From Actinacidiphila yanglinensis (lineage in GTDB: Bacteria > Actinomycetota > Actinomycetes > Streptomycetales > Streptomycetaceae), in NCBI RefSeq assembly GCF_900107965.1, contig NZ_FNVU01000028.1, forward strand, positions 1 to 64,000: a stretch of 64,000 nt of DNA, given 5' to 3'. Under the pieces are notes generated by a model. It made no database searches, was not told the origin of the DNA, and saw only the letters and a list, made by a program, of their open reading frames with translations. The translations under genes were made by a program, and so were the position numbers. How positions within the stretch are numbered: position 1 is the first letter of the stretch; each line of letters starts with the position of its first letter. Below, one piece after another: positions 1 through 64,000 of this stretch.

Positions 1-329
<329 letters not shown>

Positions 330-331
330 CG

Positions 332-589
332 TCAACTCCTCCCCGACGGCGCGAGGGTGGGGTGCGCGGGGCGCGGGGAGGCGCTCCACGCCACGAAGGG
401 GACGGCGCGGGACTCCTCCACCCGCGGCCAGGCGGCGGGCGCCGGGCCCGTCGCGCCGGCGGGGCCGCCGGGACCGTCCAGCGCCAGGAGCAGGACGGCG
501 GCGACCGCCGCGAGTTCGTCGGGGGACGGAACGCCCCGGTGGACGGCCAGCTCGGGCCCGGCCGCTGCGGCCGTGGTCAGGGCGCTCAC
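332..589 (-). CDS. Acyl-CoA carboxylase epsilon subunit
   Basis: An 85-residue protein with the usual epsilon-subunit layout: a short N-terminal helix containing [21 protein letters not shown], then a Gly/Ala/Pro-rich linker, then a basic tail. In streptomycetes this small subunit (AccE/PccE) binds and activates the carboxyltransferase ring. The GTG start lies inside the TGA stop of the beta gene (the bases GTGA are shared), so the two are translationally coupled. Its place between beta and biotin carboxylase genes supports the call more than sequence length alone does. Confidence 0.85.
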
Positions 590-2163
590 TGGGGCTGGTT
601 CCCGTGCTTGCGGCTGGGCAGCACCACGTACTTGCCGCGCAGCATGGCCAGGGCGTCGATGACGCGGGCGCGGGTCTCGGCCGGGTCGATCACGTCGTCG
701 ACCAGCCCGCGTTCGGCCGCGTAGTAGGGGTGCATGAGTTGCTCCCGGTATTCCTTGAGGTACTGGCGGCGGGCGAGTTCGGGATCGGCGGCGGCGGTGA
801 TCTGCCGGCGGAAGACCACGTCGGCGGCGCCCTCCGCGCCCATCACGGCGATCTCGTTGATCGGCCAGGCGAAGGACACGTCCGAACCGATGGAGCGCGA
901 GTCCATGACGATGTAGGCCCCTCCGTACGCTTTGCGGAGGACGACCTGGACCCGTGGCACCGTGGCGTTGCAGTAGGCGTAGAGCAGCTTGGCCCCGTGG
1001 CGGATGATGCCGCCGTGCTCCTGGTCGACGCCGGGCAGGAAGCCGGGCACGTCCACCAGGGTCACCAGCGGGATGTTGAACGCGTCGCACATCTGCACGA
1101 AGCGCGCGGCCTTCTCGCTGCTCTTGATGTCCATGACGCCGGCCAGCGAGGACGGCTGGTTGGCGACGATGCCGACCACGTGGCCGTCCATCCGGGCCAG
1201 CGCGCACACGACGTTGGTGGCCCAGCGGGCGTGGATCTCGAAACAGTCCCCGTGGTCGACGATCTCCTCGATCACCCGCAGCACGTCGTACGGGCGGTTC
1301 GGCTCGGCCGGCACCAGGTCCACCAGGGCGTCGGTGCGCCGGTCCGCGGGGTCGTCGGCGGGCTCGGAGGGCGGCAGTTCGCGGTTGTTGGACGGCAGCA
1401 TCGACAGCAGGTGCCGGACGTCGCCCAGGCACTCGGCCTCGTCGTCGTAGGCGAAGGAGGCGACGCCCGACAGGGACGCGTGCGCGGTGGCCCCGCCCAG
1501 CCCGTCGTGGGAGATGGTCTCCCCGGTGACCGCCTTCACCACCTCGGGGCCGGTGATGAACATCTGCGAGCTGCCCTGCACCATGAACACGAAGTCGGTG
1601 AGCGCCGGCGAGTAGGCGGCGCCGCCCGCGCAGGGGCCCATGATCACGCTGATCTGCGGGATCACCCCGGAGTTGCGGACGTTGCGCTGGAAGATCCCGC
1701 CGTAGCCGGCGAGCGCGCTCACCCCCTCCTGGATGCGCGCGCCGGCGCCGTCGCACAGGCCGACCAGCGGGGCGCCCGCCGTCGCGGCCATGTCCATGAT
1801 CTTGTGGATCTTCTCCGCGTGCGCCTCGCCCAGCGAGCCGCCGAAGATCCGGAAGTCGTGCGCGTACGCGAAGACGGTACGGCCCTGCACCCGGCCCCAG
1901 CAGGTGACGACCCCGTCGGTGTGGGGGCGCCGGTCCTCGAGGCCGAACCCGGTGGCCCGGTGCCGCCGCAACCCCTCGACCTCGGTGAAGGCACCGTCGT
2001 CGAACAGCAGCGCCAGCCGCTCGCGGGCGGTGAGCTTCCCCTTGGACCGCTGGGCCTCGGTGGCCCGTTCGCTCGGCCCCTGTTCGACGGCGGCGCGGAT
2101 CTCCCGGAGTTCCGCGACCCGGCTGTGCACGGCGTGCGGCGGGTTCTCCTCCACGACGGTCAT
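586..2163 (-). CDS. Acyl-CoA carboxylase beta (carboxyltransferase) subunit
   Basis: A 525-residue protein of the AccD/PccB family, which transfers CO2 from carboxybiotin to an acyl-CoA. Visible family features are KLTARERL near the N-terminus, the first oxyanion region [20 protein letters not shown], the [15 protein letters not shown] segment, and the second half with [15 protein letters not shown] and GGAYIVM. Length is typical. The ATG at 2163 is chosen because the reading frame upstream has no family similarity. It lies 68 bases after the MBL-fold gene and overlaps the epsilon gene. Dedicated carboxylases of this kind also accompany other type II polyketide clusters, where they supply malonyl-CoA; acetyl- versus propionyl-CoA specificity depends on one active-site residue that I did not assign. 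Confidence 0.93.
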
Positions 2164-2231
2164 GACTGCCCCTTCTGTCGGTCGGCGCGGCCAGCTTGGA
2201 CGGCGCGCGTCGAAGGCGGTTCGAGGAACGC

Positions 2232-3230
2232 TCAGGCGTGGCAGACGGGCAGCCCGCCGTGGAACTGCACCATGTCGCGGAACGCGCCCATCTCGTCGAT
2301 CCGTTCGCCGAGCGGCCCGCCCCGCTGCTCGGCGAAGGACCGTACGAGGTTGGCCACCAGGCGCTCGGAGTCCAGCAGGTCGGCCCACTCGCCGAGGTCC
2401 GCCCGGCGGGCCGCCTCAAGAGGCGAGCGGCCGATGGTCAGCGCCTCCTCGGCCAGCCGCTGGACCCAGTGCAGGTAGCGGGCGCAGGTGTCGAACACCT
2501 CGGGGCCGCAGACCGGTCCGTGCCCGGGAACGACGACCTCGGGCCGCAGCGCGAGCAGCGAGCGGATGGTGCGCAGCGAGCCCTCGACCGAGCCCATCAG
2601 GCAGAAGGGCGTGACCCCGTTCATCGCGATGTCGCCGGTGAACAGCACCCGTTGCCGGGGCAGCCACACCACGGTGTCGCCCAGGGTGTGGGCCGGGCCG
2701 GGATGGATCAGCTCGACCGGCCCGTCCGCGCGGTGGATCGTCATCCGGTCGCTGTAGGTGACCTGCGGCAGGGTCACCTCGACCGGGCCCCACTCGACGT
2801 CCGGCCACAACTGCTGCAACCCGAGGCCGGACTCGGCCATGTCGGTGCGGGCGGTGTCGTGCGCCACGAACAGCGCGTCGCGGGCGAACAGGCAGTTGCC
2901 GAAGGTGTGGTCGCCGTGCTGGTGGGTGTTGACCACCAGCATCCGCGAGTCGCCCCGCAGCCGGTCGGCCTCCTCCCGCAGCCGGCCGGCGCGGCCGATG
3001 GTGGCCGCGGTGTCGACGACGACGGTCACGTCCTCGCCCGGCAGCACGCCGGCGTTGCTGAGGCACCAGCTCCCGTCGGGCTGGACGAAGGCGTGCACGC
3101 CCGGGGCGACCTCCTCCACCCCGAGCGCGTCGAGACCGATCGGCGAGGGGGGCGTGGGCGGGTCGGGCGGCCCCGACGGGCCGGGCGGGCCGGTCGGCTC
3201 CGGGTGTGTGGACGACGTGGTGATGCTCAA
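2232..3230 (-). CDS. MBL-fold metallohydrolase, probable polyketide cyclase or thioesterase
   Basis: A 332-residue metallo-beta-lactamase-fold protein. The zinc motif THQHGDH is clear, followed by GPAHTLGDTVVW, FTGDIAMNG and the second-site VPGHGPVCG. A Pro/Gly-rich stretch fills the first 30 residues. The start is TTG at 3230, supported by a strong GGAGGAGGG sequence about 8 bases upstream; no ATG or GTG fits as well. Enzymes of this fold release or cyclise nascent chains in several aromatic polyketide pathways, including fungal ACTE-type thioesterases and actinobacterial clusters. It heads the carboxylase operon, which ties it to the cluster, but its reaction is inferred. Confidence 0.85.
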   Translation of the reverse strand: MSITTSSTHPEPTGPPGPSGPPDPPTPPSPIGLDALGVEEVAPGVHAFVQPDGSWCLSNAGVLPGEDVTVVVDTAATIGRAGRLREEADRLRGDSRMLVVNTHQHGDHTFGNCLFARDALFVAHDTARTDMAESGLGLQQLWPDVEWGPVEVTLPQVTYSDRMTIHRADGPVELIHPGPAHTLGDTVVWLPRQRVLFTGDIAMNGVTPFCLMGSVEGSLRTIRSLLALRPEVVVPGHGPVCGPEVFDTCARYLHWVQRLAEEALTIGRSPLEAARRADLGEWADLLDSERLVANLVRSFAEQRGGPLGERIDEMGAFRDMVQFHGGLPVCHA

Positions 3231-3367
3231 CCTTGTCCCTCCTCCATCTGGCGGCCCCGGGCGCCTGCGGGCGGCCCGGGCCGTCCAGCGTCGGACAGGA
3301 CCCTAGAAACCGGTTAGCAAAGCCGTCTTGGCCCGGCAGGGTCACCGCCCGGGCGGCCCCCGGATGC

Positions 3368-3410
3368 GCGATCGGGCTTCGAGCGGTTCGTGACGAGGGG
3401 CTGCCAGCCT
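3368..3410 (+). promoter_or_regulatory. Candidate SARP box and promoter for the FabL-like SDR gene
   Basis: The 7-mers GCGATCG, TCGAGCG and GTGACGA lie at exact 11-base steps (3368, 3379, 3390). They are followed after 8 bases by the -10-like hexamer CAGCCT at 3405-3410. The stretch AGCGGTTC-N9-GGCTGCCAGCCT recurs with identical spacing upstream of the SnoaL-like gene (15124-15152). The layout matches the known SARP site design of direct heptamers with 4-base spacers ending 8 bases before the -10. Not experimentally shown here. Confidence 0.6.
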
Positions 3411-3449
3411 GCCGGAACCATTGGCAGGACAGGAGGGAGAAGGCTGCTC

Positions 3450-4181
3450 ATGAACCCGAAAGCAGTGGTGACGGGCGGGACCCGGGGCGTCGGGCTGGCG
3501 GTCGCGCGCAGGCTGTGCGCGGAGGGCACCGACGTGCTGCTGGTGCACGCGCACGACTCCGCGACCGCGCGGGACGCGGTCGCCTCGCTGTCCGGGCTGC
3601 CGGGGACCGCGGCGGCCCTGCGGGCGGACCTGCGCGCACCCGGCGGCGCCGTGCGTGTCCTGGACGAGGTACGGGCCCGCTGGGGGGTGCTCGACGTCTT
3701 CGTGCACGCCGCGGCGGACTTTCACCCCGCGGCGACCCTCGACGTCTCCTTGCGGTCGGCGCGCGACGACCTGTCGCTGGCCGTGTCGCCGCTGCTGGGC
3801 GCGGCCGCCTCGCTGGCCGACCTGATGAAGGGCCGGCCCGGCCGGATCGTGGCGGTGAGCAGCGCCGGTGCCCGGCAGGCCGTGCGCGGCTACCTGACCC
3901 AGGGCGTGGCCAAGGCGGCGCTGGAGAGCCTGGTGCGGTACCTGGCCGTCGAGTTCGCGCCGCTGGGCATCACCGTGAACGCGGTCTCCCCCTCGAAGAT
4001 CGCCACGGCCTCCGGGCCGGTCGGCCCCGAGGCGGCGCTGGCCGCCCGGACGCCCGCGGGGCGGCTCACCACCGCCGAGGACGTGGCGGGTGCGGTGATG
4101 CTGCTCTGCCACCCCGACGCCGGCTGGGTGCACGGCCAGGTGCTGACCGTGGACGGCGGCCTCTCGCTGGTCGCCGGCTGA
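3450..4181 (+). CDS. SDR-family enoyl reductase-like protein (FabL type)
   Basis: A 243-residue short-chain dehydrogenase/reductase. The nucleotide motif TGGTRGVG is at the N-terminus. The catalytic region reads GYLTQGVAKAALE, giving Tyr-X6-Lys rather than the Tyr-X3-Lys of ketoreductases. Tyr-X6-Lys is the signature of enoyl-ACP reductases FabI/FabL, and the surrounding residues (KAALESLVRYLAVEFAP, NAVSP) resemble Bacillus FabL closely as I remember it. The start at 3450 follows AGGAGGGAG. It stands alone, divergent from the MBL gene, behind a candidate SARP promoter. Likely role: reduction of a C=C bond or quinone-methide-like intermediate during tailoring; the true substrate is unknown. 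Confidence 0.82.
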   Translation: MNPKAVVTGGTRGVGLAVARRLCAEGTDVLLVHAHDSATARDAVASLSGLPGTAAALRADLRAPGGAVRVLDEVRARWGVLDVFVHAAADFHPAATLDVSLRSARDDLSLAVSPLLGAAASLADLMKGRPGRIVAVSSAGARQAVRGYLTQGVAKAALESLVRYLAVEFAPLGITVNAVSPSKIATASGPVGPEAALAARTPAGRLTTAEDVAGAVMLLCHPDAGWVHGQVLTVDGGLSLVAG

Positions 4182-4202
4182 CCCCCGGCCCGGCCGCGCG
4201 CA

Positions 4203-4245
4203 CCGGCCCGCCCCGCCCCGGTCGACGGGGTACGGGGCGGGCCGG
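4203..4245. terminator. Hairpin between convergent SDR and metF genes
   Basis: A 13-base perfect inverted repeat (4203-4215 with 4233-4245) encloses a second 5-base stem (4216-4220 with 4226-4230). It is very GC-rich, has no T-run, and is placed to stop transcription from both sides. Confidence 0.7.
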
Positions 4246-4302
4246 CGCCGCATGCCCGCCGCCCCGTACCCCGCCGCCAAGCCCGGGGCACGGGATCGGG
4301 CC

Positions 4303-5280
4303 TCACTCCGCGGCGGCGGCCGCCGCTCGGAGCGTCCGGACGTGAACGGGCCCGGTCGGCATGGCAGTTGCGGTGGAGACGGCGGTCGCGGCGGGGAGGG
4401 CGGGCGGGTCCGGCACGACGTTCCGGTGGATCCGCGTCACCACCTCCGCCTGGTTGAGCGTGATGTAGTGCAGGCCGGGCGCCCCCTCGGCGAGCAGCCG
4501 CTCGGCCATCGCGCTCGCGTGGTCCACGCCGATCCGTCGGCCGGCCGCCGGATCGCCGCCGGCCGCGAGCAGCCGCTCGGCCAGCAGGGGCGGGAAGGAC
4601 GCGCCGGACAGCGCCGCGAAGCGGCTGATCTGCTGGTGGTCGGTGGCCGGCATGATCTCCGGGATGATCGGGATGTCGCAGCCCGAAGCCGCCACCCGGT
4701 CGCGCAGCCGCAGGTAGTGCTCCACCCGGAAGAACATCTGGGTGATGGCGTAGTCGGCCCCGGCCCGGCACTTGGCGACGAAATGGCGGACCTCGGACTC
4801 CCAGTCCGGCGAGCGGGGGTGCCGCTCGGGGAAGGCCGCCACCCCGACCCGGAAGCCGCCCAGCGAGCGGACCAGGTCGACCAACTGGTGCGCGTACGTC
4901 AGCCCCCGCGGGTGCGGCGTCCACGGCCCGGCGGGGTCGCCCGGCGGGTCGCCGCGCAGCGCCAGCACGTCGCGGACGCCCGCGTCGGCGTACTGCCCGA
5001 TCACGGACCGCAGTTCGGCCAGCGAGTGGCCGACCGCGGTCAGGTGCGCGACGGGGCGGAGCGTGGTCTCGGTGGTGATGCGCCGGATCAGCTCGACGGT
5101 GCGGTCCCGCGAGGAGCCGCCGGCGCCGTAGGTGATCGACACGAAGTCCGGCCGTACGGCCTCGATCCGGCGCAGGGCACTCCACAGCCGGCGCTCCCCC
5201 TCGGCGGTGCGCGGCGGGAAGAACTCGAAGGAGAAGGTCCGGTCCCGGCCGGTGCCGGCCGCCGGGGGCGCGGGGGTCAC
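4303..5280 (-). CDS. metF: Methylenetetrahydrofolate reductase
   Basis: A 325-residue MetF-family protein. Visible family features are [14 protein letters not shown] at the N-terminus, [32 protein letters not shown], the folate/FAD-binding AITQMFF, and [16 protein letters not shown]. It makes 5-methyltetrahydrofolate, the methyl donor for methionine synthesis. The GTG start at 5280 overlaps the TGA of the upstream kinase gene, so the two form one transcript. The position inside a cluster with three methyltransferases suggests a dedicated extra copy that feeds SAM regeneration. A normal housekeeping copy would be expected elsewhere in the genome. Confidence 0.92.
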
Positions 5281-6260
5281 AGCGCTCCCGCCAGGACCGG
5301 CTCGATCGCGCCGGCGGCGGCGCGGCCGTAGGCGCTCTCGATCAGCGCGCAGAGCGCCGCGGGGACCGGCTTGTAGTCCTGCGGGCCGACCGACTCCAGC
5401 GCCAGCGTGGCCAGCGCGCAGCCGAGCTGGGCGGCCCGCTCCCGGGGCAGTTCCCGGGCGACGCCGGCGAGGAAGCCGGCCCGGAAGGCGTCCCCGACCC
5501 CGGTCGGGTCGGCCGGCGCCTGCGAGGGCACCGCGGGCACGTCGAGCACCGGGCCGCCCGCGCCGTGCAGCCGCACGCCGTCCGCGCCGCGGGTGACGAT
5601 CCAGGTGCCCACCCGCCGCAGCACCTCCTCCTCCGACCAGCCGGTCCGCTCCTGGAGCAGCGCGGCCTCGTAGGCGTTGGTGAACAGCCAGCGGGCGCCG
5701 TCGACCAGCAGCCGGGCCTGCTCGGTGTCGAGCCGGGCCAGCTGCTGGGAGGGGTCGGCGGCGACCGGCACGCCGAGCGCGTGGGCGGCGGCGGTGTGCC
5801 GCACCATGGCCTGCGGGTCGTCGGCGCCGACCAGCACCAGGTCGAGCCCGCCCGCGGCGCGCCGCACCTCCGCGAGGTCGACGTACCGGGCCTCGGCCAT
5901 CGCCCCGGCGTAGAAGGAGGCGATCTGGTTCTGCGCGGTGTCCGTGGTGCACAGGAAGCGGGCGGTGTGCAGGGACTCGCTCACCCGCACCGCGGAGGTG
6001 TCCACGCCCTCCTCCCGCAGCATCCGGTCGTACTCCGCGAAGTCCGCGCCGACCGCGCCCACCAGCACCGGGCGCAGCCCCAACCGGGCCAGTCCCAGGC
6101 AGATGTTGGCGGCGACGCCGCCGCGGCGGACCTCCAGCCGGTCCACCAGGAAGGAGAGCGAGACGTGCGCCAGGCTGTCGCCGAGCAGCAGGTCGGTGAA
6201 GCGGCCGGGGAATTGCATCAGATGATCGGTGGCGATCGAGCCGGCGACGGCGATGCGCAC
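5277..6260 (-). CDS. PfkB-family kinase, probable adenosine kinase
   Basis: A 327-residue ribokinase/PfkB-fold protein. It shows the N-terminal [18 protein letters not shown], the first PfkB signature [15 protein letters not shown], and the second signature with the catalytic Asp in [13 protein letters not shown]. The opening resembles actinobacterial adenosine kinases more than fructose or ribose kinases. Adenosine kinase would remove the adenosine released when S-adenosylhomocysteine is cleaved, pulling SAM-dependent methylation forward. The GTG start is at 6260 behind GAGGAAAGGGGA. It is translationally coupled to metF and divergent from a methyltransferase, which supports the SAM-recycling reading. 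No S-adenosylhomocysteine hydrolase gene is in the window. Confidence 0.85.
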
Positions 6261-6541
6261 GACGGTTCCCCTTTCCTCGGGGGGTTCGTGGGGCTCATGG
6301 GGGTGGCACGAGGGTCAGGAGCGCGCGCCTCGCGGGACACGCGCCCGCTCCGGGCCACCGGACGGCCGCTCCGCCGCGCCGCGGCCCGGCCGACCGGCGC
6401 ACCGTAGCGGCGGCGGATCGCGCCGGGTTCGCGACCGGGTCCAGGGCCCCACGCACGCTCCGCGCCGTCTCGACGGCGGCTGGAAGACGCCCCGCGACCA
6501 TGGGCCGTCATCCGATTCCCGGAGGAACGCGAGGAGAGACC

Positions 6542-7576
6542 ATGGCCATCGGCGCCACCAGCTCCGCACCGCCCGTCGACGCGCAGGCGCTCACCCGGCT
6601 CAGCTCGTCGTACGCCCAAGCCCGCATCCTGCACAGCGCCGTGGAGGTCGGGCTGTTCGAGCTCCTGAGCCAGGGACCGCTGAACGTGGACGAGATCCGC
6701 ACCCGGCTGGACCTCCACCCACGCCTCCTGCGGGACTTCCTGGACGCCGTGGCCGCGCTCGGGCTGATCCGCAAGGAGGGCGCGCAGTACGCCATCGACC
6801 CGGAGGCGGCCCGCTTCCTCGTCCCGGGCGGCGGCCCGGTGTACCTGGGCGCCCGGATCCGGACGGCGGCCCAGCGGCACTACCACACCTGGGGCCGGCT
6901 GACCGATGCCCTGCGCGGCGGCGAGCCGCAGGCCGGGGTCGGCGGCGACGCCTTCGCCACGCTGTACAGCAACCCCGAGGCGACCCGGAACTTCCTGATC
7001 CACATGGACGCCAACAACGGCATGGTCGGGCCGCAACTCGCCGAGGCCGTCGACTGGTCGGCGTACCAGAGCTTCGTCGACGTCGGCGGGGCCCGCGGCA
7101 ACGTGGCCTCGCACCTGGTGCGCAAGCACCCGCACCTGGCCGGCGGGGTCTTCGAACTCCCGGCGGTCCGCCCGTTCTTCGAGGAGTACATGGCGGAACT
7201 GGGCCTGACCGGGAAGGTGGTCTTCCACGGTGGCGACTTCTTCACCGCGCCGATGCCGGCTGCGGACGTCCTGGTCTTCGGGCACGTGCTGCACGACTGG
7301 TCCGAGAGCGACCGGCAGCAGCTGCTCAACCGCGCCTACGCCGCACTGCCGCCCGGCGGCGCGGTGGTCGTCTACGACCAGATGCTCGACGAGCAGGCCC
7401 CGGACCTGCGCAGCCTGATCGGCAGCCTGAACGTGGGGCTGATCACCACCGGTGGCTCGGAGTACACCGTGCCCGAGTGCCGGGTGTGGGTGGAGAAGGC
7501 GGGTTTCGCCTTCGCGTCCGCCACCCGGCTGGAGAGCGGCAACGACACGGTCGTCGTCGGCGTCAAGCAGCGCTGA
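6542..7576 (+). CDS. SAM-dependent methyltransferase (acetylserotonin O-methyltransferase family)
   Basis: A 344-residue two-domain methyltransferase. The N-terminal winged-helix dimerisation domain (residues about 15-100) carries SAVEVGLFELLSQGPLNVDEI. The catalytic domain has the SAM-binding loop VDVGGARGNVASHL and the acceptor-site HVLHDWSE. The loop reads GGARG rather than the common GGGxG. The start at 6542 follows GGAGGAACGCGAGGAG. The family includes O- and C-methyltransferases of aromatic polyketides (for example TcmN/TcmO-type and OxyF), so the methylated atom cannot be read from sequence. It is single, divergent from the kinase-metF operon. Confidence 0.88.
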   Translation: MAIGATSSAPPVDAQALTRLSSSYAQARILHSAVEVGLFELLSQGPLNVDEIRTRLDLHPRLLRDFLDAVAALGLIRKEGAQYAIDPEAARFLVPGGGPVYLGARIRTAAQRHYHTWGRLTDALRGGEPQAGVGGDAFATLYSNPEATRNFLIHMDANNGMVGPQLAEAVDWSAYQSFVDVGGARGNVASHLVRKHPHLAGGVFELPAVRPFFEEYMAELGLTGKVVFHGGDFFTAPMPAADVLVFGHVLHDWSESDRQQLLNRAYAALPPGGAVVVYDQMLDEQAPDLRSLIGSLNVGLITTGGSEYTVPECRVWVEKAGFAFASATRLESGNDTVVVGVKQR

Positions 7577-7625
7577 ACACACCTCGGCCCCGGAACCGTC
7601 CACCGGTTCCGGGGCCGAGGTGTGT
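7577..7625. terminator. Strong bidirectional terminator hairpin
   Basis: A 21-base perfect inverted repeat (7577-7597 with 7605-7625), extendable by one G:C pair to leave a 5-base loop. It begins directly after the stop of the methyltransferase and lies 15 bases from the convergent SRPBCC gene. Confidence 0.88.
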
Positions 7626-7639
7626 GCGGGTTGCGGCGG

Positions 7640-8449
7640 TCAGCCCGCCGCGGCGGGCTCGCCGAGGGCGGCCAGCCGGTCCAGCCAGTCGCGGGACTCG
7701 GCGTCCAGCCGCCGGGACGCCTCGACGCCCTCCCCGCCGGCCTGCGGCGCGAGCGTCACGCTCCGGGACAGCCGGACCGTCACGCCGCCGTCCTCCTGGA
7801 GGAACTCGAAGGCGCCGGTGGAGGAATGCAGCCCCGGGGCGAGCCCTGCGTGCTGCTTGAAGACCAGCCGTCCCTCCTCCGGACGGACCCGGGCGTAGCT
7901 CTCGTCGTCGCCGACCAGCGCGGTGGCCGATGCGACCACCTCGCCGGCCGGTGCGGCCACCCGCACGTGCCGCACGCTGTCGGTGGTCGCGGCACGCAGC
8001 GCGTCGATCCGCCCGGCCAGCGCGGCGATGCCGGCGAGCTGCTTCGGCACGTTCGCGTCGAGCATCCCGGCCGCCTTGGCGGCGGCGGCCTCGGGGGCGC
8101 CGCCGACCAGGTCGAAGCGGTGCGCGACCGTGATCAGGGTGCCGCCGTCGGCGGTCTCCTCGAAGCGCCACTCGCCGCGCATGAAGCTCAGCGGCGCCTT
8201 GGGCGTCTCGTGCTGGAACGCGATGACCAGCTTCTCGGTGTCCCGGGTGCGGAACAGCCGCCAGCCGCGCACCGAGCCGTTGTCGATCACCCACCGCTCC
8301 ACCAGGTCGCGTTCGGGGCTCTCGGTCCGCACGATCCAGGCGTGCAGGTGGGTGGGGAAGTACTGCGGCGCCTGCACCACGTCGGCGACCAGGTCGAACA
8401 GCAGCCGGGCGGGGGCCCGCGCCGTGACGGTGTGGACCAGTTCGTTCAT
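7640..8449 (-). CDS. SRPBCC-family polyketide cyclase-like protein
   Basis: A 269-residue protein. Residues 1-150 match the SRPBCC/Bet v 1 ligand-binding fold used by aromatic cyclases: HTVTARAPARLLFDLVADVVQAPQYFPTHL at the start, then WRLFR, GEWRFEE and LITVAHRFDL. The C-terminal part (about 160-269) looks like a partial or degenerate second domain, so it may be a diverged di-domain cyclase. The ATG overlaps the stop of the upstream PPOX gene (ATGA). It is the last gene of the leftward ketoreductase operon, after the true di-domain aromatase at 13180. A role in second or later ring closure is plausible but inferred. Confidence 0.8.
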   Translation of the reverse strand: MNELVHTVTARAPARLLFDLVADVVQAPQYFPTHLHAWIVRTESPERDLVERWVIDNGSVRGWRLFRTRDTEKLVIAFQHETPKAPLSFMRGEWRFEETADGGTLITVAHRFDLVGGAPEAAAAKAAGMLDANVPKQLAGIAALAGRIDALRAATTDSVRHVRVAAPAGEVVASATALVGDDESYARVRPEEGRLVFKQHAGLAPGLHSSTGAFEFLQEDGGVTVRLSRSVTLAPQAGGEGVEASRRLDAESRDWLDRLAALGEPAAAG

Positions 8450-8889
8450 CGGGCTTCCTCCTGTACTCGGGGGAGTTGCGGGGACACGTCGCGGGCGCGC
8501 GGGCCGGCCTGCCAGTTCTCCTCGATGCCCCAGGAGACGATCCGGACCGGGGTGATGCGGATCATCTCCTCCGCCACGCGGTCGTTGAAGGCCGCCCGGC
8601 CGCCCTCGGTCAGCGCCTCGGCGCTGCCGCGGATCTCCAGGCCCCGGGGGGCCGCCGGGTCGTCCGGGTCGATGTCGTCCACCACGATCGCGACCAGCGG
8701 GTGCCGCCGGACGTCCCGGTACTTGCGGCTCCGGCCGAGGTTGATGCCGCCGACGTCGATGGTGCCCAGCTCGGCGTTGTAGTGCAGACCCACCGGGACG
8801 ACGTGCGGATCGCCGTGCGGGCCGACCGTGGCCAGCCGCCCGAACGGCTGGCCGGTGAGGTAGGCGATCTCCTTGTCGGTGAAGGTCAC
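8446..8889 (-). CDS. PPOX-class flavin/F420 split-barrel protein
   Basis: A 147-residue pyridoxamine-phosphate-oxidase-like protein. The N-terminus EIAYLTGQPFGRLATVGPHGDPHVVPVG is typical of PPOX-class F420-dependent enzymes. The middle IDVGGINLGRSRKYRDVRRHPLVAIVVDD carries the cofactor-binding turn. The GTG start is at 8889. The family includes OxyR, the F420-dependent dehydrotetracycline reductase, so this gene and its paralogue at 10995 are candidates for a late reduction. Which of the two is more OxyR-like needs alignment. Confidence 0.83.
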   Translation of the reverse strand: MTFTDKEIAYLTGQPFGRLATVGPHGDPHVVPVGLHYNAELGTIDVGGINLGRSRKYRDVRRHPLVAIVVDDIDPDDPAAPRGLEIRGSAEALTEGGRAAFNDRVAEEMIRITPVRIVSWGIEENWQAGPRARDVSPQLPRVQEEAR

Positions 8890-8899
8890 GGCGTCCCCC

Positions 8900-9916
8900 T
8901 CACAGCCGCGCGGCGGGACCGAGCGGATCGACGGTCAGCGACACGTCGGCGCGCACCACCGGCGCGACGGCGGCCTCCACGCGCCGCAGCAGCTCCGCGT
9001 CGAGCTCGACGTCGACCGCGGCGACGTTCTCCAGCAGCTGGGCCGGCCGGGACGCGCCCATCACGGTCGCGCTCACGCCGGGCGTCGCCAGCACCCAGGC
9101 GATCGCCAGCTGGGCCGGCGTCAACCCGGCCTCGGCCGCCAGCGGCCCGAGTTCGGCCACCGCCGTCAGCACCTTCTCGTTGAGGTAGTCCCAGCGGCCG
9201 ATCGACTTCGCGCCCATCGGTCCCGACCCGGCCCGGCTGCCCTCGGGCAGCGCCGCGCCGGGCTTGTACTTGCCGGTGAGGACGCCGCCGGCCAGCGGCA
9301 TCCACACGATCTGGCCGACCCCGCACTCCTGGCTGGTCGGCAGCACTGCGGTCTCGATGACCCGCCACAGCAGCGAGTACTGCGACTGGTTGGCGACGAA
9401 GGGGACCGACAGGTCGCGGGCGATCCGCGCGGCCTCGCGGATGACGTCGGCCGGCCACTCGGACACGCCGATGTAGTGCGCCTTGCCCGCCTTCACGATG
9501 TCCGCGAAGGCCGCGACGGTCTCCTCCACCGGGGTCTGCGGGTCGTAGCGGTGCGCCTGGTAGAGGTCGACGTGGTCGGTGCCGAGGCGGCGCAGCGAGG
9601 CGTCGATGGACTCGGCGATGTGCTTGCGCGACAGCCGCCCCGCATTGGGGTCGTCCTTGCGCATCCACCGGCCCACCTTGCTGCAGAGGACCAGCTGCTC
9701 GCGCCGCACCCCGGCCAGCGCGCGGCCGAGGATCTCCTCCGCCTCGCCCTCGGCGTACAGGTCGGCGGTGTCGAAGGTGGTGATGCCGCTGTCGAGTGCG
9801 GCGCGCACGCAGTCCCGTGCGAGGGACTCGTCGATCTGGTCCCCGTGGGTGATGGCGTTGCCGTAGATGATCCGGCTCACCACGAGGCCGCTCTCGCCGA
9901 CCTGGGCGTACTTCAT
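8900..9916 (-). CDS. Aldo/keto reductase
   Basis: A 338-residue AKR of the potassium-channel-beta/YajO-like group. The family features are TFDTADLYAEGEAEEILG (catalytic Asp and Tyr), KVGRWM (catalytic Lys), VDLYQAHRYDPQTP (catalytic His), and the C-terminal NADP site SATVMGASRPAQLLENV. The start ATG 9916 is preceded by AAGGGACC. It sits in the middle of the ketoreductase operon, 10 bases upstream of the PPOX gene, so it is a likely tailoring ketoreductase. Deoxysugar-type AKRs are unlikely because no sugar genes are present. Confidence 0.9.
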   Translation of the reverse strand: MKYAQVGESGLVVSRIIYGNAITHGDQIDESLARDCVRAALDSGITTFDTADLYAEGEAEEILGRALAGVRREQLVLCSKVGRWMRKDDPNAGRLSRKHIAESIDASLRRLGTDHVDLYQAHRYDPQTPVEETVAAFADIVKAGKAHYIGVSEWPADVIREAARIARDLSVPFVANQSQYSLLWRVIETAVLPTSQECGVGQIVWMPLAGGVLTGKYKPGAALPEGSRAGSGPMGAKSIGRWDYLNEKVLTAVAELGPLAAEAGLTPAQLAIAWVLATPGVSATVMGASRPAQLLENVAAVDVELDAELLRRVEAAVAPVVRADVSLTVDPLGPAARL

Positions 9917-9953
9917 GTCAAGGTCCCTTCCTCCGCGTTCAGCGGACGGGTCA

Positions 9954-10991
9954 TCAGGAGGTGGGGCGGATTTCGGCGGCGACGACCTGGACCGGCAGCC
10001 GGTCCACCCGGCGGGCCCCGGTCTCCACCAGACCGGCGTCGGACAGCATCCGGCGGGTGTCCGCGAGGGAGTACGCCTCGCCGCCGGGCGTGGAGACCAG
10101 CATCAGCAGCGACAGCATGTGCGCGGCGTGCTCGTCGGCGGGGGCGCCGCCGTCCACGCTGAAGCCGGCGGTCACCAGGCGGCCGCCGGGGGCCAGCACG
10201 CCGGCGAGCCGGCGCAGCAGCGCGGTGCCCGGCCCGGGGCCGAACATGGGCAGCATGTTCGCCACGACCACCAGGTCGTAGGGACCGCCGAGCGGCGTGG
10301 AGAAGAGGTCGCCCTCGATCCAGGAGGTGCGGTCGGTCAGACCCGCCCGCTCGGCGTGCCCGCGGGCCTGTGCCAGCACGCCGGGCCGGTCGAGGCCGGT
10401 GAGGGTCGCGCCGGGGTGGGCGCGCAGGACCTCCAGGCCGAACAGGGCATGGCCGCAGCCGGCGTCGAGGACGCGGAGCGGGCCGCGCTCCGCGGCCCAG
10501 GCGCGGGTCTCCTCGACGACCGCCGCTGCGGCGGCCCTGGTCACGAAGGTGCCCTGGGCGGCGAACTCCTCCCAGTAGCCGAACGCCTCCTCGGTGGCGT
10601 CCGGGCTCAGGGGCGTGCCGCCCTTGCGCACGGTCGCCGCCAGGTCGCGCATCACCTCCCACTCCCAGTCGCTGACGTTGATCCGCACCGCGTGCCCGGC
10701 GAATCCGGGGCGTCCGCTGACCAGGAGGTCCTCCGCGCCGGACGGCAGCGCGAACGCCCCGTCCCGCACCGCGAGCAGCCCGGTGGCGGCCGCCGCGCCC
10801 AGGAACACCCGCAGCGCGCGGGCGTCCACGCCCAGCACGCGGGCGAGTTCGGCGGCGTCGCGCGGCCCGCCGGCCAGCGCGTCGAAGACGCCGAGATCCA
10901 GGGCGGCCCGCAGCAGGCTGGTCCGCTTGAACGCCTGCAGGGTCTCCAGCAGGCTCTGCCGGGTGACGGCCGGCACCGGCTGCGTCGTCAC
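9954..10991 (-). CDS. SAM-dependent methyltransferase
   Basis: A 345-residue methyltransferase with an N-terminal winged-helix dimerisation domain (residues 15-90, including TSLLRAALDLGVFDAL) and a class I SAM fold with VLDAGCGHALFG and the post-I Asp in LTGLDRPGV. The motif with DLVVVANMLPMFG replaces the HxxHDW seen in O-methyltransferases such as the one at 6542. Lack of a clear catalytic His makes a C-methyltransferase (compare OxyF) a fair possibility. The GTG start at 10991 lies 3 bases after the upstream PPOX stop, so the gene is in the ketoreductase operon. Confidence 0.87.
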   Translation of the reverse strand: MTTQPVPAVTRQSLLETLQAFKRTSLLRAALDLGVFDALAGGPRDAAELARVLGVDARALRVFLGAAAATGLLAVRDGAFALPSGAEDLLVSGRPGFAGHAVRINVSDWEWEVMRDLAATVRKGGTPLSPDATEEAFGYWEEFAAQGTFVTRAAAAAVVEETRAWAAERGPLRVLDAGCGHALFGLEVLRAHPGATLTGLDRPGVLAQARGHAERAGLTDRTSWIEGDLFSTPLGGPYDLVVVANMLPMFGPGPGTALLRRLAGVLAPGGRLVTAGFSVDGGAPADEHAAHMLSLLMLVSTPGGEAYSLADTRRMLSDAGLVETGARRVDRLPVQVVAAEIRPTS

Positions 10992-10994
10992 CGG

Positions 10995-11441
10995 TCAGCT
11001 CCGCTCGAAGATGAAGCCGTAGGCGCGCTCGACCTTCAGGCGCAGCACGAGCCGCTGGTCCTTGACCTTGGTCTGGCGGAACTCGGTCCAGTCGGGGTGC
11101 TCGCCCTGCGTGGAGCGGTACATCTCCACCAGCTCGTCGACCACCGCGTCGTGGGGGTCGGCGGCCACCTCGGAGACCGTGGCCGTCCCGTCGAACACCC
11201 CGTAGGCGAACATGTCCTCGGTGGTGACGTGGAAGGTGGCCCGGCCGTCACGCCGCACGTTGCGGGTCTTGGCCCGGTCGTCGGTGGTGGCGATGCGGAT
11301 GGTCTCGGTGGCCGGGTCGTAGCTGTACCCGACGTTGGACAGCTGCGGGCGGCCGTCCCGCCGGAGGGTGACCAGCACCCCCCGGCCGCCGCTGCGTTCG
11401 GCGAGCAGCTTCTTGTAGGCGTCTTCCTTGCTCTGGCTCAC
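10995..11441 (-). CDS. PPOX-class F420-dependent oxidoreductase
   Basis: A 148-residue split-barrel protein with RGVLVTLRRDGRPQLSNVGYSYDP at the N-terminus, the binding segment DDRAKTRNVRRDGRATFHVT, and the C-terminal LRLKVERAYGF common in Rv1155-like F420 enzymes. It starts with GTG at 11441. It follows the FAD monooxygenase in the ketoreductase operon. Together with the gene at 8446 it makes two members of the OxyR superfamily in one operon. F420 dependence is assumed from the family, not shown. Confidence 0.85.
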   Translation of the reverse strand: MSQSKEDAYKKLLAERSGGRGVLVTLRRDGRPQLSNVGYSYDPATETIRIATTDDRAKTRNVRRDGRATFHVTTEDMFAYGVFDGTATVSEVAADPHDAVVDELVEMYRSTQGEHPDWTEFRQTKVKDQRLVLRLKVERAYGFIFERS

Positions 11442-11501
11442 GCTTCTGCCTTTCGTGTCGGCTTGCCTGCCGCGTCCTTCACGGCCGGTCAGGTCGGTCG
11501 G

Positions 11502-13187
11502 TCAGTGCGCTCCGGGAATCTCCGCGGGCCGGTTGCCGGCCGCCGCGAGGCCGATCCGGCCCAGCAGCCGGATCAGCTCCTCGCTCCGGCGCAGCGGGCC
11601 CTTGGCCGCGAGATATCCGTCCGGGCGGATGAGCGCGTAGTCGCCCGGAGCCAGGCCGAGGTCGGCGCGCACGGTGCCGCCCGCGTCCAGCAGCGGGCGG
11701 GGGCCGGTCTGGCCGAAGTCGAGGTCGCACAGCGCGCGTACGGACAGGGCGCCGTACGTGCGGTCGAGGCGTTCGGGGAGCTCGCCGGCCACCCGGGCGG
11801 CGTCGGCGGGCAGCAGCAGGGTCCAGCGCGGGTCGGCGAGTTCCTCGCACAGCGCGCGCCAGCCCGCATGGTCGCGGTGGGCCTGCTCGGTGCACCCGAC
11901 CCGCTGTCCGGGCAGGGGGCCGCGGACCTGTCCGGTGCCGGCGGCCGGAGGAGGCGGGTTGATCGGGCTGGTGGGGTACTCGACGTTCAGGCCGCAGAAG
12001 CCGCGGATCATCTTCCGCTCCAGCTTCCGCTTCAGCGGGCCCACCAGCCGCATGACGCCCATGCCGACCGGCAGCAGGATCGGGCCGAGCACGTTGCGCA
12101 GCGACACCAGGGCGGTGGCCAGCCGGGTCGAGCCGAGCAGCCGCTCGCCGATCGGCACCCGCTCGGCGCTGTAGCTGTCCAGCAGCCGGTACTCGGCGAA
12201 GCCGCGGACCACGTCGGCGAGCTTCCAGGAGAGGTTGTAGGCGTCCTGGATACCGGCGTTCATGCCCTGGCCGGAGGCGGGACTGTGCACGTGCGCGGCG
12301 TCGCCGGCCACGAAGCAGCGGCCCACCCGCATGCTGGTGATCATGCGCTGCTGCACGGTGAACACCGAGATCCAGGTGGGTTCGCCCACCGTGACCCGGT
12401 GGCCGACCGCAGCGGAGATCTTCGACTCCAGCCGGGTCCTGACCACTTCGGGCCGGTCCGCGTCGCCGATGTCCTGGGTGTCGATGACCCGCCACTTGCC
12501 GTCCTGCGGGAAGGGCACCATCAGCAAGGTGCCCTTGCCGGTGTGGAGCAGGTGGTTGCTGTCGGGCGGAAGGCCGAGGTCGGCCACCACCACGTCGGCG
12601 TTGAGCCAGGTCTCGGTGGCGTCACCGAGCAGCTGCAGCCCCAGGCTCTTGCGGACGGTGCTGTGCGCGCCGTCGGTGCCCACCAGCCACGGCACGGAGA
12701 GCAGCTCGGTGCTGCCCCCGGGACCCGACAGGCGCACGTCCACCCGGTCCTCGTGCGGGGTGAACTCCTCCAGGCCGACGCCCCATTCGACCTCGACCCC
12801 GAGCCGGGCCAGCCGCTCGCGCAGCACCCGCTCGGTGACCACCTGGTCGACCATGAGGCTGAACGGGAAGCGGGTGGGCAGCGCGGAGTAGTTGGTGTCG
12901 AACCGGATCAGGGTGCGGCCGCGCATGTGCAGGCTGAAGTGCTCCACCTTGCGGCCGAGCGGCATCAGGTCCCGCAGCACGCCCATCTGCTCCAGGATCT
13001 CCATGGTGCGGGCGTGCACGGCCAGCGCCCGGCTGGTGGTCGCCGGGCCGGCGGCCCGGTCCACCACCCGCACGGGCACGCCGCGGCGGGCCAGTTCGTG
13101 GGCGGCGACCAGGCCGACCGGCCCGGCCCCTGCGACCAGGACCGCGGGCGCGGACGGCTTCGTCGCGCCCGCCCGGACCTCACCCAT
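11502..13187 (-). CDS. FAD-dependent aromatic hydroxylase (OxyL-like position)
   Basis: A 561-residue class A flavoprotein monooxygenase. The dinucleotide site VAGAGPVGLVAAHEL is near residue 17, the DG motif in LVGTDGAHSTVRK about one third in, and the GD motif in CFVAGDAAHVHSP. The C-terminal 170 residues form the thioredoxin-like extension seen in longer family members, ending at the size expected for OxyL. Its ATG overlaps the aromatase stop by 8 bases. The order ketoreductase, aromatase, large FAD oxygenase matches oxyJ-oxyK-oxyL. By analogy it may hydroxylate the A ring, but angucycline-type hydroxylases look similar. Confidence 0.9.
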   Translation of the reverse strand: MGEVRAGATKPSAPAVLVAGAGPVGLVAAHELARRGVPVRVVDRAAGPATTSRALAVHARTMEILEQMGVLRDLMPLGRKVEHFSLHMRGRTLIRFDTNYSALPTRFPFSLMVDQVVTERVLRERLARLGVEVEWGVGLEEFTPHEDRVDVRLSGPGGSTELLSVPWLVGTDGAHSTVRKSLGLQLLGDATETWLNADVVVADLGLPPDSNHLLHTGKGTLLMVPFPQDGKWRVIDTQDIGDADRPEVVRTRLESKISAAVGHRVTVGEPTWISVFTVQQRMITSMRVGRCFVAGDAAHVHSPASGQGMNAGIQDAYNLSWKLADVVRGFAEYRLLDSYSAERVPIGERLLGSTRLATALVSLRNVLGPILLPVGMGVMRLVGPLKRKLERKMIRGFCGLNVEYPTSPINPPPPAAGTGQVRGPLPGQRVGCTEQAHRDHAGWRALCEELADPRWTLLLPADAARVAGELPERLDRTYGALSVRALCDLDFGQTGPRPLLDAGGTVRADLGLAPGDYALIRPDGYLAAKGPLRRSEELIRLLGRIGLAAAGNRPAEIPGAH

Positions 13188-14148
13188 GCCGGGCCTCCGC
13201 GAACGACTTGGCCAGGGCCAGCGTGGCGGCGCTGTTGCCGCCGACCGCGCGGCGGATGAACTCCCGGGCCGACGCGCGGGTCCCCTCGGGACCGAGCACG
13301 GAGGTGATGTTCCGGTCGTTGACCCGCACGCGGTGCCAGGACGTGGCGCGGACCCCCTCGGGGGTCGCCTCGACGGTCCACAGGCCGACGTGCGTGGTCA
13401 TCAACGGCGGCGTGACGAGCTGCTTGTAGGCGATCCGGTGCTGGTCGGGGAAGCAGATGCGCACCGACTCCGTGGTGTGCTCGGACCCGTCCTTGGTGAC
13501 GGTGTCCATGACCATCCACTGCTCGTTCTCGACGCTCTCGCGCACCCGCATCCGGGACACGTGCGGCAGCCGCTCCGGCCAGGCCTCGACCTCGTGCAGG
13601 AAGCGGTAGACGGTCTCGACGTCGGAGTCGACCAGGGTCGAGTCCTCGAAGTCGAAGACGAGTTCGGCCTCGCTGCCGAGCTGCTCGGCCAGCGCCTTGA
13701 TGTTGGCCAGCTCGGTCCTGCTGTTGCTGTCGGTCGCCTTCTCGATCCACTCCAGGCCGGCCGGGTCGTCGCCGACGGCCGTGTACTCGTGCACCAGCGT
13801 CAGCCGCGAGGAGCCGGGGGTGGCGCCGGGCTCGACGATCCACTCGCCGCTCATCGACGCGACGGGCGGTGAGGACACCTCCTGGGCGAACCGGATACGG
13901 CGCCGTTCGGCGTCCAGTTCCCGCCAGGACGTCCAGCTCTTGGCCTCGCCGTTGGCGGTGGCCCAGATCCGCAGCCGCTCGCGGCCGCTGACGGCGGTGG
14001 ACTCCGGGCCCTCCAGCCGGTCGACGTGGATGGTGGGGGCGAAGCGGGCCGGCCAGGCCGGGGTGTCGGCGACGATCCCGTAGACGGCCTCGGCGGGGGC
14101 GTCGATGTCGATGTGGTGGGTGGTGTGCTGGATTCCGGTACGCAGCAT
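13180..14148 (-). CDS. Di-domain aromatase/cyclase (first-ring)
   Basis: A 322-residue protein of two tandem SRPBCC domains. Domain 1 (about 1-150) has HTTHHIDIDAPAEAVYGIVADTPAWPARFAPTIHVDRLEG. Domain 2 (about 165-320) has DSTLVDSDVETVYRFLHEVEAWPERLPHVSRMRV. This layout is that of ActVII, OxyK and BexL-type aromatase/cyclases, which fold and aromatise the first ring of a C-9-reduced poly-beta-ketone. The ATG at 14148 follows AAAGGCGGAGCA. It is second in the ketoreductase operon. The pairing with a ketoreductase argues for a reduced first ring. Confidence 0.95.
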   Translation of the reverse strand: MLRTGIQHTTHHIDIDAPAEAVYGIVADTPAWPARFAPTIHVDRLEGPESTAVSGRERLRIWATANGEAKSWTSWRELDAERRRIRFAQEVSSPPVASMSGEWIVEPGATPGSSRLTLVHEYTAVGDDPAGLEWIEKATDSNSRTELANIKALAEQLGSEAELVFDFEDSTLVDSDVETVYRFLHEVEAWPERLPHVSRMRVRESVENEQWMVMDTVTKDGSEHTTESVRICFPDQHRIAYKQLVTPPLMTTHVGLWTVEATPEGVRATSWHRVRVNDRNITSVLGPEGTRASAREFIRRAVGGNSAATLALAKSFAEARHG

Positions 14149-14197
14149 TGCTCCGCCTTTCTTTCGGTCGGCAGGGGCCGGCCCCGCCCGGGGGCGA

Positions 14198-15013
14198 TCA
14201 GTAGATGCCGAGGCCGCCGCACACGTTGAGGGCCTGGGCGGTGATGGAGGCGGCGGTGTCGGTGACCAGGTAGTCGACGAGGCCCGCCACCTCCTCCGGC
14301 GTGGAGTAGCGGCCCATCGGGATCTTCGCCTCGAACTCGGTCAGCACGTCGGCCGTGCTGATGCCCCGCGTCGCGGCGTAGGACTCGCGGACCCGCACCG
14401 CCATCGGGGTCTCGACGTAGCCGGGGCACACCGCGTTGACGGTGATGCCGGAGGTGGCGAGTTCCTTGGCGAGCGCCTTGGTGAAGGCGATCACGCCGCC
14501 CTTGGCCGCGGAGTAGGGCGCACCGAACGGGACGCCCTGCTTGCCGCCGGTGGAGGCGATGGTGATGATGCGGCCGTCGCCGCACGTCTCCAGGCCGCCG
14601 GCCGCGAGCACCTCGCGGGTGACCTTGAAGACGCTGGTGAGGTTGGTGTCGATCACGTCGTCCCACAGGTCGTCGGCGATCTGCGAGGTGCGGCCGCCGC
14701 CGTTGCGCCCGGCGTTGTTCACCAGCACGGTGATGGGGCCGTAGCGCTCGACCGCCGCGCGCACCAGTGCCCGCACCGACTCGGTGGAGCGCACGTCGCA
14801 CGCGCCGCCGTCGACCTCGAAGCCGAGGCCGCGCAGTTCCTTGACGGTCGACGACACGTTCTCCGCGGTCCGCGCGCACAGGTACACCGGGATGCCGCGG
14901 CGCACCAGCCGGTCCACCACGGAACGGCCGATGCCGCTGGTCCCGCCGGTGACCAGGGCGACCCGGGGCGCGCCCTGGGCGCCTTCCGGGCCGGGGGAAG
15001 CTGCGTGGGTCAT
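14198..15013 (-). CDS. Polyketide ketoreductase (ActIII/OxyJ type)
   Basis: A 271-residue SDR with VALVTGGTSGIGRSV, the NNAG motif in VLVNNAGRNGGG, and the catalytic Ser...Tyr-X3-Lys in PYSAAKGG. The stretch GYVETPMAVRVRESYAA is characteristic of type II polyketide C-9 ketoreductases such as ActIII. It reduces one specific keto group of the nascent octa/decaketide on ACP. The ATG at 15013 follows GAGGAGAACGAG. It is the first gene of the leftward operon and has its own candidate SARP box at 15055-15083. Confidence 0.95.
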   Translation of the reverse strand: MTHAASPGPEGAQGAPRVALVTGGTSGIGRSVVDRLVRRGIPVYLCARTAENVSSTVKELRGLGFEVDGGACDVRSTESVRALVRAAVERYGPITVLVNNAGRNGGGRTSQIADDLWDDVIDTNLTSVFKVTREVLAAGGLETCGDGRIITIASTGGKQGVPFGAPYSAAKGGVIAFTKALAKELATSGITVNAVCPGYVETPMAVRVRESYAATRGISTADVLTEFEAKIPMGRYSTPEEVAGLVDYLVTDTAASITAQALNVCGGLGIY

Positions 15014-15040
15014 CTCGTTCTCCTCGATCGGGTGCCCGGC

Positions 15041-15083
15041 AGCCTCGCGGACCGGACTAGAGGCTGGACCGAGGACGGTTGGA
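15041..15083 (-). promoter_or_regulatory. Candidate SARP box and promoter of the ketoreductase operon
   Basis: Read on the minus strand, the 7-mers TCCAACC, TCGGTCC and TCTAGTC start at 15083, 15072 and 15061, exactly 11 bases apart. They are followed after 8 bases by GAGGCT (15046-15041) as a -10 with the A2 and T6 of the consensus. The N4 spacers are GTCC and AGCC. This leaves a short leader of about 20 bases before the ATG at 15013. Confidence 0.6.
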
Positions 15084-15120
15084 GGGCACGGCGGCCGGTG
15101 GACGGCCGGGCGAGGAGATC

Positions 15121-15152
15121 TCCAGCGGTTCTCGAATCGCGGCTGCCAGCCT
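15121..15152 (+). promoter_or_regulatory. Candidate SARP box and promoter of the SnoaL/ligase operon
   Basis: TCCAGCG (15121) and TCGAATC (15132) are 11 bases apart, and CAGCCT (15147-15152) lies 8 bases downstream as a -10. The same AGCGGTTC-N9-GGCTGCCAGCCT skeleton stands before the SDR gene at 3450. The 38 bases between this box and the ketoreductase box at 15083 make the region a divergent control point. Confidence 0.62.
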
Positions 15153-15193
15153 CTGCTGCACGCCACCTCGCCGTCACCGGAAGGGATTCCGCC

Positions 15194-15646
15194 ATGTCCT
15201 TGCACGCCCCGCCCGCGGACAGCGCCCAGGACACCGCGCTGTACCAGGAAGTCCAGCGGTTCTACGCCCACCAGATGCGCAGCCTCGACGAAGGCGACGT
15301 CGACTCCTGGGTCGCGACCTTCACCGAGGACGGCGTGTTCAGCGCCAACGCCCACCCCGAGCCGCAGGAGGGCCGGGAGGCGATCCGCGAGGGCGCCACC
15401 GCGGCCACCCGCAAGCTGGCCGAGGCGAAGATCCGCCGCCGGCACTGGCTCGGGATGCTGGACGTGGCGGCGAACCCCGACGGCACCGTCCGCGCCGTCA
15501 CCTACGCCCAGATCATCGCCACCCCGCTCGGCGGCACCGCCCAGCTCGAACTGAGCTGCACCTGCGAGGACCTGCTCGTGCGCGAGGGCGGCCGGCTGCT
15601 CGTCCGGCACCGCCAGGTGTACCGCGACGACCTCGCGCGGTCGTGA
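15194..15646 (+). CDS. SnoaL-like / NTF2-fold protein
   Basis: A 150-residue single-domain protein with the NTF2/SnoaL fold pattern: an N-terminal helix (YQEVQRFYAHQMRSLDEGDVDSWVATFTEDGVFSAN), then EGREAIREG, RRHWLGMLDV, and beta strands ending in RHRQVYRDDL. Relatives in aromatic polyketide clusters are ring cyclases (SnoaL) or hydroxylase partners. The start ATG at 15194 follows GGAAGGGATTCC. It is first of the rightward unit and is divergent from the ketoreductase operon. The reaction cannot be fixed from sequence; the catalytic acid of SnoaL was not assigned. Confidence 0.82.
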   Translation: MSLHAPPADSAQDTALYQEVQRFYAHQMRSLDEGDVDSWVATFTEDGVFSANAHPEPQEGREAIREGATAATRKLAEAKIRRRHWLGMLDVAANPDGTVRAVTYAQIIATPLGGTAQLELSCTCEDLLVREGGRLLVRHRQVYRDDLARS

Positions 15647-15689
15647 CGGCCGCAGTGTCCCGCACCGCCCCTCAGGAGGGAGCACCGCC

Positions 15690-17660
15690 ATGGTGAACCC
15701 GGCACCGACCGCCACCCCGGGCCCCCGCCCGGAGTCCTACGCGGCAGGTGTCCCGCTGGACACGCTCGGCGACCTGATCGGCGGGCCGCGGATCGACGAC
15801 CTGCTGCACCGGGCCGCCGCGGCGGCGCCCGACCGCGTCGCGGTCCGCGACGGCGCGAGCACCACCACATACCGGGAGTTGGAGGCACTGGCCGACCGGT
15901 ACGCCGCGGGGCTGGCGGAGTTGACCGGCGGCCCGGGGGGTGCGGTGGCGATCGCCACCGCGCTCGACCGGTGGTTCCCGCCGGCGTTCTTCGGCATCGC
16001 CCGCTGCGGCGGCGTACCGGCGCTGTTCAACCCGCTGCTGCGGGAGAACGGCCTCGCGCACGTGCTGAGCGCCTGTTCCGCGCGCGTGGCGGTGATCCCG
16101 CCCGGCCTGTACGAGCGGCTCGCCTCGATCCGGGGCCGGCTGCCCGAGCTGCGCCACGTGGTGCTGACCCACCGCGACCCGTCGGTGGCCGGCGTGCCGT
16201 CCGACGTGCCCACCCTCGACGAACTGGGCGAGCGCGCCGCGGGCGCCCCGCCGGCCGCGCCGGGGGACGGCGCGGCGGACCCGCCGGGGGACGTCCCGGA
16301 TCAGGTGGCCTGCATCCAGTTCACCAGCGGCACCACCGGCTCGGCCAAGACGGTCCTGCTCAGCCACCGCAACCTGCTGGTGAACGCGGCGCAGTCGGCG
16401 CGTGCGCACGGCCTGGACTCCTCGTCCGTGGTCTTCGACTACCTGCCGACGTTCCACCTGATGCACCTGACCATCACCGTCGCCGTGGGCGGCACGCTCG
16501 TGCTGTGCACCCAGCAGGACCCGGCGGACGCGATGGACACCGCCAACCGGCTGCGCGCCACGCACTTCTACAGCCTGCCGGTACGCCTGGCACGGCTGGC
16601 GGTGCACCCGCGGCTGCCGGAACTGGAGTGCCCGTCCCTGCGGGCGGTGCTCTCCGGCGGCTCGACGCTGCCGCCCGCCGCGGCCACCGCGCTGCACCAG
16701 CACTTCGGGGCGCCGGCGGTGCAGGGCTACGGACTGCAGGAGACCTCCCCCTCCACGCATTTCGACAGCCTGACCGCCCCCCGCTCCCGCTCGTCCGGCC
16801 CGCCGGTCGCGGGCACCGAGTGCCGGATCGTGCACGTGGACACCGGCGCGGTGCAGCCGGTGGGCGACAAGGGCGGGATCCAGGTCCGCGGGCCCCAGTT
16901 GATGAAGGGGTACCTCGGCCGGGACCTCGCGCTGGACACCGATGCCGATGGCTGGTTCTCCACCGGCGACATCGGGGTGATGGACGAGGACGGCTTCCTG
17001 TTCGTGGTCGACCGGGTCAAGGACGTCTTCAAGCGCGACAACTGGCTGGTCTCGCCCACGGAGATCGAGCGGGTCCTGCTGCGCCACCCGGCCGTCGCCG
17101 ACTGCGCCGTCGTGGACCACCCGCACGAGTTCAGCGGGGCCGTGGCCCGCGGGTTCGTCGTCCTCGCCGACCACGCTCCGGCCGGTGCCGAGGCCGTCGT
17201 CGCCGAGGTCAACGCAGAACTGCCCTACTACGAGCACATCGAGCTCGTCGAGGTGACCGACCGTATCCCGCGCTCGCCCACCGGCAAGATCCTCCGCCAG
17301 GAGCTCCGCGCGCGTCCGGTCGCCGCCGAACAGCCCACCCCCCGTCAGGAGATGAGGTCCGCCATGCACTACTTCGTCAACCGCTTCACGGTCACCGGCG
17401 ACGCCGAGGAGTTCGAGCGGCTGCTCGGCAAGATCACCGACTACATGGCGGGCCAGCCCGGCTTCCGCTCCTACAAGCTCTACCGCTCGGTGCAGGACCG
17501 CAACGTCTACGTCGAGACGGCGGAGTGGGACGACGCCGCCGCGCACCAGAAGGCCGTCAGCGGCGACGGGTTCCGCGGCCCGGTGATGGAGATCATGAAG
17601 CTCGCCAAGGCCGAGGCGGGGCCCTACACCCTCGTCACCGAGCACAACGGCCGTCCGTAA
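15690..17660 (+). CDS. Acyl-CoA ligase fused to an antibiotic-biosynthesis monooxygenase (ABM) domain
   Basis: A 656-residue protein. Residues 1-540 are an ANL adenylate-forming ligase: the P-loop region is QFTSGTTGSAKTVLLSH, the adenylate motif YGLQETSPS, then DGWFSTGDIG, and the Lys motif SPTGKILRQEL. Residues 559-656 form a complete ABM ferredoxin-like domain (MHYFVNRFTVTGDAEEFERLLGKITDYMAGQPGF). The join lies in RPVAAEQPTPRQEMRSA, with no stop or frameshift. The DNA at the join contains AGGAGATGAGG 10 bases before an in-frame ATG at 17364, so the ABM domain may also be made alone. The ligase resembles OxyH-type enzymes of tetracycline clusters; ABM domains oxidise anthrone-like rings. Confidence 0.88.
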   Translation: MVNPAPTATPGPRPESYAAGVPLDTLGDLIGGPRIDDLLHRAAAAAPDRVAVRDGASTTTYRELEALADRYAAGLAELTGGPGGAVAIATALDRWFPPAFFGIARCGGVPALFNPLLRENGLAHVLSACSARVAVIPPGLYERLASIRGRLPELRHVVLTHRDPSVAGVPSDVPTLDELGERAAGAPPAAPGDGAADPPGDVPDQVACIQFTSGTTGSAKTVLLSHRNLLVNAAQSARAHGLDSSSVVFDYLPTFHLMHLTITVAVGGTLVLCTQQDPADAMDTANRLRATHFYSLPVRLARLAVHPRLPELECPSLRAVLSGGSTLPPAAATALHQHFGAPAVQGYGLQETSPSTHFDSLTAPRSRSSGPPVAGTECRIVHVDTGAVQPVGDKGGIQVRGPQLMKGYLGRDLALDTDADGWFSTGDIGVMDEDGFLFVVDRVKDVFKRDNWLVSPTEIERVLLRHPAVADCAVVDHPHEFSGAVARGFVVLADHAPAGAEAVVAEVNAELPYYEHIELVEVTDRIPRSPTGKILRQELRARPVAAEQPTPRQEMRSAMHYFVNRFTVTGDAEEFERLLGKITDYMAGQPGFRSYKLYRSVQDRNVYVETAEWDDAAAHQKAVSGDGFRGPVMEIMKLAKAEAGPYTLVTEHNGRP

Positions 17661-17670
17661 CCGCCCCGCG

Positions 17671-17702
17671 GGTCCGCCCGCGCCCTGCCGCGCGGGCGGA
17701 CC
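17671..17702. terminator. GC-rich hairpin after the ligase-ABM gene
   Basis: A 12-base perfect inverted repeat (17671-17682 with 17691-17702) and 8-base loop. There is no T-run. It may attenuate rather than end the transcript, because the methyltransferase follows at once in the same direction. Confidence 0.55.
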
Positions 17703-17741
17703 GCGTCCGCGTCGACCTTCCACGATGGGATGGGACAAGCG

Positions 17742-18785
17742 ATGACCGAGGCACAACAGGCGACCACGACCGTACCCGGACCGGTGCTGCGGCTGCGGGA
17801 GTTCGCCCACAGCGCCGCCTGCGCGGCGTCCGTCCGCGCGGCCGCCCTGCTCGGGCTGCCGGAGGCCCTGGGCGACGAGCCCGCCTCGCCGGCCGACCTG
17901 GCCGCGGCCGTGGGCGCCGACCCGGACGCCACGGCCCGGCTGCTGCGCTCGCTGGCGGTCCACGGTGTCTTCACCGAGGACGCCGACGGCAACTACGCGC
18001 ACACCCCGGAGTCCCGGCTGCTGCGCGAGGACGCCCCGCACAGCATCAAGTACAACGTCCTGTGGGCCACCGAGCCGTGGACCTGGGAGCTGCTGCAGCA
18101 CCTGGACGAGGGGGTCCGCACCGGCAAGGCCGTCTTCCCCTCGCTGCACGGCGGTGAGGAGTTCTTCAGCCACCTGCACTCGCACACCCCGCGCTCGGCC
18201 GAGGTGTTCGACAAGGCGATGACGCAGTCCAGCCACCTGTCGGCGCGGGCCATCGCGGAGCGCCTGGACCTGAGCGGGGCCGGCACCGTCGCCGACATCG
18301 CCGGCGGCCAGGGGCTGGTGCTCGCGACCCTGCTGGAGAAGCACGCCGGCCTGCACGGCACCCTGCTCGACCTGCCGAACGTGGTGGCCAACCCGGACCC
18401 GCGGCTCGCGGCCGGCGGCGCGTTCGCCTCCCGCACCCGGCTGCTGCCGGGCGACTGCCTCCAGGGGATACCCGTCGAGGCCGACGTCTACATCTTCAAG
18501 AACATCCTGGAGTGGGACGACGAGAGCACCGTGACCGCCCTGCGCAACGCGGTGGCCGCCGGCCGTCCCGGCGCCCGGGTGATCGTGATCGAGAACCTGG
18601 TCGACGGCAGCCCCGAGATGAAGTTCACCACCGCGATGGACCTGCTCCTGCTGCTGAACGTCGGCGGCAAGAAGCACACCCGCAAGGGACTGGCCGCCCT
18701 CATGGAGAAGGCCGGCCTGCGGGTGGACCGGATCAGCGCGGTCAACTCCTACCTGCACATGTTCGAAGCGGTCATCCCCGGCTGA
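17742..18785 (+). CDS. SAM-dependent methyltransferase
   Basis: A 347-residue family member of the acetylserotonin/TcmO type. It has a winged-helix domain (ASVRAAALLGLPEALGDEPASPADLAAAVG), the SAM loop VADIAGGQGLVLATLLE, the acidic LLDLPNVV, and the IFKNILEWDDE segment where O-methyltransferases usually carry His-Asp. The expected catalytic His is replaced by Asn/Glu-type residues, so C-methylation or a non-catalytic role should be considered. The start ATG 17742 is preferred (GGGAC upstream); an in-frame ATG at 17730 has no better site. It is the third methyltransferase of the cluster. Confidence 0.87.
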   Translation: MTEAQQATTTVPGPVLRLREFAHSAACAASVRAAALLGLPEALGDEPASPADLAAAVGADPDATARLLRSLAVHGVFTEDADGNYAHTPESRLLREDAPHSIKYNVLWATEPWTWELLQHLDEGVRTGKAVFPSLHGGEEFFSHLHSHTPRSAEVFDKAMTQSSHLSARAIAERLDLSGAGTVADIAGGQGLVLATLLEKHAGLHGTLLDLPNVVANPDPRLAAGGAFASRTRLLPGDCLQGIPVEADVYIFKNILEWDDESTVTALRNAVAAGRPGARVIVIENLVDGSPEMKFTTAMDLLLLLNVGGKKHTRKGLAALMEKAGLRVDRISAVNSYLHMFEAVIPG

Positions 18786-18940
18786 GCAGCCGGGCCGGCG
18801 CCGGGAGACGCCGGCCGGTCACGGGGTGACGACGTCCCCGGACCGGCCGGTCACCCCGCCGCGGGCCGCACCGATCCGCCGCCCCGGCCACCCGGCCACG
18901 GGCGGTCCGGCCCCCGACCACCCGACCCGGTACCCGACGC

Positions 18941-18981
18941 ACCTCACCGCCGACGCGAGTCCCGCGTGCGGGCGGTGAGGT
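18941..18981. terminator. Stem-loop between methyltransferase and acyltransferase genes
   Basis: An 11-base perfect inverted repeat (18941-18951 with 18971-18981) encloses a nested 5-base stem (18953-18957 with 18963-18967). It could be a terminator for the methyltransferase or a leader structure of the acyltransferase gene that starts 67 bases later. Confidence 0.5.
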
Positions 18982-19048
18982 ACGCGCGTGTCCGGGCCCG
19001 TCCGCCTCGGGCGGCGCGTTCCCGGGGCTCACCCTCCATGGAGGACCC

Positions 19049-20074
19049 ATGTCCACAGCCCGTACCGCCGGCCTCCCGGCGCCGTCCCGCCCACCAGGCG
19101 AGGGGTTGCCGATCGCCCTGCTGCTGCCGGGCCAGGGCGCCCAGCAGCCGGGCATGGCGACCGGCCTGTACCAGCGGGAGCCCGTCTTCACCGCGTCGAT
19201 GGACGCGTTCTTCGAGCTGATGGGGCGGGAGGGCACCGAGCTGCGGCAGGACTGGCTGGCCGAGCACCCCCGGGTCCCGCTCGACGACGCCTCGCGGGCG
19301 CAGCCATTGCTCTTCGCCGTCGGGTACGCGCTGGGCCGCTCGCTGCTGGAACGCGGCGTGCGGCCGGCCGTGATGCTCGGCCACAGCGTCGGCGAACTCG
19401 CCGCCGCGGCGCTGGCGGGCGTCTTCGACCTCGCCGCCGCGGCCCGGCTGATGTCGGCCAGGTCGGCGGCCATGGCGGCGACCGCGCCCGGCGGCATGCT
19501 CGCGGTCGCGGCCCGCCCCGAGGACCTCGCGCACCTGGTCGCCGGCCGGTCCGGCGGCGGCCGGCAGACGATCGCGGTCGGCGCGGTCAACGCGCCGGCC
19601 CAGACGGTGCTCAGCGGTCTGGAGCCCCACCTGTCCGAGGTGGCCGCCGAACTCGCCGGCGCCGGGGTGACCGCGCGCCGGGTGCCGGCCCTCCAGGCCT
19701 TCCACACCCCGGCCATCGCCGGGGCCGCCGACGCCTTCCGGCGCGCCTTCGACACGGTGCCGCTGCACGCGCCGTCCATCCCGGTCCGCTCCACCCGCAC
19801 CGGGCGGCTGGTGACGCCCGCTCAGGCGGTCGACGGCGCCTTCTGGGCCGAGCAGCTCGCCGAGCCGGTGCTGTTCTGGCCGGCGCTCGACAGTCTGCTG
19901 CGGCAGGGCGACTTTCTGCTCATGGAAGCGGGTCCGGGGCAGAGCCTTTCCATGCTCGCACGAAGGCATCCTCATATCCGTGCCCGGCGCAGCCGCGTGC
20001 TGCCGCTGCTGCCGGCCCGGGCCGGGGACGATCTTGGTACGTTCCTGGCCGCGGTGTCGCACGTCCATCCGTGA
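19049..20074 (+). CDS. Malonyl-CoA:ACP acyltransferase-like protein (OxyP/ZhuC type)
   Basis: A 341-residue acyltransferase-fold protein. It has LLLPGQGAQQPGM, the nucleophile elbow GHSVGELAAAAL with Ser113, the histidine region AFHTPAIAGAADAF, and GPGQSLSMLARRH near the end. MAT homologues inside type II clusters with a non-acetate starter (ZhuC, OxyP) act as editing thioesterases that remove acetyl primers from ACP. Such a gene beside an asparagine-synthase-like amidotransferase supports a malonamate starter. The substrate Arg of true malonyl transferases was not aligned, so a plain MAT role is possible. The start follows GGAGG at the ideal distance. Confidence 0.88.
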   Translation: MSTARTAGLPAPSRPPGEGLPIALLLPGQGAQQPGMATGLYQREPVFTASMDAFFELMGREGTELRQDWLAEHPRVPLDDASRAQPLLFAVGYALGRSLLERGVRPAVMLGHSVGELAAAALAGVFDLAAAARLMSARSAAMAATAPGGMLAVAARPEDLAHLVAGRSGGGRQTIAVGAVNAPAQTVLSGLEPHLSEVAAELAGAGVTARRVPALQAFHTPAIAGAADAFRRAFDTVPLHAPSIPVRSTRTGRLVTPAQAVDGAFWAEQLAEPVLFWPALDSLLRQGDFLLMEAGPGQSLSMLARRHPHIRARRSRVLPLLPARAGDDLGTFLAAVSHVHP

Positions 20075-20330
20075 GCCGCCCGCAGGGGCCGCGGTTTGCC
20101 CGCCGATCGCCGGTACGAATTTTACCGGTAGGCACCATTCTCTTGAATCCACCGGGATCCTTCGACCCGAAATGTCCACCGGGGGCCCACAGGTGACCGA
20201 GATGTGCAGAGATACGGAAGACGGGCAACTGGTTGATGCTGCATAGTGGAGCGTCGGGTAGTGTGGGACTCTGTTTTGCATCATCCGAGCGCGCCTGCAC
20301 CGCGATTAGCGTCTACAGAATTGTCGTCAG

Positions 20331-20392
20331 TCGAGTAAATGTCCCAGGGACGCTACTCGAAGCTTTACAGGTGAACCGGAACGCTCTAGCGT
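20331..20392 (+). promoter_or_regulatory. Promoter and dyad of the LuxR-type regulator gene
   Basis: TTTACA (20364-20369), 17 bases, then TAGCGT (20387-20392) is a good SigA-like promoter. Just upstream lies the dyad TCGAGTA (20331-20337) / TACTCGA (20354-20360), with a second dyad GTCCC-A-GGGAC (20341-20351) nested inside it. The nested palindrome ends 4 bases before the -35, a typical activator position. The region 20075-20330 holds nothing else I can name and is less GC-rich than its surroundings. Confidence 0.6.
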
Positions 20393-20420
20393 GACCTCAT
20401 TACGCTTCGGGGGATGATGC

Positions 20421-21074
20421 ATGTCATCAGGGCAGACAAGGATACTTCTCGTGGACCACGAGACACTGCTCCGCGAGTCTCTCTGCGCCAGATTAGACGC
20501 AGAACGGGACATCACCGTGGTCGGCTGCGTCGGCAGCAGTGACAAGGCCATCGAGATCATCAACCAGAGCAACCCGCAGGTCGTCATCCTGGACGCCGAC
20601 CGTCCCGAGGGAGTGATGGAGAGCTTCCTGCGCCTGCGGGAGGCCGCCGCCGACGCCCGCTTCCTGGTCCTGAGTTCCCATGAGCATCCTGCGCTCCTGC
20701 AAAAACTCCTGACCCTCGGAATCAACGGCTATCTGATGAAGAGCGTGACCGTCATGGAACTCATCACCGCAATTCGCGCGGTGGTGGAGCGTGACGGACG
20801 TGTGGTGCTCTCGGTGGCCAGAACGAGCATCGAGATGCTGGGACATCCGGCCGACGGCGCGGGTCTTTCCCGGCGCGAGCGTGAGATCATGCAGCGAATC
20901 GCCGAAGGTCTGAGCAACGGGCAGATAGCGCGCCGGCTATCCATCTCCGAGGGCACGGTGAAGCGCCACGTTCACCGCATCTTCGTGAAACTCGGAGCAG
21001 TTTCCCGTATCGACGCGGTCAACAAGTACTCGGTCGCGTCGGCGCGTCTGAACGTGCAGGAGCCCGCTTCGTGA
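20421..21074 (+). CDS. Orphan NarL/LuxR-type response regulator with a TTA codon
   Basis: A 217-residue regulator. The receiver domain (residues 6-125) begins RILLVDHETLLRESL; the usual Asp-Asp pair is Asp12-His13, and the phospho-acceptor equivalent is Asp58 in VVILDADRPEG. The LuxR helix-turn-helix is at about 145-205 (LSRREREIMQRIAEGLSNGQIARRL, SEGTVKRHVHRIF). No histidine kinase gene is nearby. Codon 25 (20493-20495) is TTA, the rare leucine codon read only by bldA tRNA, so translation should be growth-phase dependent. Codon usage at the 5' end is also less GC-rich than in neighbours. It probably controls the cluster or its exporter. Confidence 0.92.
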   Translation: MSSGQTRILLVDHETLLRESLCARLDAERDITVVGCVGSSDKAIEIINQSNPQVVILDADRPEGVMESFLRLREAAADARFLVLSSHEHPALLQKLLTLGINGYLMKSVTVMELITAIRAVVERDGRVVLSVARTSIEMLGHPADGAGLSRREREIMQRIAEGLSNGQIARRLSISEGTVKRHVHRIFVKLGAVSRIDAVNKYSVASARLNVQEPAS

Positions 21075-21107
21075 GAAACGCCGGGCGACCGGCATCCCGC
21101 CCGGCAG

Positions 21108-21149
21108 CCGGTTCGGACCCCCCGCCTGGAAGCGGGGGGTCCGAACCGG
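21108..21149. terminator. Strong bidirectional terminator
   Basis: An 18-base perfect inverted repeat (21108-21125 with 21132-21149) with a 6-base loop CTGGAA. It lies between the convergent regulator and ABC permease genes. Confidence 0.9.
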
Positions 21150-21170
21150 TCTGTCGGGTGGCTCAGGTGC

Positions 21171-22022
21171 TCACTTGCTGGTGCGGGTGCGGTAGAGCCG
21201 TACGGCCAGCGGGGCGAAGATCACGATCATGCCGACCGAGTAGCAGATGGTCGCCACCACCGGGTGCTGGAGCGGCCAGGCGTCCACCGTGTGGGCCGGG
21301 TTCGGGTTGCCGAACAACTGCCGCAGCGCCGCGGCCAGCGCGCTGAGCGGGTTCCAGTTCGCCACGTTCCGGAGCCAGGCGGGCATCCCGCTGGTGGGCA
21401 CGAAGGCACTGGAGACGAAGGTCAGACCGAGCATCATCAGCACGCCGAACTGCTGCACGCCCTCCGCGCTGCGGAAGACCATGCCGAGGCAGGACATCGC
21501 CCAGTTGAGTGCGTAGGCGAAGAGCAGGATCAGGCCGAAGGCGGCGGCCGCGTGCCCGAAGTCGGTGTGCACCCGCCAGCCGATGGCCAGGCCGGTGGCG
21601 GCGAGCACCACCACCGCGATGATGGTGGTCAGCAGGTCCGCGATGCTCTGGCCGGCCAGCACGCCGGCCCGCGACATCGGCAGCGACCTGAACCGGTCGA
21701 TGATGCCGTTGGCCATGTCGGTGTTGACCGCGGCCGCGGTGCCGGTCGAGGCGGAGGCCATCGTCATCGCGAACATGCCGGGCACGAGGTAGTCGTGGTA
21801 ACTCACGCCGTTGGGAAGGGCGATGGCGCCGCCCACCACGTAGGCGAAGAGCAGCGTGAACACCACGGGGGTGAGCGTGACGTCGATCAGCGACTCGGGT
21901 TCGCTGAGTGTCCGCACCAGGTTGCGGCGGGTGAGGACGACGGTGTCGCTGACCATCTGGCTGATCCGGTGCAGCGACCCGGGGGCGTTGTCGAGGCCGG
22001 GAGCGGCCGCGTACGTGGTCAT
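21171..22022 (-). CDS. ABC-2 type drug exporter permease (DrrB-like)
   Basis: A 283-residue membrane protein with six predicted hydrophobic segments. It opens VVLTRRNLVRTLSEPESLIDVTLTPVVFTLLFAYVVGG, the standard DrrB pattern. The later segment NGIIDRFRSLPMSRAGVLAGQ is the conserved cytoplasmic coupling region of the family, followed by AWLRNVANWNPLSALAAALRQLFG. It follows the ATPase gene after 34 bases, forming a two-gene export operon. Partnership with the ATPase and repression by the divergent TetR protein point to self-resistance for the cluster product. Confidence 0.93.
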   Translation of the reverse strand: MTTYAAAPGLDNAPGSLHRISQMVSDTVVLTRRNLVRTLSEPESLIDVTLTPVVFTLLFAYVVGGAIALPNGVSYHDYLVPGMFAMTMASASTGTAAAVNTDMANGIIDRFRSLPMSRAGVLAGQSIADLLTTIIAVVVLAATGLAIGWRVHTDFGHAAAAFGLILLFAYALNWAMSCLGMVFRSAEGVQQFGVLMMLGLTFVSSAFVPTSGMPAWLRNVANWNPLSALAAALRQLFGNPNPAHTVDAWPLQHPVVATICYSVGMIVIFAPLAVRLYRTRTSK

Positions 22023-22056
22023 CTCGTGTCTCCCAAGCTGAGGTGGGGTGCGAGGG

Positions 22057-23061
22057 TCAGTGCGCGAGTGCGGCGTCGTCGGCGTTCTTCTCGGCGTCGT
22101 CGGAGCCGGTCTTCTGGCCGGTGAGCGCGAGGAAGACGTCGTCGAGCGACGGGCGTCGGATCGAGCAGTCGTCCAGGGCGATGCCGACCTCGGTCATCGC
22201 CTGCACGACCTCCGTCGCCAGCCGCGGGCGCGGGGCCACGGAGACCTCCACGTGACGCGTCTCGGAGTCGATGGTGGCGGTGCCGGCGCCGAAGCCGCCC
22301 AGCACCATGGCCGCGGTGGCCAGGTCGCTGCCGGGCGAGACGACGACCTCCAACTGGGCGCCGCCGAGCACGGACTTCAGCTCGCGCGGGGTGCCGTCGG
22401 CGATCGCCCGGCCGCGGTCGATGACCACGATCCGGTCGGCCAGCTGGTCGGCCTCCTCCAGGTACTGCGTGGTGAGGAAGAGCGTGGTGCCCGAGGCGAC
22501 CAGGTCGCGGATCACCTCGTACATCACGTTGCGGCTGCGGGGGTCGAGGCCGGTCGTCGGCTCGTCGAGGAAGAGGATGCGGGGGCGGGCGACGAGGCTG
22601 GCGGCGAGGTCGAGCCGGCGGCGCATACCGCCGGAGTAGCCCTTCACCGGGCGGTCGGCCGCGTCGACGAGGTCGAACTCGTCGAGCAGTTCGGCTGCCC
22701 GCGCCTTGGCCTCGCGGCGGCCGAGGCCGGCCAGCCGGCCGATCATCACGAGGTTGTCCCGGCCGGGCTGGAACTCGTCCAGCGCCGCGTACTGGCCGGT
22801 CAGGCCGATCGCCCTGCGCACGGCGGCCGGATCCTTCTCCACGTCGTGCCCGTCGACCAGCACGCGTCCGCCGTCGGGGCGCAGCAGCGTGGCGAGCACG
22901 CGGACGGTGGTGGTCTTGCCCGCGCCGTTGGGGCCCAGGACGCCGACGACCGAGCCGGCCGGGACCTGGAACTCCACGCCCTTGAGCGCCTCGTAGTCGC
23001 CGAAGCGCTTGACGAGGCCCTCGACACTGATGGCGATGTCACTTCCGGCATTGACGGTCAT
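22057..23061 (-). CDS. ABC drug exporter ATPase (DrrA-like)
   Basis: A 334-residue ATPase. Walker A is GPNGAGKTT, the Q-loop region is GLTGQYAALDE, the signature motif is YSGGMRRRLDLA, Walker B is ILFLDEPTTGLD, and the H-loop lies in LFLTTQYLEEADQLADR. The C-terminal 90 residues are the DrrA-specific regulatory domain ending in LDDVFLALTG. The ATG at 23061 is chosen because it opens the family-like sequence; upstream codons look non-coding. It energises the permease at 21171. The operon is divergent from tetR with the operator between. Confidence 0.95.
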   Translation of the reverse strand: MTVNAGSDIAISVEGLVKRFGDYEALKGVEFQVPAGSVVGVLGPNGAGKTTTVRVLATLLRPDGGRVLVDGHDVEKDPAAVRRAIGLTGQYAALDEFQPGRDNLVMIGRLAGLGRREAKARAAELLDEFDLVDAADRPVKGYSGGMRRRLDLAASLVARPRILFLDEPTTGLDPRSRNVMYEVIRDLVASGTTLFLTTQYLEEADQLADRIVVIDRGRAIADGTPRELKSVLGGAQLEVVVSPGSDLATAAMVLGGFGAGTATIDSETRHVEVSVAPRPRLATEVVQAMTEVGIALDDCSIRRPSLDDVFLALTGQKTGSDDAEKNADDAALAH

Positions 23062-23141
23062 GGGTTCTCCTTCTCGGGTCAGAGCGGCGAACGACTGCAC
23101 CGGTGGTTGGACTCCGCAGGACCATCCCTGTATCCGGGATT

Positions 23142-23159
23142 GCTACCGTTGTCGGTAGC
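23142..23159. promoter_or_regulatory. Candidate TetR operator of the exporter operon
   Basis: A perfect 7-base dyad GCTACCG-TTGT-CGGTAGC in the 189-base gap between the divergent exporter and TetR genes. Size, symmetry and position fit a TetR-family operator controlling both directions. Confidence 0.72.
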
Positions 23160-23250
23160 TGGACCTCCCGGCAAGTCTGGCCTAGACACGTCGGCTAGCT
23201 TCCGTTTACCGGACTGTAGAGGATTTACTTGCCGATCGTCAAGGAGAGGG

Positions 23251-23871
23251 ATGCGCGGAATGGTCAATCAAACGGCACGAGGCCAGGTCAAGAGGGGTGA
23301 GTCGGGTGCGGACTCGGGCCGTACCCGGGATCGTCTGCTGGCGGTGGCGACGGAACTCTTCATCACCCAGGGGTACGGAGGTACCTCGCTGCGTGAGATC
23401 GCCGAGCGGCTGGGCATCAGCAAGGCGGCGATCTACTACCACTTCCGGAGCAAGGAGGACATCGCCCGGGTGGTCGTGGAGCAGATCATGGAGGTCAACG
23501 GCGGTATCGCCGACCGGCTGACCGTCGCGGGCAAGGACTCCGCGGCGTGGCAGCGCGCGTTCGAGCAGATCATCGAGATCGCGCTCGCCAACCGCCCGCT
23601 GTTCCTGGTCTGGGACCGCAACGACGACGCGTTCCACAAGCTGTTCGCCGACGACCCGGTGCTCGGGCCGCAGATCGAGGCGCAGGGCGAGCCGCTGGCG
23701 AACCTGTTCGCCGACCCCACCCTGCCGCCGGAGGACCGCATCCGGCTCGGCTGCGCGTTCGGCGCGATGATGGGCCCTCTCGTGATGTTCACGACGTTCT
23801 ACGAGGACCTCAGCACCGACGTCCTGCGCGACCAGATCCGTACGACGGTCTCCGCCCTGCTGGCGCAGTGA
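23251..23871 (+). CDS. TetR-family repressor of the ABC exporter
   Basis: A 206-residue regulator. The helix-turn-helix (residues about 25-70) reads RDRLLAVATELFITQGYGGTSLREIAERLGISKAAIYYHFRSKEDI, an excellent TetR_N match. The C-terminal ligand domain is family-typical and not assigned. The start could be ATG 23251 (AAGGAG 4 bases upstream) or ATG 23260 (AGGG 9 bases upstream). It is divergent from the DrrAB-like operon and probably senses the polyketide or an intermediate, releasing the operator at 23142. Confidence 0.93.
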   Translation: MRGMVNQTARGQVKRGESGADSGRTRDRLLAVATELFITQGYGGTSLREIAERLGISKAAIYYHFRSKEDIARVVVEQIMEVNGGIADRLTVAGKDSAAWQRAFEQIIEIALANRPLFLVWDRNDDAFHKLFADDPVLGPQIEAQGEPLANLFADPTLPPEDRIRLGCAFGAMMGPLVMFTTFYEDLSTDVLRDQIRTTVSALLAQ

Positions 23872-23935
23872 GACCGTCTGCGGCCGCACTCGCCCACGGG
23901 TGGGCCCCGGCGGCGAGTCGCCGGACCGGGGCCGG

Positions 23936-23998
23936 CGGGTGCGGCAGCGGACCCTACGGGTGCGGCGGGGGACCGTACGGGTGCGGCGGGGGATCCGG
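23936..23998. repeat. Three imperfect 21-bp tandem repeats
   Basis: Units start at about 23937, 23958 and 23979, each of the form GGGTGCGGC followed by a G-rich stretch and GACCSTAC or GATCC. They fill most of the gap between the TetR gene and the antiporter gene. They could be a slipped-strand duplication; no gene covers them. Confidence 0.6.
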
Positions 23999-24006
23999 CC
24001 GCACCG

Positions 24007-25338
24007 TCACAGCACGTCCGTCTGCTCCCCGCGGGCCAGCGCGGCCACCCGCGCCCGCAGCCCCTCCTCGGCGGTGTGCTCGATCGCCCGGGTGGCGAAG
24101 CGGAGGATCGGCGGCGCCATCACCGAGGTGACCACGGCCACCAGCACCACGATGGTGTACGAGGACGTGGTCAGGATGCCCAGCCGCAGGCCCACCGACG
24201 CCACCACCACCTCGACCACACCCCGCGCGTTCATCCCGGCGCCCACCGCCAGCGCCTCCCACCGGTTGAGCCGGCCGAACCGCGCGCCCAGGAAGGCGCC
24301 GGCGAACTTGCCCAGCACCGCCACCGTCAGGACGATCAGCGCCACGCAGAGCACCTGCGGGTGGACCAGCTCGGTCAGGTCGACGCGCAGCCCCGCGGTC
24401 GCGAAGAACAGCGGGGCCAGCACGCCCATCGTGACCGTGCGCAGGGGGGCGATCCTGGCCAGCCCGTCGGTGCGGCCCCAGCGCAGCATGATGCCCGCGA
24501 CCAGCGCGCCGAGGACCGGTTCGAGCGACATCGCCTGGGTCGCCGCGGCGCACAGCAGCACCGTTCCCGCCGCCACCGCCACGGTGGCACCGCCCCCGCC
24601 GGCGCGCTCGGCCCAGTCCAGCGCGGCGCGCACCGCCAGCTGGCCGACCGTCCCCGCCGCCCCGACCACCACGGCCAGCCACATCAGCGCGTGACCCACG
24701 GAGGACGCGCGCATCCCGCCGGCCGCGACGCTGGAGACGAACGACAGCAGCACCCAGCCGACGACGTCGTCGATGATGCCGGCCGCCATGGTCAGCTGGC
24801 CCACGTTGCGGTGCAGCAGGTTCATGTCGGAGAGCGTCTTGGCGATCACCGGGATCGCGCTCACGCACAGCGCGACCCCCAGGAACAGCGCGAACACGTG
24901 GCGGTGACCGGGACCGGTGCCCACGAACGAGGCCGGCAGGTGCCAGCCGACCAGGATGCCGAGGCCGAGGGGCACGGCCAGGCCGATCAGGCTGATCCCG
25001 AGCGCGGCCCGTCCGCGGCGCCGGACCAGGCCCAGATCCAGCTCCATCCCGGTCGTCGCCACCAGCAGCAGCACGCCGAACTCGCCGACCGCGTCCAGCA
25101 AGTGGAACTGCTCGGCGCTCCGCGGCAGCAGCCAGCCGGACAGGGCGGGGTCGACATGCCGCAGCACCGTGGGTCCCAGCAGCACGCCCACCCCCAACTC
25201 GCCGACCACGGAGGGCAGTCCGCAGCGGGTCGCCAGCCGGCTCAGCGCGTGGGCCAGCAGCAGGAGGAGACCGCACTGGAGGAGGAAGACGAGCAGCGAA
25301 TGGGCGGCGATCGGCGGCACCGGGCCGGTCGAGGTCAC
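24007..25338 (-). CDS. CPA2-family cation:proton antiporter
   Basis: A 443-residue membrane protein with about 12 hydrophobic segments. Typical Na+/H+ exchanger domain pieces are LPSVVGELGVGVLLGPTVL at the N-terminus, GEFGVLLLVATTGMELDLGLV, the ion-site AAGIIDDVVGWVLL, and NARGVVEVVVASVGL near the end. The GTG start at 25338 has GGGAG upstream. Antiporters of this type occur in several antibiotic clusters (for example polyether and angucycline ones), where they are linked to export or acid tolerance. Placement between the exporter and the SARP suggests a cluster gene; a housekeeping role is possible. Confidence 0.88.
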   Translation of the reverse strand: MTSTGPVPPIAAHSLLVFLLQCGLLLLLAHALSRLATRCGLPSVVGELGVGVLLGPTVLRHVDPALSGWLLPRSAEQFHLLDAVGEFGVLLLVATTGMELDLGLVRRRGRAALGISLIGLAVPLGLGILVGWHLPASFVGTGPGHRHVFALFLGVALCVSAIPVIAKTLSDMNLLHRNVGQLTMAAGIIDDVVGWVLLSFVSSVAAGGMRASSVGHALMWLAVVVGAAGTVGQLAVRAALDWAERAGGGGATVAVAAGTVLLCAAATQAMSLEPVLGALVAGIMLRWGRTDGLARIAPLRTVTMGVLAPLFFATAGLRVDLTELVHPQVLCVALIVLTVAVLGKFAGAFLGARFGRLNRWEALAVGAGMNARGVVEVVVASVGLRLGILTTSSYTIVVLVAVVTSVMAPPILRFATRAIEHTAEEGLRARVAALARGEQTDVL

Positions 25339-25578
25339 GGCGACTCCCTGGGTGCGGGGCAACTCGGACCCGCGGCACGGTGGCAGTAGTGATCAGAGTC
25401 CCGGTCGAGGGACGATCGAGCGCCGGTGGACGCCGGACGGAAGCGCCGGCGGTTTCGGCGGGCCGGACGCCGCGGGACACAATGGACACCCGCTCCCAAT
25501 ACGGCGGTGGGATTACATCGAAAGTTACATTGCCGCTGGGCCACGTGGATCACCGGCGGAAACTTTCAGAGATCGCCG

Positions 25579-25608
25579 TTGCCATGAGCGTTGGCCCACG
25601 CTTAGCAT
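25579..25608 (+). promoter_or_regulatory. Promoter of the SARP activator gene
   Basis: TTGCCA (25579-25584), an 18-base spacer, and TAGCAT (25603-25608) fit a vegetative promoter. The leader is about 50 bases to the ATG at 25665. The region 25339-25664 is AT-richer than usual and may hold activator sites. Confidence 0.55.
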
Positions 25609-25664
25609 CGTGCCGAGAGCTCGTCCACATCCAAAGTAATTCTCCTCACAAAGGAATCGAAGAA

Positions 25665-26465
25665 ATGGAGTTCAGAGTTCTTGGCCCGCTGGAAGTGATC
25701 CATGATCGTCGAATATGCACACCTAAAGCTCCCAAAGTGAAGAAGTTACTCGCACTTCTCCTGCTCAGAGCGAACCAGGTAGTCGGTCTTGATTCCTTCG
25801 TCGAAGAACTCTGGGGCGACAATCCGCCGCAGACTGCGGTCACCACGACGCAGACGTACGTGTACCACCTGCGCAAGCTGATCACGGAAGCCAAGGTCAA
25901 GACGGCCGCCCCCGGTTACGTGCTGGAGGCGGACGAGGGCGATGTCGACGCCAACCGGTTCGACTCACTGATGGCCCGGGCGCAACTGTCCGCGGCGGCC
26001 GGCGACCACCGCGCGACCGCCGGACACGCGAAAGAGGCTCTCGCCCTCTGGCGGGGCACCCCGCTCGCCGGCGTCGACTGCGGGAACGTGCTGCGCGGCT
26101 ACGCGGTCAATCTCGAGGAACGGCACATCGCGGCGCTCGAGTTGCGGGTCCGCGCGGAGATGCAACTCGGCAACTACCGCGAGATGATCGCGGATCTGCG
26201 CTCGCTGGTCGCCGTGCACCCGCTCAACGAATGGTTCCATGCGCAGCTCATCACCGCCCTGCACCGGGTGGGGCGCCGCAGCGAGGCACTCCGCGCGTAC
26301 CAGACGGTGCGCGAACTGCTGCGCCGGGAACTCGGCCTGGAGCCGTCCCAGGAACTGTGGCAGCTGCACCAGGAGATCCTCGCGTCCGACATGCGCAGCC
26401 GTGCCACCCGCGGCCGGGCGCCGATGGTCGCCGGAGGCCTGATCCGTCCGGCCTCGGCCCTGTAG
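25665..26465 (+). CDS. SARP-family pathway activator with a TTA codon
   Basis: A 266-residue Streptomyces antibiotic regulatory protein. Residues 1-95 form the OmpR-like winged helix (MEFRVLGPLEVIHD, KLLALLLLRANQVV, VTTTQTYVYHLRKLI) and residues 100-250 the bacterial transcriptional activator domain (FDSLMARAQ, LRVRAEMQLGNYREMIADL, LNEWFHAQLITALHRVGRRSEALRAYQ). There is no ATPase extension, so it is a small SARP like ActII-ORF4 or OtcR. Codon 28 (25746-25748) is TTA. The start ATG 25665 follows AAAGGAATCGAAGA. It is the likely direct activator of the promoters carrying 11-bp-spaced heptamers in this window. Confidence 0.95.
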   Translation: MEFRVLGPLEVIHDRRICTPKAPKVKKLLALLLLRANQVVGLDSFVEELWGDNPPQTAVTTTQTYVYHLRKLITEAKVKTAAPGYVLEADEGDVDANRFDSLMARAQLSAAAGDHRATAGHAKEALALWRGTPLAGVDCGNVLRGYAVNLEERHIAALELRVRAEMQLGNYREMIADLRSLVAVHPLNEWFHAQLITALHRVGRRSEALRAYQTVRELLRRELGLEPSQELWQLHQEILASDMRSRATRGRAPMVAGGLIRPASAL

Positions 26466-26481
26466 AGCGAAGGAGTCGACC

Positions 26482-27048
26482 ATGCCCCCGCCTCCCGCGC
26501 CGACGCCGCCGGTTCCCCCTGCCGGCCCGGTCGACGCCCAGCTTTTCCGCGCGATCATGGGCGCGCTGCCCACCGGAGTGACCGTGGTCACGACGATCGA
26601 TGCCCAGGGCGAGCCCTGCGGGTTCACCTGCAGCGCGTCGTGCAGCGTGTCCCAGGACCCGCCGCTTCTGCTGGTGTGCGTGAACAGCCGCAGCCGCGTG
26701 CTGCGGGCGATGCGTTCCACCGGGGCGTTCGCCGTCAACATCCTGCGCGACAGCCGGGAGTGGGTCTCGGCGCACTTCGCCTCCGGCGCCGACGACCGCT
26801 TCTCGTCGGTGGCCTGGAAAGCCACCGACCAGCTCGGCCTGCCCTGGCTCCCCGACGACACCGTCGCCTTCGCGGAGTGCCGGGTGGATTCGGCGATCAC
26901 CGCGGGAGACCACACGGTGGTCATCGGTTCGGTGATCGGCGGTGAGGCCCGGCAGACCCGGGAGCCCCTGATGTACTGGCGTCGCGAGTACGCGGGCTGG
27001 CCGCTGCGCGACGCGCCGTACGGCATCACCTTCGCCACCGAGGGCTGA
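26482..27048 (+). CDS. Flavin reductase
   Basis: A 188-residue protein of the FMN-binding split-barrel flavin reductase family. Typical segments are FRAIMGALPTGVTVVTT, GFTCSASCSVSQDPPLLLVCVN, AFAVNILRDSREWVSAHFA and the C-terminal LMYWRREYAGW. It would supply FADH2 to the halogenase encoded convergently at 27298 and perhaps to other flavoenzymes, as CtcQ does for CtcP in chlortetracycline synthesis. It begins 17 bases after the SARP gene and so is probably cotranscribed with it. Confidence 0.92.
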   Translation: MPPPPAPTPPVPPAGPVDAQLFRAIMGALPTGVTVVTTIDAQGEPCGFTCSASCSVSQDPPLLLVCVNSRSRVLRAMRSTGAFAVNILRDSREWVSAHFASGADDRFSSVAWKATDQLGLPWLPDDTVAFAECRVDSAITAGDHTVVIGSVIGGEARQTREPLMYWRREYAGWPLRDAPYGITFATEG

Positions 27049-27068
27049 CCCCGGCGAGGGCCGACCCC

Positions 27069-27116
27069 CACAGCACGGTGCCGCCGCCGGAATCCCGGCG
27101 GCGGCACCGTGCTGTG
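27069..27116. terminator. Terminator after the flavin reductase gene
   Basis: A 22-base perfect inverted repeat (27069-27090 with 27095-27116) and a 4-base loop AATC, 20 bases after the stop codon. Confidence 0.9.
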
Positions 27117-27238
27117 CGTCCTGCGTGGTCCGGGTGCCGGGTGCTGGGCGCTGCCTGTGCCGAGTTGAGCGCCGCGCGCGGGGGCGGACGCCGGGTGCGG
27201 GCCGCACCGCCGTGCCCCGACCCGCCGGTGGGACCGCA

Positions 27239-27283
27239 CAAGCGGCTGCCGCCGCCGGGACTCCCGGCGGCGGCAGCCGCTTG
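27239..27283. terminator. Terminator after the halogenase gene
   Basis: A 21-base perfect inverted repeat (27239-27259 with 27263-27283) with a 3-base loop, 15 bases beyond the halogenase stop. Its core GCCGCCGCCGG matches the core of the neighbouring hairpin at 27069. Confidence 0.9.
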
Positions 27284-27297
27284 CGTGCGGGCGCGGG

Positions 27298-28929
27298 TCA
27301 GAGCGTGGCCTGGACCTTCTGCGGGGACACCGCGAGCAGGTCGCGGATCTCCTTGCGCGGGTGGGTCTTCGCCCACTCGGCGACCGCCTGCATGTTCTCC
27401 GCGGTCGGGCTGATGAACCGCTCCTCGGGGCGGTTCAGGCCCAGCGCCGGGAACATCCAGTCCGACTCGCGGACCTTCGCGAGCATCTGGTCGGCGACCT
27501 CCTGCGCCGGCACCTCACCGGCGTCGACGCGGTCGCACGCCTCGATGAGCTCCTCGAACAGCTCGGCGCTGAAGTCCGTGGGGCACCACAGGCCCGGGTA
27601 CTTGCTGTCGTCGAGCGCCCGCAGCGCGTCGTCGTTGCCGACGGCCTTGGAGGTGGCGAGCGCGTTGAGGAACCGCTTGCTGCCGATGGCGCTGCCGGTC
27701 ACCCAGATCCGGAAGACGGCGTTCCACAGGTCGTAGTTCTGGAAGCTGATGTAGGAGGCGTTGACCAGCTTGTCGTTGTAGTCGAGCAGGCCCTGCTCCA
27801 GGCGCTCCACCGGAGCGAACCGGTCCATGCTGAAGTCGTCGTCCTTCAGGGCCTCGACCAGCCGCCACGCCAGCGTGTTGATCAGCTCGCACGTGTTGGA
27901 CAGACCGCGGGAGAACAGCGGGTCGATGAACCCGGCCGCGTGGGACATCAGGCACCAGCGCGGGCCCACGGTGCGGGTGGAGGAGTACTGCATGCGCGAG
28001 GTGCGCACCCACTCGCGGGCGCTGCGGGCGTTGGCCAGTTGCCGGGCGACGACCGGGAAGCGGTTGGCGTGCTTCCAGAACTCGTCCTCCGGGGACAGGC
28101 CCGGCTCCTCGGGGTAGAGCCGCTCGTCCACCTGAAGGCCCACGCTGCACAGCGGGTTGGTGGACGCGGCGTGGTTGTCGAACGGGATGATCCAGAGCCA
28201 GCCGCGCTCGAACATGTGGTGCAGTGTCCCGGAGTGCCACGGCACGGGCGGCCGGTCGCCGGCCTCGTGCAGCAGGTGGTCGTCCGCGGGCTCGACGCCG
28301 ATCATGTGCGTGAAGATCGACCGGGCGTGGTGCTTGAGCCGGCTCGGCTGCTCCCGCAGGCCGAGCTGGTCGGCCAGCGGCGAGCGGAAACCGCTCGCGT
28401 CGACGATGTAGCGGGCCTGGTAGGTGGAGCCGTCGGCGCCGATCACGGTCACGCCGTCGTCGGCGAAGTCCACCTTCGACACACGGTAGTTCTGCCGGGC
28501 CTCGCAGCCGTAGCGCAGCGCGACGTTGAACATGTACGTGTCGCTGTCCTGCCGGAAGAAGTGGGCGGCGTTGCCGGTGACGTCCAGCAGCCGGAACATG
28601 TTCGTCTCGCGCGGGTCCGGCTCCTCACCGTCCCGCTCCATGATGAAGCCGAAATTGCTTTTCTGGCCGTGCGAGGTACCCACGTGCTTGAGCACGCTGT
28701 CCAGGCTGCCGAGGTGGCCGATTTCCGGCACCTCGTACCGGTGGGCGAGCAGCCGCAGCAGGAAGAGCGTCTGCCCGATGGTCGACTCGCCCACCGCGAA
28801 GCGCGGATGTTGCGCCCCGTCCAGCAGGAGCACGCGAAATCCGTGCTTGGCGAGGATGGCGCCGAGCATCGTGCCGGAAAGCCCGGTCCCGACGATGGCG
28901 ACATCGTACGTACCTTCGTCACGCTGCAT
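27298..28929 (-). CDS. FAD-dependent halogenase
   Basis: A 543-residue flavin-dependent halogenase. The FAD site is VAIVGTGLSGTMLGAIL, the family-specific VGESTIGQTLFLL replaces the GEST box of tryptophan halogenases, and the diagnostic W-x-W-x-I-P is present as GWLWIIPF near residue 237. The C-terminal 200 residues form the extra helical domain seen in CtcP-like and related phenolic halogenases. The substrate is probably a phenolic ring of the polyketide, giving a chlorinated product. It has its own leftward promoter with a candidate SARP box and is divergent from the KS-alpha gene. Confidence 0.94.
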   Translation of the reverse strand: MQRDEGTYDVAIVGTGLSGTMLGAILAKHGFRVLLLDGAQHPRFAVGESTIGQTLFLLRLLAHRYEVPEIGHLGSLDSVLKHVGTSHGQKSNFGFIMERDGEEPDPRETNMFRLLDVTGNAAHFFRQDSDTYMFNVALRYGCEARQNYRVSKVDFADDGVTVIGADGSTYQARYIVDASGFRSPLADQLGLREQPSRLKHHARSIFTHMIGVEPADDHLLHEAGDRPPVPWHSGTLHHMFERGWLWIIPFDNHAASTNPLCSVGLQVDERLYPEEPGLSPEDEFWKHANRFPVVARQLANARSAREWVRTSRMQYSSTRTVGPRWCLMSHAAGFIDPLFSRGLSNTCELINTLAWRLVEALKDDDFSMDRFAPVERLEQGLLDYNDKLVNASYISFQNYDLWNAVFRIWVTGSAIGSKRFLNALATSKAVGNDDALRALDDSKYPGLWCPTDFSAELFEELIEACDRVDAGEVPAQEVADQMLAKVRESDWMFPALGLNRPEERFISPTAENMQAVAEWAKTHPRKEIRDLLAVSPQKVQATL

Positions 28930-28984
28930 TTTCTGGCTGTCCCTTCGTTCTTTTCGCGGATTTCCCGAGCGTTTTTACCGGACC

Positions 28985-29016
28985 AGTAGACCAAGGGGTA
29001 TTCGAGGACCGATCCA
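28985..29016 (-). promoter_or_regulatory. Candidate SARP box and promoter of the halogenase gene
   Basis: On the minus strand TGGATCG (29016-29010) and TCGAATA (29005-28999) are 11 bases apart with spacer GTCC, as in the ketoreductase box. TCTACT (28990-28985) follows after 8 bases. The -10 is less good than at the other sites. Confidence 0.5.
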
Positions 29017-29093
29017 GTCCCGGTCGCCGCGTCGTCACGGGTGCGGCGCGCGGAAGACGTGGTCACGGCATGCGACGAAACATGCATCAGTGG

Positions 29094-29136
29094 TCGATCC
29101 GCCTTCGAATCCGCCTCTATCGCGGGCCCGCATCCT
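29094..29136 (+). promoter_or_regulatory. Candidate SARP box and promoter of the minimal PKS operon
   Basis: Three 7-mers, TCGATCC (29094), TCGAATC (29105) and TCTATCG (29116), lie at exact 11-base spacing. CATCCT (29131-29136) follows 8 bases after the last. The KS-alpha GTG is at 29205, giving a leader of about 60 bases. This is the clearest box in the window. Confidence 0.66.
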
Positions 29137-29204
29137 CGATTCCGGCCCGGCGCCGAGGGTGCCGGATGCCGTGGGCCGGGGAAACGCCGGCGGAGGGAGA
29201 CAAA

Positions 29205-30485
29205 GTGGAAGGGACACCCGAGGGTCGCCGCGTCGTCATCACCGGAATCGGAGTGGTGGCGCCCGGCGGAATCGGCAGGAAGCAGTACTGGGAACTGCTC
29301 ACGGCGGGACGCACCGCGACGCGGACCATCTCGCTGTTCGACGCGTCCCCTTTTCGCTCGCGCGTCGCGGCCGAGTGCGACTTCGACCCGCTCGCGGCCG
29401 GTCTGAGCCGCCGGCAGATACGGCAGTGGGACCGCACCACCCAGTTCGCCGTGGTGGCCGGCCGGGAGGCCCTGGAGGACAGCGGAATCCTCGGCCAGAC
29501 CGCGCCGTACCGCACCGGCGTCATGATGGGCACCGCGTGCGGCAGCACCATGAGCCTCGACAGCGAGTACGCGCTGGTGAGTGACGAAGGGAAGTCCTGG
29601 CAGGTCGACGAGTTCCACGGGTCGCCCTACCTCTACGACTACTTCGTCCCCTCCTCGATGGCCGCCGAACTGGCCTGGATCGTGGAGGCCGAGGGGCCGG
29701 TGGGCGTGGTGTCCACCGGCTGCACCTCCGGGGTCGACGTGCTCGGGCACTCCGCCGACCTGATCCGCGAGGGCCAGGCCGACGTCATCCTCACGGGGGC
29801 GTCGGACGCGGCGATCTCACCGATCACGGTGGCCTGTTTCGACGCCATCAAGGCGACCACCGCGCGCAACGACGCGCCGGAGACCGCCTCCCGGCCCTTC
29901 GACCGGACCCGCAACGGCTTCGTGCTCGGCGAGGGCTGCGCGGTGTTCGTGCTGGAGGAGCTGGAGCACGCCCGGCTCCGCGACGCGCACATCTACGCGG
30001 AGGTCTCCGGCCACGCGTCGCGGTGCAACGCCTACTCGATGACCGGGCTGAACGATCAGGGGCTGGAGATGGCGGACGCGATCACCGCCGCCCTGGACAT
30101 GGCCCGTTTCGACCCCGCGGTCATCGACTACGTCAACGCGCACGGATCGGCGACCAAGCAGAACGACCGGCACGAGACCGACGCCCTCAAGCGGAGCCTC
30201 GGCTCGCACGCCTACGACATCCCGGTCAGCTCCATCAAGTCGATGATCGGGCACTCGCTGGGCGCGGTCGGCGCGCTGGAGACGGCGGCCTGCGCCATGG
30301 CACTGGAGCACGCGGTGGTGCCGCCGACGGCGAACCTGACCGAGCCGGACCCGGACTGCGACCTCGACTACGTCCCGCTGACCGCCCGCGAGCACAAGGT
30401 GGACGCGATCCTCAGCGTGGCCAGCGGGTTCGGCGGGTTCCAGAGCGCCCTGGTGCTCAACAAGCCGGAGCGGAGAGCGGTGTGA
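29205..30485 (+). CDS. Type II PKS ketosynthase alpha (KS-alpha)
   Basis: A 426-residue condensing enzyme. It opens RRVVITGIGVVAPGGIG, carries the active-site Cys173 in VSTGCTSGVD, and has the two catalytic histidines in VNAHGSATKQND and SIKSMIGHSLGAVGALE. These are the residues expected of a working KS that elongates the chain with malonyl-ACP. The GTG at 29205 with GGAGGGAGACAAA upstream is chosen over longer frames because family similarity begins 8 residues later. It is followed at once by KS-beta and ACP genes, the standard minimal-PKS order. Confidence 0.98.
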   Translation: MEGTPEGRRVVITGIGVVAPGGIGRKQYWELLTAGRTATRTISLFDASPFRSRVAAECDFDPLAAGLSRRQIRQWDRTTQFAVVAGREALEDSGILGQTAPYRTGVMMGTACGSTMSLDSEYALVSDEGKSWQVDEFHGSPYLYDYFVPSSMAAELAWIVEAEGPVGVVSTGCTSGVDVLGHSADLIREGQADVILTGASDAAISPITVACFDAIKATTARNDAPETASRPFDRTRNGFVLGEGCAVFVLEELEHARLRDAHIYAEVSGHASRCNAYSMTGLNDQGLEMADAITAALDMARFDPAVIDYVNAHGSATKQNDRHETDALKRSLGSHAYDIPVSSIKSMIGHSLGAVGALETAACAMALEHAVVPPTANLTEPDPDCDLDYVPLTAREHKVDAILSVASGFGGFQSALVLNKPERRAV

Positions 30486-31717
30486 CCGCCACCGGCGTGC
30501 AGACCCGGCCGGTGATCACCGGGATCGGGATCGTGGCGCCCAACGGCATGAGCACCGACGACTACTGGTCGGCCGTGCTCCGCGGCGACAGCGGCATCCG
30601 CCGCATCACCCGCTTCGACCCGTCCTCCTACCCCGCCGCGATCGCCGGCGAGATACCCGAGTACGACCCCGCCGGGCTGCTCCCGAACCGGCTGCTGCCG
30701 CAGACGGACCGGATGACCCGGCTGGCGCTGATCGCCGCGCAGGAGGCGCTGCGGGACGCCGACGCCGATCCGGCCGAGATGCCGCCCTTCGCCTGCGGGG
30801 TGGTCACCTCGGCCTCGGCCGGCGGCTTCGAGTTCGGGCAGAAGGAGCTCCAGGCGCTGTGGTCGCAGGGCGGCAAGTTCGTCAGTGCCTACCAGTCCTT
30901 CGCCTGGTTCTACCCGGTCAACACCGGGCAGATCTCCATCCGGCACGGGATGCGCGGCCCCGGCAGCGCGATCGTGGCCGAGGGGGCGGGCGGCCTGGAC
31001 GCCATCGCCAAGGCCCGCCGGCACCTGCGGGCGGGTACCTCGCTGATGGTCACCGGCGGCGTGGACGGCTCGCTGTCCCCGTGGAGCTGGCTGTGCATCC
31101 TGCGCTCCGGCCGGATCAGCACCTCCTCGGACCCGCACAGCGCGTTCGTGCCCTTCGACCGCCGGGCCCGCGGCGCGGTGGTCGGCGAGGGCGGCGCCCT
31201 GTTCGTCATGGAGGACCCGGACCGGGCCGCGGAGCGCGGCGCCGCGCACCGCTACGGCGAAGTGCTGGGCTACGGCACCACGTTCGACCCGCGGCCGGGC
31301 ACCGGGCGACCGCCCGGGCTGCGCCGGGCGGTCGAACTGGCCCTGGCCGAGGCCAGGACGGAGCCCTCCGACATCGACGTCGTCTTCGCCGACGCGGCCG
31401 GTTCCCCCGAACTCGACCTGGTGGAGGCGGAGACGATCGCCTCGGTGTTCGGTCCGCGGGGCGTCCCGGTCACCGCGACCAAGACCCTGACCGGCCGGCT
31501 GCTGGCCGGCGGCGCCCCGTTGGACGTCGCCACCGCGCTGCTGTCGATGCGCGACGGTGTCATCCCGGCCACCGTCCACGTGGACTCCCCGGCCTACGAG
31601 GACCTGCTCGACCTGGTCCGGGACGTCCCCAGGGAGCAGCGGGTGTCCACCGCGCTCGTGCTCGCCCGCGGCGAGGGCGGCTACAACTCCGCCCTGGTCG
31701 TCCGCAAGGCCACCTGA
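30482..31717 (+). CDS. Type II PKS ketosynthase beta / chain length factor
   Basis: A 411-residue KS-like protein lacking the active-site Cys. The position holds Gly168 in IVAEGAGGLDA, whereas chain length factors almost always have Gln there (AEQAGG). The DNA reads GAG GGG GCG at 30980-30988. The rest is typical: MTRLALIAAQEAL, FAWFYPVNTGQISIRHGMRGP, VTGGVDGSLSPW, SGRIS and VGEGGALFVME. It pairs with KS-alpha to form the heterodimer that fixes chain length. The GTG start overlaps the KS-alpha stop (GTGA), ensuring equal synthesis. Confidence 0.97.
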   Translation: MTATGVQTRPVITGIGIVAPNGMSTDDYWSAVLRGDSGIRRITRFDPSSYPAAIAGEIPEYDPAGLLPNRLLPQTDRMTRLALIAAQEALRDADADPAEMPPFACGVVTSASAGGFEFGQKELQALWSQGGKFVSAYQSFAWFYPVNTGQISIRHGMRGPGSAIVAEGAGGLDAIAKARRHLRAGTSLMVTGGVDGSLSPWSWLCILRSGRISTSSDPHSAFVPFDRRARGAVVGEGGALFVMEDPDRAAERGAAHRYGEVLGYGTTFDPRPGTGRPPGLRRAVELALAEARTEPSDIDVVFADAAGSPELDLVEAETIASVFGPRGVPVTATKTLTGRLLAGGAPLDVATALLSMRDGVIPATVHVDSPAYEDLLDLVRDVPREQRVSTALVLARGEGGYNSALVVRKAT

Positions 31718-31786
31718 CCGGCACGGACGGCCGGCGCGACCCCGCGCCGGCGTCCGATCCGCACCACCCGAGAGGAAGTGACTGGC

Positions 31787-32044
31787 ATGGACACCTTCGA
31801 CACCACCACCCTGGTGCAGCTCCTGCGCGAGTGCGCCGGCGAGGAGGAGGAAGTCGACCTGGACGGCGACATCCTCGACACCGCCTTCGAGGACCTGGGC
31901 TACGACTCCCTCGCCCTGTTCAACACGGTCAGCCGGATCGAGCGGGACTACGGCGTCGAACTGCCCGACGAGGTGGTCGCGGTGGCCCAGACGCCCCGCC
32001 AGCTCATGGACCTCGTCAACACCGGGATCGCCGAGCGGGTCTAG
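31787..32044 (+). CDS. Type II PKS acyl carrier protein
   Basis: An 85-residue acidic protein with the phosphopantetheine site LGYDSLAL (Ser41), preceded by FED and followed by FNTVSRIERDYGVELPDE. It carries the growing chain as a thioester. ATG 31787 is preferred over the in-frame GTG 31778 because GAGGAAGT then lies 9-10 bases upstream. It is the third gene of the minimal PKS, 69 bases after KS-beta. No phosphopantetheinyl transferase gene is in the window. Confidence 0.96.
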   Translation: MDTFDTTTLVQLLRECAGEEEEVDLDGDILDTAFEDLGYDSLALFNTVSRIERDYGVELPDEVVAVAQTPRQLMDLVNTGIAERV

Positions 32045-32142
32045 GGCCCGGAAGTACGCCAGCCGGACGCCGCCCGCGCACCGCGCCGGACCATCCGGAC
32101 GCGGTGCCGCCGGGCGGCGCCTGACCTCTGAGGGAGACCGTG

Positions 32143-33996
32143 ATGTGTGGCATAGCAGGATGGATCGACTTCGACCGGAACCTCGCCGCCGACTCCTCCG
32201 TGGTGGAGCGGATGACGAGGACCATGGCCTGCCGCGGGCCGGACGCCGAGGGCGTGTGGATCGACCATCACGCGGCGCTCGGCCACCGCCGGCTCGCCGT
32301 GATCGACCTCGAGGGCGGCCGCCAGCCCATGACGGCGGAGGACGACGAGGGCCGCACGCTGGCGGCGCTCACCTTCTGCGGCGAGGTCTACAACTACCGC
32401 GAGCTGCGGGCCGAGCTGATCGCGCGCGGCCACCGGTTCCGGACCGACAGCGACACGGAGGTCGTGCTGCGCGGCTACCTCCAGTGGGGCGAGCGGCTGC
32501 CGGAGCGGCTCAACGGCATGTTCGCGCTGGCCGTCTGGGACACCCGCACCGAGGAACTGATGCTGCTGCGCGACCGGATGGGCGTCAAACCGCTGTTCTA
32601 CCTGCCCACCGAGCACGGCGTGCTGTTCGGCTCCGAGCCCAAGGCGATCCTCGCCAACCCCCGTGCGCCGCGCCGGGTCTCCCGCCAGGGCCTGTGCGAG
32701 GTCCTCGACATGGTGAAGACCCCCGAGGTGGCGGTCTTCGACGGGATGGCCGAGGTCCGGCCCGGCCACATGGTCCGGGTCAGCCGGCGGGGCCTGCGCA
32801 AGAGCGCCTACTGGCGGCTGGAGGCCCGCGAGCACACCGACGACCTGCACACCACCGTGGCGACCGTGCGCGGCCTGCTGGAGGACATCGTCGCCCGGCA
32901 GATGGTCTCCGACGTGCCGCTGTGCATGCTGCTCTCGGGCGGCCTGGACTCCTCCACGGTGACCGCGCTCGCGGCCCGCGCGTCGGCGGCGCAGGGCACC
33001 GGCGCGGTCCGTTCGTTCTCCGTCGACTTCACGCACGCCGACGAAGGGTTCGCGCCCGACGCGGTGCGCGGCGGCCGGGACGCGCCCTTCGTCCGCGACC
33101 TCGCCGAGCACGTCGGGTCGCAGCACACCGAGGTCATCCTCGACAGCGACCAGCTCACCGACCCCGTCCTGCGGGCCGCCGTGCTGACCGCGGTCGACCA
33201 GCCGCCCGCCTTCTGGGGCGACATGTGGCCCTCCCTCTACCTGCTCTTCCGCGCGGTGAAGCAGCACTCCACGGTGGCGCTGTCCGGCGAGGCGGCCGAC
33301 GAACTCTTCGGCGGCTACCGGTGGTTCCGCAATCCCAAGGCGGTCGGCGCCGACACCTTCCCCTGGCTCACCGCGGGTTCGGCCCGCTACTTCGGCGGGC
33401 TGGCCCTCCTGGACAAGGGGTTCCTGGAGAAGATCGACATCCCCGGCTACCGTGCGGCCCGCTACCACGAGGCGATGGCCGAGTGCCCGACGCTGCCGGG
33501 CGAGGGGGCCGAGGACCGGATGATGCGCAAGGTCGGCTACCTCAACCTGACCCGTTTCGTGAACACGCTGCTGGACCGCAAGGACCGGATGAGCATGGGC
33601 GTCGGACTGGAGGTCCGGGTGCCCTTCTGCGACCACCGGCTGGTCGAGTACGTCTTCAACACCCCGTGGGCGATGAAGTCGTTCGACGGCCGGGAGAAGA
33701 GCCTGCTGCGGGCGGCCGCCGCCGACCTGCTGCCGCGCTCGGTGCTGGAGCGCGTCAAGAGCCCCTACCCGGCCACTCAGGACCCGGGGTACGAGCAGGT
33801 GCTGCGGACCGAACTGGCGGCTGTGCTCGCCGATCCCGACGCCCCGGTCCTCCCGCTGCTGGACCGCTCCCGCGCGGCCGGCGTCGCCGACCGGCCGCTG
33901 CGCGACGTCAGCCTGCCCTACGACCGCGGCAGCCTGGAGATGGCCCTGTGGCTCAACTCCTGGCTGACCGCCTACGACGTCACGCTCGACGTCTGA
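32143..33996 (+). CDS. Asparagine-synthase-like amidotransferase (OxyD-like)
   Basis: A 617-residue AsnB-type enzyme. The class II glutaminase domain starts MCGIAGWIDF, so Cys2 becomes the N-terminal nucleophile. The ATP-binding synthetase domain has LLSGGLDSSTVTAL at about residue 265, SGEAADELFGGY, and a C-terminal KEDRMSMG-like helix reading RKDRMSMGVGLEVRVPFCD. It amidates a carboxylate using glutamine and ATP. Directly after the ACP gene it occupies the place of oxyD, which makes the malonamyl starter of tetracyclines. FdmV, XanA and LlpA-type homologues in pentangular clusters are the main alternative. The ATG 32143 is fixed by the catalytic Cys. Confidence 0.93.
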   Translation: MCGIAGWIDFDRNLAADSSVVERMTRTMACRGPDAEGVWIDHHAALGHRRLAVIDLEGGRQPMTAEDDEGRTLAALTFCGEVYNYRELRAELIARGHRFRTDSDTEVVLRGYLQWGERLPERLNGMFALAVWDTRTEELMLLRDRMGVKPLFYLPTEHGVLFGSEPKAILANPRAPRRVSRQGLCEVLDMVKTPEVAVFDGMAEVRPGHMVRVSRRGLRKSAYWRLEAREHTDDLHTTVATVRGLLEDIVARQMVSDVPLCMLLSGGLDSSTVTALAARASAAQGTGAVRSFSVDFTHADEGFAPDAVRGGRDAPFVRDLAEHVGSQHTEVILDSDQLTDPVLRAAVLTAVDQPPAFWGDMWPSLYLLFRAVKQHSTVALSGEAADELFGGYRWFRNPKAVGADTFPWLTAGSARYFGGLALLDKGFLEKIDIPGYRAARYHEAMAECPTLPGEGAEDRMMRKVGYLNLTRFVNTLLDRKDRMSMGVGLEVRVPFCDHRLVEYVFNTPWAMKSFDGREKSLLRAAAADLLPRSVLERVKSPYPATQDPGYEQVLRTELAAVLADPDAPVLPLLDRSRAAGVADRPLRDVSLPYDRGSLEMALWLNSWLTAYDVTLDV

Positions 33997-34008
33997 GACG
34001 GAGGGGTG

Positions 34009-35241
34009 ATGGACACACGTACCGACGTCCTGGTGATCGGCGGTGGGCCGGCCGGCCTGACGCTCGCCCTCCTGCTGCTGCGCTCCGGCGTACGCGTCGC
34101 CGTCATGGAGAAGGCGGCCGGCCTGGACCGCGAGTACCGCGGCGAGATCCTCCAGCCGGGCGGTCAGGCGCTGCTGCACGACCTCGGCGTGCTCGACGGC
34201 GCCCGCGAGCGGGGCGGATACGAGCACGACCGGTTCCTGCTGGAGGAGCGGGGCCGGGTGCTGATCAACGGCGACTACCGCCGGCTGCCCGGACCGTTCA
34301 ACTGCCTGCTCAGCATCCCCCAGCGGCACGTGCTGGAGGAACTGCTCGCCGCCTGCTCCGGCCACGACGGCTTCGAGTACCTCCCCGCCACCCGCTGCTC
34401 CACGCTGATCGAGGACTCCTCGCGGCAGGTGCACGGCGTCATCGGCCGCGGGCCCGGCGGGGACCGCACGGTGTACGCCCGGTGGATCGTCGCGGCCGAC
34501 GGCCGTTACTCCAAGGTCCGGCAGCTGGCCGGCATCCCGTACGACCGGCTGGAGGCGTTCGAGCAGGACGTGCTGTGGTTCAAGCTCCCGGCGCACGACG
34601 ACCGCCCGAGGAACGTGCGGATCTTCCGGGCCGGCGGCAACCCGGCGCTGTCGTACGCCGCCCACCCGGGGATGGTGCAGATCGGCTGGACCCTCCCGCA
34701 CAAGAGCTACCAGGAGCTGGCCGCCTCGGGGCTGGACCGGATCAAGGAGCGCCTCGGCGCGGCCGTCCCGGACCGGGCCGAGCAGATCGCCGCGGAGATC
34801 ACCTCCTTCAAGGACCTCTCCCTGCTCGACGTCTTCTCCGGGACGGCACGGCAGTGGGTGCGCCCCGGCCTGCTGCTGCTCGGCGACAGCGCGCACACCC
34901 ACGGCCCGATCGGCGCCCAGGGCATCAACCTGGCGATCCAGGACGCGGTGGCGGCCCACCCCGCACTCCTGGCCGCCCTGGACTCCGGGGACGACGGTGC
35001 GGAGCCCCTGGAGCGCTATGCGGCGGAGCGGCGGCGCGACGTGGACCGCATCCTGAGGATCCAGCACCTCCAGGCCAAGATGATGCTCTCCACCCAGGGG
35101 ATCGCCTCGGTGGTACGCCCCAAGGCCGCGGCGGTGGTCTCCCGGACCCCCGTCTACCGGAAGGTGCTCCACCAACTGGCCTTCGGCAACCGGTCGATCG
35201 CGGTCCGCGACGACCTCTACCGGGCGCCGGCGACGGCCTGA
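34009..35241 (+). CDS. FAD-dependent monooxygenase (OxyE-like position)
   Basis: A 410-residue flavoprotein monooxygenase. It shows VLVIGGGPAGLTLALLLL, the unusual EYRGEILQPGGQALL after strand 2, IVAADGRYSKVRQLAG (DG motif) and LLLLGDSAHTHGPIGAQGINLAI (GD motif). It lacks the thioredoxin-like C-terminal extension of the enzymes at 11502 and 35797. The ATG is 13 bases after the amidotransferase stop, making the gene the fifth of the KS-alpha operon, as oxyE is in the oxy cluster. OxyE contributes to ring hydroxylation in oxytetracycline synthesis; the target here is unknown. Confidence 0.92.
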   Translation: MDTRTDVLVIGGGPAGLTLALLLLRSGVRVAVMEKAAGLDREYRGEILQPGGQALLHDLGVLDGARERGGYEHDRFLLEERGRVLINGDYRRLPGPFNCLLSIPQRHVLEELLAACSGHDGFEYLPATRCSTLIEDSSRQVHGVIGRGPGGDRTVYARWIVAADGRYSKVRQLAGIPYDRLEAFEQDVLWFKLPAHDDRPRNVRIFRAGGNPALSYAAHPGMVQIGWTLPHKSYQELAASGLDRIKERLGAAVPDRAEQIAAEITSFKDLSLLDVFSGTARQWVRPGLLLLGDSAHTHGPIGAQGINLAIQDAVAAHPALLAALDSGDDGAEPLERYAAERRRDVDRILRIQHLQAKMMLSTQGIASVVRPKAAAVVSRTPVYRKVLHQLAFGNRSIAVRDDLYRAPATA

Positions 35242-35264
35242 ACGGCGCCGCGGTACCGGAACGC

Positions 35265-35330
35265 AGAAGGCGCCGCACCGCGCGGGCCGCACCGCTCCCC
35301 GGTGTGGTCCGCGCGGTGCGGCGCCCTTCT
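35265..35330. terminator. Large imperfect terminator hairpin
   Basis: Nearly 30 bases on each side pair (35265-35293 with 35301-35330) with one bulge and two mismatches around a 7-base loop. It ends the minimal PKS operon and the convergent small gene. Confidence 0.82.
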
Positions 35331-35357
35331 CGCGGTCGGTCCGCGGGTGCCCCGCGG

Positions 35358-35639
35358 TCAGTCCTCGGGCCAGTCGAACCGCACCGGGAACAGCTCCCGG
35401 CTCAACCGCCGTTCGAGCTCCGTCAGGGGGATGTCGGGACGGATCCGCTCGGGGTGGCCGGGCCGCGGGTCGTCCGGGGGCGGCGGCGCGTCCCGCTCGG
35501 GCCCGCGCGCCAGCATGTCGCCCAGCGTCGCCTTGCCCTCGGGGTCCGCGACGTACAGCGAACCGTAGGAGATCAGCGTGCGCATGATGGCGCGTGCGAG
35601 CGCCCGCAGCCGCCTGCGGCAGTGCGAGTTGCCGTCCAT
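35358..35639 (-). CDS. Small hypothetical protein
   Basis: A 93-residue protein, basic at the N-terminus (CRRRLRALARAIMRTLISYGSLYVADPEGKATL) and Pro/Asp-rich after residue 45, ending ELFPVRFDWPED. The ATG 35639 is the best start; a longer in-frame GTG at 35672 has a poor ribosome site. It is transcribed after the FAD monooxygenase at 35797 and faces the PKS operon. I do not recognise a characterised family. The codon bias supports real coding. Function unknown. Confidence 0.6.
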   Translation of the reverse strand: MDGNSHCRRRLRALARAIMRTLISYGSLYVADPEGKATLGDMLARGPERDAPPPPDDPRPGHPERIRPDIPLTELERRLSRELFPVRFDWPED

Positions 35640-35796
35640 GTCCGAACCCCGCCCTTCGCCGACCGGTACCACCGGCCGAGCATGCCGCCGGGCGGTCGGG
35701 GACCGCTGGACTGCCGCCGGAGGCTCGATGGAGCCTCGACCGTCCGCCTCTGGAGGGGCCCGCGCCGGGCGCCGCAGGGCCGTCGCGGGGAGCGGT

Positions 35797-37329
35797 TCAC
35801 ACCGGCGCGCACCAGGTGCGCAGGGCGCGGTCGAGGCCGGCGGGGTCGGCGGGCGCGCCGGCCGCCGCGGCCCAGGCGACCACGCCGTCCGGGCGCAGGA
35901 GGACGGCGGACAGCTCCCCGCCGCCGATCGCGCCGACCCGGACCACGGTGACCGCGCTCTCCCGGTCTGGGCTCTCCCGGTCTGTGCCCTCCCGTTCCAC
36001 GGCCGTCGGCGGCAGGCCCGCGCCGTCGGTGTGCACCAGCACGCTGCCGCCCCGCTCGGTCAGCGCGTAGAGCGACGCCCCGGCGGCTCGGTCGGCCCCG
36101 CCGGTCCGGGGCGCCGTCAGCACCAGGTCGGGACAGTGCGTGCCGACCGCCGGGTGGGCGTCCGGCCCCGCCTCCGGCAGCGGATACCGCGTGCCCAGGC
36201 CGTTGAGCATCCGGCCGAAGTACCGGTTGACGTCGGGGAGGTCCATGAGCTCGGCGACGATGTCCCGCAGCGCGTCCGTGTGGGGGCCCGGCCGCATCAG
36301 GGCGGACTGGGCCCGCGTGTTGTGCAGGACGGCCTCGGCCGCCGGGCGGCGCTCGGCGGTGTAGCTGTCCAGCAGTCCGGGCCGCCCGTCCACCGCGGCG
36401 GCCAGCTTCCAGCCCAGGTTGGCGGCGTCCAGCAGACCGAGGGTCAGCCCCTGGCCGCCGTTGGGCGAGTGGACGTGGGCGGCGTCCCCGGCGAGCAGCA
36501 CCCGGCCGAGCCGGTAGGACGGCACCAGGCGGGCCTGGTCGGTGAAGCGGGTGGCGCCGCGCAGTGCGGTCACGGTCACCTCGGTGCCGGCCACCCGGCA
36601 CAGGCTGGCCTCCAGTTCCCGCGTGGTGACCGGGGAGCGCGGGTCGACCTCGGCCTCCTCGAAGTCGAAGGTGCCTACGGCGCCCGGGGCGTGGAACAGG
36701 GTGCCGGTCGGGGTGCGGCCGACCGGTGGCAGCCCGGCCGGGCAGAGCACGTCGGCGTCGGCCCGGCGGGCCGTCATGAGCGGCCCGGTGCCGGGGAAGG
36801 GGAAGCCGGCCAGCTTGCGCACGGTGGACCGCCCGCCGTCGCAGCCCACCACGTAGGCCGCCCGCAGGCGGAGTTCGCCGCCGGGGGCCCCGCACACGAC
36901 GGTGACGCCGTCCCCGTCCTCCTCCAGCGCGGTCACCTGGTGCGCGCGGAGCGCCTTCCCGCCCAGCCGGTCGAGGTGTTCGGCGAGCACCCGCTCCAGG
37001 TCGGGCTGCGCGATGAGGACGCCGGTGCGGTGCGGCTCGTCCTGCATCTCCTGGTCGATCTTGTGGATCCAGCCGAAGTGCCCCTTCTCCGACCCGTGGT
37101 CGCGCGCCCGGTCCGCCCGGCCCCGCGGATGGAAGGCGTCCAGCCGCGCGCCCAGCCCGCGGCGTTGCAGCGCCTCGGCGGCCAGCGGCCCGACGCCCCG
37201 CGCCCGGGGCTCCCGTGACGGCTCGGCGAGCCTCTCCACCACCAGCGCCTGCGCCCCGGCCAGCTCCAGTTCCGCGGCCAGCAGCAATCCCACCGGCCCG
37301 GCCCCCACCACCACGACGTCCGCGTCCAC
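35797..37329 (-). CDS. FAD-dependent monooxygenase (OxyS/PgaE-like)
   Basis: A 510-residue class A flavoprotein hydroxylase. The FAD site is VVVVGAGPVGLLLAAEL, then RARGVGPLAAEALQRRGL, GCDGGRSTVRKLAGF (DG motif), and VLLAGDAAHVHSPNGGQGLTLGLLDAANLGWKL (GD motif). The C-terminal thioredoxin-like part is degenerate but present. Size and motifs fit the OxyS / PgaE / rifampicin-monooxygenase group. The GTG start is preceded by GGGAGG. It is at the right-hand edge of the cluster. It could hydroxylate the polyketide or detoxify it, as Tet(X)-like relatives do. Confidence 0.9.
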   Translation of the reverse strand: MDADVVVVGAGPVGLLLAAELELAGAQALVVERLAEPSREPRARGVGPLAAEALQRRGLGARLDAFHPRGRADRARDHGSEKGHFGWIHKIDQEMQDEPHRTGVLIAQPDLERVLAEHLDRLGGKALRAHQVTALEEDGDGVTVVCGAPGGELRLRAAYVVGCDGGRSTVRKLAGFPFPGTGPLMTARRADADVLCPAGLPPVGRTPTGTLFHAPGAVGTFDFEEAEVDPRSPVTTRELEASLCRVAGTEVTVTALRGATRFTDQARLVPSYRLGRVLLAGDAAHVHSPNGGQGLTLGLLDAANLGWKLAAAVDGRPGLLDSYTAERRPAAEAVLHNTRAQSALMRPGPHTDALRDIVAELMDLPDVNRYFGRMLNGLGTRYPLPEAGPDAHPAVGTHCPDLVLTAPRTGGADRAAGASLYALTERGGSVLVHTDGAGLPPTAVEREGTDRESPDRESAVTVVRVGAIGGGELSAVLLRPDGVVAWAAAAGAPADPAGLDRALRTWCAPV

Positions 37330-37510
37330 TCCGCGCCTCCCATTCGTCCCACCCGTGCCGTCGCCCCGCAGATCCGGGGCATCACCTCCCCGTCAACGGT
37401 CCGTCGGCGCGGGAGGGTTACGCGGGGAGGCCGGGTGTTCACCCGAACGAACCGGGCGCGGGAATTGGCCGTATATCCGGCGTTTATCCGGGTCTGCCTA
37501 GGGTGGGAGC

Positions 37511-37690
37511 GTGCACCCACCCTCACTTGCCGTGGATGCCGCGTCCCCGAAGGTGGCCAGGATCAACCATCAGATCAGGCGACTCATGGAACGGCCCAGC
37601 AGTGTCGAACGGACGGCGGAATACGTACGGCTCCTCGGCCTGTGGGCCGAGGTGACCACAGCGCTCGACGGCCGCGCCACCGCGGCCTGA
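37511..37690 (+). CDS. Small conserved-looking protein next to bldA
   Basis: A 59-residue ORF with a GTG start and GGTGGGAG upstream. The core KVARINHQIRRLMERPSS, followed by ERTAEYVRLLGLWAEVTTAL, has an amphipathic helical pattern and normal Streptomyces codon bias. I recall similar short proteins in many streptomycetes but know no function. Its stop lies 104 bases before the tRNA gene on the other strand. Confidence 0.65.
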   Translation: MHPPSLAVDAASPKVARINHQIRRLMERPSSVERTAEYVRLLGLWAEVTTALDGRATAA

Positions 37691-37794
37691 ACACGCAGAA
37701 GGCGCACCGTGCCACCCACGGTGCGCCGGAACCGACACGACGCTACGACGAAGACCGGACGTTCTCCCACGTCAGCGCTGCTGTCGGGGGAGAG

Positions 37795-37877
37795 TGCCCG
37801 GAGCCGGACTTGAACCGGCACGCCCTCGAGGGGCAGCGAGGTTTAAGCTCGCCGTGTCTGCGTTCCACCATCCGGGC
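37795..37877 (-). tRNA. bldA: tRNA-Leu (anticodon UAA), bldA
   Basis: Read on the minus strand the 83 bases fold as a class II tRNA. The acceptor stem GCCCGGA pairs with TCCGGGC, the anticodon stem GCGAG/CTCGC holds the loop CTTAAAC (anticodon TAA), and there is a long variable arm (TGCCC-CTCGA-GGGCG) and T-arm GCCGG-TTCAAGT-CCGGC. The discriminator is A at 37795; CCA is not encoded. In Streptomyces this is bldA, the only tRNA that translates UUA codons, required for aerial growth and antibiotic production. Two regulator genes of the adjoining cluster contain TTA. Confidence 0.97.
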
Positions 37878-38106
37878 CGGCGGGGCGCAGACAAAAGCGT
37901 ATCCGGGTTGGGAGACGTGAACAGGGCGTCTAAGTAGCCATGTTGTCTTATTTTAGGGGTTACTGACGCGGCGTCAGGGAGCCGCCCATGGTCCCGTCGC
38001 ACCACAGGCGGCTTTCCCAGCAGCATCACGTCTCACGCAGAAGTGACGTGAAATCGCTCTCCGCAATCGTCTGCCGGGCCCGTCGCGACCCGCGCGGGGC
38101 CACGCG

Positions 38107-39564
38107 TCACGACAGCCACCCGGACCGGGTGGCCGGCAGCCCGGCCCGGCCCGCGGGGTCGGTGCGGACCGCCATCACCTGGTTCACACCGATGTGGTTG
38201 CGCTCGAAGGACAGCGCGGACGCGGCCATGTAGAGCCGCCACACCCGGGCCCGTCCGGCGCTGGTCGCGGCCACCGCCTCCTTCCAGTGCGCCTCCAGGT
38301 TCGCCACCCAGGAGCGCAGGGTGCGGCCGTAGTGCTCGCGCAGCGCCTCGACGTCCCGCACCTCGAAGCCCGCCTCCTCCAGCCGGCCCACCGTGGTGCC
38401 CACCGGGGAGAGTTCGCCGTCCGGGAAGACGTAGCGGTCGATGAACTCGTCGACCCGGTACTCCTCCTCCTGGCGCAGCGGGCGGCGGGCGATCTGGTGG
38501 TTCAGCAGCCGGCCGCCCGGCCTGAGCAGTGCGTACAGGGTCCGGGCGTACTCCAGGTAGCGCTCGCTGCCGACGTGCTCGGCCATCCCGATCGACGAGA
38601 TCGCGTCGTACGGACCGTCCCTGACGTCGCGGTAGTCCTGTACCCGGATCTCGATCCGGTCGGTGAGCCCGGCCTCCGCGATCCGCTTGCGCGCGAAGGC
38701 GGCCTGCTCCACCGACAGGGTCACCCCGGTGACCCGCACCCCGTAGTGCCCGGCGGCGTGCAGCGCCATGGAGCCCCAGCCGCAGCCGACGTCCAGCAGC
38801 CGCTGGCCCTCGCGCAGCCCCAGCTTGCGGCAGACGAGATCGAGTTTGGCGTACTGCGCCTGCTCCAGGGTGACCTCCGCGGCGCCGACCGGATCGGTGC
38901 CCTCGACGGACCGGTGGGCGGCTGCACTTGCAGTCGCGGCATCCGCGGCGCGGGCCCGGGCGGCGGTCGCGTCCTCGACGACGGCGTCCGCCACGGCGTC
39001 CGACGCGCCCTCGGCGTCGCCCCACAGCGCGCACGAGTACACCATGGACGGGCCGAGCACGATCTCGTAGAAGGCGTTCCCGACGTCGTAGTGGTGGGAG
39101 ATCGCCTCCTTGTCGCGGCGCTTGGTGTGCGCGATGCCGGTGCGCCGGCGCACCTCCTCGGGCGGCGGGGCGGGCGGCAGCCCCGGGCCGGCCAGTGACA
39201 GCACGCTGCGGGCGAGCCGGTAGGTCACCGGGTTGCGCAGCGCGGCGACGGCCTGCCGGACGTTCTCGGCCCGGCCGGCCGCCGGATCGGACTCGCCGCG
39301 CTCCCAGATCAGCCCGGAGAGCGTGTCGAGCGCGGTGTAGAGGTCGCCGTCGACATCGAGGTCGCCGGCCACCCACGCTCTGGCCAGGCCGAGTTCACCT
39401 GGCCGCCACAGCAGCCGGCGCAGTGCCCGGCGCTTTCTGAAGACGAGTACGGGTGCGCCGGCCGGCCCGGTCTCGCTGCCGTCCCAGGCGCGGACGCGCA
39501 GCGGGAACGGGCTGGAGAGAGCGTGGTCGGCGAGTTCGAGGATGCGATGTGCCGCGTCAGCCAT
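38107..39564 (-). CDS. Cyclopropane-fatty-acyl-phospholipid synthase family methyltransferase
   Basis: A 485-residue CFA-synthase family protein. The N-terminal domain has ALRRLLWRPGELGLARAWVAGDLDVDGDLYTAL. The catalytic domain has ISHHYDVGNAFYEIVLGPSMVYSCALW, the SAM site LLDVGCGWGSMALHAA, and SIGMAEHVG. Between the two, at about residues 180-235, is an Ala-rich insertion (ARARAADAATASAAAH) that standard Cfa proteins lack. The enzyme adds a methylene or methyl group to unsaturated phospholipid chains at the membrane. It is a stand-alone gene; the insertion could be a flexible loop or dimer contact. Confidence 0.92.
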   Translation of the reverse strand: MADAAHRILELADHALSSPFPLRVRAWDGSETGPAGAPVLVFRKRRALRRLLWRPGELGLARAWVAGDLDVDGDLYTALDTLSGLIWERGESDPAAGRAENVRQAVAALRNPVTYRLARSVLSLAGPGLPPAPPPEEVRRRTGIAHTKRRDKEAISHHYDVGNAFYEIVLGPSMVYSCALWGDAEGASDAVADAVVEDATAARARAADAATASAAAHRSVEGTDPVGAAEVTLEQAQYAKLDLVCRKLGLREGQRLLDVGCGWGSMALHAAGHYGVRVTGVTLSVEQAAFARKRIAEAGLTDRIEIRVQDYRDVRDGPYDAISSIGMAEHVGSERYLEYARTLYALLRPGGRLLNHQIARRPLRQEEEYRVDEFIDRYVFPDGELSPVGTTVGRLEEAGFEVRDVEALREHYGRTLRSWVANLEAHWKEAVAATSAGRARVWRLYMAASALSFERNHIGVNQVMAVRTDPAGRAGLPATRSGWLS

Positions 39565-39853
39565 AAATCCGAGCGTACGACTGAAAATCGCACTTGAGGC
39601 GCCTGACGCGGAAATCTACGTTGTGGATACACGCAGTTGGGCCGGAAGGGGCCGCTCGCGGGTCCGGCGGGGCATCGCGCCGGCCCGCGGTGGTGCCGGG
39701 CGCGGTGCGTCCGGACATCCGGAAGTGGCCCGGGCGAACGCGCGGGAACTGCCCGGCCGGACGCCGTCGAAGGAGCCGGGCGGGCATCGCCGGAGGAGCC
39801 CGGGCAACGCCGAAGGAGCAGGGGCCGGCATCGTGAAGGCGCCCGGGCATGCG

Positions 39854-39889
39854 GAAGGGCGCCCGCACCACGGATGGCGGGCGCCCTTC
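39854..39889. terminator. Terminator of the NADH dehydrogenase gene
   Basis: A 13-base perfect inverted repeat (39854-39866 with 39877-39889), 10-base loop, 29 bases beyond the stop. The rest of the gap 39565-39853 is the upstream region of the CFA-synthase gene; I see no further feature. Confidence 0.82.
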
Positions 39890-39918
39890 GCTGCTTGCGC
39901 GCTCCTGCTGACGCCCCG

Positions 39919-41310
39919 CTAGGAGGCGACCTTCTCGGCGGCGCCGGCCTCGCTGCTGCCGGCACGCTTCTCGGCGGCGGGCGCCGGGATCGGCCGCGCT
40001 GCCTCGTAGAACTCCTCGCGGGGGTTCTCGATCGCGCCGAGCGAGACGACCTCGCGCTTGAGGAACATGCCGAGCGTCCAGTCGGCGAAGACCCGGATCT
40101 TGCGGTTCCAGGTCGGCACCGCGAGGCCGTGGTAGCCGCGGTGCATGTACCAGGCGATCCGGCCCTTGAACTTGATCCTGGTCTTGCCGACCACGATCAT
40201 CGCGACGCCCTTGTGCAGGCCCAGCCCCGCGACCGCGCCCTTGTTCGCGTGCTTGTAGTCCTGCTGCGGGAAGCCGCGCATCCCGGAGACCACGTTGTCG
40301 CCGAGCACCTTCGCCTGGCGCAGCGCGTGCTGGGCGTTCGGCGGGCACCAGGCGCCCTCGCCCGCGGCCAGGTCCGGGACCTGGGCGTTGTCGCCCGCGG
40401 CCCAGATGTAGTCGGTGCCCTGCACCTGGAGGGTGGTGGCGGTGTCCACGTGGCCCCGCGGGCCCAGCGGCAGGCCGAACCTGGCCAGTGCCGGGTTCGG
40501 CTTCACGCCGGCCGTCCACACGATGGTGGAAGCGTCGACCTCAAGTCCGTTGGCGAGCACCACGTGCTTGTCGACACAACTCTTCATCGAGGTGCTGAGG
40601 TAGATCTCGATGCCGCGCTCCTGGAGGTGCTCCAGGCCCCACTTGCCGAGCTGCGGGCCGACCTCCGGGAGGATCTTGTCGGCCGCGTCGACGAGGATGA
40701 AGCGCATGTCCTCGCGCTTCACGTTCGGGTAGTAGGCCGCCGCGTCGCGGGCCATGTCCTCGACCTCGCCGATGGTCTCCGCACCGGCGAAGCCGCCGCC
40801 GACGAAGACGAAGGTGAGCGCCTTGCGGCGGATCTCCTCGTCGGTGGTCGAGTCGGCCTTGTCGAGCTGCTCCAGGACGTGGTTGCGAAGGCCGATGGCC
40901 TCCTCCACGCCCTTCATTCCGATGCCGTTCTCGGCCAGGCCCGGGATCGGGAAGGTGCGGGAGACCGCGCCGAGCGCGATCACCAGGTAGTCGAAGGGCA
41001 GCTCGTACGACTCGCCCACCAGGGGCTCGACCGCGGCGACCTTGCGGTCCTGGTCGATGGTGGTGACCCGGCCGGTGAGCACCTCGACCCCGGGCAGCAC
41101 GCGTCGCAGCGGGACGACGACATGCCGCGGGGAGATGCTGCCTGCTGCGGTTTCGGGAAGGAAGGGCTGGTACGTCATGTACGAGCGCGGGTCGACGACC
41201 GTGACGGTCGCCTCGCCGTACCGCATCTTCTTCATGATGCGGCGCGCCGCGTACAGGCCGACGTAACCGCCGCCTACTACGAGAATCCGTGGACGCTCCG
41301 TGGTGCTCAT
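39919..41310 (-). CDS. ndh: Type II NADH dehydrogenase (NDH-2)
   Basis: A 463-residue single-subunit NADH:menaquinone oxidoreductase. The FAD site is ILVVGGGYVGLYAARRI, the NADH site FVFVGGGFAGAETIGE, and the second FAD segment DYIWAAGDNAQVPD. AQHALRQAKVLGDNV and KGVAMIVVGK follow. The C-terminal helices (about 380-430, YMHRGYHGLAVPTWNRKIRVFADWTLGMF) anchor it to the membrane. It passes electrons to quinone without pumping protons. Two Rex-like operators upstream suggest control by the NADH/NAD+ ratio. Confidence 0.95.
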   Translation of the reverse strand: MSTTERPRILVVGGGYVGLYAARRIMKKMRYGEATVTVVDPRSYMTYQPFLPETAAGSISPRHVVVPLRRVLPGVEVLTGRVTTIDQDRKVAAVEPLVGESYELPFDYLVIALGAVSRTFPIPGLAENGIGMKGVEEAIGLRNHVLEQLDKADSTTDEEIRRKALTFVFVGGGFAGAETIGEVEDMARDAAAYYPNVKREDMRFILVDAADKILPEVGPQLGKWGLEHLQERGIEIYLSTSMKSCVDKHVVLANGLEVDASTIVWTAGVKPNPALARFGLPLGPRGHVDTATTLQVQGTDYIWAAGDNAQVPDLAAGEGAWCPPNAQHALRQAKVLGDNVVSGMRGFPQQDYKHANKGAVAGLGLHKGVAMIVVGKTRIKFKGRIAWYMHRGYHGLAVPTWNRKIRVFADWTLGMFLKREVVSLGAIENPREEFYEAARPIPAPAAEKRAGSSEAGAAEKVAS

Positions 41311-41344
41311 GGTTCGAGTATCCAGTACGCCCAGGGGGGTACCT

Positions 41345-41360
41345 CGTGAGCCCCTTCACA
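41345..41360. promoter_or_regulatory. Rex-like operator, proximal
   Basis: CGTGAGCCCCTTCACA differs from the Streptomyces Rex consensus TGTGAACNNNTTCACA at two of 13 defined positions. It lies 35-50 bases upstream of the ndh ATG, suitable for repression at the promoter. Confidence 0.7.
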
Positions 41361-41593
41361 AGGGTATGGACACCCTCTGCTACACTGCGCACCTTCATGG
41401 CCGGGTTCGTCGCCGTGGCGCGACGCCCCATCGGGCCACCAGCCGTTATACACGGCGCTGAGCAGCGTGGATCGCCGGCCCGCCCGCTGCCGCACTCACT
41501 CCCGTAACACCCCGGACCCACGGACGGCCCAGGGATTCAGGGGGATTTGGGGCCCGGAGCCTGGGAAAGTCGGCCCGCTGGGCGGGAACTTCA

Positions 41594-41609
41594 TGTGAAG
41601 AGTTTCACA
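41594..41609. promoter_or_regulatory. Rex-like operator, distal
   Basis: TGTGAAGAGTTTCACA matches 12 of 13 defined positions of the Rex consensus TGTGAACNNNTTCACA, and the perfect TGTGAA/TTCACA half-sites are intact. It is about 285 bases upstream of ndh. Confidence 0.72.
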
Positions 41610-41815
41610 AAGGTTCTGGCGTGCCCATGATCCGGACGGCCTGCCCGGCCCGCCCGGCGCGCTCACCAGGGGAGATCGCCTCCTCAACTGAGCGCGTCCG
41701 CATGCCCGCAGGAGGCCGCGGCGCCCCTGCGGAAGGGCCCGGCGGAGCTGTCCGTACTCCGCGCCGTACTCCGCGGGGAGCAGCCCTGCCCCTTGCCGGG
41801 CACGGCCGCCGGCGG

Positions 41816-42877
41816 TCACGCTCCGCGGCGGGCCGCGCCCTCCGGGGACGCGTCGCCCGGGTCCCCGCTGTCGTTCTGCGGGTGCTCCTGCTCCACCGGG
41901 CGCCGCCGGCGCCGCTTCATCAGCGCCCAGCGCCCGCGCGGCCCGGACGAGACGGCATGCGCGGCCGTCACCTCCGTACCGGCCTCCGACGCCGCCTCGG
42001 CCGCGGCCTCCGCGACCGGCAGGAAGCCCTCGCCGCGCCGCGCGTCCGGCCGCTCGTCGGCCTCCGGCCACAGCCCGAGCGTCGCGCACAGCGTGGGCAG
42101 GATCGCCATCGCCGCGGTCGCGTACCCCTCGGCCGAGGGATGGAAGTTGTCCGGGCCGAACAGCTCGCGCGGCCGGGCCTCGAACTCCGGGCCCAGCAGG
42201 TCGCCCAGCGAGACCGTCCGTCCGCCCAGGCCCACCACCGCGATGGTCTGCGCCGCCGCGAGCTGCCGGCTCGCCCGCCGGGCCAGCCAGCGCAGCGGCT
42301 GGTAGACCGGCTCCACCGACCCCAGGTCCGGGCAGGTGCCGACCACCACCTCGGCGCCGGTGTCGCGCAGCCGCCGCACCGCGTCCGACAGCAGCCGCAC
42401 CGAGGCCGCCAGCGGCATCCGGCGGGTCACGTCGTTGGCGCCGATGATGACCACGGCCACGTCCGGCAGCGGCAGCGAGGAGTCCAGCAGCAGCGACACC
42501 TGCCGGTCCAGGTCGTCGGACTTCGCCCCGGGCAGCGCCACGTTCTCCAGCTTCACCGGGCGCTCGGCCACCGCCGCCAGCCCCGAGGCGAGCAGCGCGC
42601 CCGGCGTCTCCCGGGCCCGCCGCACCCCCAGGCCCGCCGCGATGGAATCACCCAGGAAGACCAGCCGCAGCGCGGCCTCGTCGGTGCGGTGCGCGAACGC
42701 CGACCCGTAGCGCCCGTCCGCCCGGGGCGGCACGCCGTCCGATCCGCCGACCATGCGCTTCGCCAGCCGGGCCTCCGTCAGCAGGACCCCCACCGCGGCC
42801 CCTCCCAGCAGGCTGATCCCGCCGCCGCCGAACGCCGCGGCGGTCGCGATCCGCCGTGCCACCCTCGCCCTGGACAT
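41816..42877 (-). CDS. SGNH/GDSL-family hydrolase
   Basis: A 353-residue esterase/lipase-fold protein. The GDS block is LRLVFLGDSIAAGLG (catalytic Ser), the Gly block in LENVALPGAKSDDL, the GAND block in VVIIGANDVTRR, and the C-terminal catalytic DNFHPSAEGY. An N-terminal hydrophobic stretch (residues 9-35, AAAFGGGGISLLGGAAVGVLL) suggests a membrane anchor or signal. A C-terminal basic/charged tail (KRRRRRPVEQEH) follows residue 310. The start ATG 42877 has AAAGGGG 9 bases upstream. The substrate is unknown; cell-envelope esters are likely. Confidence 0.92.
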   Translation of the reverse strand: MSRARVARRIATAAAFGGGGISLLGGAAVGVLLTEARLAKRMVGGSDGVPPRADGRYGSAFAHRTDEAALRLVFLGDSIAAGLGVRRARETPGALLASGLAAVAERPVKLENVALPGAKSDDLDRQVSLLLDSSLPLPDVAVVIIGANDVTRRMPLAASVRLLSDAVRRLRDTGAEVVVGTCPDLGSVEPVYQPLRWLARRASRQLAAAQTIAVVGLGGRTVSLGDLLGPEFEARPRELFGPDNFHPSAEGYATAAMAILPTLCATLGLWPEADERPDARRGEGFLPVAEAAAEAASEAGTEVTAAHAVSSGPRGRWALMKRRRRRPVEQEHPQNDSGDPGDASPEGAARRGA

Positions 42878-43129
42878 CGAGTCGGCCCCTTTCTGGCTGT
42901 CTGGCTGTCTGGCCGTTTGACGCTCTGGTTCTCCGGAATGTCGGGACACCGCCCAGTGCCCCGCACCCACGGTCTCCCGCCGGCTGCCGATACCGTGCAC
43001 CGACCCGCCGCGCCGCGCACCACGCGAGACACCACTACCCAGGTGAACGCCGATCGCAGCGTCCGCGTTTCGGCAGGCCCTAACCTGGGTGGGCTGGTGC
43101 CACCATCACGGAGAACCCGGAGACACACG

Positions 43130-44518
43130 GTGCAGTTTCACGACTCGATGATCAGCCTCGTCGGCAACACCCCGCTGGTGAGGCTCAACAGCGTGACCGC
43201 AGGAATCAAGGCGACCGTCCTCGCGAAGGTCGAGTACTTCAACCCCGGAGGCTCGGTCAAGGACCGCATCGCCCTGCGGATGATCGAGGCAGCCGAGGAG
43301 AGCGGCCAGCTGCGCCCCGGCGGCACCATCGTGGAGCCCACCTCCGGCAACACCGGTGTCGGCCTGGCGATGGTCGCCCAGCGCAAGGGCTACCACTGCA
43401 TCTTCGTCTGCCCGGACAAGGTCTCGACGGACAAGATCAACGTCATGCGGGCCTACGGTGCCGAGGTCGTGGTCTGCCCGACCGCCGTCGACCCCAGCCA
43501 CCCCGACTCGTACTACAACGTGTCCGACCGGCTGGTGCGCGAGACGCCCAACGCCTGGAAGCCGGACCAGTACAGCAACCCGAACAACCCGCTGTCGCAC
43601 TACCACTCCACCGGTCCCGAGCTGTGGAAGCAGACCGACGGGCGGATCACCCACTTCGTGGCCGGCGTCGGCACCGGCGGCACCATCTCCGGCACCGGGC
43701 GGTACCTCAAGGACGCCAGCGAGGGCCGGGTCCGGGTGATCGGCGCCGACCCCGAGGGCTCCGTCTACAGCGGTGGCTCCGGGCGCCCGTACCTGGTCGA
43801 GGGGGTCGGCGAGGACTTCTGGCCGACCGCCTACGACCGCGAGGTGGCCGACGAGATCGTGGCCGTCTCCGACAAGGACTCCTTCCAGATGACCCGCCGG
43901 CTCGCCCGCGAGGAGGGCCTGCTCGTCGGCGGCTCCTGCGGCATGGCGGTCGTCGCCGCGCTGGAGGTGGCGTCCCGGCTCGGCCCGGACGACGTGGTCG
44001 TGGTCCTGCTGCCCGACAGCGGCCGCGGCTACCTGTCGAAGATCTTCAGCGACGAGTGGATGAGCTCGCACGGCTTCCTCGACGAGAACGAGGGCGAGCC
44101 CCGGGTCGTCGACGTGCTCGCGCACAAGGACGGCGGCCTGCCCAACCTGGTCCACATGCACCCCGACGAGACCGTCGGCCAGGCCATCGAGGTGCTGCGC
44201 GAGTACGGCGTCTCGCAGATGCCCGTGGTCAAGCCCGGCGCCGGGCACCCCGACGTCATGGCGGCCGAGGTGATCGGCTCGGTGGTCGAACGCGAGTTGC
44301 TGCACGCGCTGTTCAGCAAGCGCGCGAACCTCGACGACCCGCTCGACAAGCACCTGTGCCCCCCGCTGCCGCAGGTCGGCTCGGGCGAGCCGGTCGGCGA
44401 CCTGATGACGGTGCTGGAGAACGCGGACGCGGCGATCGTGCTGGTGGAGGGGAAGCCGACCAACGTCGTGAGCAGGCAGGACCTGCTCGCCTTCCTCGCC
44501 GGGCACGCCGGCGCCTGA
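43130..44518 (+). CDS. Cystathionine beta-synthase
   Basis: A 462-residue PLP enzyme. The catalytic domain (1-320) has SLVGNTPLVRLN, the PLP lysine in NPGGSVKDRIA, the substrate loop PTSGNTGVGLA, the phosphate-binding GTGGTISGTGRYL and VGGSCGMAV. Residues 335-455 are a tandem CBS pair (VDVLAHKDGGLPNLVHMHPDETV, VGDLMTVLENADAAIVL). The CBS pair separates it from plain cysteine synthases. It makes cystathionine from homocysteine and serine in reverse transsulfuration. The GTG at 43130 follows GGAGACACACG. Confidence 0.93.
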   Translation: MQFHDSMISLVGNTPLVRLNSVTAGIKATVLAKVEYFNPGGSVKDRIALRMIEAAEESGQLRPGGTIVEPTSGNTGVGLAMVAQRKGYHCIFVCPDKVSTDKINVMRAYGAEVVVCPTAVDPSHPDSYYNVSDRLVRETPNAWKPDQYSNPNNPLSHYHSTGPELWKQTDGRITHFVAGVGTGGTISGTGRYLKDASEGRVRVIGADPEGSVYSGGSGRPYLVEGVGEDFWPTAYDREVADEIVAVSDKDSFQMTRRLAREEGLLVGGSCGMAVVAALEVASRLGPDDVVVVLLPDSGRGYLSKIFSDEWMSSHGFLDENEGEPRVVDVLAHKDGGLPNLVHMHPDETVGQAIEVLREYGVSQMPVVKPGAGHPDVMAAEVIGSVVERELLHALFSKRANLDDPLDKHLCPPLPQVGSGEPVGDLMTVLENADAAIVLVEGKPTNVVSRQDLLAFLAGHAGA

Positions 44519-44531
44519 GCCGTCCCCGGGC

Positions 44532-44555
44532 CCTCCCGAGGGCGGGCTCGGGAGG
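44532..44555. terminator. Hairpin after the cystathionine beta-synthase gene
   Basis: A 9-base perfect inverted repeat CCTCCCGAG/CTCGGGAGG with a 6-base loop, 13 bases past the stop codon. Confidence 0.75.
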
Positions 44556-44764
44556 TCGCGGCGGGTTCCGCGAACTGGTACACCCGCGACACGTCCGCGC
44601 AGCACGCGCTTAACACGGGTCCGGCAGATTGGGTCACGTCGAAAGCGCGGCCGGTTCACCGGCCGCACCGGCACCCGAGTGGCGCCAAGGCTTCCGGAGC
44701 GGCTCCCGGACTCCATGGTGACCCTGGACGCGTACGGCCCGGCCCTGACCCGGCCCGCGTCCCG

Positions 44765-44835
44765 GCGAGGACCGCCGTCGTCCCGCCCCCCGGCAGCGAT
44801 GCCCGGGGGTGCGGCGGTCCTCGCCCCCTTTTTTT
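44765..44835 (+). terminator. Classical intrinsic terminator with T7 tract
   Basis: A 13-base perfect stem (44765-44777 with 44812-44824) encloses a second GC-rich hairpin and is followed by CCCC and seven T residues (44829-44835). The T-tract gives it a rightward direction. The nearest rightward gene stops 246 bases earlier and already has its own hairpin, so this may end a separate short RNA from within 44556-44764. Confidence 0.75.
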
Positions 44836-44855
44836 GAGGCTCTCTCGTCTCCGGG

Positions 44856-44898
44856 CTCCCCCAGGGCTCCCCAAGGGCTTCGCCTGGGAGGTACCCCC
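44856..44898 (-). repeat. Dispersed GC-rich intergenic repeat, copy A
   Basis: On the minus strand it reads GGGGGTACCTCCCAGGCGAAG and then CCCTTGGGGAG. It is closely similar to copies at 53646-53677 and, inverted, 53756-53784. All lie between genes. The rest of the gap to 45024 is G-rich with no gene. Confidence 0.6.
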
Positions 44899-45024
44899 AC
44901 CTTTCGACACCGGCGCGCCCTTTGGCTCGCTCGCGACCCGGGGGGAGGGTGCCCTCCGGCTACTCCGGGGGGAGGTGGAGGGCAGGCTCGGAGGAGCTGG
45001 GGGCGGGCCGGGGCTGAGGCGGGG

Positions 45025-45447
45025 TCAGGACCAGTCGTCCTTGTCGGGGTGGCGGTCGCGGGGGGAGAGGAAACTGCCCAGGCCCTGGGCGAGGTTGACG
45101 CCGACGATGCCGGCCCAGGTGATGAGGAGCCCCGCGGTGCCCCCGTTCACCGCGCCGATCGCGGAGAGCGGGATCGCGGCGATCAGCGTGAAGCCGGCGA
45201 AGCCGTAGCGCGCGAAGCGGGGATTGCTCTGCGGCGGCCCGATCGGGCGCCGGTCGGCGCGGGCGGACGACGTCTGCTGCTGGGCCAACTCGCGGCGTAC
45301 CCGCTGCTCGACGCGGCTGTCCAGCCGGTCGGTCACTTTTTCCATGAACGAGTCGACCAGTTCCGACTCGTACTCCTCGCCCAGGGCCTTGCGCGCCTCA
45401 AGGGTGGCGGAGAGTTCTTTCCTGAGTTCCGGGTCGCGGGCATCCAT
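45025..45447 (-). CDS. Two-TM membrane protein of unknown function
   Basis: A 140-residue protein. Residues 1-75 are hydrophilic and probably coiled coil (ELRKELSATLEARKALGEEYESELVDSFMEKVTDRLDSRVEQRV). Two hydrophobic segments follow (YGFAGFTLIAAIPLSAIGAV, then GLLITWAGIVGVNLAQGLGS). The charged end is PRDRHPDKDDWS. The organisation is that of a cytoplasmic coiled-coil domain on a two-helix anchor; similar proteins are common in streptomycetes but uncharacterised. It is divergent from the malonyl-CoA-synthetase-like gene. Confidence 0.8.
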   Translation of the reverse strand: MDARDPELRKELSATLEARKALGEEYESELVDSFMEKVTDRLDSRVEQRVRRELAQQQTSSARADRRPIGPPQSNPRFARYGFAGFTLIAAIPLSAIGAVNGGTAGLLITWAGIVGVNLAQGLGSFLSPRDRHPDKDDWS

Positions 45448-45536
45448 AAGGGAAACCGTAAGAGGCAGGGCGGCTGGGCGACACTGGGGCTAGCCCCCGG
45501 TTTTCCCGGGGGCGGACCGTCCCGTAGGAGGATTCC

Positions 45537-46877
45537 ATGTCAACGGTGCCGCTGCTCACTGCTCTGCACGGCGGGCCGGACCGTCCGGACGCGCTGCGGG
45601 TGGACGGCAAGGCGTGCGGCTACGAGGAGCTGCTCGGCGCGGCGGGCGCGGTGGCCCGCCGGGTGGCGGGGATGCCGGCCTTCGCGGTGGAGGCCGACGC
45701 GTCGCTGGAGACGGTCGCGGCGGTGGTCGGCGGGCTGCTGGCCGGGGTGCCGGTGGTGCCGCTGGCGCCGGACGCGGGTGCGGACGAACGCGCCCACGTG
45801 CTGCGGGACTCCGGCGCGGAACTGGTGGCCGTCGACTTCGCGGAGCGGGCCGACGTCGCGGAGCGGACCGACCAGGCGCCGGAGCGGCCCGCGCTGGTCC
45901 TCTACACCTCGGGGACGACCGGCCCGCCCAAGGGCGTCATGGTCTCGCGGGACGCCATCGCCGCCGACCTCGACGCCTTGGCGCAGGCCTGGCAGTGGAC
46001 GGCCGACGACACCCTGGTGCACGGCCTGCCGCTGTTCCACGTGCACGGCCTGGTGCTCGGCGTGCTCGGCGCGCTCCGCGTCGGCAGCCGCCTGGTGCAC
46101 ACCGGCCGTCCCACCCCGGCGGCGTACGCGGCGGCCGGCGGCAGCCTCTACTTCGGGGTGCCCACCGTGTGGCACCGGGTGGCGCGCGACGAGGCGGCCG
46201 CCCGCGCGCTGTCCGGCGCGCGACTGCTGGTCTCCGGCAGCGCACCGCTGCCCGCGCCGGTCTTCACCGCCCTGGCAGGCCTGACCGGGCACGAGCCGGT
46301 CGAGCGCTACGGCATGACAGAGACGCTGATCACCGTCAGCGCCCGGGCGGACGGGCCGCGCCGCCCGGGCGCGGTCGGCACCCCGCTGCCCGGGATCGCC
46401 ACCAGGATCGCGGAGTCCGCGGACGGCATCGGGGAACTCCAGCTCACCGGTCCCACCCTCTTCGACGGGTACCTCGGCCGCCCGGAGGCCACCGCGGCGT
46501 CGTACACCGAGGACGGCTGGTTCCGCACCGGCGACATCGCGTCCGTCGAGGAGGACGGCACGCACCGGATCGTCGGGCGCGCGTCCACCGACCTGATCAA
46601 GTCCGGCGGCTACCGGGTCGGCGCGGGCGAGGTGGAGAACGCGCTGCTGGCCCATCCGGCGGTACGCGAGGCGGCGGTGGTCGGCGCGCCGCACACCGAC
46701 CTGGGGCAGGAGATCGTCGCCTACGTGGTCGCCGACGGGGTGAGCGCGACCGAACTCACCGACTTCGTCTCCGCCCGGCTGTCCGTGCACAAGCGCCCAC
46801 GGCGGGTCCGATTCCTGGCCGAACTACCGCGCAATGCCATGGGGAAGCCGCAAAAGCGGTTGCTGCCCCCGATGTGA
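45537..46877 (+). CDS. ANL acyl-CoA synthetase, malonyl-CoA synthetase-like
   Basis: A 446-residue adenylate-forming enzyme. The P-loop is LVLYTSGTTGPPKGVMVSRDA, then HVHGLVLGVLGALRVG, the adenylate motif ERYGMTETL, GWFRTGDIAS, the hinge GRASTDLIKSGGYRVGAGEVE, and the C-terminal catalytic Lys in NAMGKPQKRL. The short length and the HVHGL and KSGGYRVGAGEVE motifs fit MatB-type malonyl/methylmalonyl-CoA synthetases. It could feed malonyl-CoA to the polyketide cluster, although it is 8 kb outside it. The ATG has AGGAGG at the ideal distance. Confidence 0.85.
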   Translation: MSTVPLLTALHGGPDRPDALRVDGKACGYEELLGAAGAVARRVAGMPAFAVEADASLETVAAVVGGLLAGVPVVPLAPDAGADERAHVLRDSGAELVAVDFAERADVAERTDQAPERPALVLYTSGTTGPPKGVMVSRDAIAADLDALAQAWQWTADDTLVHGLPLFHVHGLVLGVLGALRVGSRLVHTGRPTPAAYAAAGGSLYFGVPTVWHRVARDEAAARALSGARLLVSGSAPLPAPVFTALAGLTGHEPVERYGMTETLITVSARADGPRRPGAVGTPLPGIATRIAESADGIGELQLTGPTLFDGYLGRPEATAASYTEDGWFRTGDIASVEEDGTHRIVGRASTDLIKSGGYRVGAGEVENALLAHPAVREAAVVGAPHTDLGQEIVAYVVADGVSATELTDFVSARLSVHKRPRRVRFLAELPRNAMGKPQKRLLPPM

Positions 46878-46942
46878 CCGGGGTACAGATGCCTGGTCCT
46901 CCCGCCGTCGGGGCCGGCCTGCGGGACGCCCCGGGGGCGGAG

Positions 46943-46971
46943 CTTGCCGCTAGCCGGACGGCAAGTAAGAT
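46943..46971 (+). promoter_or_regulatory. Promoter and overlapping dyad upstream of the MMPL transporter
   Basis: TTGCCG (46944-46949), 16 bases, TAAGAT (46966-46971) forms a promoter. The dyad CTTGCCG (46943-46949) / CGGCAAG (46959-46965) overlaps the -35 and ends at the -10, so a bound repressor would block it. The half-site ACGGCAAGT recurs at 61902-61910 near the second MMPL gene. Confidence 0.58.
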
Positions 46972-47001
46972 CTGTCTCACAACCCACCCATACGAAAACC
47001 T

Positions 47002-47028
47002 CCGGGCGACGTCTTGCGCGTCGCCCGG
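47002..47028 (+). other. Leader hairpin upstream of the MMPL gene
   Basis: A 10-base perfect stem (47002-47011 with 47019-47028) and 7-base loop in the transcribed leader, 30 bases after the -10. It is not followed by a T-run; it may act as an attenuator or stabiliser. Confidence 0.5.
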
Positions 47029-47095
47029 GTCGCCGATACCCGGGTACCGCTCCAAAGGGTGGCGGTGATACGTCCTGCCATGGAGGCAGCACCGC

Positions 47096-49279
47096 ATGTT
47101 CCACCGCATCGGACGCGCCGTCGTCCGCCATCCCGTATGGACGATCGTCGCGTGGCTCGTCGCAGCCATCGCGATCGTCGCCACCGCGCCGAGCCTGCCG
47201 TCCAACAGCGACGAGAGCAGCTTCCTGCCGAGCAGCTACCAGTCGATCAAGGCGCTGGACCTGCAGGAGAAGGCGTTCCCGTCGGCGTTCACGCCGTCGG
47301 CGATCGTCCTCTACCAGCGGACCGACAACGCGCCGCTGACCGCTGCCGACAAGGCGGACATCAGCCGGATCACCACGGCCCTGGGCAACAAGCACATCGA
47401 CCAGGTGCAGAAGGTCATCACGGGTTCGGAGTCCGGCGACCACAAGTACAAGACCGCGCTGGTCCAGATGGACAAGAAGTCCGACGGGCAGCCCAAGCAG
47501 GCCGACGCGGCCAAGGCGCTGCGCGCGGACTCCGCCGACCTCGCCAAGGGCACCCAGCTGAAGGTCCTGGTCGGCGGTCAGGCCGCGCAGAACCTCGACC
47601 AGCAGGACGCGGGCAACTCCTCGGACGCCGTCGCCCTGGTCGGCTCACTGCTCATCATCATCATCACGCTGCTGATCATCTTCAGGTCCCCACTGATTGC
47701 GATCATGCCGCTGGTCATCCTGATGGGCCTGGTGTTCACCACCTCCAACGGCCTGATCTCCTACGCCACCAAGCTCTTCGGCCTCCAGGCCAACAGCTCC
47801 ATCTCGGCGCTGCTGATCGTGGTGGTGCTGGGTGTCGGCACGGACTACTTCCTGTTCCTCATGTTCCGCTACCGAGAACGGCTGCGGCTGGGTGACGACC
47901 CCAAGGAAGCGATGGTCAACAGCGTCACCCGGGTCGGCGAGGCCATCGCCTCGGCGGCCGGCGCGGTGATCATCTCCTTCCTGGCGCTGTCCCTGTCGAC
48001 CCTGGGCTTCCTCACCCAGCTCGGCCCGGCGCTCGCCATCCTGGTCGCGGTCACCCTGATCGCGGGTCTGACCCTCTTCCCGGCGATCTGCTCGCTGATC
48101 CCGCCGAGGGCGCTGTTCTGGCCCGGCAAGAAGTGGGGCCAGGAGCCGACCGGTACCCGCTTCACCTCGATCGGCCGGATGGTCGGCGGCAAGTCCGGGT
48201 GGGTCGCGATCGTCTCCGGCCTGGTGATGGTGCTGCTGGCGCTCGGCACTCTCGGCTACAAGGCCGACTACGACCTCGCCTCCGGGTCCATCCCCAAGAC
48301 CAAGGAGTCGATGGTCGTCCAGGACACCATGAAGAAGGCGTTCTCCGCCGGTGCGGCCGACCCGACCTCCGTCTTCCTCACCCGGACCGACCACAAGCCG
48401 CTGACCGGTGTGGACTTCACCGCGTACAAGGACAAGCTGGCGCAGGCCGACGGCGTCGCCAGCGCGACCTTCGACCAGAAGACCGGGCTGAGCAAGGACC
48501 GGACCACGGCCCTGTTCAACCTGACGCTGAAGTACTCCGGCGCCAGCGACAAGGCCATCTCGGCCGTCGGCGACGTCCGGACGACCGCCAAGGACAACGC
48601 TCCGCCCGGAACCGAGGCGGTGGTCGGCGGCACGTCCTCGATCTACCGGGACATCAACGCGGCCGTGAACCACGACTACCGCACGGTCTTCCCGGTGGCC
48701 GCGATCCTGATCATGGTGATCCTGGGGCTCCTGCTGCGCAGTATCGTGGCGCCCTGGTACCTGATCGCCTCGGTGGCCCTCGGGTTCGGCGCGACGCTCG
48801 GCGCCACGGTGCTGATCTTCGGCCGCGGCGACGGGTTGATCTTCCTGCTGCCGATCATCATGTACCTGTTCGTGGTGGCGATCGGAACGGACTACAACAT
48901 CCTGATGATCGCCCGGCTCCGGGAGGAGGCCCGCGAGGGCCGGGAGCCACGCGAGGCCGCCGCGGAGGCGCTGCGGCACGCCGGTCCCACGATCGCCTCG
49001 GCCGGTTTCATCCTGGCCGCGACCTTCGCGACCCTGATGCTGTCGGGGAACTCCTTCCTCACCGAGATGGGCTTCGCGATCGCCTTCGGCATCGTGGTCG
49101 CCGCGTTCGTGATGGCGATGTTCTTCACGCCGAGCCTCACCGCGCTGATCGGGCACGCCGCCTGGTGGCCGGGGCACGCGGACCGCGGTGCCGGCCCGCA
49201 GGGCGGCGTGGTCGCCGCGGGCGGCGGCACGGACCCGTACGGTGCGCCGGAACTGGACGAGAGCGGACGGCGGCGCTAG
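47096..49279 (+). CDS. MMPL-family RND transporter
   Basis: A 727-residue membrane protein with two repeats of one TM helix, an extracytoplasmic loop and five TM helices. Repeat 1 spans about 1-340 (WTIVAWLVAAIAIVATAPSL; TM block with VLGVGTDYFLFLMFRYRE). Repeat 2 spans about 365-690 (VAIVSGLVMVLLALG; VVAIGTDYNILMIARLREE). The two GTDY motifs are the proton-relay residues of the family. It exports lipids or hydrophobic compounds driven by protons. No regulator lies next to it. The start ATG 47096 follows GGAGGC. Confidence 0.93.
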   Translation: MFHRIGRAVVRHPVWTIVAWLVAAIAIVATAPSLPSNSDESSFLPSSYQSIKALDLQEKAFPSAFTPSAIVLYQRTDNAPLTAADKADISRITTALGNKHIDQVQKVITGSESGDHKYKTALVQMDKKSDGQPKQADAAKALRADSADLAKGTQLKVLVGGQAAQNLDQQDAGNSSDAVALVGSLLIIIITLLIIFRSPLIAIMPLVILMGLVFTTSNGLISYATKLFGLQANSSISALLIVVVLGVGTDYFLFLMFRYRERLRLGDDPKEAMVNSVTRVGEAIASAAGAVIISFLALSLSTLGFLTQLGPALAILVAVTLIAGLTLFPAICSLIPPRALFWPGKKWGQEPTGTRFTSIGRMVGGKSGWVAIVSGLVMVLLALGTLGYKADYDLASGSIPKTKESMVVQDTMKKAFSAGAADPTSVFLTRTDHKPLTGVDFTAYKDKLAQADGVASATFDQKTGLSKDRTTALFNLTLKYSGASDKAISAVGDVRTTAKDNAPPGTEAVVGGTSSIYRDINAAVNHDYRTVFPVAAILIMVILGLLLRSIVAPWYLIASVALGFGATLGATVLIFGRGDGLIFLLPIIMYLFVVAIGTDYNILMIARLREEAREGREPREAAAEALRHAGPTIASAGFILAATFATLMLSGNSFLTEMGFAIAFGIVVAAFVMAMFFTPSLTALIGHAAWWPGHADRGAGPQGGVVAAGGGTDPYGAPELDESGRRR

Positions 49280-49300
49280 CCGGCCGGGAGTTGTCCACAG

Positions 49301-49334
49301 GGGCCGGACAGGCGGGGAACCGCCTGTCCGGCCC
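49301..49334. terminator. Terminator after the MMPL gene
   Basis: A 15-base perfect inverted repeat (49301-49315 with 49320-49334) with the tetraloop GGAA, 22 bases after the stop. Confidence 0.9.
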
Positions 49335-49541
49335 TTCGGCTACGCTGGCAGAGCGGTGGGTGATTGCGGAGAGTGACCGGTTCGGGGCGGTCCGCTGCGG
49401 GCGGTGCGTGCCCACCGGGTGCGGCCGCCTGGTGTGGCCGGTCCGCGGTTCCCGGGACCGGGGCGCCGGGGGTTCCCGGAGTGGGGACGTGCTGTCCGCG
49501 AGGCCGTGGCGACGTGGCGGTCGGGCCCGCCGGGGGACGGA

Positions 49542-50120
49542 GTGATCGAGTCCATCGAGGGCGTGGAGGATCCGGGGGAGGCGGAGATGGGGGAAGCGAT
49601 CCGTGCCGTGGACGGCGGCTCGGCGGGGGAGCACGACCGGGAGTGGCGAGCGGGTCCACCGCCGCCGTGGCCGGAGCCGCCCGAGTGGGAGCTGCCGTCG
49701 GCGCGTTGGCGGCGGCAGGTGCTGGCGGCGCCGGGACTCGCGCTGCTCGGCGTGGCGATGCTGGTGGCCGAGGTGATGCTGGACAACCGGCAGGGCCGGC
49801 GGGCGGCGGCGCTGTGCCACCGGTTGCCGGTGCCGTGGACGCAGTTCGCGGCGGCTTACGCGGCGCTGCTGTGCGGGGTGGCCGGATCGGTGCTGTGCGT
49901 GCTGCTCTTCCGGGCGGCGTCCCGGGTGGGCGCGCGCGGCGCCGAGACCTGGCAGGGCACCCTCGCGCTGTGCATATGCGTTGCCAACGTGCTGGCGCTG
50001 CTCGTCGAGGCGGTCGCGGTCCACGGGGTGCACGCCGAGGCCGGTGATCCGTACTGGCAGTGCTCGGGAGCACCCGCGCTTGCCGGACTGCATATGCTCA
50101 TGCAGAGTCATGTCCTGTGA
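49542..50120 (+). CDS. Three-TM membrane protein of unknown function
   Basis: A 192-residue protein with an acidic N-terminal 60 residues and then three hydrophobic segments (APGLALLGVAMLVAEVML; AAAYAALLCGVAGSVLCVLLF; TLALCICVANVLALLVEAVAV). Four cysteines (ALCHRL, ALLCGV, SVLCVL, ALCICV) lie in or near the membrane. It starts at GTG 49542 behind GGGGGACGG, though ATG 49587 is an alternative. Its stop overlaps a possible GTG of the next gene, suggesting coupling. No family recognised. Confidence 0.7.
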   Translation: MIESIEGVEDPGEAEMGEAIRAVDGGSAGEHDREWRAGPPPPWPEPPEWELPSARWRRQVLAAPGLALLGVAMLVAEVMLDNRQGRRAAALCHRLPVPWTQFAAAYAALLCGVAGSVLCVLLFRAASRVGARGAETWQGTLALCICVANVLALLVEAVAVHGVHAEAGDPYWQCSGAPALAGLHMLMQSHVL

Positions 50121-50188
50121 ATAGGCCGGTCGACCGGGCCGCCCGCGCGCGGACCTCGCCGAGCGGTTCGGACCAGGGACGGACGGGC

Positions 50189-51157
50189 ATGGGCAGTGCT
50201 GACGGGGCGGACGCCGCGGGTCGCGCGAGCGATGCGGACGGAGCGGGCGGCACGCCTGCCGAGGTGGGCGGCGCGTCTGCCGATGGCGGCGGGCAGGCAC
50301 CCGGCGGTGGTGCGGGGACGGCCGGGAGCGGCGGGTCCGCGCGGCTGCTGAAACTCTTCGAGGCGCACCGGCTGACGCCGACCCAGCGACGCATCGCCCA
50401 CTGCCTGGTGCGCAAGGCGGACGAGGCGGCGTTCCTGTCGAGCGTCGAGGTGGCCGAGCTGGCGGGCGTCAGCCAGCCGTCCGTGACCCGGTTCGCGGTC
50501 GCCCTCGGCTTCGACGGCTACCCGGCCCTGCGCAGGCACCTGCGCGAGGTGGCACCGGCAGCCGACCAGGTCGGCGCGACCGCGTACAACGAGTACCAGC
50601 AGGCAGTGCAGGCCGAGATCGAGAACCTGCGGCACCTGGCCGAGCTGCTGGCCGACCCGGCGCCCGTGGCCAGGGCCGGGGCCCTGCTCGCCGGTTCGCG
50701 TCCGCTGCCGGTGCTGGGACTGCGGGCCGCGGGTGCCCAGGCGCGCGGGTTCGCGTACTTCGCCGCGAAGGTGCACCCGGACGTGCGGCTGCTGGACGAG
50801 GGCGGCACCATGCTCGCCGACCGGATCGACGCGGCGGTGCGGGCGGGCGCGAGCGCGCTGCTGTGCTTCGCGCTGCCCCGGCACCCCCGGGAGGTGGCCG
50901 ACGCGCTCGGGTACGCGCGGGCGGCCGGGCTCACCGTGGTCACCGTCGCGGACAGCGCGTTCGCGCCGGTGGCCGCGCACAGTGACCTGCTGCTGCCCGC
51001 GGCCGTCGGCACGGGTCTTGCCTTCGACACGGCGTGCGCGCCGATGCTGCTGGGCCGGGTGCTGCTGGAGTCGATGTGCGACGACCTGCCGGACGCACAG
51101 GCGCGGTTGGAGGAGTTCGACGCGCGTGCCGCGGCCCGCGGGGTGTTCATGGAGTGA
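50189..51157 (+). CDS. RpiR/MurR-family regulator
   Basis: A 322-residue regulator. Residues 1-50 are low-complexity Gly/Ala/Asp. The RpiR helix-turn-helix (LTPTQRRIAHCLVRKADEAAFLSSVEVAELAGVSQPSVTRFAVALGFDGY) spans about 55-110, and a SIS sugar-phosphate-binding domain (LLAGSRPLPVLGLRAAGAQARGFAYF, LLCFALPRHPREVADAL, VVTVADSAFAPVAAHSDLLLP) about 150-290. A longer GTG start at 50117 overlaps the preceding stop. Such regulators often sit by sugar or amino-acid catabolic genes; the hut operon lies 4 kb downstream, but the target is not evident. Confidence 0.88.
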   Translation: MGSADGADAAGRASDADGAGGTPAEVGGASADGGGQAPGGGAGTAGSGGSARLLKLFEAHRLTPTQRRIAHCLVRKADEAAFLSSVEVAELAGVSQPSVTRFAVALGFDGYPALRRHLREVAPAADQVGATAYNEYQQAVQAEIENLRHLAELLADPAPVARAGALLAGSRPLPVLGLRAAGAQARGFAYFAAKVHPDVRLLDEGGTMLADRIDAAVRAGASALLCFALPRHPREVADALGYARAAGLTVVTVADSAFAPVAAHSDLLLPAAVGTGLAFDTACAPMLLGRVLLESMCDDLPDAQARLEEFDARAAARGVFME

Positions 51158-51196
51158 TCCCCGCGGGCCCTGCGGGGGCGCCGGTCGCCGGTGTGG

Positions 51197-52816
51197 TCAG
51201 TTGCCGGTGCGGCGGGTTCGGCGGCTGCGGGCGAGGGCGAAGGCGGCGCCGCCGAAGGCGAGGGCGGCGGCACCGGTCCAGGTGAGGATCCAGGTGCCGG
51301 TGTTGCCCGTCGTGGCGAGGGAGCCGTCGCCGCCGGTGGCGTGCGCGTCCGTGCCGGGCGTGTGGCCGGTGCCGGCCTGGGCGCTCGGCCGGTTGCCGCC
51401 GGAGCCGTCCCCCACGCCCGCGCCGCCGGCCGACGGCGACGGGGTGGGCGTGGTCGCGCCGCCCTGCACGTGCACGGTGAGCGGCGCGGTGTCGTTCGCG
51501 TGGTCGGGGTCGAAGGGCAGCCCGAGGTCGTAGACGGTGGTGGCCTTCACCGATCCGGTGGCGAGGGCGGGCGCGCCGGCGTCGATCCGCAGCGTGAACG
51601 GCAGCCGCACCACCTGGTTCGCCTCGAACGGGCGCTGGACCGCGCAGATGTAGCGGGGCGCGCCGAGGGCGGGCCGGCCCGGGCCGTCCGTCGCCCAGGG
51701 GTTGCACGCGCCGGGCACCTTCACCGCGGTGGTGCCGTGCGGAATGTCGACCATCACGCCGAGCTGGTTGTCGCTGGTCTCGACATCGACGGTGGCGGGG
51801 CCGTCGCTGCGCATCGAGGCGGTGACCACCACCCGGTCACCGGGCCTGCCCCGGGCGGTGTCTCCGCCCGCCGCGAGGTCGGCGGTGTTGTCGGTGTCGA
51901 CCGTCCAGTCCGCGGAGTCCTCGCCGCCGGTGGGAGCGGCGCCGTCCGGGACGAGCGAGAGCACCGGGCCGCTGCCGTCGCCGGTCGGCGCACTTCCGGA
52001 ACCGGGGACGGCCGTGTACCGGACCAGGTCCCACAGCGCCCGGGGGGTGACGTCGATGCCGATCCGGCCGGACAGCCGGTACTTCCCGCCCGGCTGGACG
52101 ATGGTGGCGATGTGGCACAACGCGTCGTCGGTCAGGGAGGGATAGCCGTTGTCGATGGTCTGCCGGCTGTAGACGCAGTTGGAGAAGTGCTGCGCGAATC
52201 CGAGCCCTTCGGTGGTGGTCAGCCGCAGATCGACACCGTCGGAGGGCAGTTGGCCGGTGTTCGCGACGGTGACGCCCGCGTCCAGGGTGCTGCCGGGCGT
52301 GGCGTGGCCGACGGGCGGCAGGTCGTTGACCACCAGCCCGACCCTGCCGACGGTCACCTTCACCGTGACCGGGGTGAGCGCGGCGCCCTGCGCGGTACCG
52401 GACAGCACGGCCGTGCCCGTGGTGCCGAGCGGGACGCCCGCCTTGGCGTTGAGTTCGACCAGGCCGCCGGTGCCGCCGACGCCCAAGGCGGCGGTCTTCC
52501 ACTCGCAGACGTCGTTCCGGCACTGCCCGCCGTCGTCGGCGAAGGAGCTGATCCCGGAGACGTCGAGGGTGACGTCGACGTCCGTGACGGCGGTGCCGTC
52601 GCCAGGGGCGGCCAGGCTCCAGCTGATCTGGGGCGGGTCGTCCGGGGTGGCCGGCTGCGGCAGGCCCACGTCGGTGCTGACCGCGACGAGCGGGAGCGTG
52701 GGCTGCGTGGCGGCGCGCGCGGACGGCTCGACCGCGACGGCGCCGAGCAGCGCGACCGCGCAGGCGGTGAGCGCGGCGGCCGGGCGGCGCCGGGTGAGGA
52801 GCGTGCGGAGCGGCAT
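51197..52816 (-). CDS. Sortase-anchored (LAXTG) cell-surface protein
   Basis: A 539-residue secreted protein. The signal peptide is residues 1-36 (basic MPLRTLLTRRRP, then hydrophobic AALTACAVALLGAVAV, cleavage after SARA). The middle contains repeated beta-strand domains of the DUF11/CARDB kind (VTVANTGQLPSDGVDLRLTT). A Pro/Ser/Thr/Gly-rich stalk precedes the sorting signal LATTG, a hydrophobic helix (TWILTWTGAAALAFGGAAFALA) and the basic tail RSRRTRR. LAXTG is the motif cleaved by Streptomyces class E sortases. The start ATG 52816 has GGGGGA upstream. No sortase gene is near. Confidence 0.87.
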   Translation of the reverse strand: MPLRTLLTRRRPAAALTACAVALLGAVAVEPSARAATQPTLPLVAVSTDVGLPQPATPDDPPQISWSLAAPGDGTAVTDVDVTLDVSGISSFADDGGQCRNDVCEWKTAALGVGGTGGLVELNAKAGVPLGTTGTAVLSGTAQGAALTPVTVKVTVGRVGLVVNDLPPVGHATPGSTLDAGVTVANTGQLPSDGVDLRLTTTEGLGFAQHFSNCVYSRQTIDNGYPSLTDDALCHIATIVQPGGKYRLSGRIGIDVTPRALWDLVRYTAVPGSGSAPTGDGSGPVLSLVPDGAAPTGGEDSADWTVDTDNTADLAAGGDTARGRPGDRVVVTASMRSDGPATVDVETSDNQLGVMVDIPHGTTAVKVPGACNPWATDGPGRPALGAPRYICAVQRPFEANQVVRLPFTLRIDAGAPALATGSVKATTVYDLGLPFDPDHANDTAPLTVHVQGGATTPTPSPSAGGAGVGDGSGGNRPSAQAGTGHTPGTDAHATGGDGSLATTGNTGTWILTWTGAAALAFGGAAFALARSRRTRRTGN

Positions 52817-53028
52817 CACGGGATCTTCCCCCAAGTCCCTTGGACGCGACGGCGAACACCTGCTGCGACGGCCGGCGTCGGTAAATGGTTGCGTGGAAAA
52901 GCGGACCGATCGGGTTTTCGGTTTAACGAAAATCTGAGAAAGGCGCAGTAATCTCCCTCCCCAGCGCGTGGCCAACGGCGCCGTACCACCGGGACGGCGG
53001 GCCGCGACGACGACGGAGGGAGCGCGAC

Positions 53029-53568
53029 GTGGTGCGCGGGGCCTACACATTGGCGCGGGTGGCGGTGACGGTGCGCGTGGCGGCGGCCTGGCTGTGGTGG
53101 CTGGGCGTGATCGCCGCGATTCCGGGGACCGCGGTGACGTTCAGCCCGACTGGCCGGCGGATCGGCGTGATGGCGGGCGTCGTGCTCTTCCTGCTGGCCG
53201 CGGTGATCGCCTCCCTCGTCCGCGGTGGCCGCCACGGCGAACGGGCCAAGGGCGCCTCCCGCGCCGCGAAGTCCGTGTTCCTCCAGGACCGCAAGGTGAC
53301 CGCCCGGGCCTGGGTGCGTCGCCGCCGCTGGTGGCTGGTGGCCGCCTTCGTGGTCGCCGCCGCCGCGAATGCGGTCCTGCCCTGTGCGGCGGGGATGCTG
53401 CTGGGCGGGGTCGGCGCGGGCCTGTGGGTACGCTCCCGCCGCGTGGCCCGCCTCGAACGCTCCCGCGACGCCCTCCTCTGGGTCCGCCCCGACGGGGATC
53501 CCGCGCTGTATCAGCTCACTGGGACGGCCGCCGGTGATGCGGCCCCCGGCGGTGGGCGCCGCCGCTGA
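53029..53568 (+). CDS. Three- to four-TM membrane protein of unknown function
   Basis: A 179-residue protein with hydrophobic segments at about 17-35 (VAAAWLWWLGVIAAIPGTA), 47-65 (VMAGVVLFLLAAVIASLV), 100-117 (WWLVAAFVVAAAANAVL) and 118-132, and basic loops (RGGRHGERAKGASRAAK). It starts at GTG 53029 with GGAGGG upstream. Nothing indicates function. Divergent from the LAXTG gene, with a TTTTCG-N6-CGAAAA dyad at 52915-52932 between them. Confidence 0.72.
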   Translation: MVRGAYTLARVAVTVRVAAAWLWWLGVIAAIPGTAVTFSPTGRRIGVMAGVVLFLLAAVIASLVRGGRHGERAKGASRAAKSVFLQDRKVTARAWVRRRRWWLVAAFVVAAAANAVLPCAAGMLLGGVGAGLWVRSRRVARLERSRDALLWVRPDGDPALYQLTGTAAGDAAPGGGRRR

Positions 53569-53645
53569 GGGTGCGCCCGGGGTGCCCTGGACCCTCCAGG
53601 GTGCCCGGTCCTGCCGGTTGAGGGACCACCTGCCGGTGGTGGGTT

Positions 53646-53820
53646 GGGGGTGCCTCCCAGGCGGAGCTCTGGGGGAGCGCAGTTCCCCGCGCCCCTTGGT
53701 TGGCGCGGCTCCCTCCGCGAAAAGAGGGTCACCAACCAGGGGGCGCGTGGGGGCACTCCCCCTGGCTTCGCCGGGGGCACCCCCACCCAGCCGCCAGGCT
53801 GGGGGAGAACTGCGCGGGCA
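53646..53820. repeat. Inverted pair of GC-rich intergenic repeats, copies B and C
   Basis: Copy B (53646-53677, plus) and copy C (53756-53784, minus) share the skeleton GGGGGTGCC..CGG/GGCG-AGC..GGGGGAG with copy A at 44856. Between them CCTTGGTTGG (about 53694-53703) faces CCAACCAGGG (about 53732-53741), so the region can fold into one large hairpin. It fills most of the 306-base gap between the membrane protein and the PLP decarboxylase, which are convergent. No gene is seen here. Confidence 0.6.
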
Positions 53821-53874
53821 ACCACGGCCGGACCGCAAGGTCCCGTCACCGGCGGACCGGGGCAGCCGGGTGGG

Positions 53875-55206
53875 TCAGGCGGGCCCCAACGGGGGGAACC
53901 CCGCACCGCTCTCCGCGAGGAGCTCCTCCTGGGTCTGGGCCGCCCGCACGGGCGAGAAGTCGACGGCGCCGTCCGGGTGGACGCGGTAGCCGTACACCGC
54001 GGGCCGCGGCAGCGAGTTGTACGCGAAGTGGTTGGAGAAGTAGTACGCCCCGGTGTCGAGCAGCGCCACGTGATCCCCGGGCTCGAGCAGCGGCAGCGAA
54101 CGCCCCTTGGCCACGAGGTCCCCGGCGAAGCAGCACGGTCCGGCCACATCCTGGACCACCGGCTCGCCGCCCTTCTCCACCCCCTTGGCATCCAGCGCGA
54201 GCACCCGGATCGGCCACGCCTCGGGCACGAACACCGTGCGGGTGGCGACCTGGGCGCCGGCGTGGGTGACCGCGATCGGCCGCCCGCCCGCGGACTTCGC
54301 GTACTCCACTCGCGCCAGCACGGTCCCGCTCTTGGCGAGCAGCGAGCGGCCGAACTCCGTGACGATGCCGTAGCGGCCGTCGAAGAGCCCGGGGATCTCG
54401 CTGCGCAGCAGGTCGGCGTAGTCGGCGAAGGACGGCATCGCCTCGTCGGAGCCGAAGTTCACCGGCAGGCCGCCGCCGATGTCGAGGGCGTCGACCTGCT
54501 GCCGTCCGGCGGCCGCGTTGATCCGCTCGGCCAGCTCGTAGGCGGCCCGCACCCCCTCGACCATGAGCGCCAGCGGCACCCCCTGCGAACCGGTGTGCGT
54601 GTGCAGCCGGTTGAGCCACGGCCGGCGCGCATACGCCTCCAGGACCCAGTCCAGCGCGCCCTCGTCGCGCAGCGCCACGCCGAACTTCGAGCTGGCCGTG
54701 GCGGTGCTCATCGCCCCGATACTGCCGCCGCCGACCTGGGGGTTGATCCGCAGGCCGACGGGCGCGGTGGAGGGCGCGGCCTCGCGCAGGGCGTCGATCC
54801 GGGCCAGCTCCTGCGGGTTGTCCGCGTTGACCGCGATGCCGAGCGCGAGCGCCTCGCGCAGTTCGGCGACGGTCTTGGCGGGGGAGTCCAGCACGATCCG
54901 TTCCGCGGGGATGCCGGCCGCGCGGGCCAGCGCGAGTTCGCCGGGACTGGCCACCTCCGCGCCGAGCCCGCAGGCGTTGAGCAATCCGAGCACCGGGACG
55001 AGGGAGGCAGCCTTTACGGCGAAGGTGTGCGTGATGCTCACCCCGGGGGTGGCGAACGCGTCGCGCAGGGCCGTCGCCGAGGCGGCGATGCCCGCGACGT
55101 CCAGCAGCCCGACCACGGGTTCGGCCTCGCCGGCCAGCCCCCGCTCCACCGCGGCACGCAGTGCGTGCCCCCGCCGTATCCCCAGCTCATCCGTCATGTC
55201 TGCCAT
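53875..55206 (-). CDS. PLP-dependent decarboxylase (fold type III, DAP/ornithine decarboxylase family)
   Basis: A 443-residue alanine-racemase-fold enzyme. The PLP lysine is in THTFAVKAAS, the His-x-His-x-Gly-Ser motif in LHTHTGSQG, the phosphate-binding loop in DIGGGLPVNF, the EFGRSLLA motif, and the cross-subunit Cys region GPCCFAGD, followed by AYYFSNHFAYNSLPRP. The family includes diaminopimelate, ornithine and carboxynorspermidine decarboxylases. GPCCFAGD differs from the usual GPxCESxD of LysA, so diaminopimelate is not certain. The start is ATG 55206 or 55197. It is divergent from the hut operon; a link to histidine metabolism is not evident. Confidence 0.85.
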   Translation of the reverse strand: MADMTDELGIRRGHALRAAVERGLAGEAEPVVGLLDVAGIAASATALRDAFATPGVSITHTFAVKAASLVPVLGLLNACGLGAEVASPGELALARAAGIPAERIVLDSPAKTVAELREALALGIAVNADNPQELARIDALREAAPSTAPVGLRINPQVGGGSIGAMSTATASSKFGVALRDEGALDWVLEAYARRPWLNRLHTHTGSQGVPLALMVEGVRAAYELAERINAAAGRQQVDALDIGGGLPVNFGSDEAMPSFADYADLLRSEIPGLFDGRYGIVTEFGRSLLAKSGTVLARVEYAKSAGGRPIAVTHAGAQVATRTVFVPEAWPIRVLALDAKGVEKGGEPVVQDVAGPCCFAGDLVAKGRSLPLLEPGDHVALLDTGAYYFSNHFAYNSLPRPAVYGYRVHPDGAVDFSPVRAAQTQEELLAESGAGFPPLGPA

Positions 55207-55308
55207 CCCACCATCCCGCCCGGCGGGACTTCCACCCGGGTCCTGTTGACTAGGGCTATTCAGCGGGCAAGGATGTGAATATTTCGCCACCACGAGGAGG
55301 CTTGCCCG

Positions 55309-56973
55309 ATGTCCGGACCGAGGCCGGTACGCGCACCGCGCGGCACGGAACTGAGCGCCCAGGGTTGGCAGCAGGAGGCCGCGCTGCGGATGCTCCAGAA
55401 CAACCTGGACCCCGAAGTCGCCGAGCACCCCGACCAGCTCGTCGTCTACGGCGGCACCGGCCGGGCCGCCCGGGACTGGAACTCCTTCGACGCCATGGTG
55501 CGCACCCTGCGCGGCCTCAAGCAGGACGAGACCATGCTCGTCCAGTCAGGCCGCCCGGTCGGCGTCATGCAGACCCACGAGTGGGCGCCGCGGGTGCTGA
55601 TCGCCAACTCCAACCTCGTCGGCGACTGGGCCACCTGGGAGGAGTTCCGCCGCCTGGAGGCGCTCGGCCTGACCATGTACGGGCAGATGACCGCCGGCTC
55701 CTGGATCTACATCGGTACCCAGGGCATCCTGCAGGGCACCTACGAGACCTTCGCCGCCGTCGCCGAGAAGCGCTTCGGCGGCACCCTGGCCGGCACGATC
55801 ACCCTCACCGCCGGGCTCGGCGGCATGGGCGGCGCCCAGCCGCTGGCCGTGACCATGAACGGCGGCGTGGTGATCTGCGTCGACTGCGACCCGCGCGCCA
55901 TCGACCGCCGGATCGAGCACCGCTACCTCGACGTACGCGCCGACTCCCTCGACCATGCGCTCCGGCTGGCCACCGAGGCCCGCGACGCCCGCCGCCCGCT
56001 GTCCATCGGCGTCCTCGGCAACGCCGCCGAGGCCGTCCCGCAGCTGCTCGCGATGGGCGCGCCGATCGACGTCGTCACCGACCAGACCTCCGCGCACGAC
56101 CCGCTCGCCTACCTGCCGCTCGGCATGGACTTCGACGACATGGCCCGCTACGCGGCCGAGAAGCCGGCCGACTTCACCCTGCGGGCCCGCGAGTCCATGG
56201 CCCGGCACGTGGCGGCCATGGTCGGCTTCCAGGACGCCGGCGCCGAGGTCTTCGACTACGGCAACTCCATCCGCGGCGAGGCCCAACTCGCCGGCTACGA
56301 GCGAGCCTTCGCCTTCCCGGGCTTCGTGCCCGCCTACATCCGCCCGCTGTTCTGCGAGGGCAAGGGCCCCTTCCGCTGGGCCGCGCTGTCCGGCGACCCC
56401 GCCGACATCCACCACACCGACCGGGCGATCCTCGACCTCTTCCCGGAGAACGAGTCGCTGGCCCGCTGGATCAAGCTGGCCGGCGAGCGCGTCCACTTCC
56501 AGGGACTGCCCGCCCGCATCTGCTGGCTCGGCCACGGCGAGCGGGACCGCGCCGGCGAGCGCTTCAACGAGATGGTCGCCGACGGCACCCTCAAGGCGCC
56601 GGTCGTGATCGGCCGCGACCACCTGGACGCCGGCTCGGTCGCCTCCCCCTACCGGGAGACCGAGGGCATGCTCGACGGCTCCGACGCCATCGCGGACTGG
56701 CCGCTGCTCAACGCCATGGTCAACGTCGCCTCCGGCGCGTCCTGGGTCTCCATCCACCACGGCGGCGGCGTCGGGATCGGCCGCAGCATCCACGCCGGGC
56801 AGGTCACCGTCGCCGACGGCACCCCGCTCGCCGCCGAGAAGATCCGGCGCGTGCTCACCAACGACCCCGGCATGGGCGTCATCCGCCACGTGGACGCCGG
56901 CTACGACCGCGCGAAAGAGGTCGCGGCCGAGCGGGGCGTGCGGGTGCCGATGCGGGAGGACCAGCCGCGGTGA
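55309..56973 (+). CDS. hutU: Urocanate hydratase
   Basis: A 554-residue protein with urocanase features from end to end: [63 protein letters not shown] (NAD+ site), [13 protein letters not shown] and [17 protein letters not shown]. It converts urocanate to imidazolonepropionate with tightly bound NAD+. The start ATG 55309 follows GAGGAGG. First gene of the hut operon; its stop overlaps the next start. HutH (histidine ammonia-lyase) is not in the window, as is usual in Streptomyces. Confidence 0.97.
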
Positions 56974-58280
56974 ACGCGCGCAGCGAAGCGGGCGGCGGGT
57001 ACTCCCGCGCCCGGCAGGCCCCCGCCCCGCCGCCCGGGTCCGGCGGCTCCGGACGGACCGGTACCGGCGCGGGCTTCCAGACGATGTGGCGGGAACTGGC
57101 CGCCGTCGGCCGCGACAGCGGGAGCGGCGGCTACCGCCGCTACGCCTGGACGCCCGCGGACACCGACTGCCGCGCCTGGTTCCGCGCGCAGGCCGAGGAC
57201 CGCGGCCTGGCCTACGAGACCGACCGCAACGGCAACCAGTGGGCCTGGCTCGGCGACTCCGCGGCCGGCGACGCCGTGGTGACCGGCTCGCACCTGGACT
57301 CCGTGCCCGACGGAGGCGCCTTCGACGGGCCGCTCGGCGTGGTCTCCGCCTTCGCCGCCGTCGACGAGCTGCGCGCGCGGGACGTCCGGCCGCACCGGCC
57401 GCTGGCCGTGGTGAACTTCGGCGACGAGGAGGGCGCCCGCTTCGGCCTGGCCTGCGTCGGTTCGCGGCTGACCGCGGGCCGGCTCGCCGCGCGGGACGCC
57501 CGGGAGCTGCGCGACGCCGACGGGGTCACCCTCGCCCACGCCATGGAGCGGGCCGGGTACGACCCCGACGCGATCGGCGCCGACCCCGAACGCCTCGCCC
57601 GCATCGGCGCGTTCGTCGAACTGCACGTGGAGCAGGGCCGCGCCCTGGACCTGGACGGGCACCCGGTCGGGGTGGCCTCCGCGATCTGGCCGCACGGCCG
57701 CTGGCGCTTCGACTTCCGCGGCCAGGCCAACCACGCGGGGACCACCCGGCTGGAGGACCGGCACGACCCGATGCTGACCTACGCCGAGACGGTGCTCGCC
57801 GCCCGCGCCCGGGCCCGCACGTCGGGCGCGCTGGCCACCTTCGGCAAGGTCGCCGTGGAACCCAACGGGGTCAACGCCATCGCCTCCCTCGTACGCGGCT
57901 GGCTCGACTCCCGCGCCGCCGACGAGGACACCCTCGCCGAGGTCGTCGCCGGGATCGAGCAGGCGGCCAGGGAGCACGGCGCCCGCGACGGCGTGAGCGT
58001 CGAGGTGGTCCGCGAGTCCTTCACCCCGGTGGTGGAGTTCGCCCACGACCTGCGCGACCGGCTCGCCGCCCTGATCGGCGCGGACACGCCCGTCCCGGTG
58101 CTGCCGACCGGAGCGGGACACGACGCGGGAATCCTCGCCTCGGCGGTCCCGACCGCCATGCTGTTCGTACGCAACCCCACCGGTGTCTCCCATTCCCCGG
58201 CGGAGTTCGCGGCCGAGGACGACTGCGCCGCGGGCGTCACCGCGCTCGCCGATGTGCTGGAGGGGCTCGCGTGCCGGTGA
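56970..58280 (+). CDS. M20-family amidohydrolase (allantoate/N-carbamoyl type) in the hut operon
   Basis: A 436-residue zinc amidohydrolase. It has [20 protein letters not shown] (metal-binding His and Asp), [12 protein letters not shown] (catalytic Glu pair), [26 protein letters not shown] (dimerisation/substrate), PNGVNAIA and the C-terminal metal His in GVSHSPAEF. The family hydrolyses allantoate, ureidoglycolate or N-carbamoyl amino acids. Its GTG overlaps the hutU stop and its stop overlaps the hutF start, so it belongs to histidine breakdown. It may serve as the N-formyl-glutamate deformylase that the pathway needs and that is otherwise absent here. The first 30 residues are low complexity. 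Confidence 0.9.
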
Positions 58281-59614
58281 CGTACTGGTTGGAGCACGCC
58301 TGGCTCGACCCGATCGTCGAGCCGGGCGTGCTGCTGACCGCCGACGGCGGCCGGATCACCGCGCTGCGCCCCGGCTGCACCACCCCGCCACCGGGCGCGG
58401 TCCCGCTGCGCGGCCTGACGCTGCCCGGCCTGGCCAACGCGCACAGCCACGCCTTCCACCGCGCCCTGCGCGGCGCCGCCCAGACCGGCGGCGGCACCTT
58501 CTGGACCTGGCGCGAGATCATGTACACCACCGCACGGCACCTCACCCCCGACTCCTACTTCGACCTGGCCCGTGCGGTCTACGCCGAGATGGCGCTCGCG
58601 GGCATCACCTGCGTCGGCGAGTTCCACTACCTGCACCACCAGCCGGACGGCACCGCGTACGCCGACCCCAACGCGATGGGCGAGGCACTGATCGCGGCCG
58701 CCGCCGACGCGGGCATCCGGATCACCCTGCTGGACACGGTCTACCTGCGCGGCGGCCTGGTGCCCGGCGGCTACCGCCCGCTGGAGGGCGTCCAGGCGCG
58801 CTTCGGCGACGGCACGGCCGACCGCTGGTTCGCGCGCTGGTCACGGCTCAAGGGCGGCGAGCACGCCAGGATCGGCGCCGCCCTGCACTCGGTGCGTGCC
58901 TTCTCCGACCAGGACGGCTACGCCGACTTCGCCGAGCGCACCAAGGACGTCCCGGTGCACATCCACCTGTCCGAGCAGCCCGCCGAGAACGAGGCGTGCC
59001 TGGCGGTGCACGGCCGCACCCCGGCCCGGCTGCTCGACGACGCGGGCTTCTGGGGGCCGCACACCACCGCGGTGCACGCCACCCACCTCACCGCCGACGA
59101 CATCGCCCTGCTCGGCAGCGCGGGCAGCGCGGTGTGCATGTGCCCCACCACCGAACGCGACCTCGCCGACGGCATCGGCCCCGCGCCCGCGCTGCAGCGG
59201 GCCGGCAGCCCGTTGACCCTGGGCAGCGACAGCCACGCCGTGGTGGACCTGCTGGAGGAGGCCCGCGCGATGGAGCTGAACGAGCGGCTGCGCACCCGGG
59301 CCCGCGGCCACTGGACCGCCGCCGCCCTGCTGCGCGCGGCCACCACCGACGGCCACGCCTGCCTCGGCTGGCCCGACGCGGGCCGCCTGGAGCCGGGCGC
59401 GCTCGCCGACCTCACCACCCTCGCGCTGGACTCGGTGCGCACCGCGGGGCCACCGCCCCGGCTGGGCGCCGAGACCGCGGTATTCGCGGCGACCGCCGCG
59501 GACGTACGGCACACCGTGGTGGCGGGCCGTCAGATCGTGGCGGACGGGCAGCACCTGCGCGTGACGGACGTGGCCGGCGCGCTGGCCACCGCGATCGCCG
59601 CCACCCGCGGCTGA
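58271..59614 (+). CDS. hutF: Formimidoylglutamate deiminase
   Basis: A 447-residue amidohydrolase-superfamily protein. The metal motif is [14 protein letters not shown], then [36 protein letters not shown] and the catalytic Asp region [16 protein letters not shown]. These fit HutF, which releases ammonia from N-formimidoyl-glutamate to give N-formyl-glutamate. The GTG at 58271 overlaps the preceding gene by 10 bases; GGAGGGG lies just upstream. Its presence shows that this organism uses the five-step Hut route. Confidence 0.95.
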
Positions 59615-59898
59615 GCCCGGCCCCGCCCGGTGCGCGAACGACCCCGGTGGTGCCCATCGCGCCGGCCCCTCCGTCCTCGCCGCGGTCGGCCGGGCGGCTC
59701 CCCCCGGGCCCGAGCGGTGCAGCGCGCCGCCGCACCGCCGGGAAGGACCCCCGTGCCCTCCCGGAGAAGCCGCGCCGGTCCGCGGAACACCCCCGTGTTC
59801 CCGCGAACCGGCCCACCCCCGCGAGCCCCCGCACTCCTGCGGACGCCCGCGCCACCGCGACCTCCCTCGCCCACGCCAGCAGCACGAAGGAGCAGGCC

Positions 59899-61095
59899 AT
59901 GACGGTCAGCACGGCCATCACCGACATCGGCAGCCTGATCACCAACGACCCCTCCCTCACCAGCGCGGACAACCCCCTCGGACTGGTCCGGGACGCCGCC
60001 GTCGTCATCGAGGGCGACCGCGTCGTCTGGACCGGTGCGACCAGCAAAGCACCCCCCACTGACAATCGCGTCGATGCCGGCGGCCGCGCGCTGCTGCCCG
60101 GCTTCGTCGACTCCCACGCACACCTGGTCTTCGCCGGCGACCGCGGCCCGGAGTTCGCCGCGCGGATGTCCGGCCGGCCCTACAGCGCGGGCGGCATCCG
60201 CACCACCGTGGCGGCCACCCGGGCCGCCTCCGACGCCGAACTCGACGGCAACCTCGCCCGCCTCATCGCGGAGGCCCGCCGGCAGGGCACCACCACGGTC
60301 GAGACCAAGTCCGGCTACGGCCTCACCGTCGAGGACGAGGCCCGCGCGCTGCGGATCGCCGCCGAGCGGACCCCCGAGACCACCTACCTCGGCGCCCACG
60401 TCGTCGCCCCCGAGTACGCCGGCGACCCGGCCGGGTACGTCGACCTCGTGACCGGGCCGATGCTCGACGCCTGCGCGCCGTACGCCCGCTGGGTCGACGT
60501 GTTCTGCGAGCGGGGCGCCTTCGACGGCGACCAGGCCCGCGCGGTCCTCGACGCCGGGCGCGCCCGCGGGTTGACCCCCCGGGTGCACGCCAACCAGCTC
60601 GGCCACGGCCCCGGGGTGCTGCTCGCGGTCGAGCTCGGCGCCGCCTCCGCCGACCACTGCACGTACCTCACCGACGCCGACGTCGACGCCCTGGCGAGCG
60701 GCGACACCGTCGCCACGCTGCTGCCCGGCGCCGAGTTCTCCACCCGCGCCACCTACCCCGACGCCCGACGGCTCCTGGACGCGGGCGCCACCGTGGCGCT
60801 GTCCACCGACTGCAACCCCGGCTCGTCCTTCACCACGTCGATGCCCTTCTGCATCGCGGTTGCCGTCCGCGAGATGGGCATGTCGCCCGACGAGGCGGTC
60901 CGCGCCGCCACCTACGGCGGCGCGCGCGCCCTGCGCCGCACCGACGTCGGGACGGTCGCCCCCGGCTCCCGGGCCGACCTGCACCTCATCGACGCGCCCA
61001 GCCACATCCACCTCGCCTACCGCCCGGGCGTCCCGCTCACCGCGGCGGTCTGGCAGGCCGGCGCGCTGGTGAGCGCGGACGGCGCGGCGGTCTGA
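59899..61095 (+). CDS. hutI: Imidazolonepropionase
   Basis: A 398-residue amidohydrolase. It has [15 protein letters not shown] (metal His-x-His), [60 protein letters not shown] and [12 protein letters not shown] (catalytic Asp). It opens the imidazolone ring to form N-formimidoyl-glutamate, the substrate of HutF. The ATG follows AAGGAG at 59887-59892. The 284-base gap after hutF has a Pro/Arg-rich shadow frame but no gene; I see no promoter with confidence, so this gene may be expressed from the operon or alone. Confidence 0.96.
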
Positions 61096-61114
61096 GCGGC
61101 CTGCGGCAGGGGAC

Positions 61115-61696
61115 TCAGGTCCGCGGGGCCGGGACCCGCAGGATGCGCAGGAGCGTCGAGGTGAGCGCCTCGCGCAGTTCGCCGTCGGTGAGGTCGGTCA
61201 GCTCGGAAAGGCACTCCGGAATGGTGAACACCGCGTTGTAGGCGAGCCGTTCGGCGCCGCTGGGCCGGTCGCCGTAGAGCAGTCCCAGGCCGCGTTCGTG
61301 CAGGACGGACGCCTCGCTCTTGTCCTTGACCGCGGGCCGCTCGGGGTCGGTGGACGCCATCACCATGTTCTGCCGGTGGGTGACGAGGAAGTCGACGAAG
61401 CCGTGCACCAGGTGCTCGGTCCTGGCCCGGCGGCTCCGGATGTGCTCCGCCTCGTCCAGCAGCGTGCCCACCCGCTCGATGCCGGGCAGCAGCGCCGCGT
61501 GCAGGATGTCGCTCTTCGCCCGGAAGTGGTAGTAGACGGCCGCCTTCGTCAGGCCCAGCTCGTCCGCGATCATCTGGAGCGAGGTGGCGCTGTAGCCGAG
61601 TTCCGCGAAGAGCCGCTGGGCCGTCTCGAGGATCAACTGCCGTGTCTGCTCGGCCTGCGCCGCGCGGCTGGTCAGGCCCTTGGCCGACGTCGCCAT
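61115..61696 (-). CDS. TetR-family regulator of the second MMPL transporter
   Basis: A 193-residue repressor with the TetR_N motif RQLILETAQRLFAELGYSATSLQMIADELGLTKAAVYYHFRAKSDIL at residues 18-64. The C-terminal domain (RTEHLVHGFVDFLVTHRQNMVMASTDPER) resembles regulators that sense lipophilic ligands. The start ATG 61696 follows GAGGGG. It is divergent from the MMPL gene and convergent with hutI (19-base gap). Confidence 0.93.
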   Translation of the reverse strand: MATSAKGLTSRAAQAEQTRQLILETAQRLFAELGYSATSLQMIADELGLTKAAVYYHFRAKSDILHAALLPGIERVGTLLDEAEHIRSRRARTEHLVHGFVDFLVTHRQNMVMASTDPERPAVKDKSEASVLHERGLGLLYGDRPSGAERLAYNAVFTIPECLSELTDLTDGELREALTSTLLRILRVPAPRT

Positions 61697-61868
61697 GGCT
61701 GTGCCCCTCTTTCGTCCCCGTGACCCCGCAGCATACAAGTCGCCGGATGCACCGTCACCAGGTTCCACCGGCTGCTCCCGCCCGGTGGAACGGTCTCCTC
61801 CGCACCCGGGGGAGGCCGCTCTCCGGAAGCCCGCCGCGAACGTCCTCGGAGTGCCCGCACAGGACTGC

Positions 61869-61946
61869 TTCACCTGCCAATGGAAGGTGATTCACCTGCC
61901 AACGGCAAGTCTTTCGCTTGACGAGCGGCTAGTGAAAGCCTAGCGT
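61869..61946 (+). promoter_or_regulatory. Promoter and repressor sites of the second MMPL gene
   Basis: TTGACG (61918-61923), 17 bases, TAGCGT (61941-61946) is a strong promoter. Upstream is TTCACCTGCCAA twice, at 61869 and 61891 (22 bases apart), and the palindrome AGGTGA-T-TCACCT (61885-61897). The divergent TetR protein probably binds here. The half-site ACGGCAAGT is at 61902-61910. Confidence 0.65.
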
Positions 61947-62014
61947 CGTCGAGCGGGACGGCAACTGCGGAGAGCAGCGGCCGGAGACACCGGAGACATG
62001 GGGAAGACGTATAT

Positions 62015-64000
62015 GTCCAGCTATCTGTACCGGCTTGCCCGCTTCTGCTACCGGCGGCGGGTACGCGTCCTCGTCGTGTGGCTGGTGGCGGCGATCGCCG
62101 CCATCGCGATCGCCCAACTGAGTGGCGGCAAGACCAACGACAACTTCACGATCCCCGGCACCGAGGCGCAGAACGCGACCGACGTGCTGAAGGCCAAGCT
62201 CCCGGCGTTCAGCGGCGGACAGAGCACCATCGTCTTCGCGACGAAGAACGGCGCCAGGATCACCGCCCCCGCCACCCGCGCCGAGATCACCACGGCGATG
62301 AAGCGGATCAGGTCCGTGCCCCAGGTGTCGGCGGTCGTGGACCCGTACGCCTCGAAGCTGGTCTCCGCGGACGACCGGATCGCCCTCGGGCAGGTCCAGT
62401 GGTCCGCGCAGCCGGCGGACGTCAAGGACGCCAACCTCGACGCCGTGCAGGACGCGGTACAGCCGGTGAGGGCCGCCGGGGTGCAGGTCGAGTACAACGG
62501 CAGCGTCTATCCCGGCTGGCGGTTCGAGGTGTCCGAGGTGCCCGAACTCGTCGGCCTGGTGATCGCGTTCGGCATCCTGATGGTCACCTTCGGCGCGTTC
62601 GCCGCCGCGGGCATGCCGATCCTCGGCGCGATCATCGGGGTGGTCACCACCTTGATGGGCGTCACCGCGGTGGCCTCCGTCGTCACCATCGCCTCGGCCT
62701 CCACCACCGTCGCGCTGATGCTCGGCCTGTCCTGCGGCATCGACTACGGCCTGTTCATCCTGTCCCGGCACCGCGCCAACCTGCTGCGCGGCGTCCCACC
62801 GGAGGAGTCGGTGCCGCTGGCCATGGGCACCGCGGGCAGCTCCGTGGTCTTCGCCGCGCTCACCGTGATCATCGCGCTGTGCGGGCTGACCGTGGTCGGC
62901 ATCCCGTTCCTGACCGTGATGGGCGTGGCCGCCGCGTGCTCGGTCGCCGTGGCGCTGCTGATCGCGCTCACGCTGCTGCCGGCCCTGCTCGGCTTCGCCG
63001 GGCGCCGGGTCGCCCGCTTCAGCCGGCTGCCCAAGTTCGGCGCGCACGCCGAGCGGGTCGCCCGCCGCACCGCCGCCGACCCGGGCAGCACCGCGGGCGC
63101 GGGCTGGTCGCGGTTCGTCGTGCGCCACCGGGCGCTGGTCACCGTGGTCGGCGTGGTGCTGCTCGGCGTGCTGGCCATCCCCGCCGCGAGCATCGAGCTC
63201 GGCCTGCCGTCCGGCGCCTCCCAGTCGAAGGACAACACCCAGCGCAAGGCGTACGACCTGACCACCGAAGGCTTCGGCGCCGGGTTCAACGGCGCGCTGC
63301 TGATCGTCGCCCAGGACGTCTCCTCGCCGGCCGACACCGCGAGGATCGCCGCCGCTCTCGCCCGGCAGCCCGACGTCGTCAAGGTCACGCCGCTGGCCGG
63401 GCAGAACAACACCTCGCTGATCCGGGTGATCCCGAAGTCCGGCCCGAACGACCAGGCCACCCAGGACCTCGTGCACTCGCTGCGCGACAACCGCGCGGCC
63501 ATCGAGTCGGGCACCGGGGCGCACATCCTCGTCGGCGGCACCACCGCCTCCAACATCGACGTGTCGTCGAAGCTCTCCAGCGCGCTGCCGGTCTTCCTGA
63601 TCACGGTCGTCGGCCTGGCGTTCGTCCTGCTGACCTTCGCCTTCCGCACCATCCTGGTGCCGCTGAAGTCGATCGTCGGCTTCCTGCTGTCCATGGCAGC
63701 CGCGCTTGGCGCCCAGGTGGCGGTCTTCCAGTGGGGCTGGGGCCGGCACCTGCTGGGCATCACCCCGACCGAGACGATCAGCTTCCTGCCGATCATCATG
63801 CTCGCCATCATCTTCGGGCTGTCCAGCGACTACGAGGTGTTCGTCGTCTCCCGCATCAAGGAGGAGTTCACCCGGCACGGCGACGCCCGCAGGTCCGTGG
63901 AGCGCGGCACCGCGCTGTCGGCCCGGGTGGTGACCGCGGCCGCCCTGATCATGTTCTCGATCTTCGTGGCCTTCGCCTTCACCAACAACCCGACAATCCG
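62015..64000 (+). CDS. MMPL-family RND transporter (C-terminus beyond window)
   Basis: The first 662 residues are present with no stop before the window end. It has the N-terminal TM helix VRVLVVWLVAAIAAIAIAQL and the TM block LVIAFGILMVTFGAFA with the motif SCGIDYGLFILSRHR. The second repeat opens ALVTVVGVVLLGVLAIPAASI, and its relay motif is LSSDYEVFVVSRIKEE. The second motif reads SSDY rather than GTDY. ATG 62015 is chosen (GGGGAAG 6 bases upstream); an in-frame ATG at 62000 is possible. Driven by protons, it likely exports lipids or drugs under control of the divergent TetR. Confidence 0.93.

Follow-up and report, generated by a model that had tools for sequence, protein, structure and literature searches.

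A natural in-frame ligase-ABM fusion of a tetracycline-type cluster, its recurrence among relatives and its retained internal start codon

Introduction

What does a gene make when it encodes, in one frame, an ANL-family (AMP-forming) ligase followed by an ABM domain, with an ATG at the very joint: one bifunctional enzyme, two proteins, or nothing of the kind, its frame being an error of the assembly? The question is raised by a gene of the window, i.e. the whole stretch of 64,000 nucleotides that was analysed, taken from the start of a 116-kb contig in a 9.6-Mb, 43-contig genome. The original prediction took the gene for a natural fusion of two usually separate genes, which could tether oxidation to a CoA-activated intermediate or else still deliver the ABM protein separately. 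The features discussed below are collected in Table 1.

Table 1. Positions of the fusion gene, its parts and its two neighbours in the window
Feature	Position	Strand	Basis or remark
SnoaL-like cyclase, OxyI / ChdX / MtmX type	15194..15646	+	43 bases upstream of the fusion gene
Ligase-ABM fusion ORF, OxyH-OxyG / ChdL-ChdOIII type	15690..17660	+	656 aa; ORF, Pfam; for the architecture cf. PMC7749508
ANL (AMP-forming) ligase domain, residues 1-545	15690..17324	+	Pfam; proposed ring-4 (C1-C18) cyclase by homology, PMC5321127 and PMC7247220
Asn451 codon, at the pantetheine-tunnel Gly position of other ANL ligases	17040..17042	+	Alignment
Lys533 codon, presumed A10 adenylation lysine	17286..17288	+	Lys in 54/54 family rows
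Linker, residues 546-558 (13 residues)	17325..17363	+	Flexible in the AlphaFold2 model
Retained Shine-Dalgarno-like site within the coding frame, AGGAGATGAGG	17347..17357	+	Sequence, duplex energy
In-frame ATG, proposed internal start of a free 98-aa ABM protein	17364..17366	+	Same codon as the start of the separate relatives' ABM
ABM domain, OxyG / ChdOIII type, residues 559-656 and stop	17364..17660	+	Pfam ABM 1.6e-11
Glu51 codon of the ABM (residue 609)	17514..17516	+	Replaces catalytic Asn52 of RslO4, Asn63 of SnoaB, Asn62 of ActVA-Orf6
Methyltransferase, OxyF / ChdMI type by position and size	17742..18785	+	Downstream; start SD energy -8.9

Results

Integrity of the joint

In the translation of the window, a single stop-free frame leads from the ATG at 15690 to the TAA at 17658-17660, and its 656-residue product matched the Pfam models AMP-binding (residues 40-409), AMP-binding_C (458-533) and ABM (559-629), all above their gathering scores. 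The third-position G+C lies between 0.87 and 1.00 in each 90-base block of the frame, and since it is unbroken over the joint, a frame error is not indicated. The same in-frame joint was found in three Streptomyces records, namely sp. NRRL B-24085, sp. RP5T and S. boncukensis (loci L038 to L040, L038 and L039 being closely related to each other), which share 71-75% identity with the window gene in the ligase and 82-85% in the ABM. As the joint is common to these three records, a base-call error is very unlikely. A stop missed or a frameshift in this assembly, for which the draft status (43 contigs) might speak, is refuted in practice by the continuous codon-position G+C and by the like joints of the three records, and sequencing artefact was consequently rejected, with a negligible probability left to it.

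An AlphaFold2 model, obtained with 15 fused relatives as input, has a mean pLDDT of 82.6 and a pTM of 0.71, with both domains folded; ligase residues 17-541 are confident and residues 546-557 have a pLDDT below 50. The fusion of a full ANL ligase with an ABM domain is real, as originally proposed: two adjacent genes of tetracycline-type aromatic polyketide clusters, which evolve together, have naturally become joined in frame.

Distribution of fused and separate pairs

At a ligase match of E 1e-80 or better, 51 of the 394 genomes of the family sample were retained: 11 with a fused pair, 29 with a separate ABM gene directly downstream and 11 with no ABM nearby, the latter meaning that none was found in a stretch of about 1.5 kb on either side of the ligase (a near-identical second copy in genome G288 was left uncounted). 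The ABM thus directly follows the ligase in 40 of the 51 ligase-bearing genomes. Further ANL-ABM fusions, which the original prediction had proposed to search for, therefore exist, and its statement that the two are usually separate genes holds for 29 of these 40 genomes and fails for the other 11. As for the remaining samples, a match was obtained in one of 35 genomes of the window's own genus (its own) at the same threshold, in three of 396 genomes of the phylum-wide sample, all of the same family, and in 44 of 392 genomes of the Streptomyces-type genus sample, where 23 new loci (L118-L140) were classed. The relatives found in the plasmid collection have less than 60% identity. All sources together provided 86 classed loci (29 fused, 43 separate and 14 without ABM), some genomes being present in two collections.

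An excess of in-phase joints over chance (31 of 49 representatives vs. one third expected; p = 1.7e-5) was set aside, because a fused query had been used to rank the loci, a choice that favours such joints. Concerning the ABM frames, those of L024, L026, L027, L030, L031, L034, L036, L137, L138 and L139 reach 186-229 aa, about twice the usual length; a second ABM match is present in L036, and the long frames may be tandem ABM proteins. Locus L044 (Actinokineospora fastidiosa) combines the ligase with KS-alpha, CLF, ACP, amidotransferase and SnoaL-like genes, and no ABM was found in its 21.5 kb.

For the ligase tree, the 62 loci with an ABM were reduced to 49 representatives below 90% ligase identity (20 fused and 29 separate), and a quick IQ-TREE of the ligase part was computed with five additional ligases provisionally labelled as having no ABM; 16 of its 51 inner branches are left open. 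The fused and separate states change 10 times on this tree when the rows without ABM are left out. If fused is set against all others, 12 changes are counted, at least eight of them forced by starred branches. The fused label is also clustered beyond chance, only 6 of 500 shuffles needing as few changes; fusions therefore last for some time and may be maintained in some lineages.

Closely related joints differ by little. The fused L041 and the separate L043, with 85.5% ligase identity, have near-identical joints with small indels between them; the fused L012 and the separate L025 have very similar joints, the stop of L025 overlapping the Shine-Dalgarno (SD) site. In 10 of the 11 in-phase separate joints, exactly one stop lies between the domains. 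The linkers of the fused joints measure 10-39 residues from the end of the ligase alignment and are conserved neither in length nor in sequence. Position 51 of the ABM, which is Glu in 30 and Asn in 19 representatives, changes once on the ligase tree, on a branch that has a support of 77 and is not starred. As linkage changes about ten times and position 51 once, ligase and ABM descend as a unit, joined or not.

The proposed internal start codon and its Shine-Dalgarno-like site

The ATG at 17364 had been regarded as a former separate start, and it does correspond to the start codon of the separate relatives' ABM genes. Pairing with the anti-SD has a duplex energy of -11.0 kcal/mol at this codon vs. 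-11.8 at the gene's own start, and none of 30 in-frame ATG/GTG codons tested within the window ligase reaches -11.0. The same score was computed over the 15 bases preceding the ABM start of every representative, with a cut-off of -6 kcal/mol (28 separate representatives, L036 having been dropped as no start was found). The cut-off was reached by 20 of 20 fused and 27 of 28 separate representatives, compared with 232 of 1317 in-frame ATG/GTG codons within the ligases. Fused joints differ from this background (p = 9.7e-13) and not from separate ones (p = 0.20), both p values ignoring relatedness. Nine separate joints were added later: eight have an energy of -6.6 or below at the nearest start, and L141, at the start picked, does not reach this value.

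Several variations of the analysis were conducted. With a fixed rule, i.e. the start nearest to the domain edge, 19 of 20 fused and 25 of 28 separate representatives pass, and in every one of 12 variants of anti-SD and spacing p is at most 3.8e-9. Shorter anti-SD strings place only 16-18 of the 20 fused joints below the background's 20th percentile. If the 13 fused lineages are counted instead, the long anti-SD lets all 13 pass, and the other strings 9-11 of them. Synonymous recoding of single linkers gave p < 0.05 in 8 of 20 (0.021 for the window), and codon permutation of the linkers did so in 17 of 20 (0.0065 for the window). The pattern of the 16S 3' end was not found in the window's own draft genome and is present in two complete relatives.

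The SD core occupies all three codon phases (9, 7 and 4 cases) and encodes residues as different as RR, GG, QE, EE and KE, which indicates that nucleotides rather than a peptide persist. A base-by-base conservation of the SD zone above that of the upstream linker was not found in the fused clades (window vs. L038: 4/9 against 0.64); the motif persists yet drifts in place within them. Some fusions may perhaps be too young to have lost the site. The suggestion that the ABM could also be made separately hence gains support of a comparative kind, from the start codon and the SD-like site that are kept.

Cluster context

The gene order around the fusion is presumably that of a tetracycline-type cluster. 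The fusion gene is part of a tetracyclic type II PKS cluster, in which its neighbours include a SnoaL-like cyclase, a ketoreductase and a two-domain aromatase/cyclase. Nearby are also a FAD monooxygenase, two F420-type PPOX proteins, methyltransferases, an acyltransferase, LuxR and SARP regulators, KS-alpha, CLF, ACP, an asparagine-synthase-type amidotransferase, a halogenase-like flavoprotein and a flavin reductase. A SnoaL-like homologue is present in 11 of 12 long relative loci, and L038 shares 17 of the window cluster genes at 62-84% identity in a closely similar arrangement. The likely assignment to the tetracycline type is by analogy with the chelocardin gene table (PMC7749508) and with the gene order of such clusters.

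At 26482-28929, the flavin reductase adjoins the halogenase-like flavoprotein (Pfam Trp_halogenase 1.4e-13), which suggests a chlorinated product; homologues with 68-69% identity are located near the ligase in L041 and L043. No member of an aminotransferase family was found among the 40 ORFs of the window (586-56973) scanned with Pfam, so the C4 amine typical of classical tetracyclines may be absent from the product. Outside the polyketide cluster lies another ANL-family ligase gene (45537-46877), with 32% identity to the ligase part of the fusion.

Catalytic residues of the two domains

The window ligase has the ANL fold and the adenylation motifs (SGTTG and the A10 Lys), Lys533 being what we take to be the A10 adenylation lysine, with the role of that motif. 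At the A8 tunnel position, 52 of 54 family rows have Asn (the other two have His and Gly), compared with 72 of 73 ANL rows outside the family that have Gly, these being mostly FadD-like matches and paralogues of the window's own genome; 4CL and feruloyl-CoA synthetase likewise have Gly at the position of Asn451. By motif, this position would be that of the conserved Gly459 of MacsMa, proposed to open the pantetheine tunnel, the Gly459Ala exchange having a mild effect (PMC10455477). Asn451 would thus make CoA use by the window ligase less likely, without excluding it. SsfL2 is described as closing ring 4 by an ATP-dependent C1-C18 Claisen reaction, which is proposed to run through an acyl-adenylate without CoA (PMC5321127), and Asn451 would fit, without proving, such a CoA-free adenylation. 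MtmL is required for ring 4 and acts together with the SnoaL-like MtmX (PMC7247220). The idea of an oxidation tethered to a CoA-activated intermediate consequently finds no support, in view of the CoA-free proposal for the homologue SsfL2 and of Asn451 in place of the tunnel Gly. In Foldseek, 4CL structures were the best matches of the model, with ANL-type enzymes in all of the 50 matches listed; the model is closest to the CoA-bound state of 4CL (5bsr), which gives no evidence on CoA use.

As for the ABM, its nearest solved relatives are RslO4 (7BIO; E 9.2e-14), 9VAH and SnoaB (E 7.6e-11). RslO4 relies on Asn7, Asn52 and Trp56 (PMC8093152). The window ABM has Asn6, Glu51 and Trp55, the first and last of which match Asn7 and Trp56; it belongs to the fold family of SnoaB, RslO4 and ActVA-Orf6 and lacks their full catalytic set of Asn, Asn and Trp. 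Because Glu51 stands where the characterised oxygenases have a catalytic Asn, oxygenase activity of the window ABM is putative. Among the 49 representatives, the triads are NEW (28), NNW (12), TNW (6), DEW (2) and SNW (1), the full set being present in 12 only. In the other 37, one catalytic Asn is replaced, either Asn6 by Thr, Ser or Asp or Asn51 by Glu, and both are replaced in two. MtmOIII, listed as a 99-aa 'monooxygenase' next to MtmL, is dispensable for mithramycin (PMC7247220); it is probably an ABM protein. Chromomycin is described as having no third oxygenase (PMC8341913).

Discussion

The explanation that we consider probable, on comparative sequence grounds, is one gene with two products, the 656-aa fusion and a free 98-aa ABM protein, whose covalent linkage would be largely optional. 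In these G+C-rich operons, the ABM gene begins some tens of bases downstream of the ligase; loss of the ligase stop, or a small indel shifting the phase, would let the ligase frame run into the ABM, and the ribosome-binding site and start codon of the latter would remain within the new coding frame, where ribosomes could still initiate. One mRNA would then give both proteins. The ligase part would adenylate the carboxyl of a tricyclic intermediate so that ring 4 could close, probably with the help of the SnoaL-like protein whose gene lies directly upstream; the ABM would act, attached or free, on the same intermediate or on its product.

If only the 656-aa protein were made, as a true bifunctional enzyme in which the tether passes the ring-closed product to the ABM for oxidation at once and the internal ATG is a relic, one would expect a frame that stays open, as it does in three other records, fused clades that persist (the window, L038 and L040; L015, L045 and L037) and two folded domains connected by a linker that is short and flexible, as in the model. 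This is rather unlikely in view of the 29 separate pairs out of 40, the repeated changes of state, the linkers that are conserved in neither length nor sequence, and the SD-like site and start kept in 20 of 20 fused representatives. The fusions might also be incidental and without effect, being recent stop losses whose parts work as before, with internal initiation as a minor leftover. The fused share of 11 out of 40 would be about that expected from a random phase and the few stops of G+C-rich DNA, single-stop joints are common, MtmOIII is dispensable in mithramycin (PMC7247220) and the ABM is absent beside 11 of the 51 ligases. However, fused joints do not fall behind separate ones in SD-like energy, not even where the clade has diverged to about 72-79% ligase identity. 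Passive decay would lead one to expect otherwise, and we regard an incidental fusion as quite improbable.

The reading of one gene with two products can be taken further. ABM proteins are dimers. With optional linkage and a kept internal ribosome site, the fusion and the free ABM would form mixed oligomers, in which a Glu-type ABM that has left oxygenation would assist an AMP-driven, CoA-free ring closure; this we put forward as a tentative possibility. If it is true, neither half is what its annotation says. Asn451 and Glu51 provide testable grounds for doubting the labels CoA ligase and monooxygenase. Automatic annotation presents one 'AMP-binding protein' and would hide a second product, which may be required when tetracycline-type clusters are expressed heterologously. 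Recurrent switching together with a persistent ribosome site also offers a natural series for asking when a fusion matters and when it is neutral.

Comparison with known systems

The chelocardin genes chdL and chdOIII form one polypeptide of 643 aa, an acyl-CoA ligase/oxygenase, and translational coupling is attributed to their homologues oxyH and oxyG (PMC7749508); with such a single polypeptide already in print, the novelty first expected of the window gene was too high. PMC7749508 was the sole fusion report found, and no report of the fusion's recurrence or of a retained internal start was found in open-licence papers; on internal initiation in fused genes, the open-licence literature yielded nothing for the ligase/ABM pair.

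As in ChdL-ChdOIII of Amycolatopsis sulphurea, the ligase comes first and the small oxygenase-like protein follows in one frame (643 aa there and 656 aa here), and as in the chelocardin cluster, a SnoaL-like cyclase, a ketoreductase, an aromatase/cyclase and an OxyL-like oxygenase are nearby. Unlike that cluster, to which it is likened by description, the window cluster adds an asparagine-synthase-type amidotransferase and a halogenase-like flavoprotein, and its OxyL-like gene lacks the cyclase fusion of chdOII-chdY. OxyH and OxyG of oxytetracycline, again likened by description, are the same two proteins encoded side by side, by two genes there and one here. SsfL2 (SF2575) and MtmL (mithramycin) are also ANL-family ligases of tetracyclic polyketide clusters, and as with MtmL/MtmX, a SnoaL-like gene lies just upstream of the window fusion gene; by analogy of architecture and context these ligases appear alike, although, in the parts of the sources available, SsfL2 and MtmL are not described as fused. 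SnoaB, RslO4 and ActVA-Orf6 share the fold family of the window ABM and differ in the second catalytic Asn, which is Glu51 here. As a whole, the fusion as such is known, and what is new is its recurrence and the internal start retained within it.
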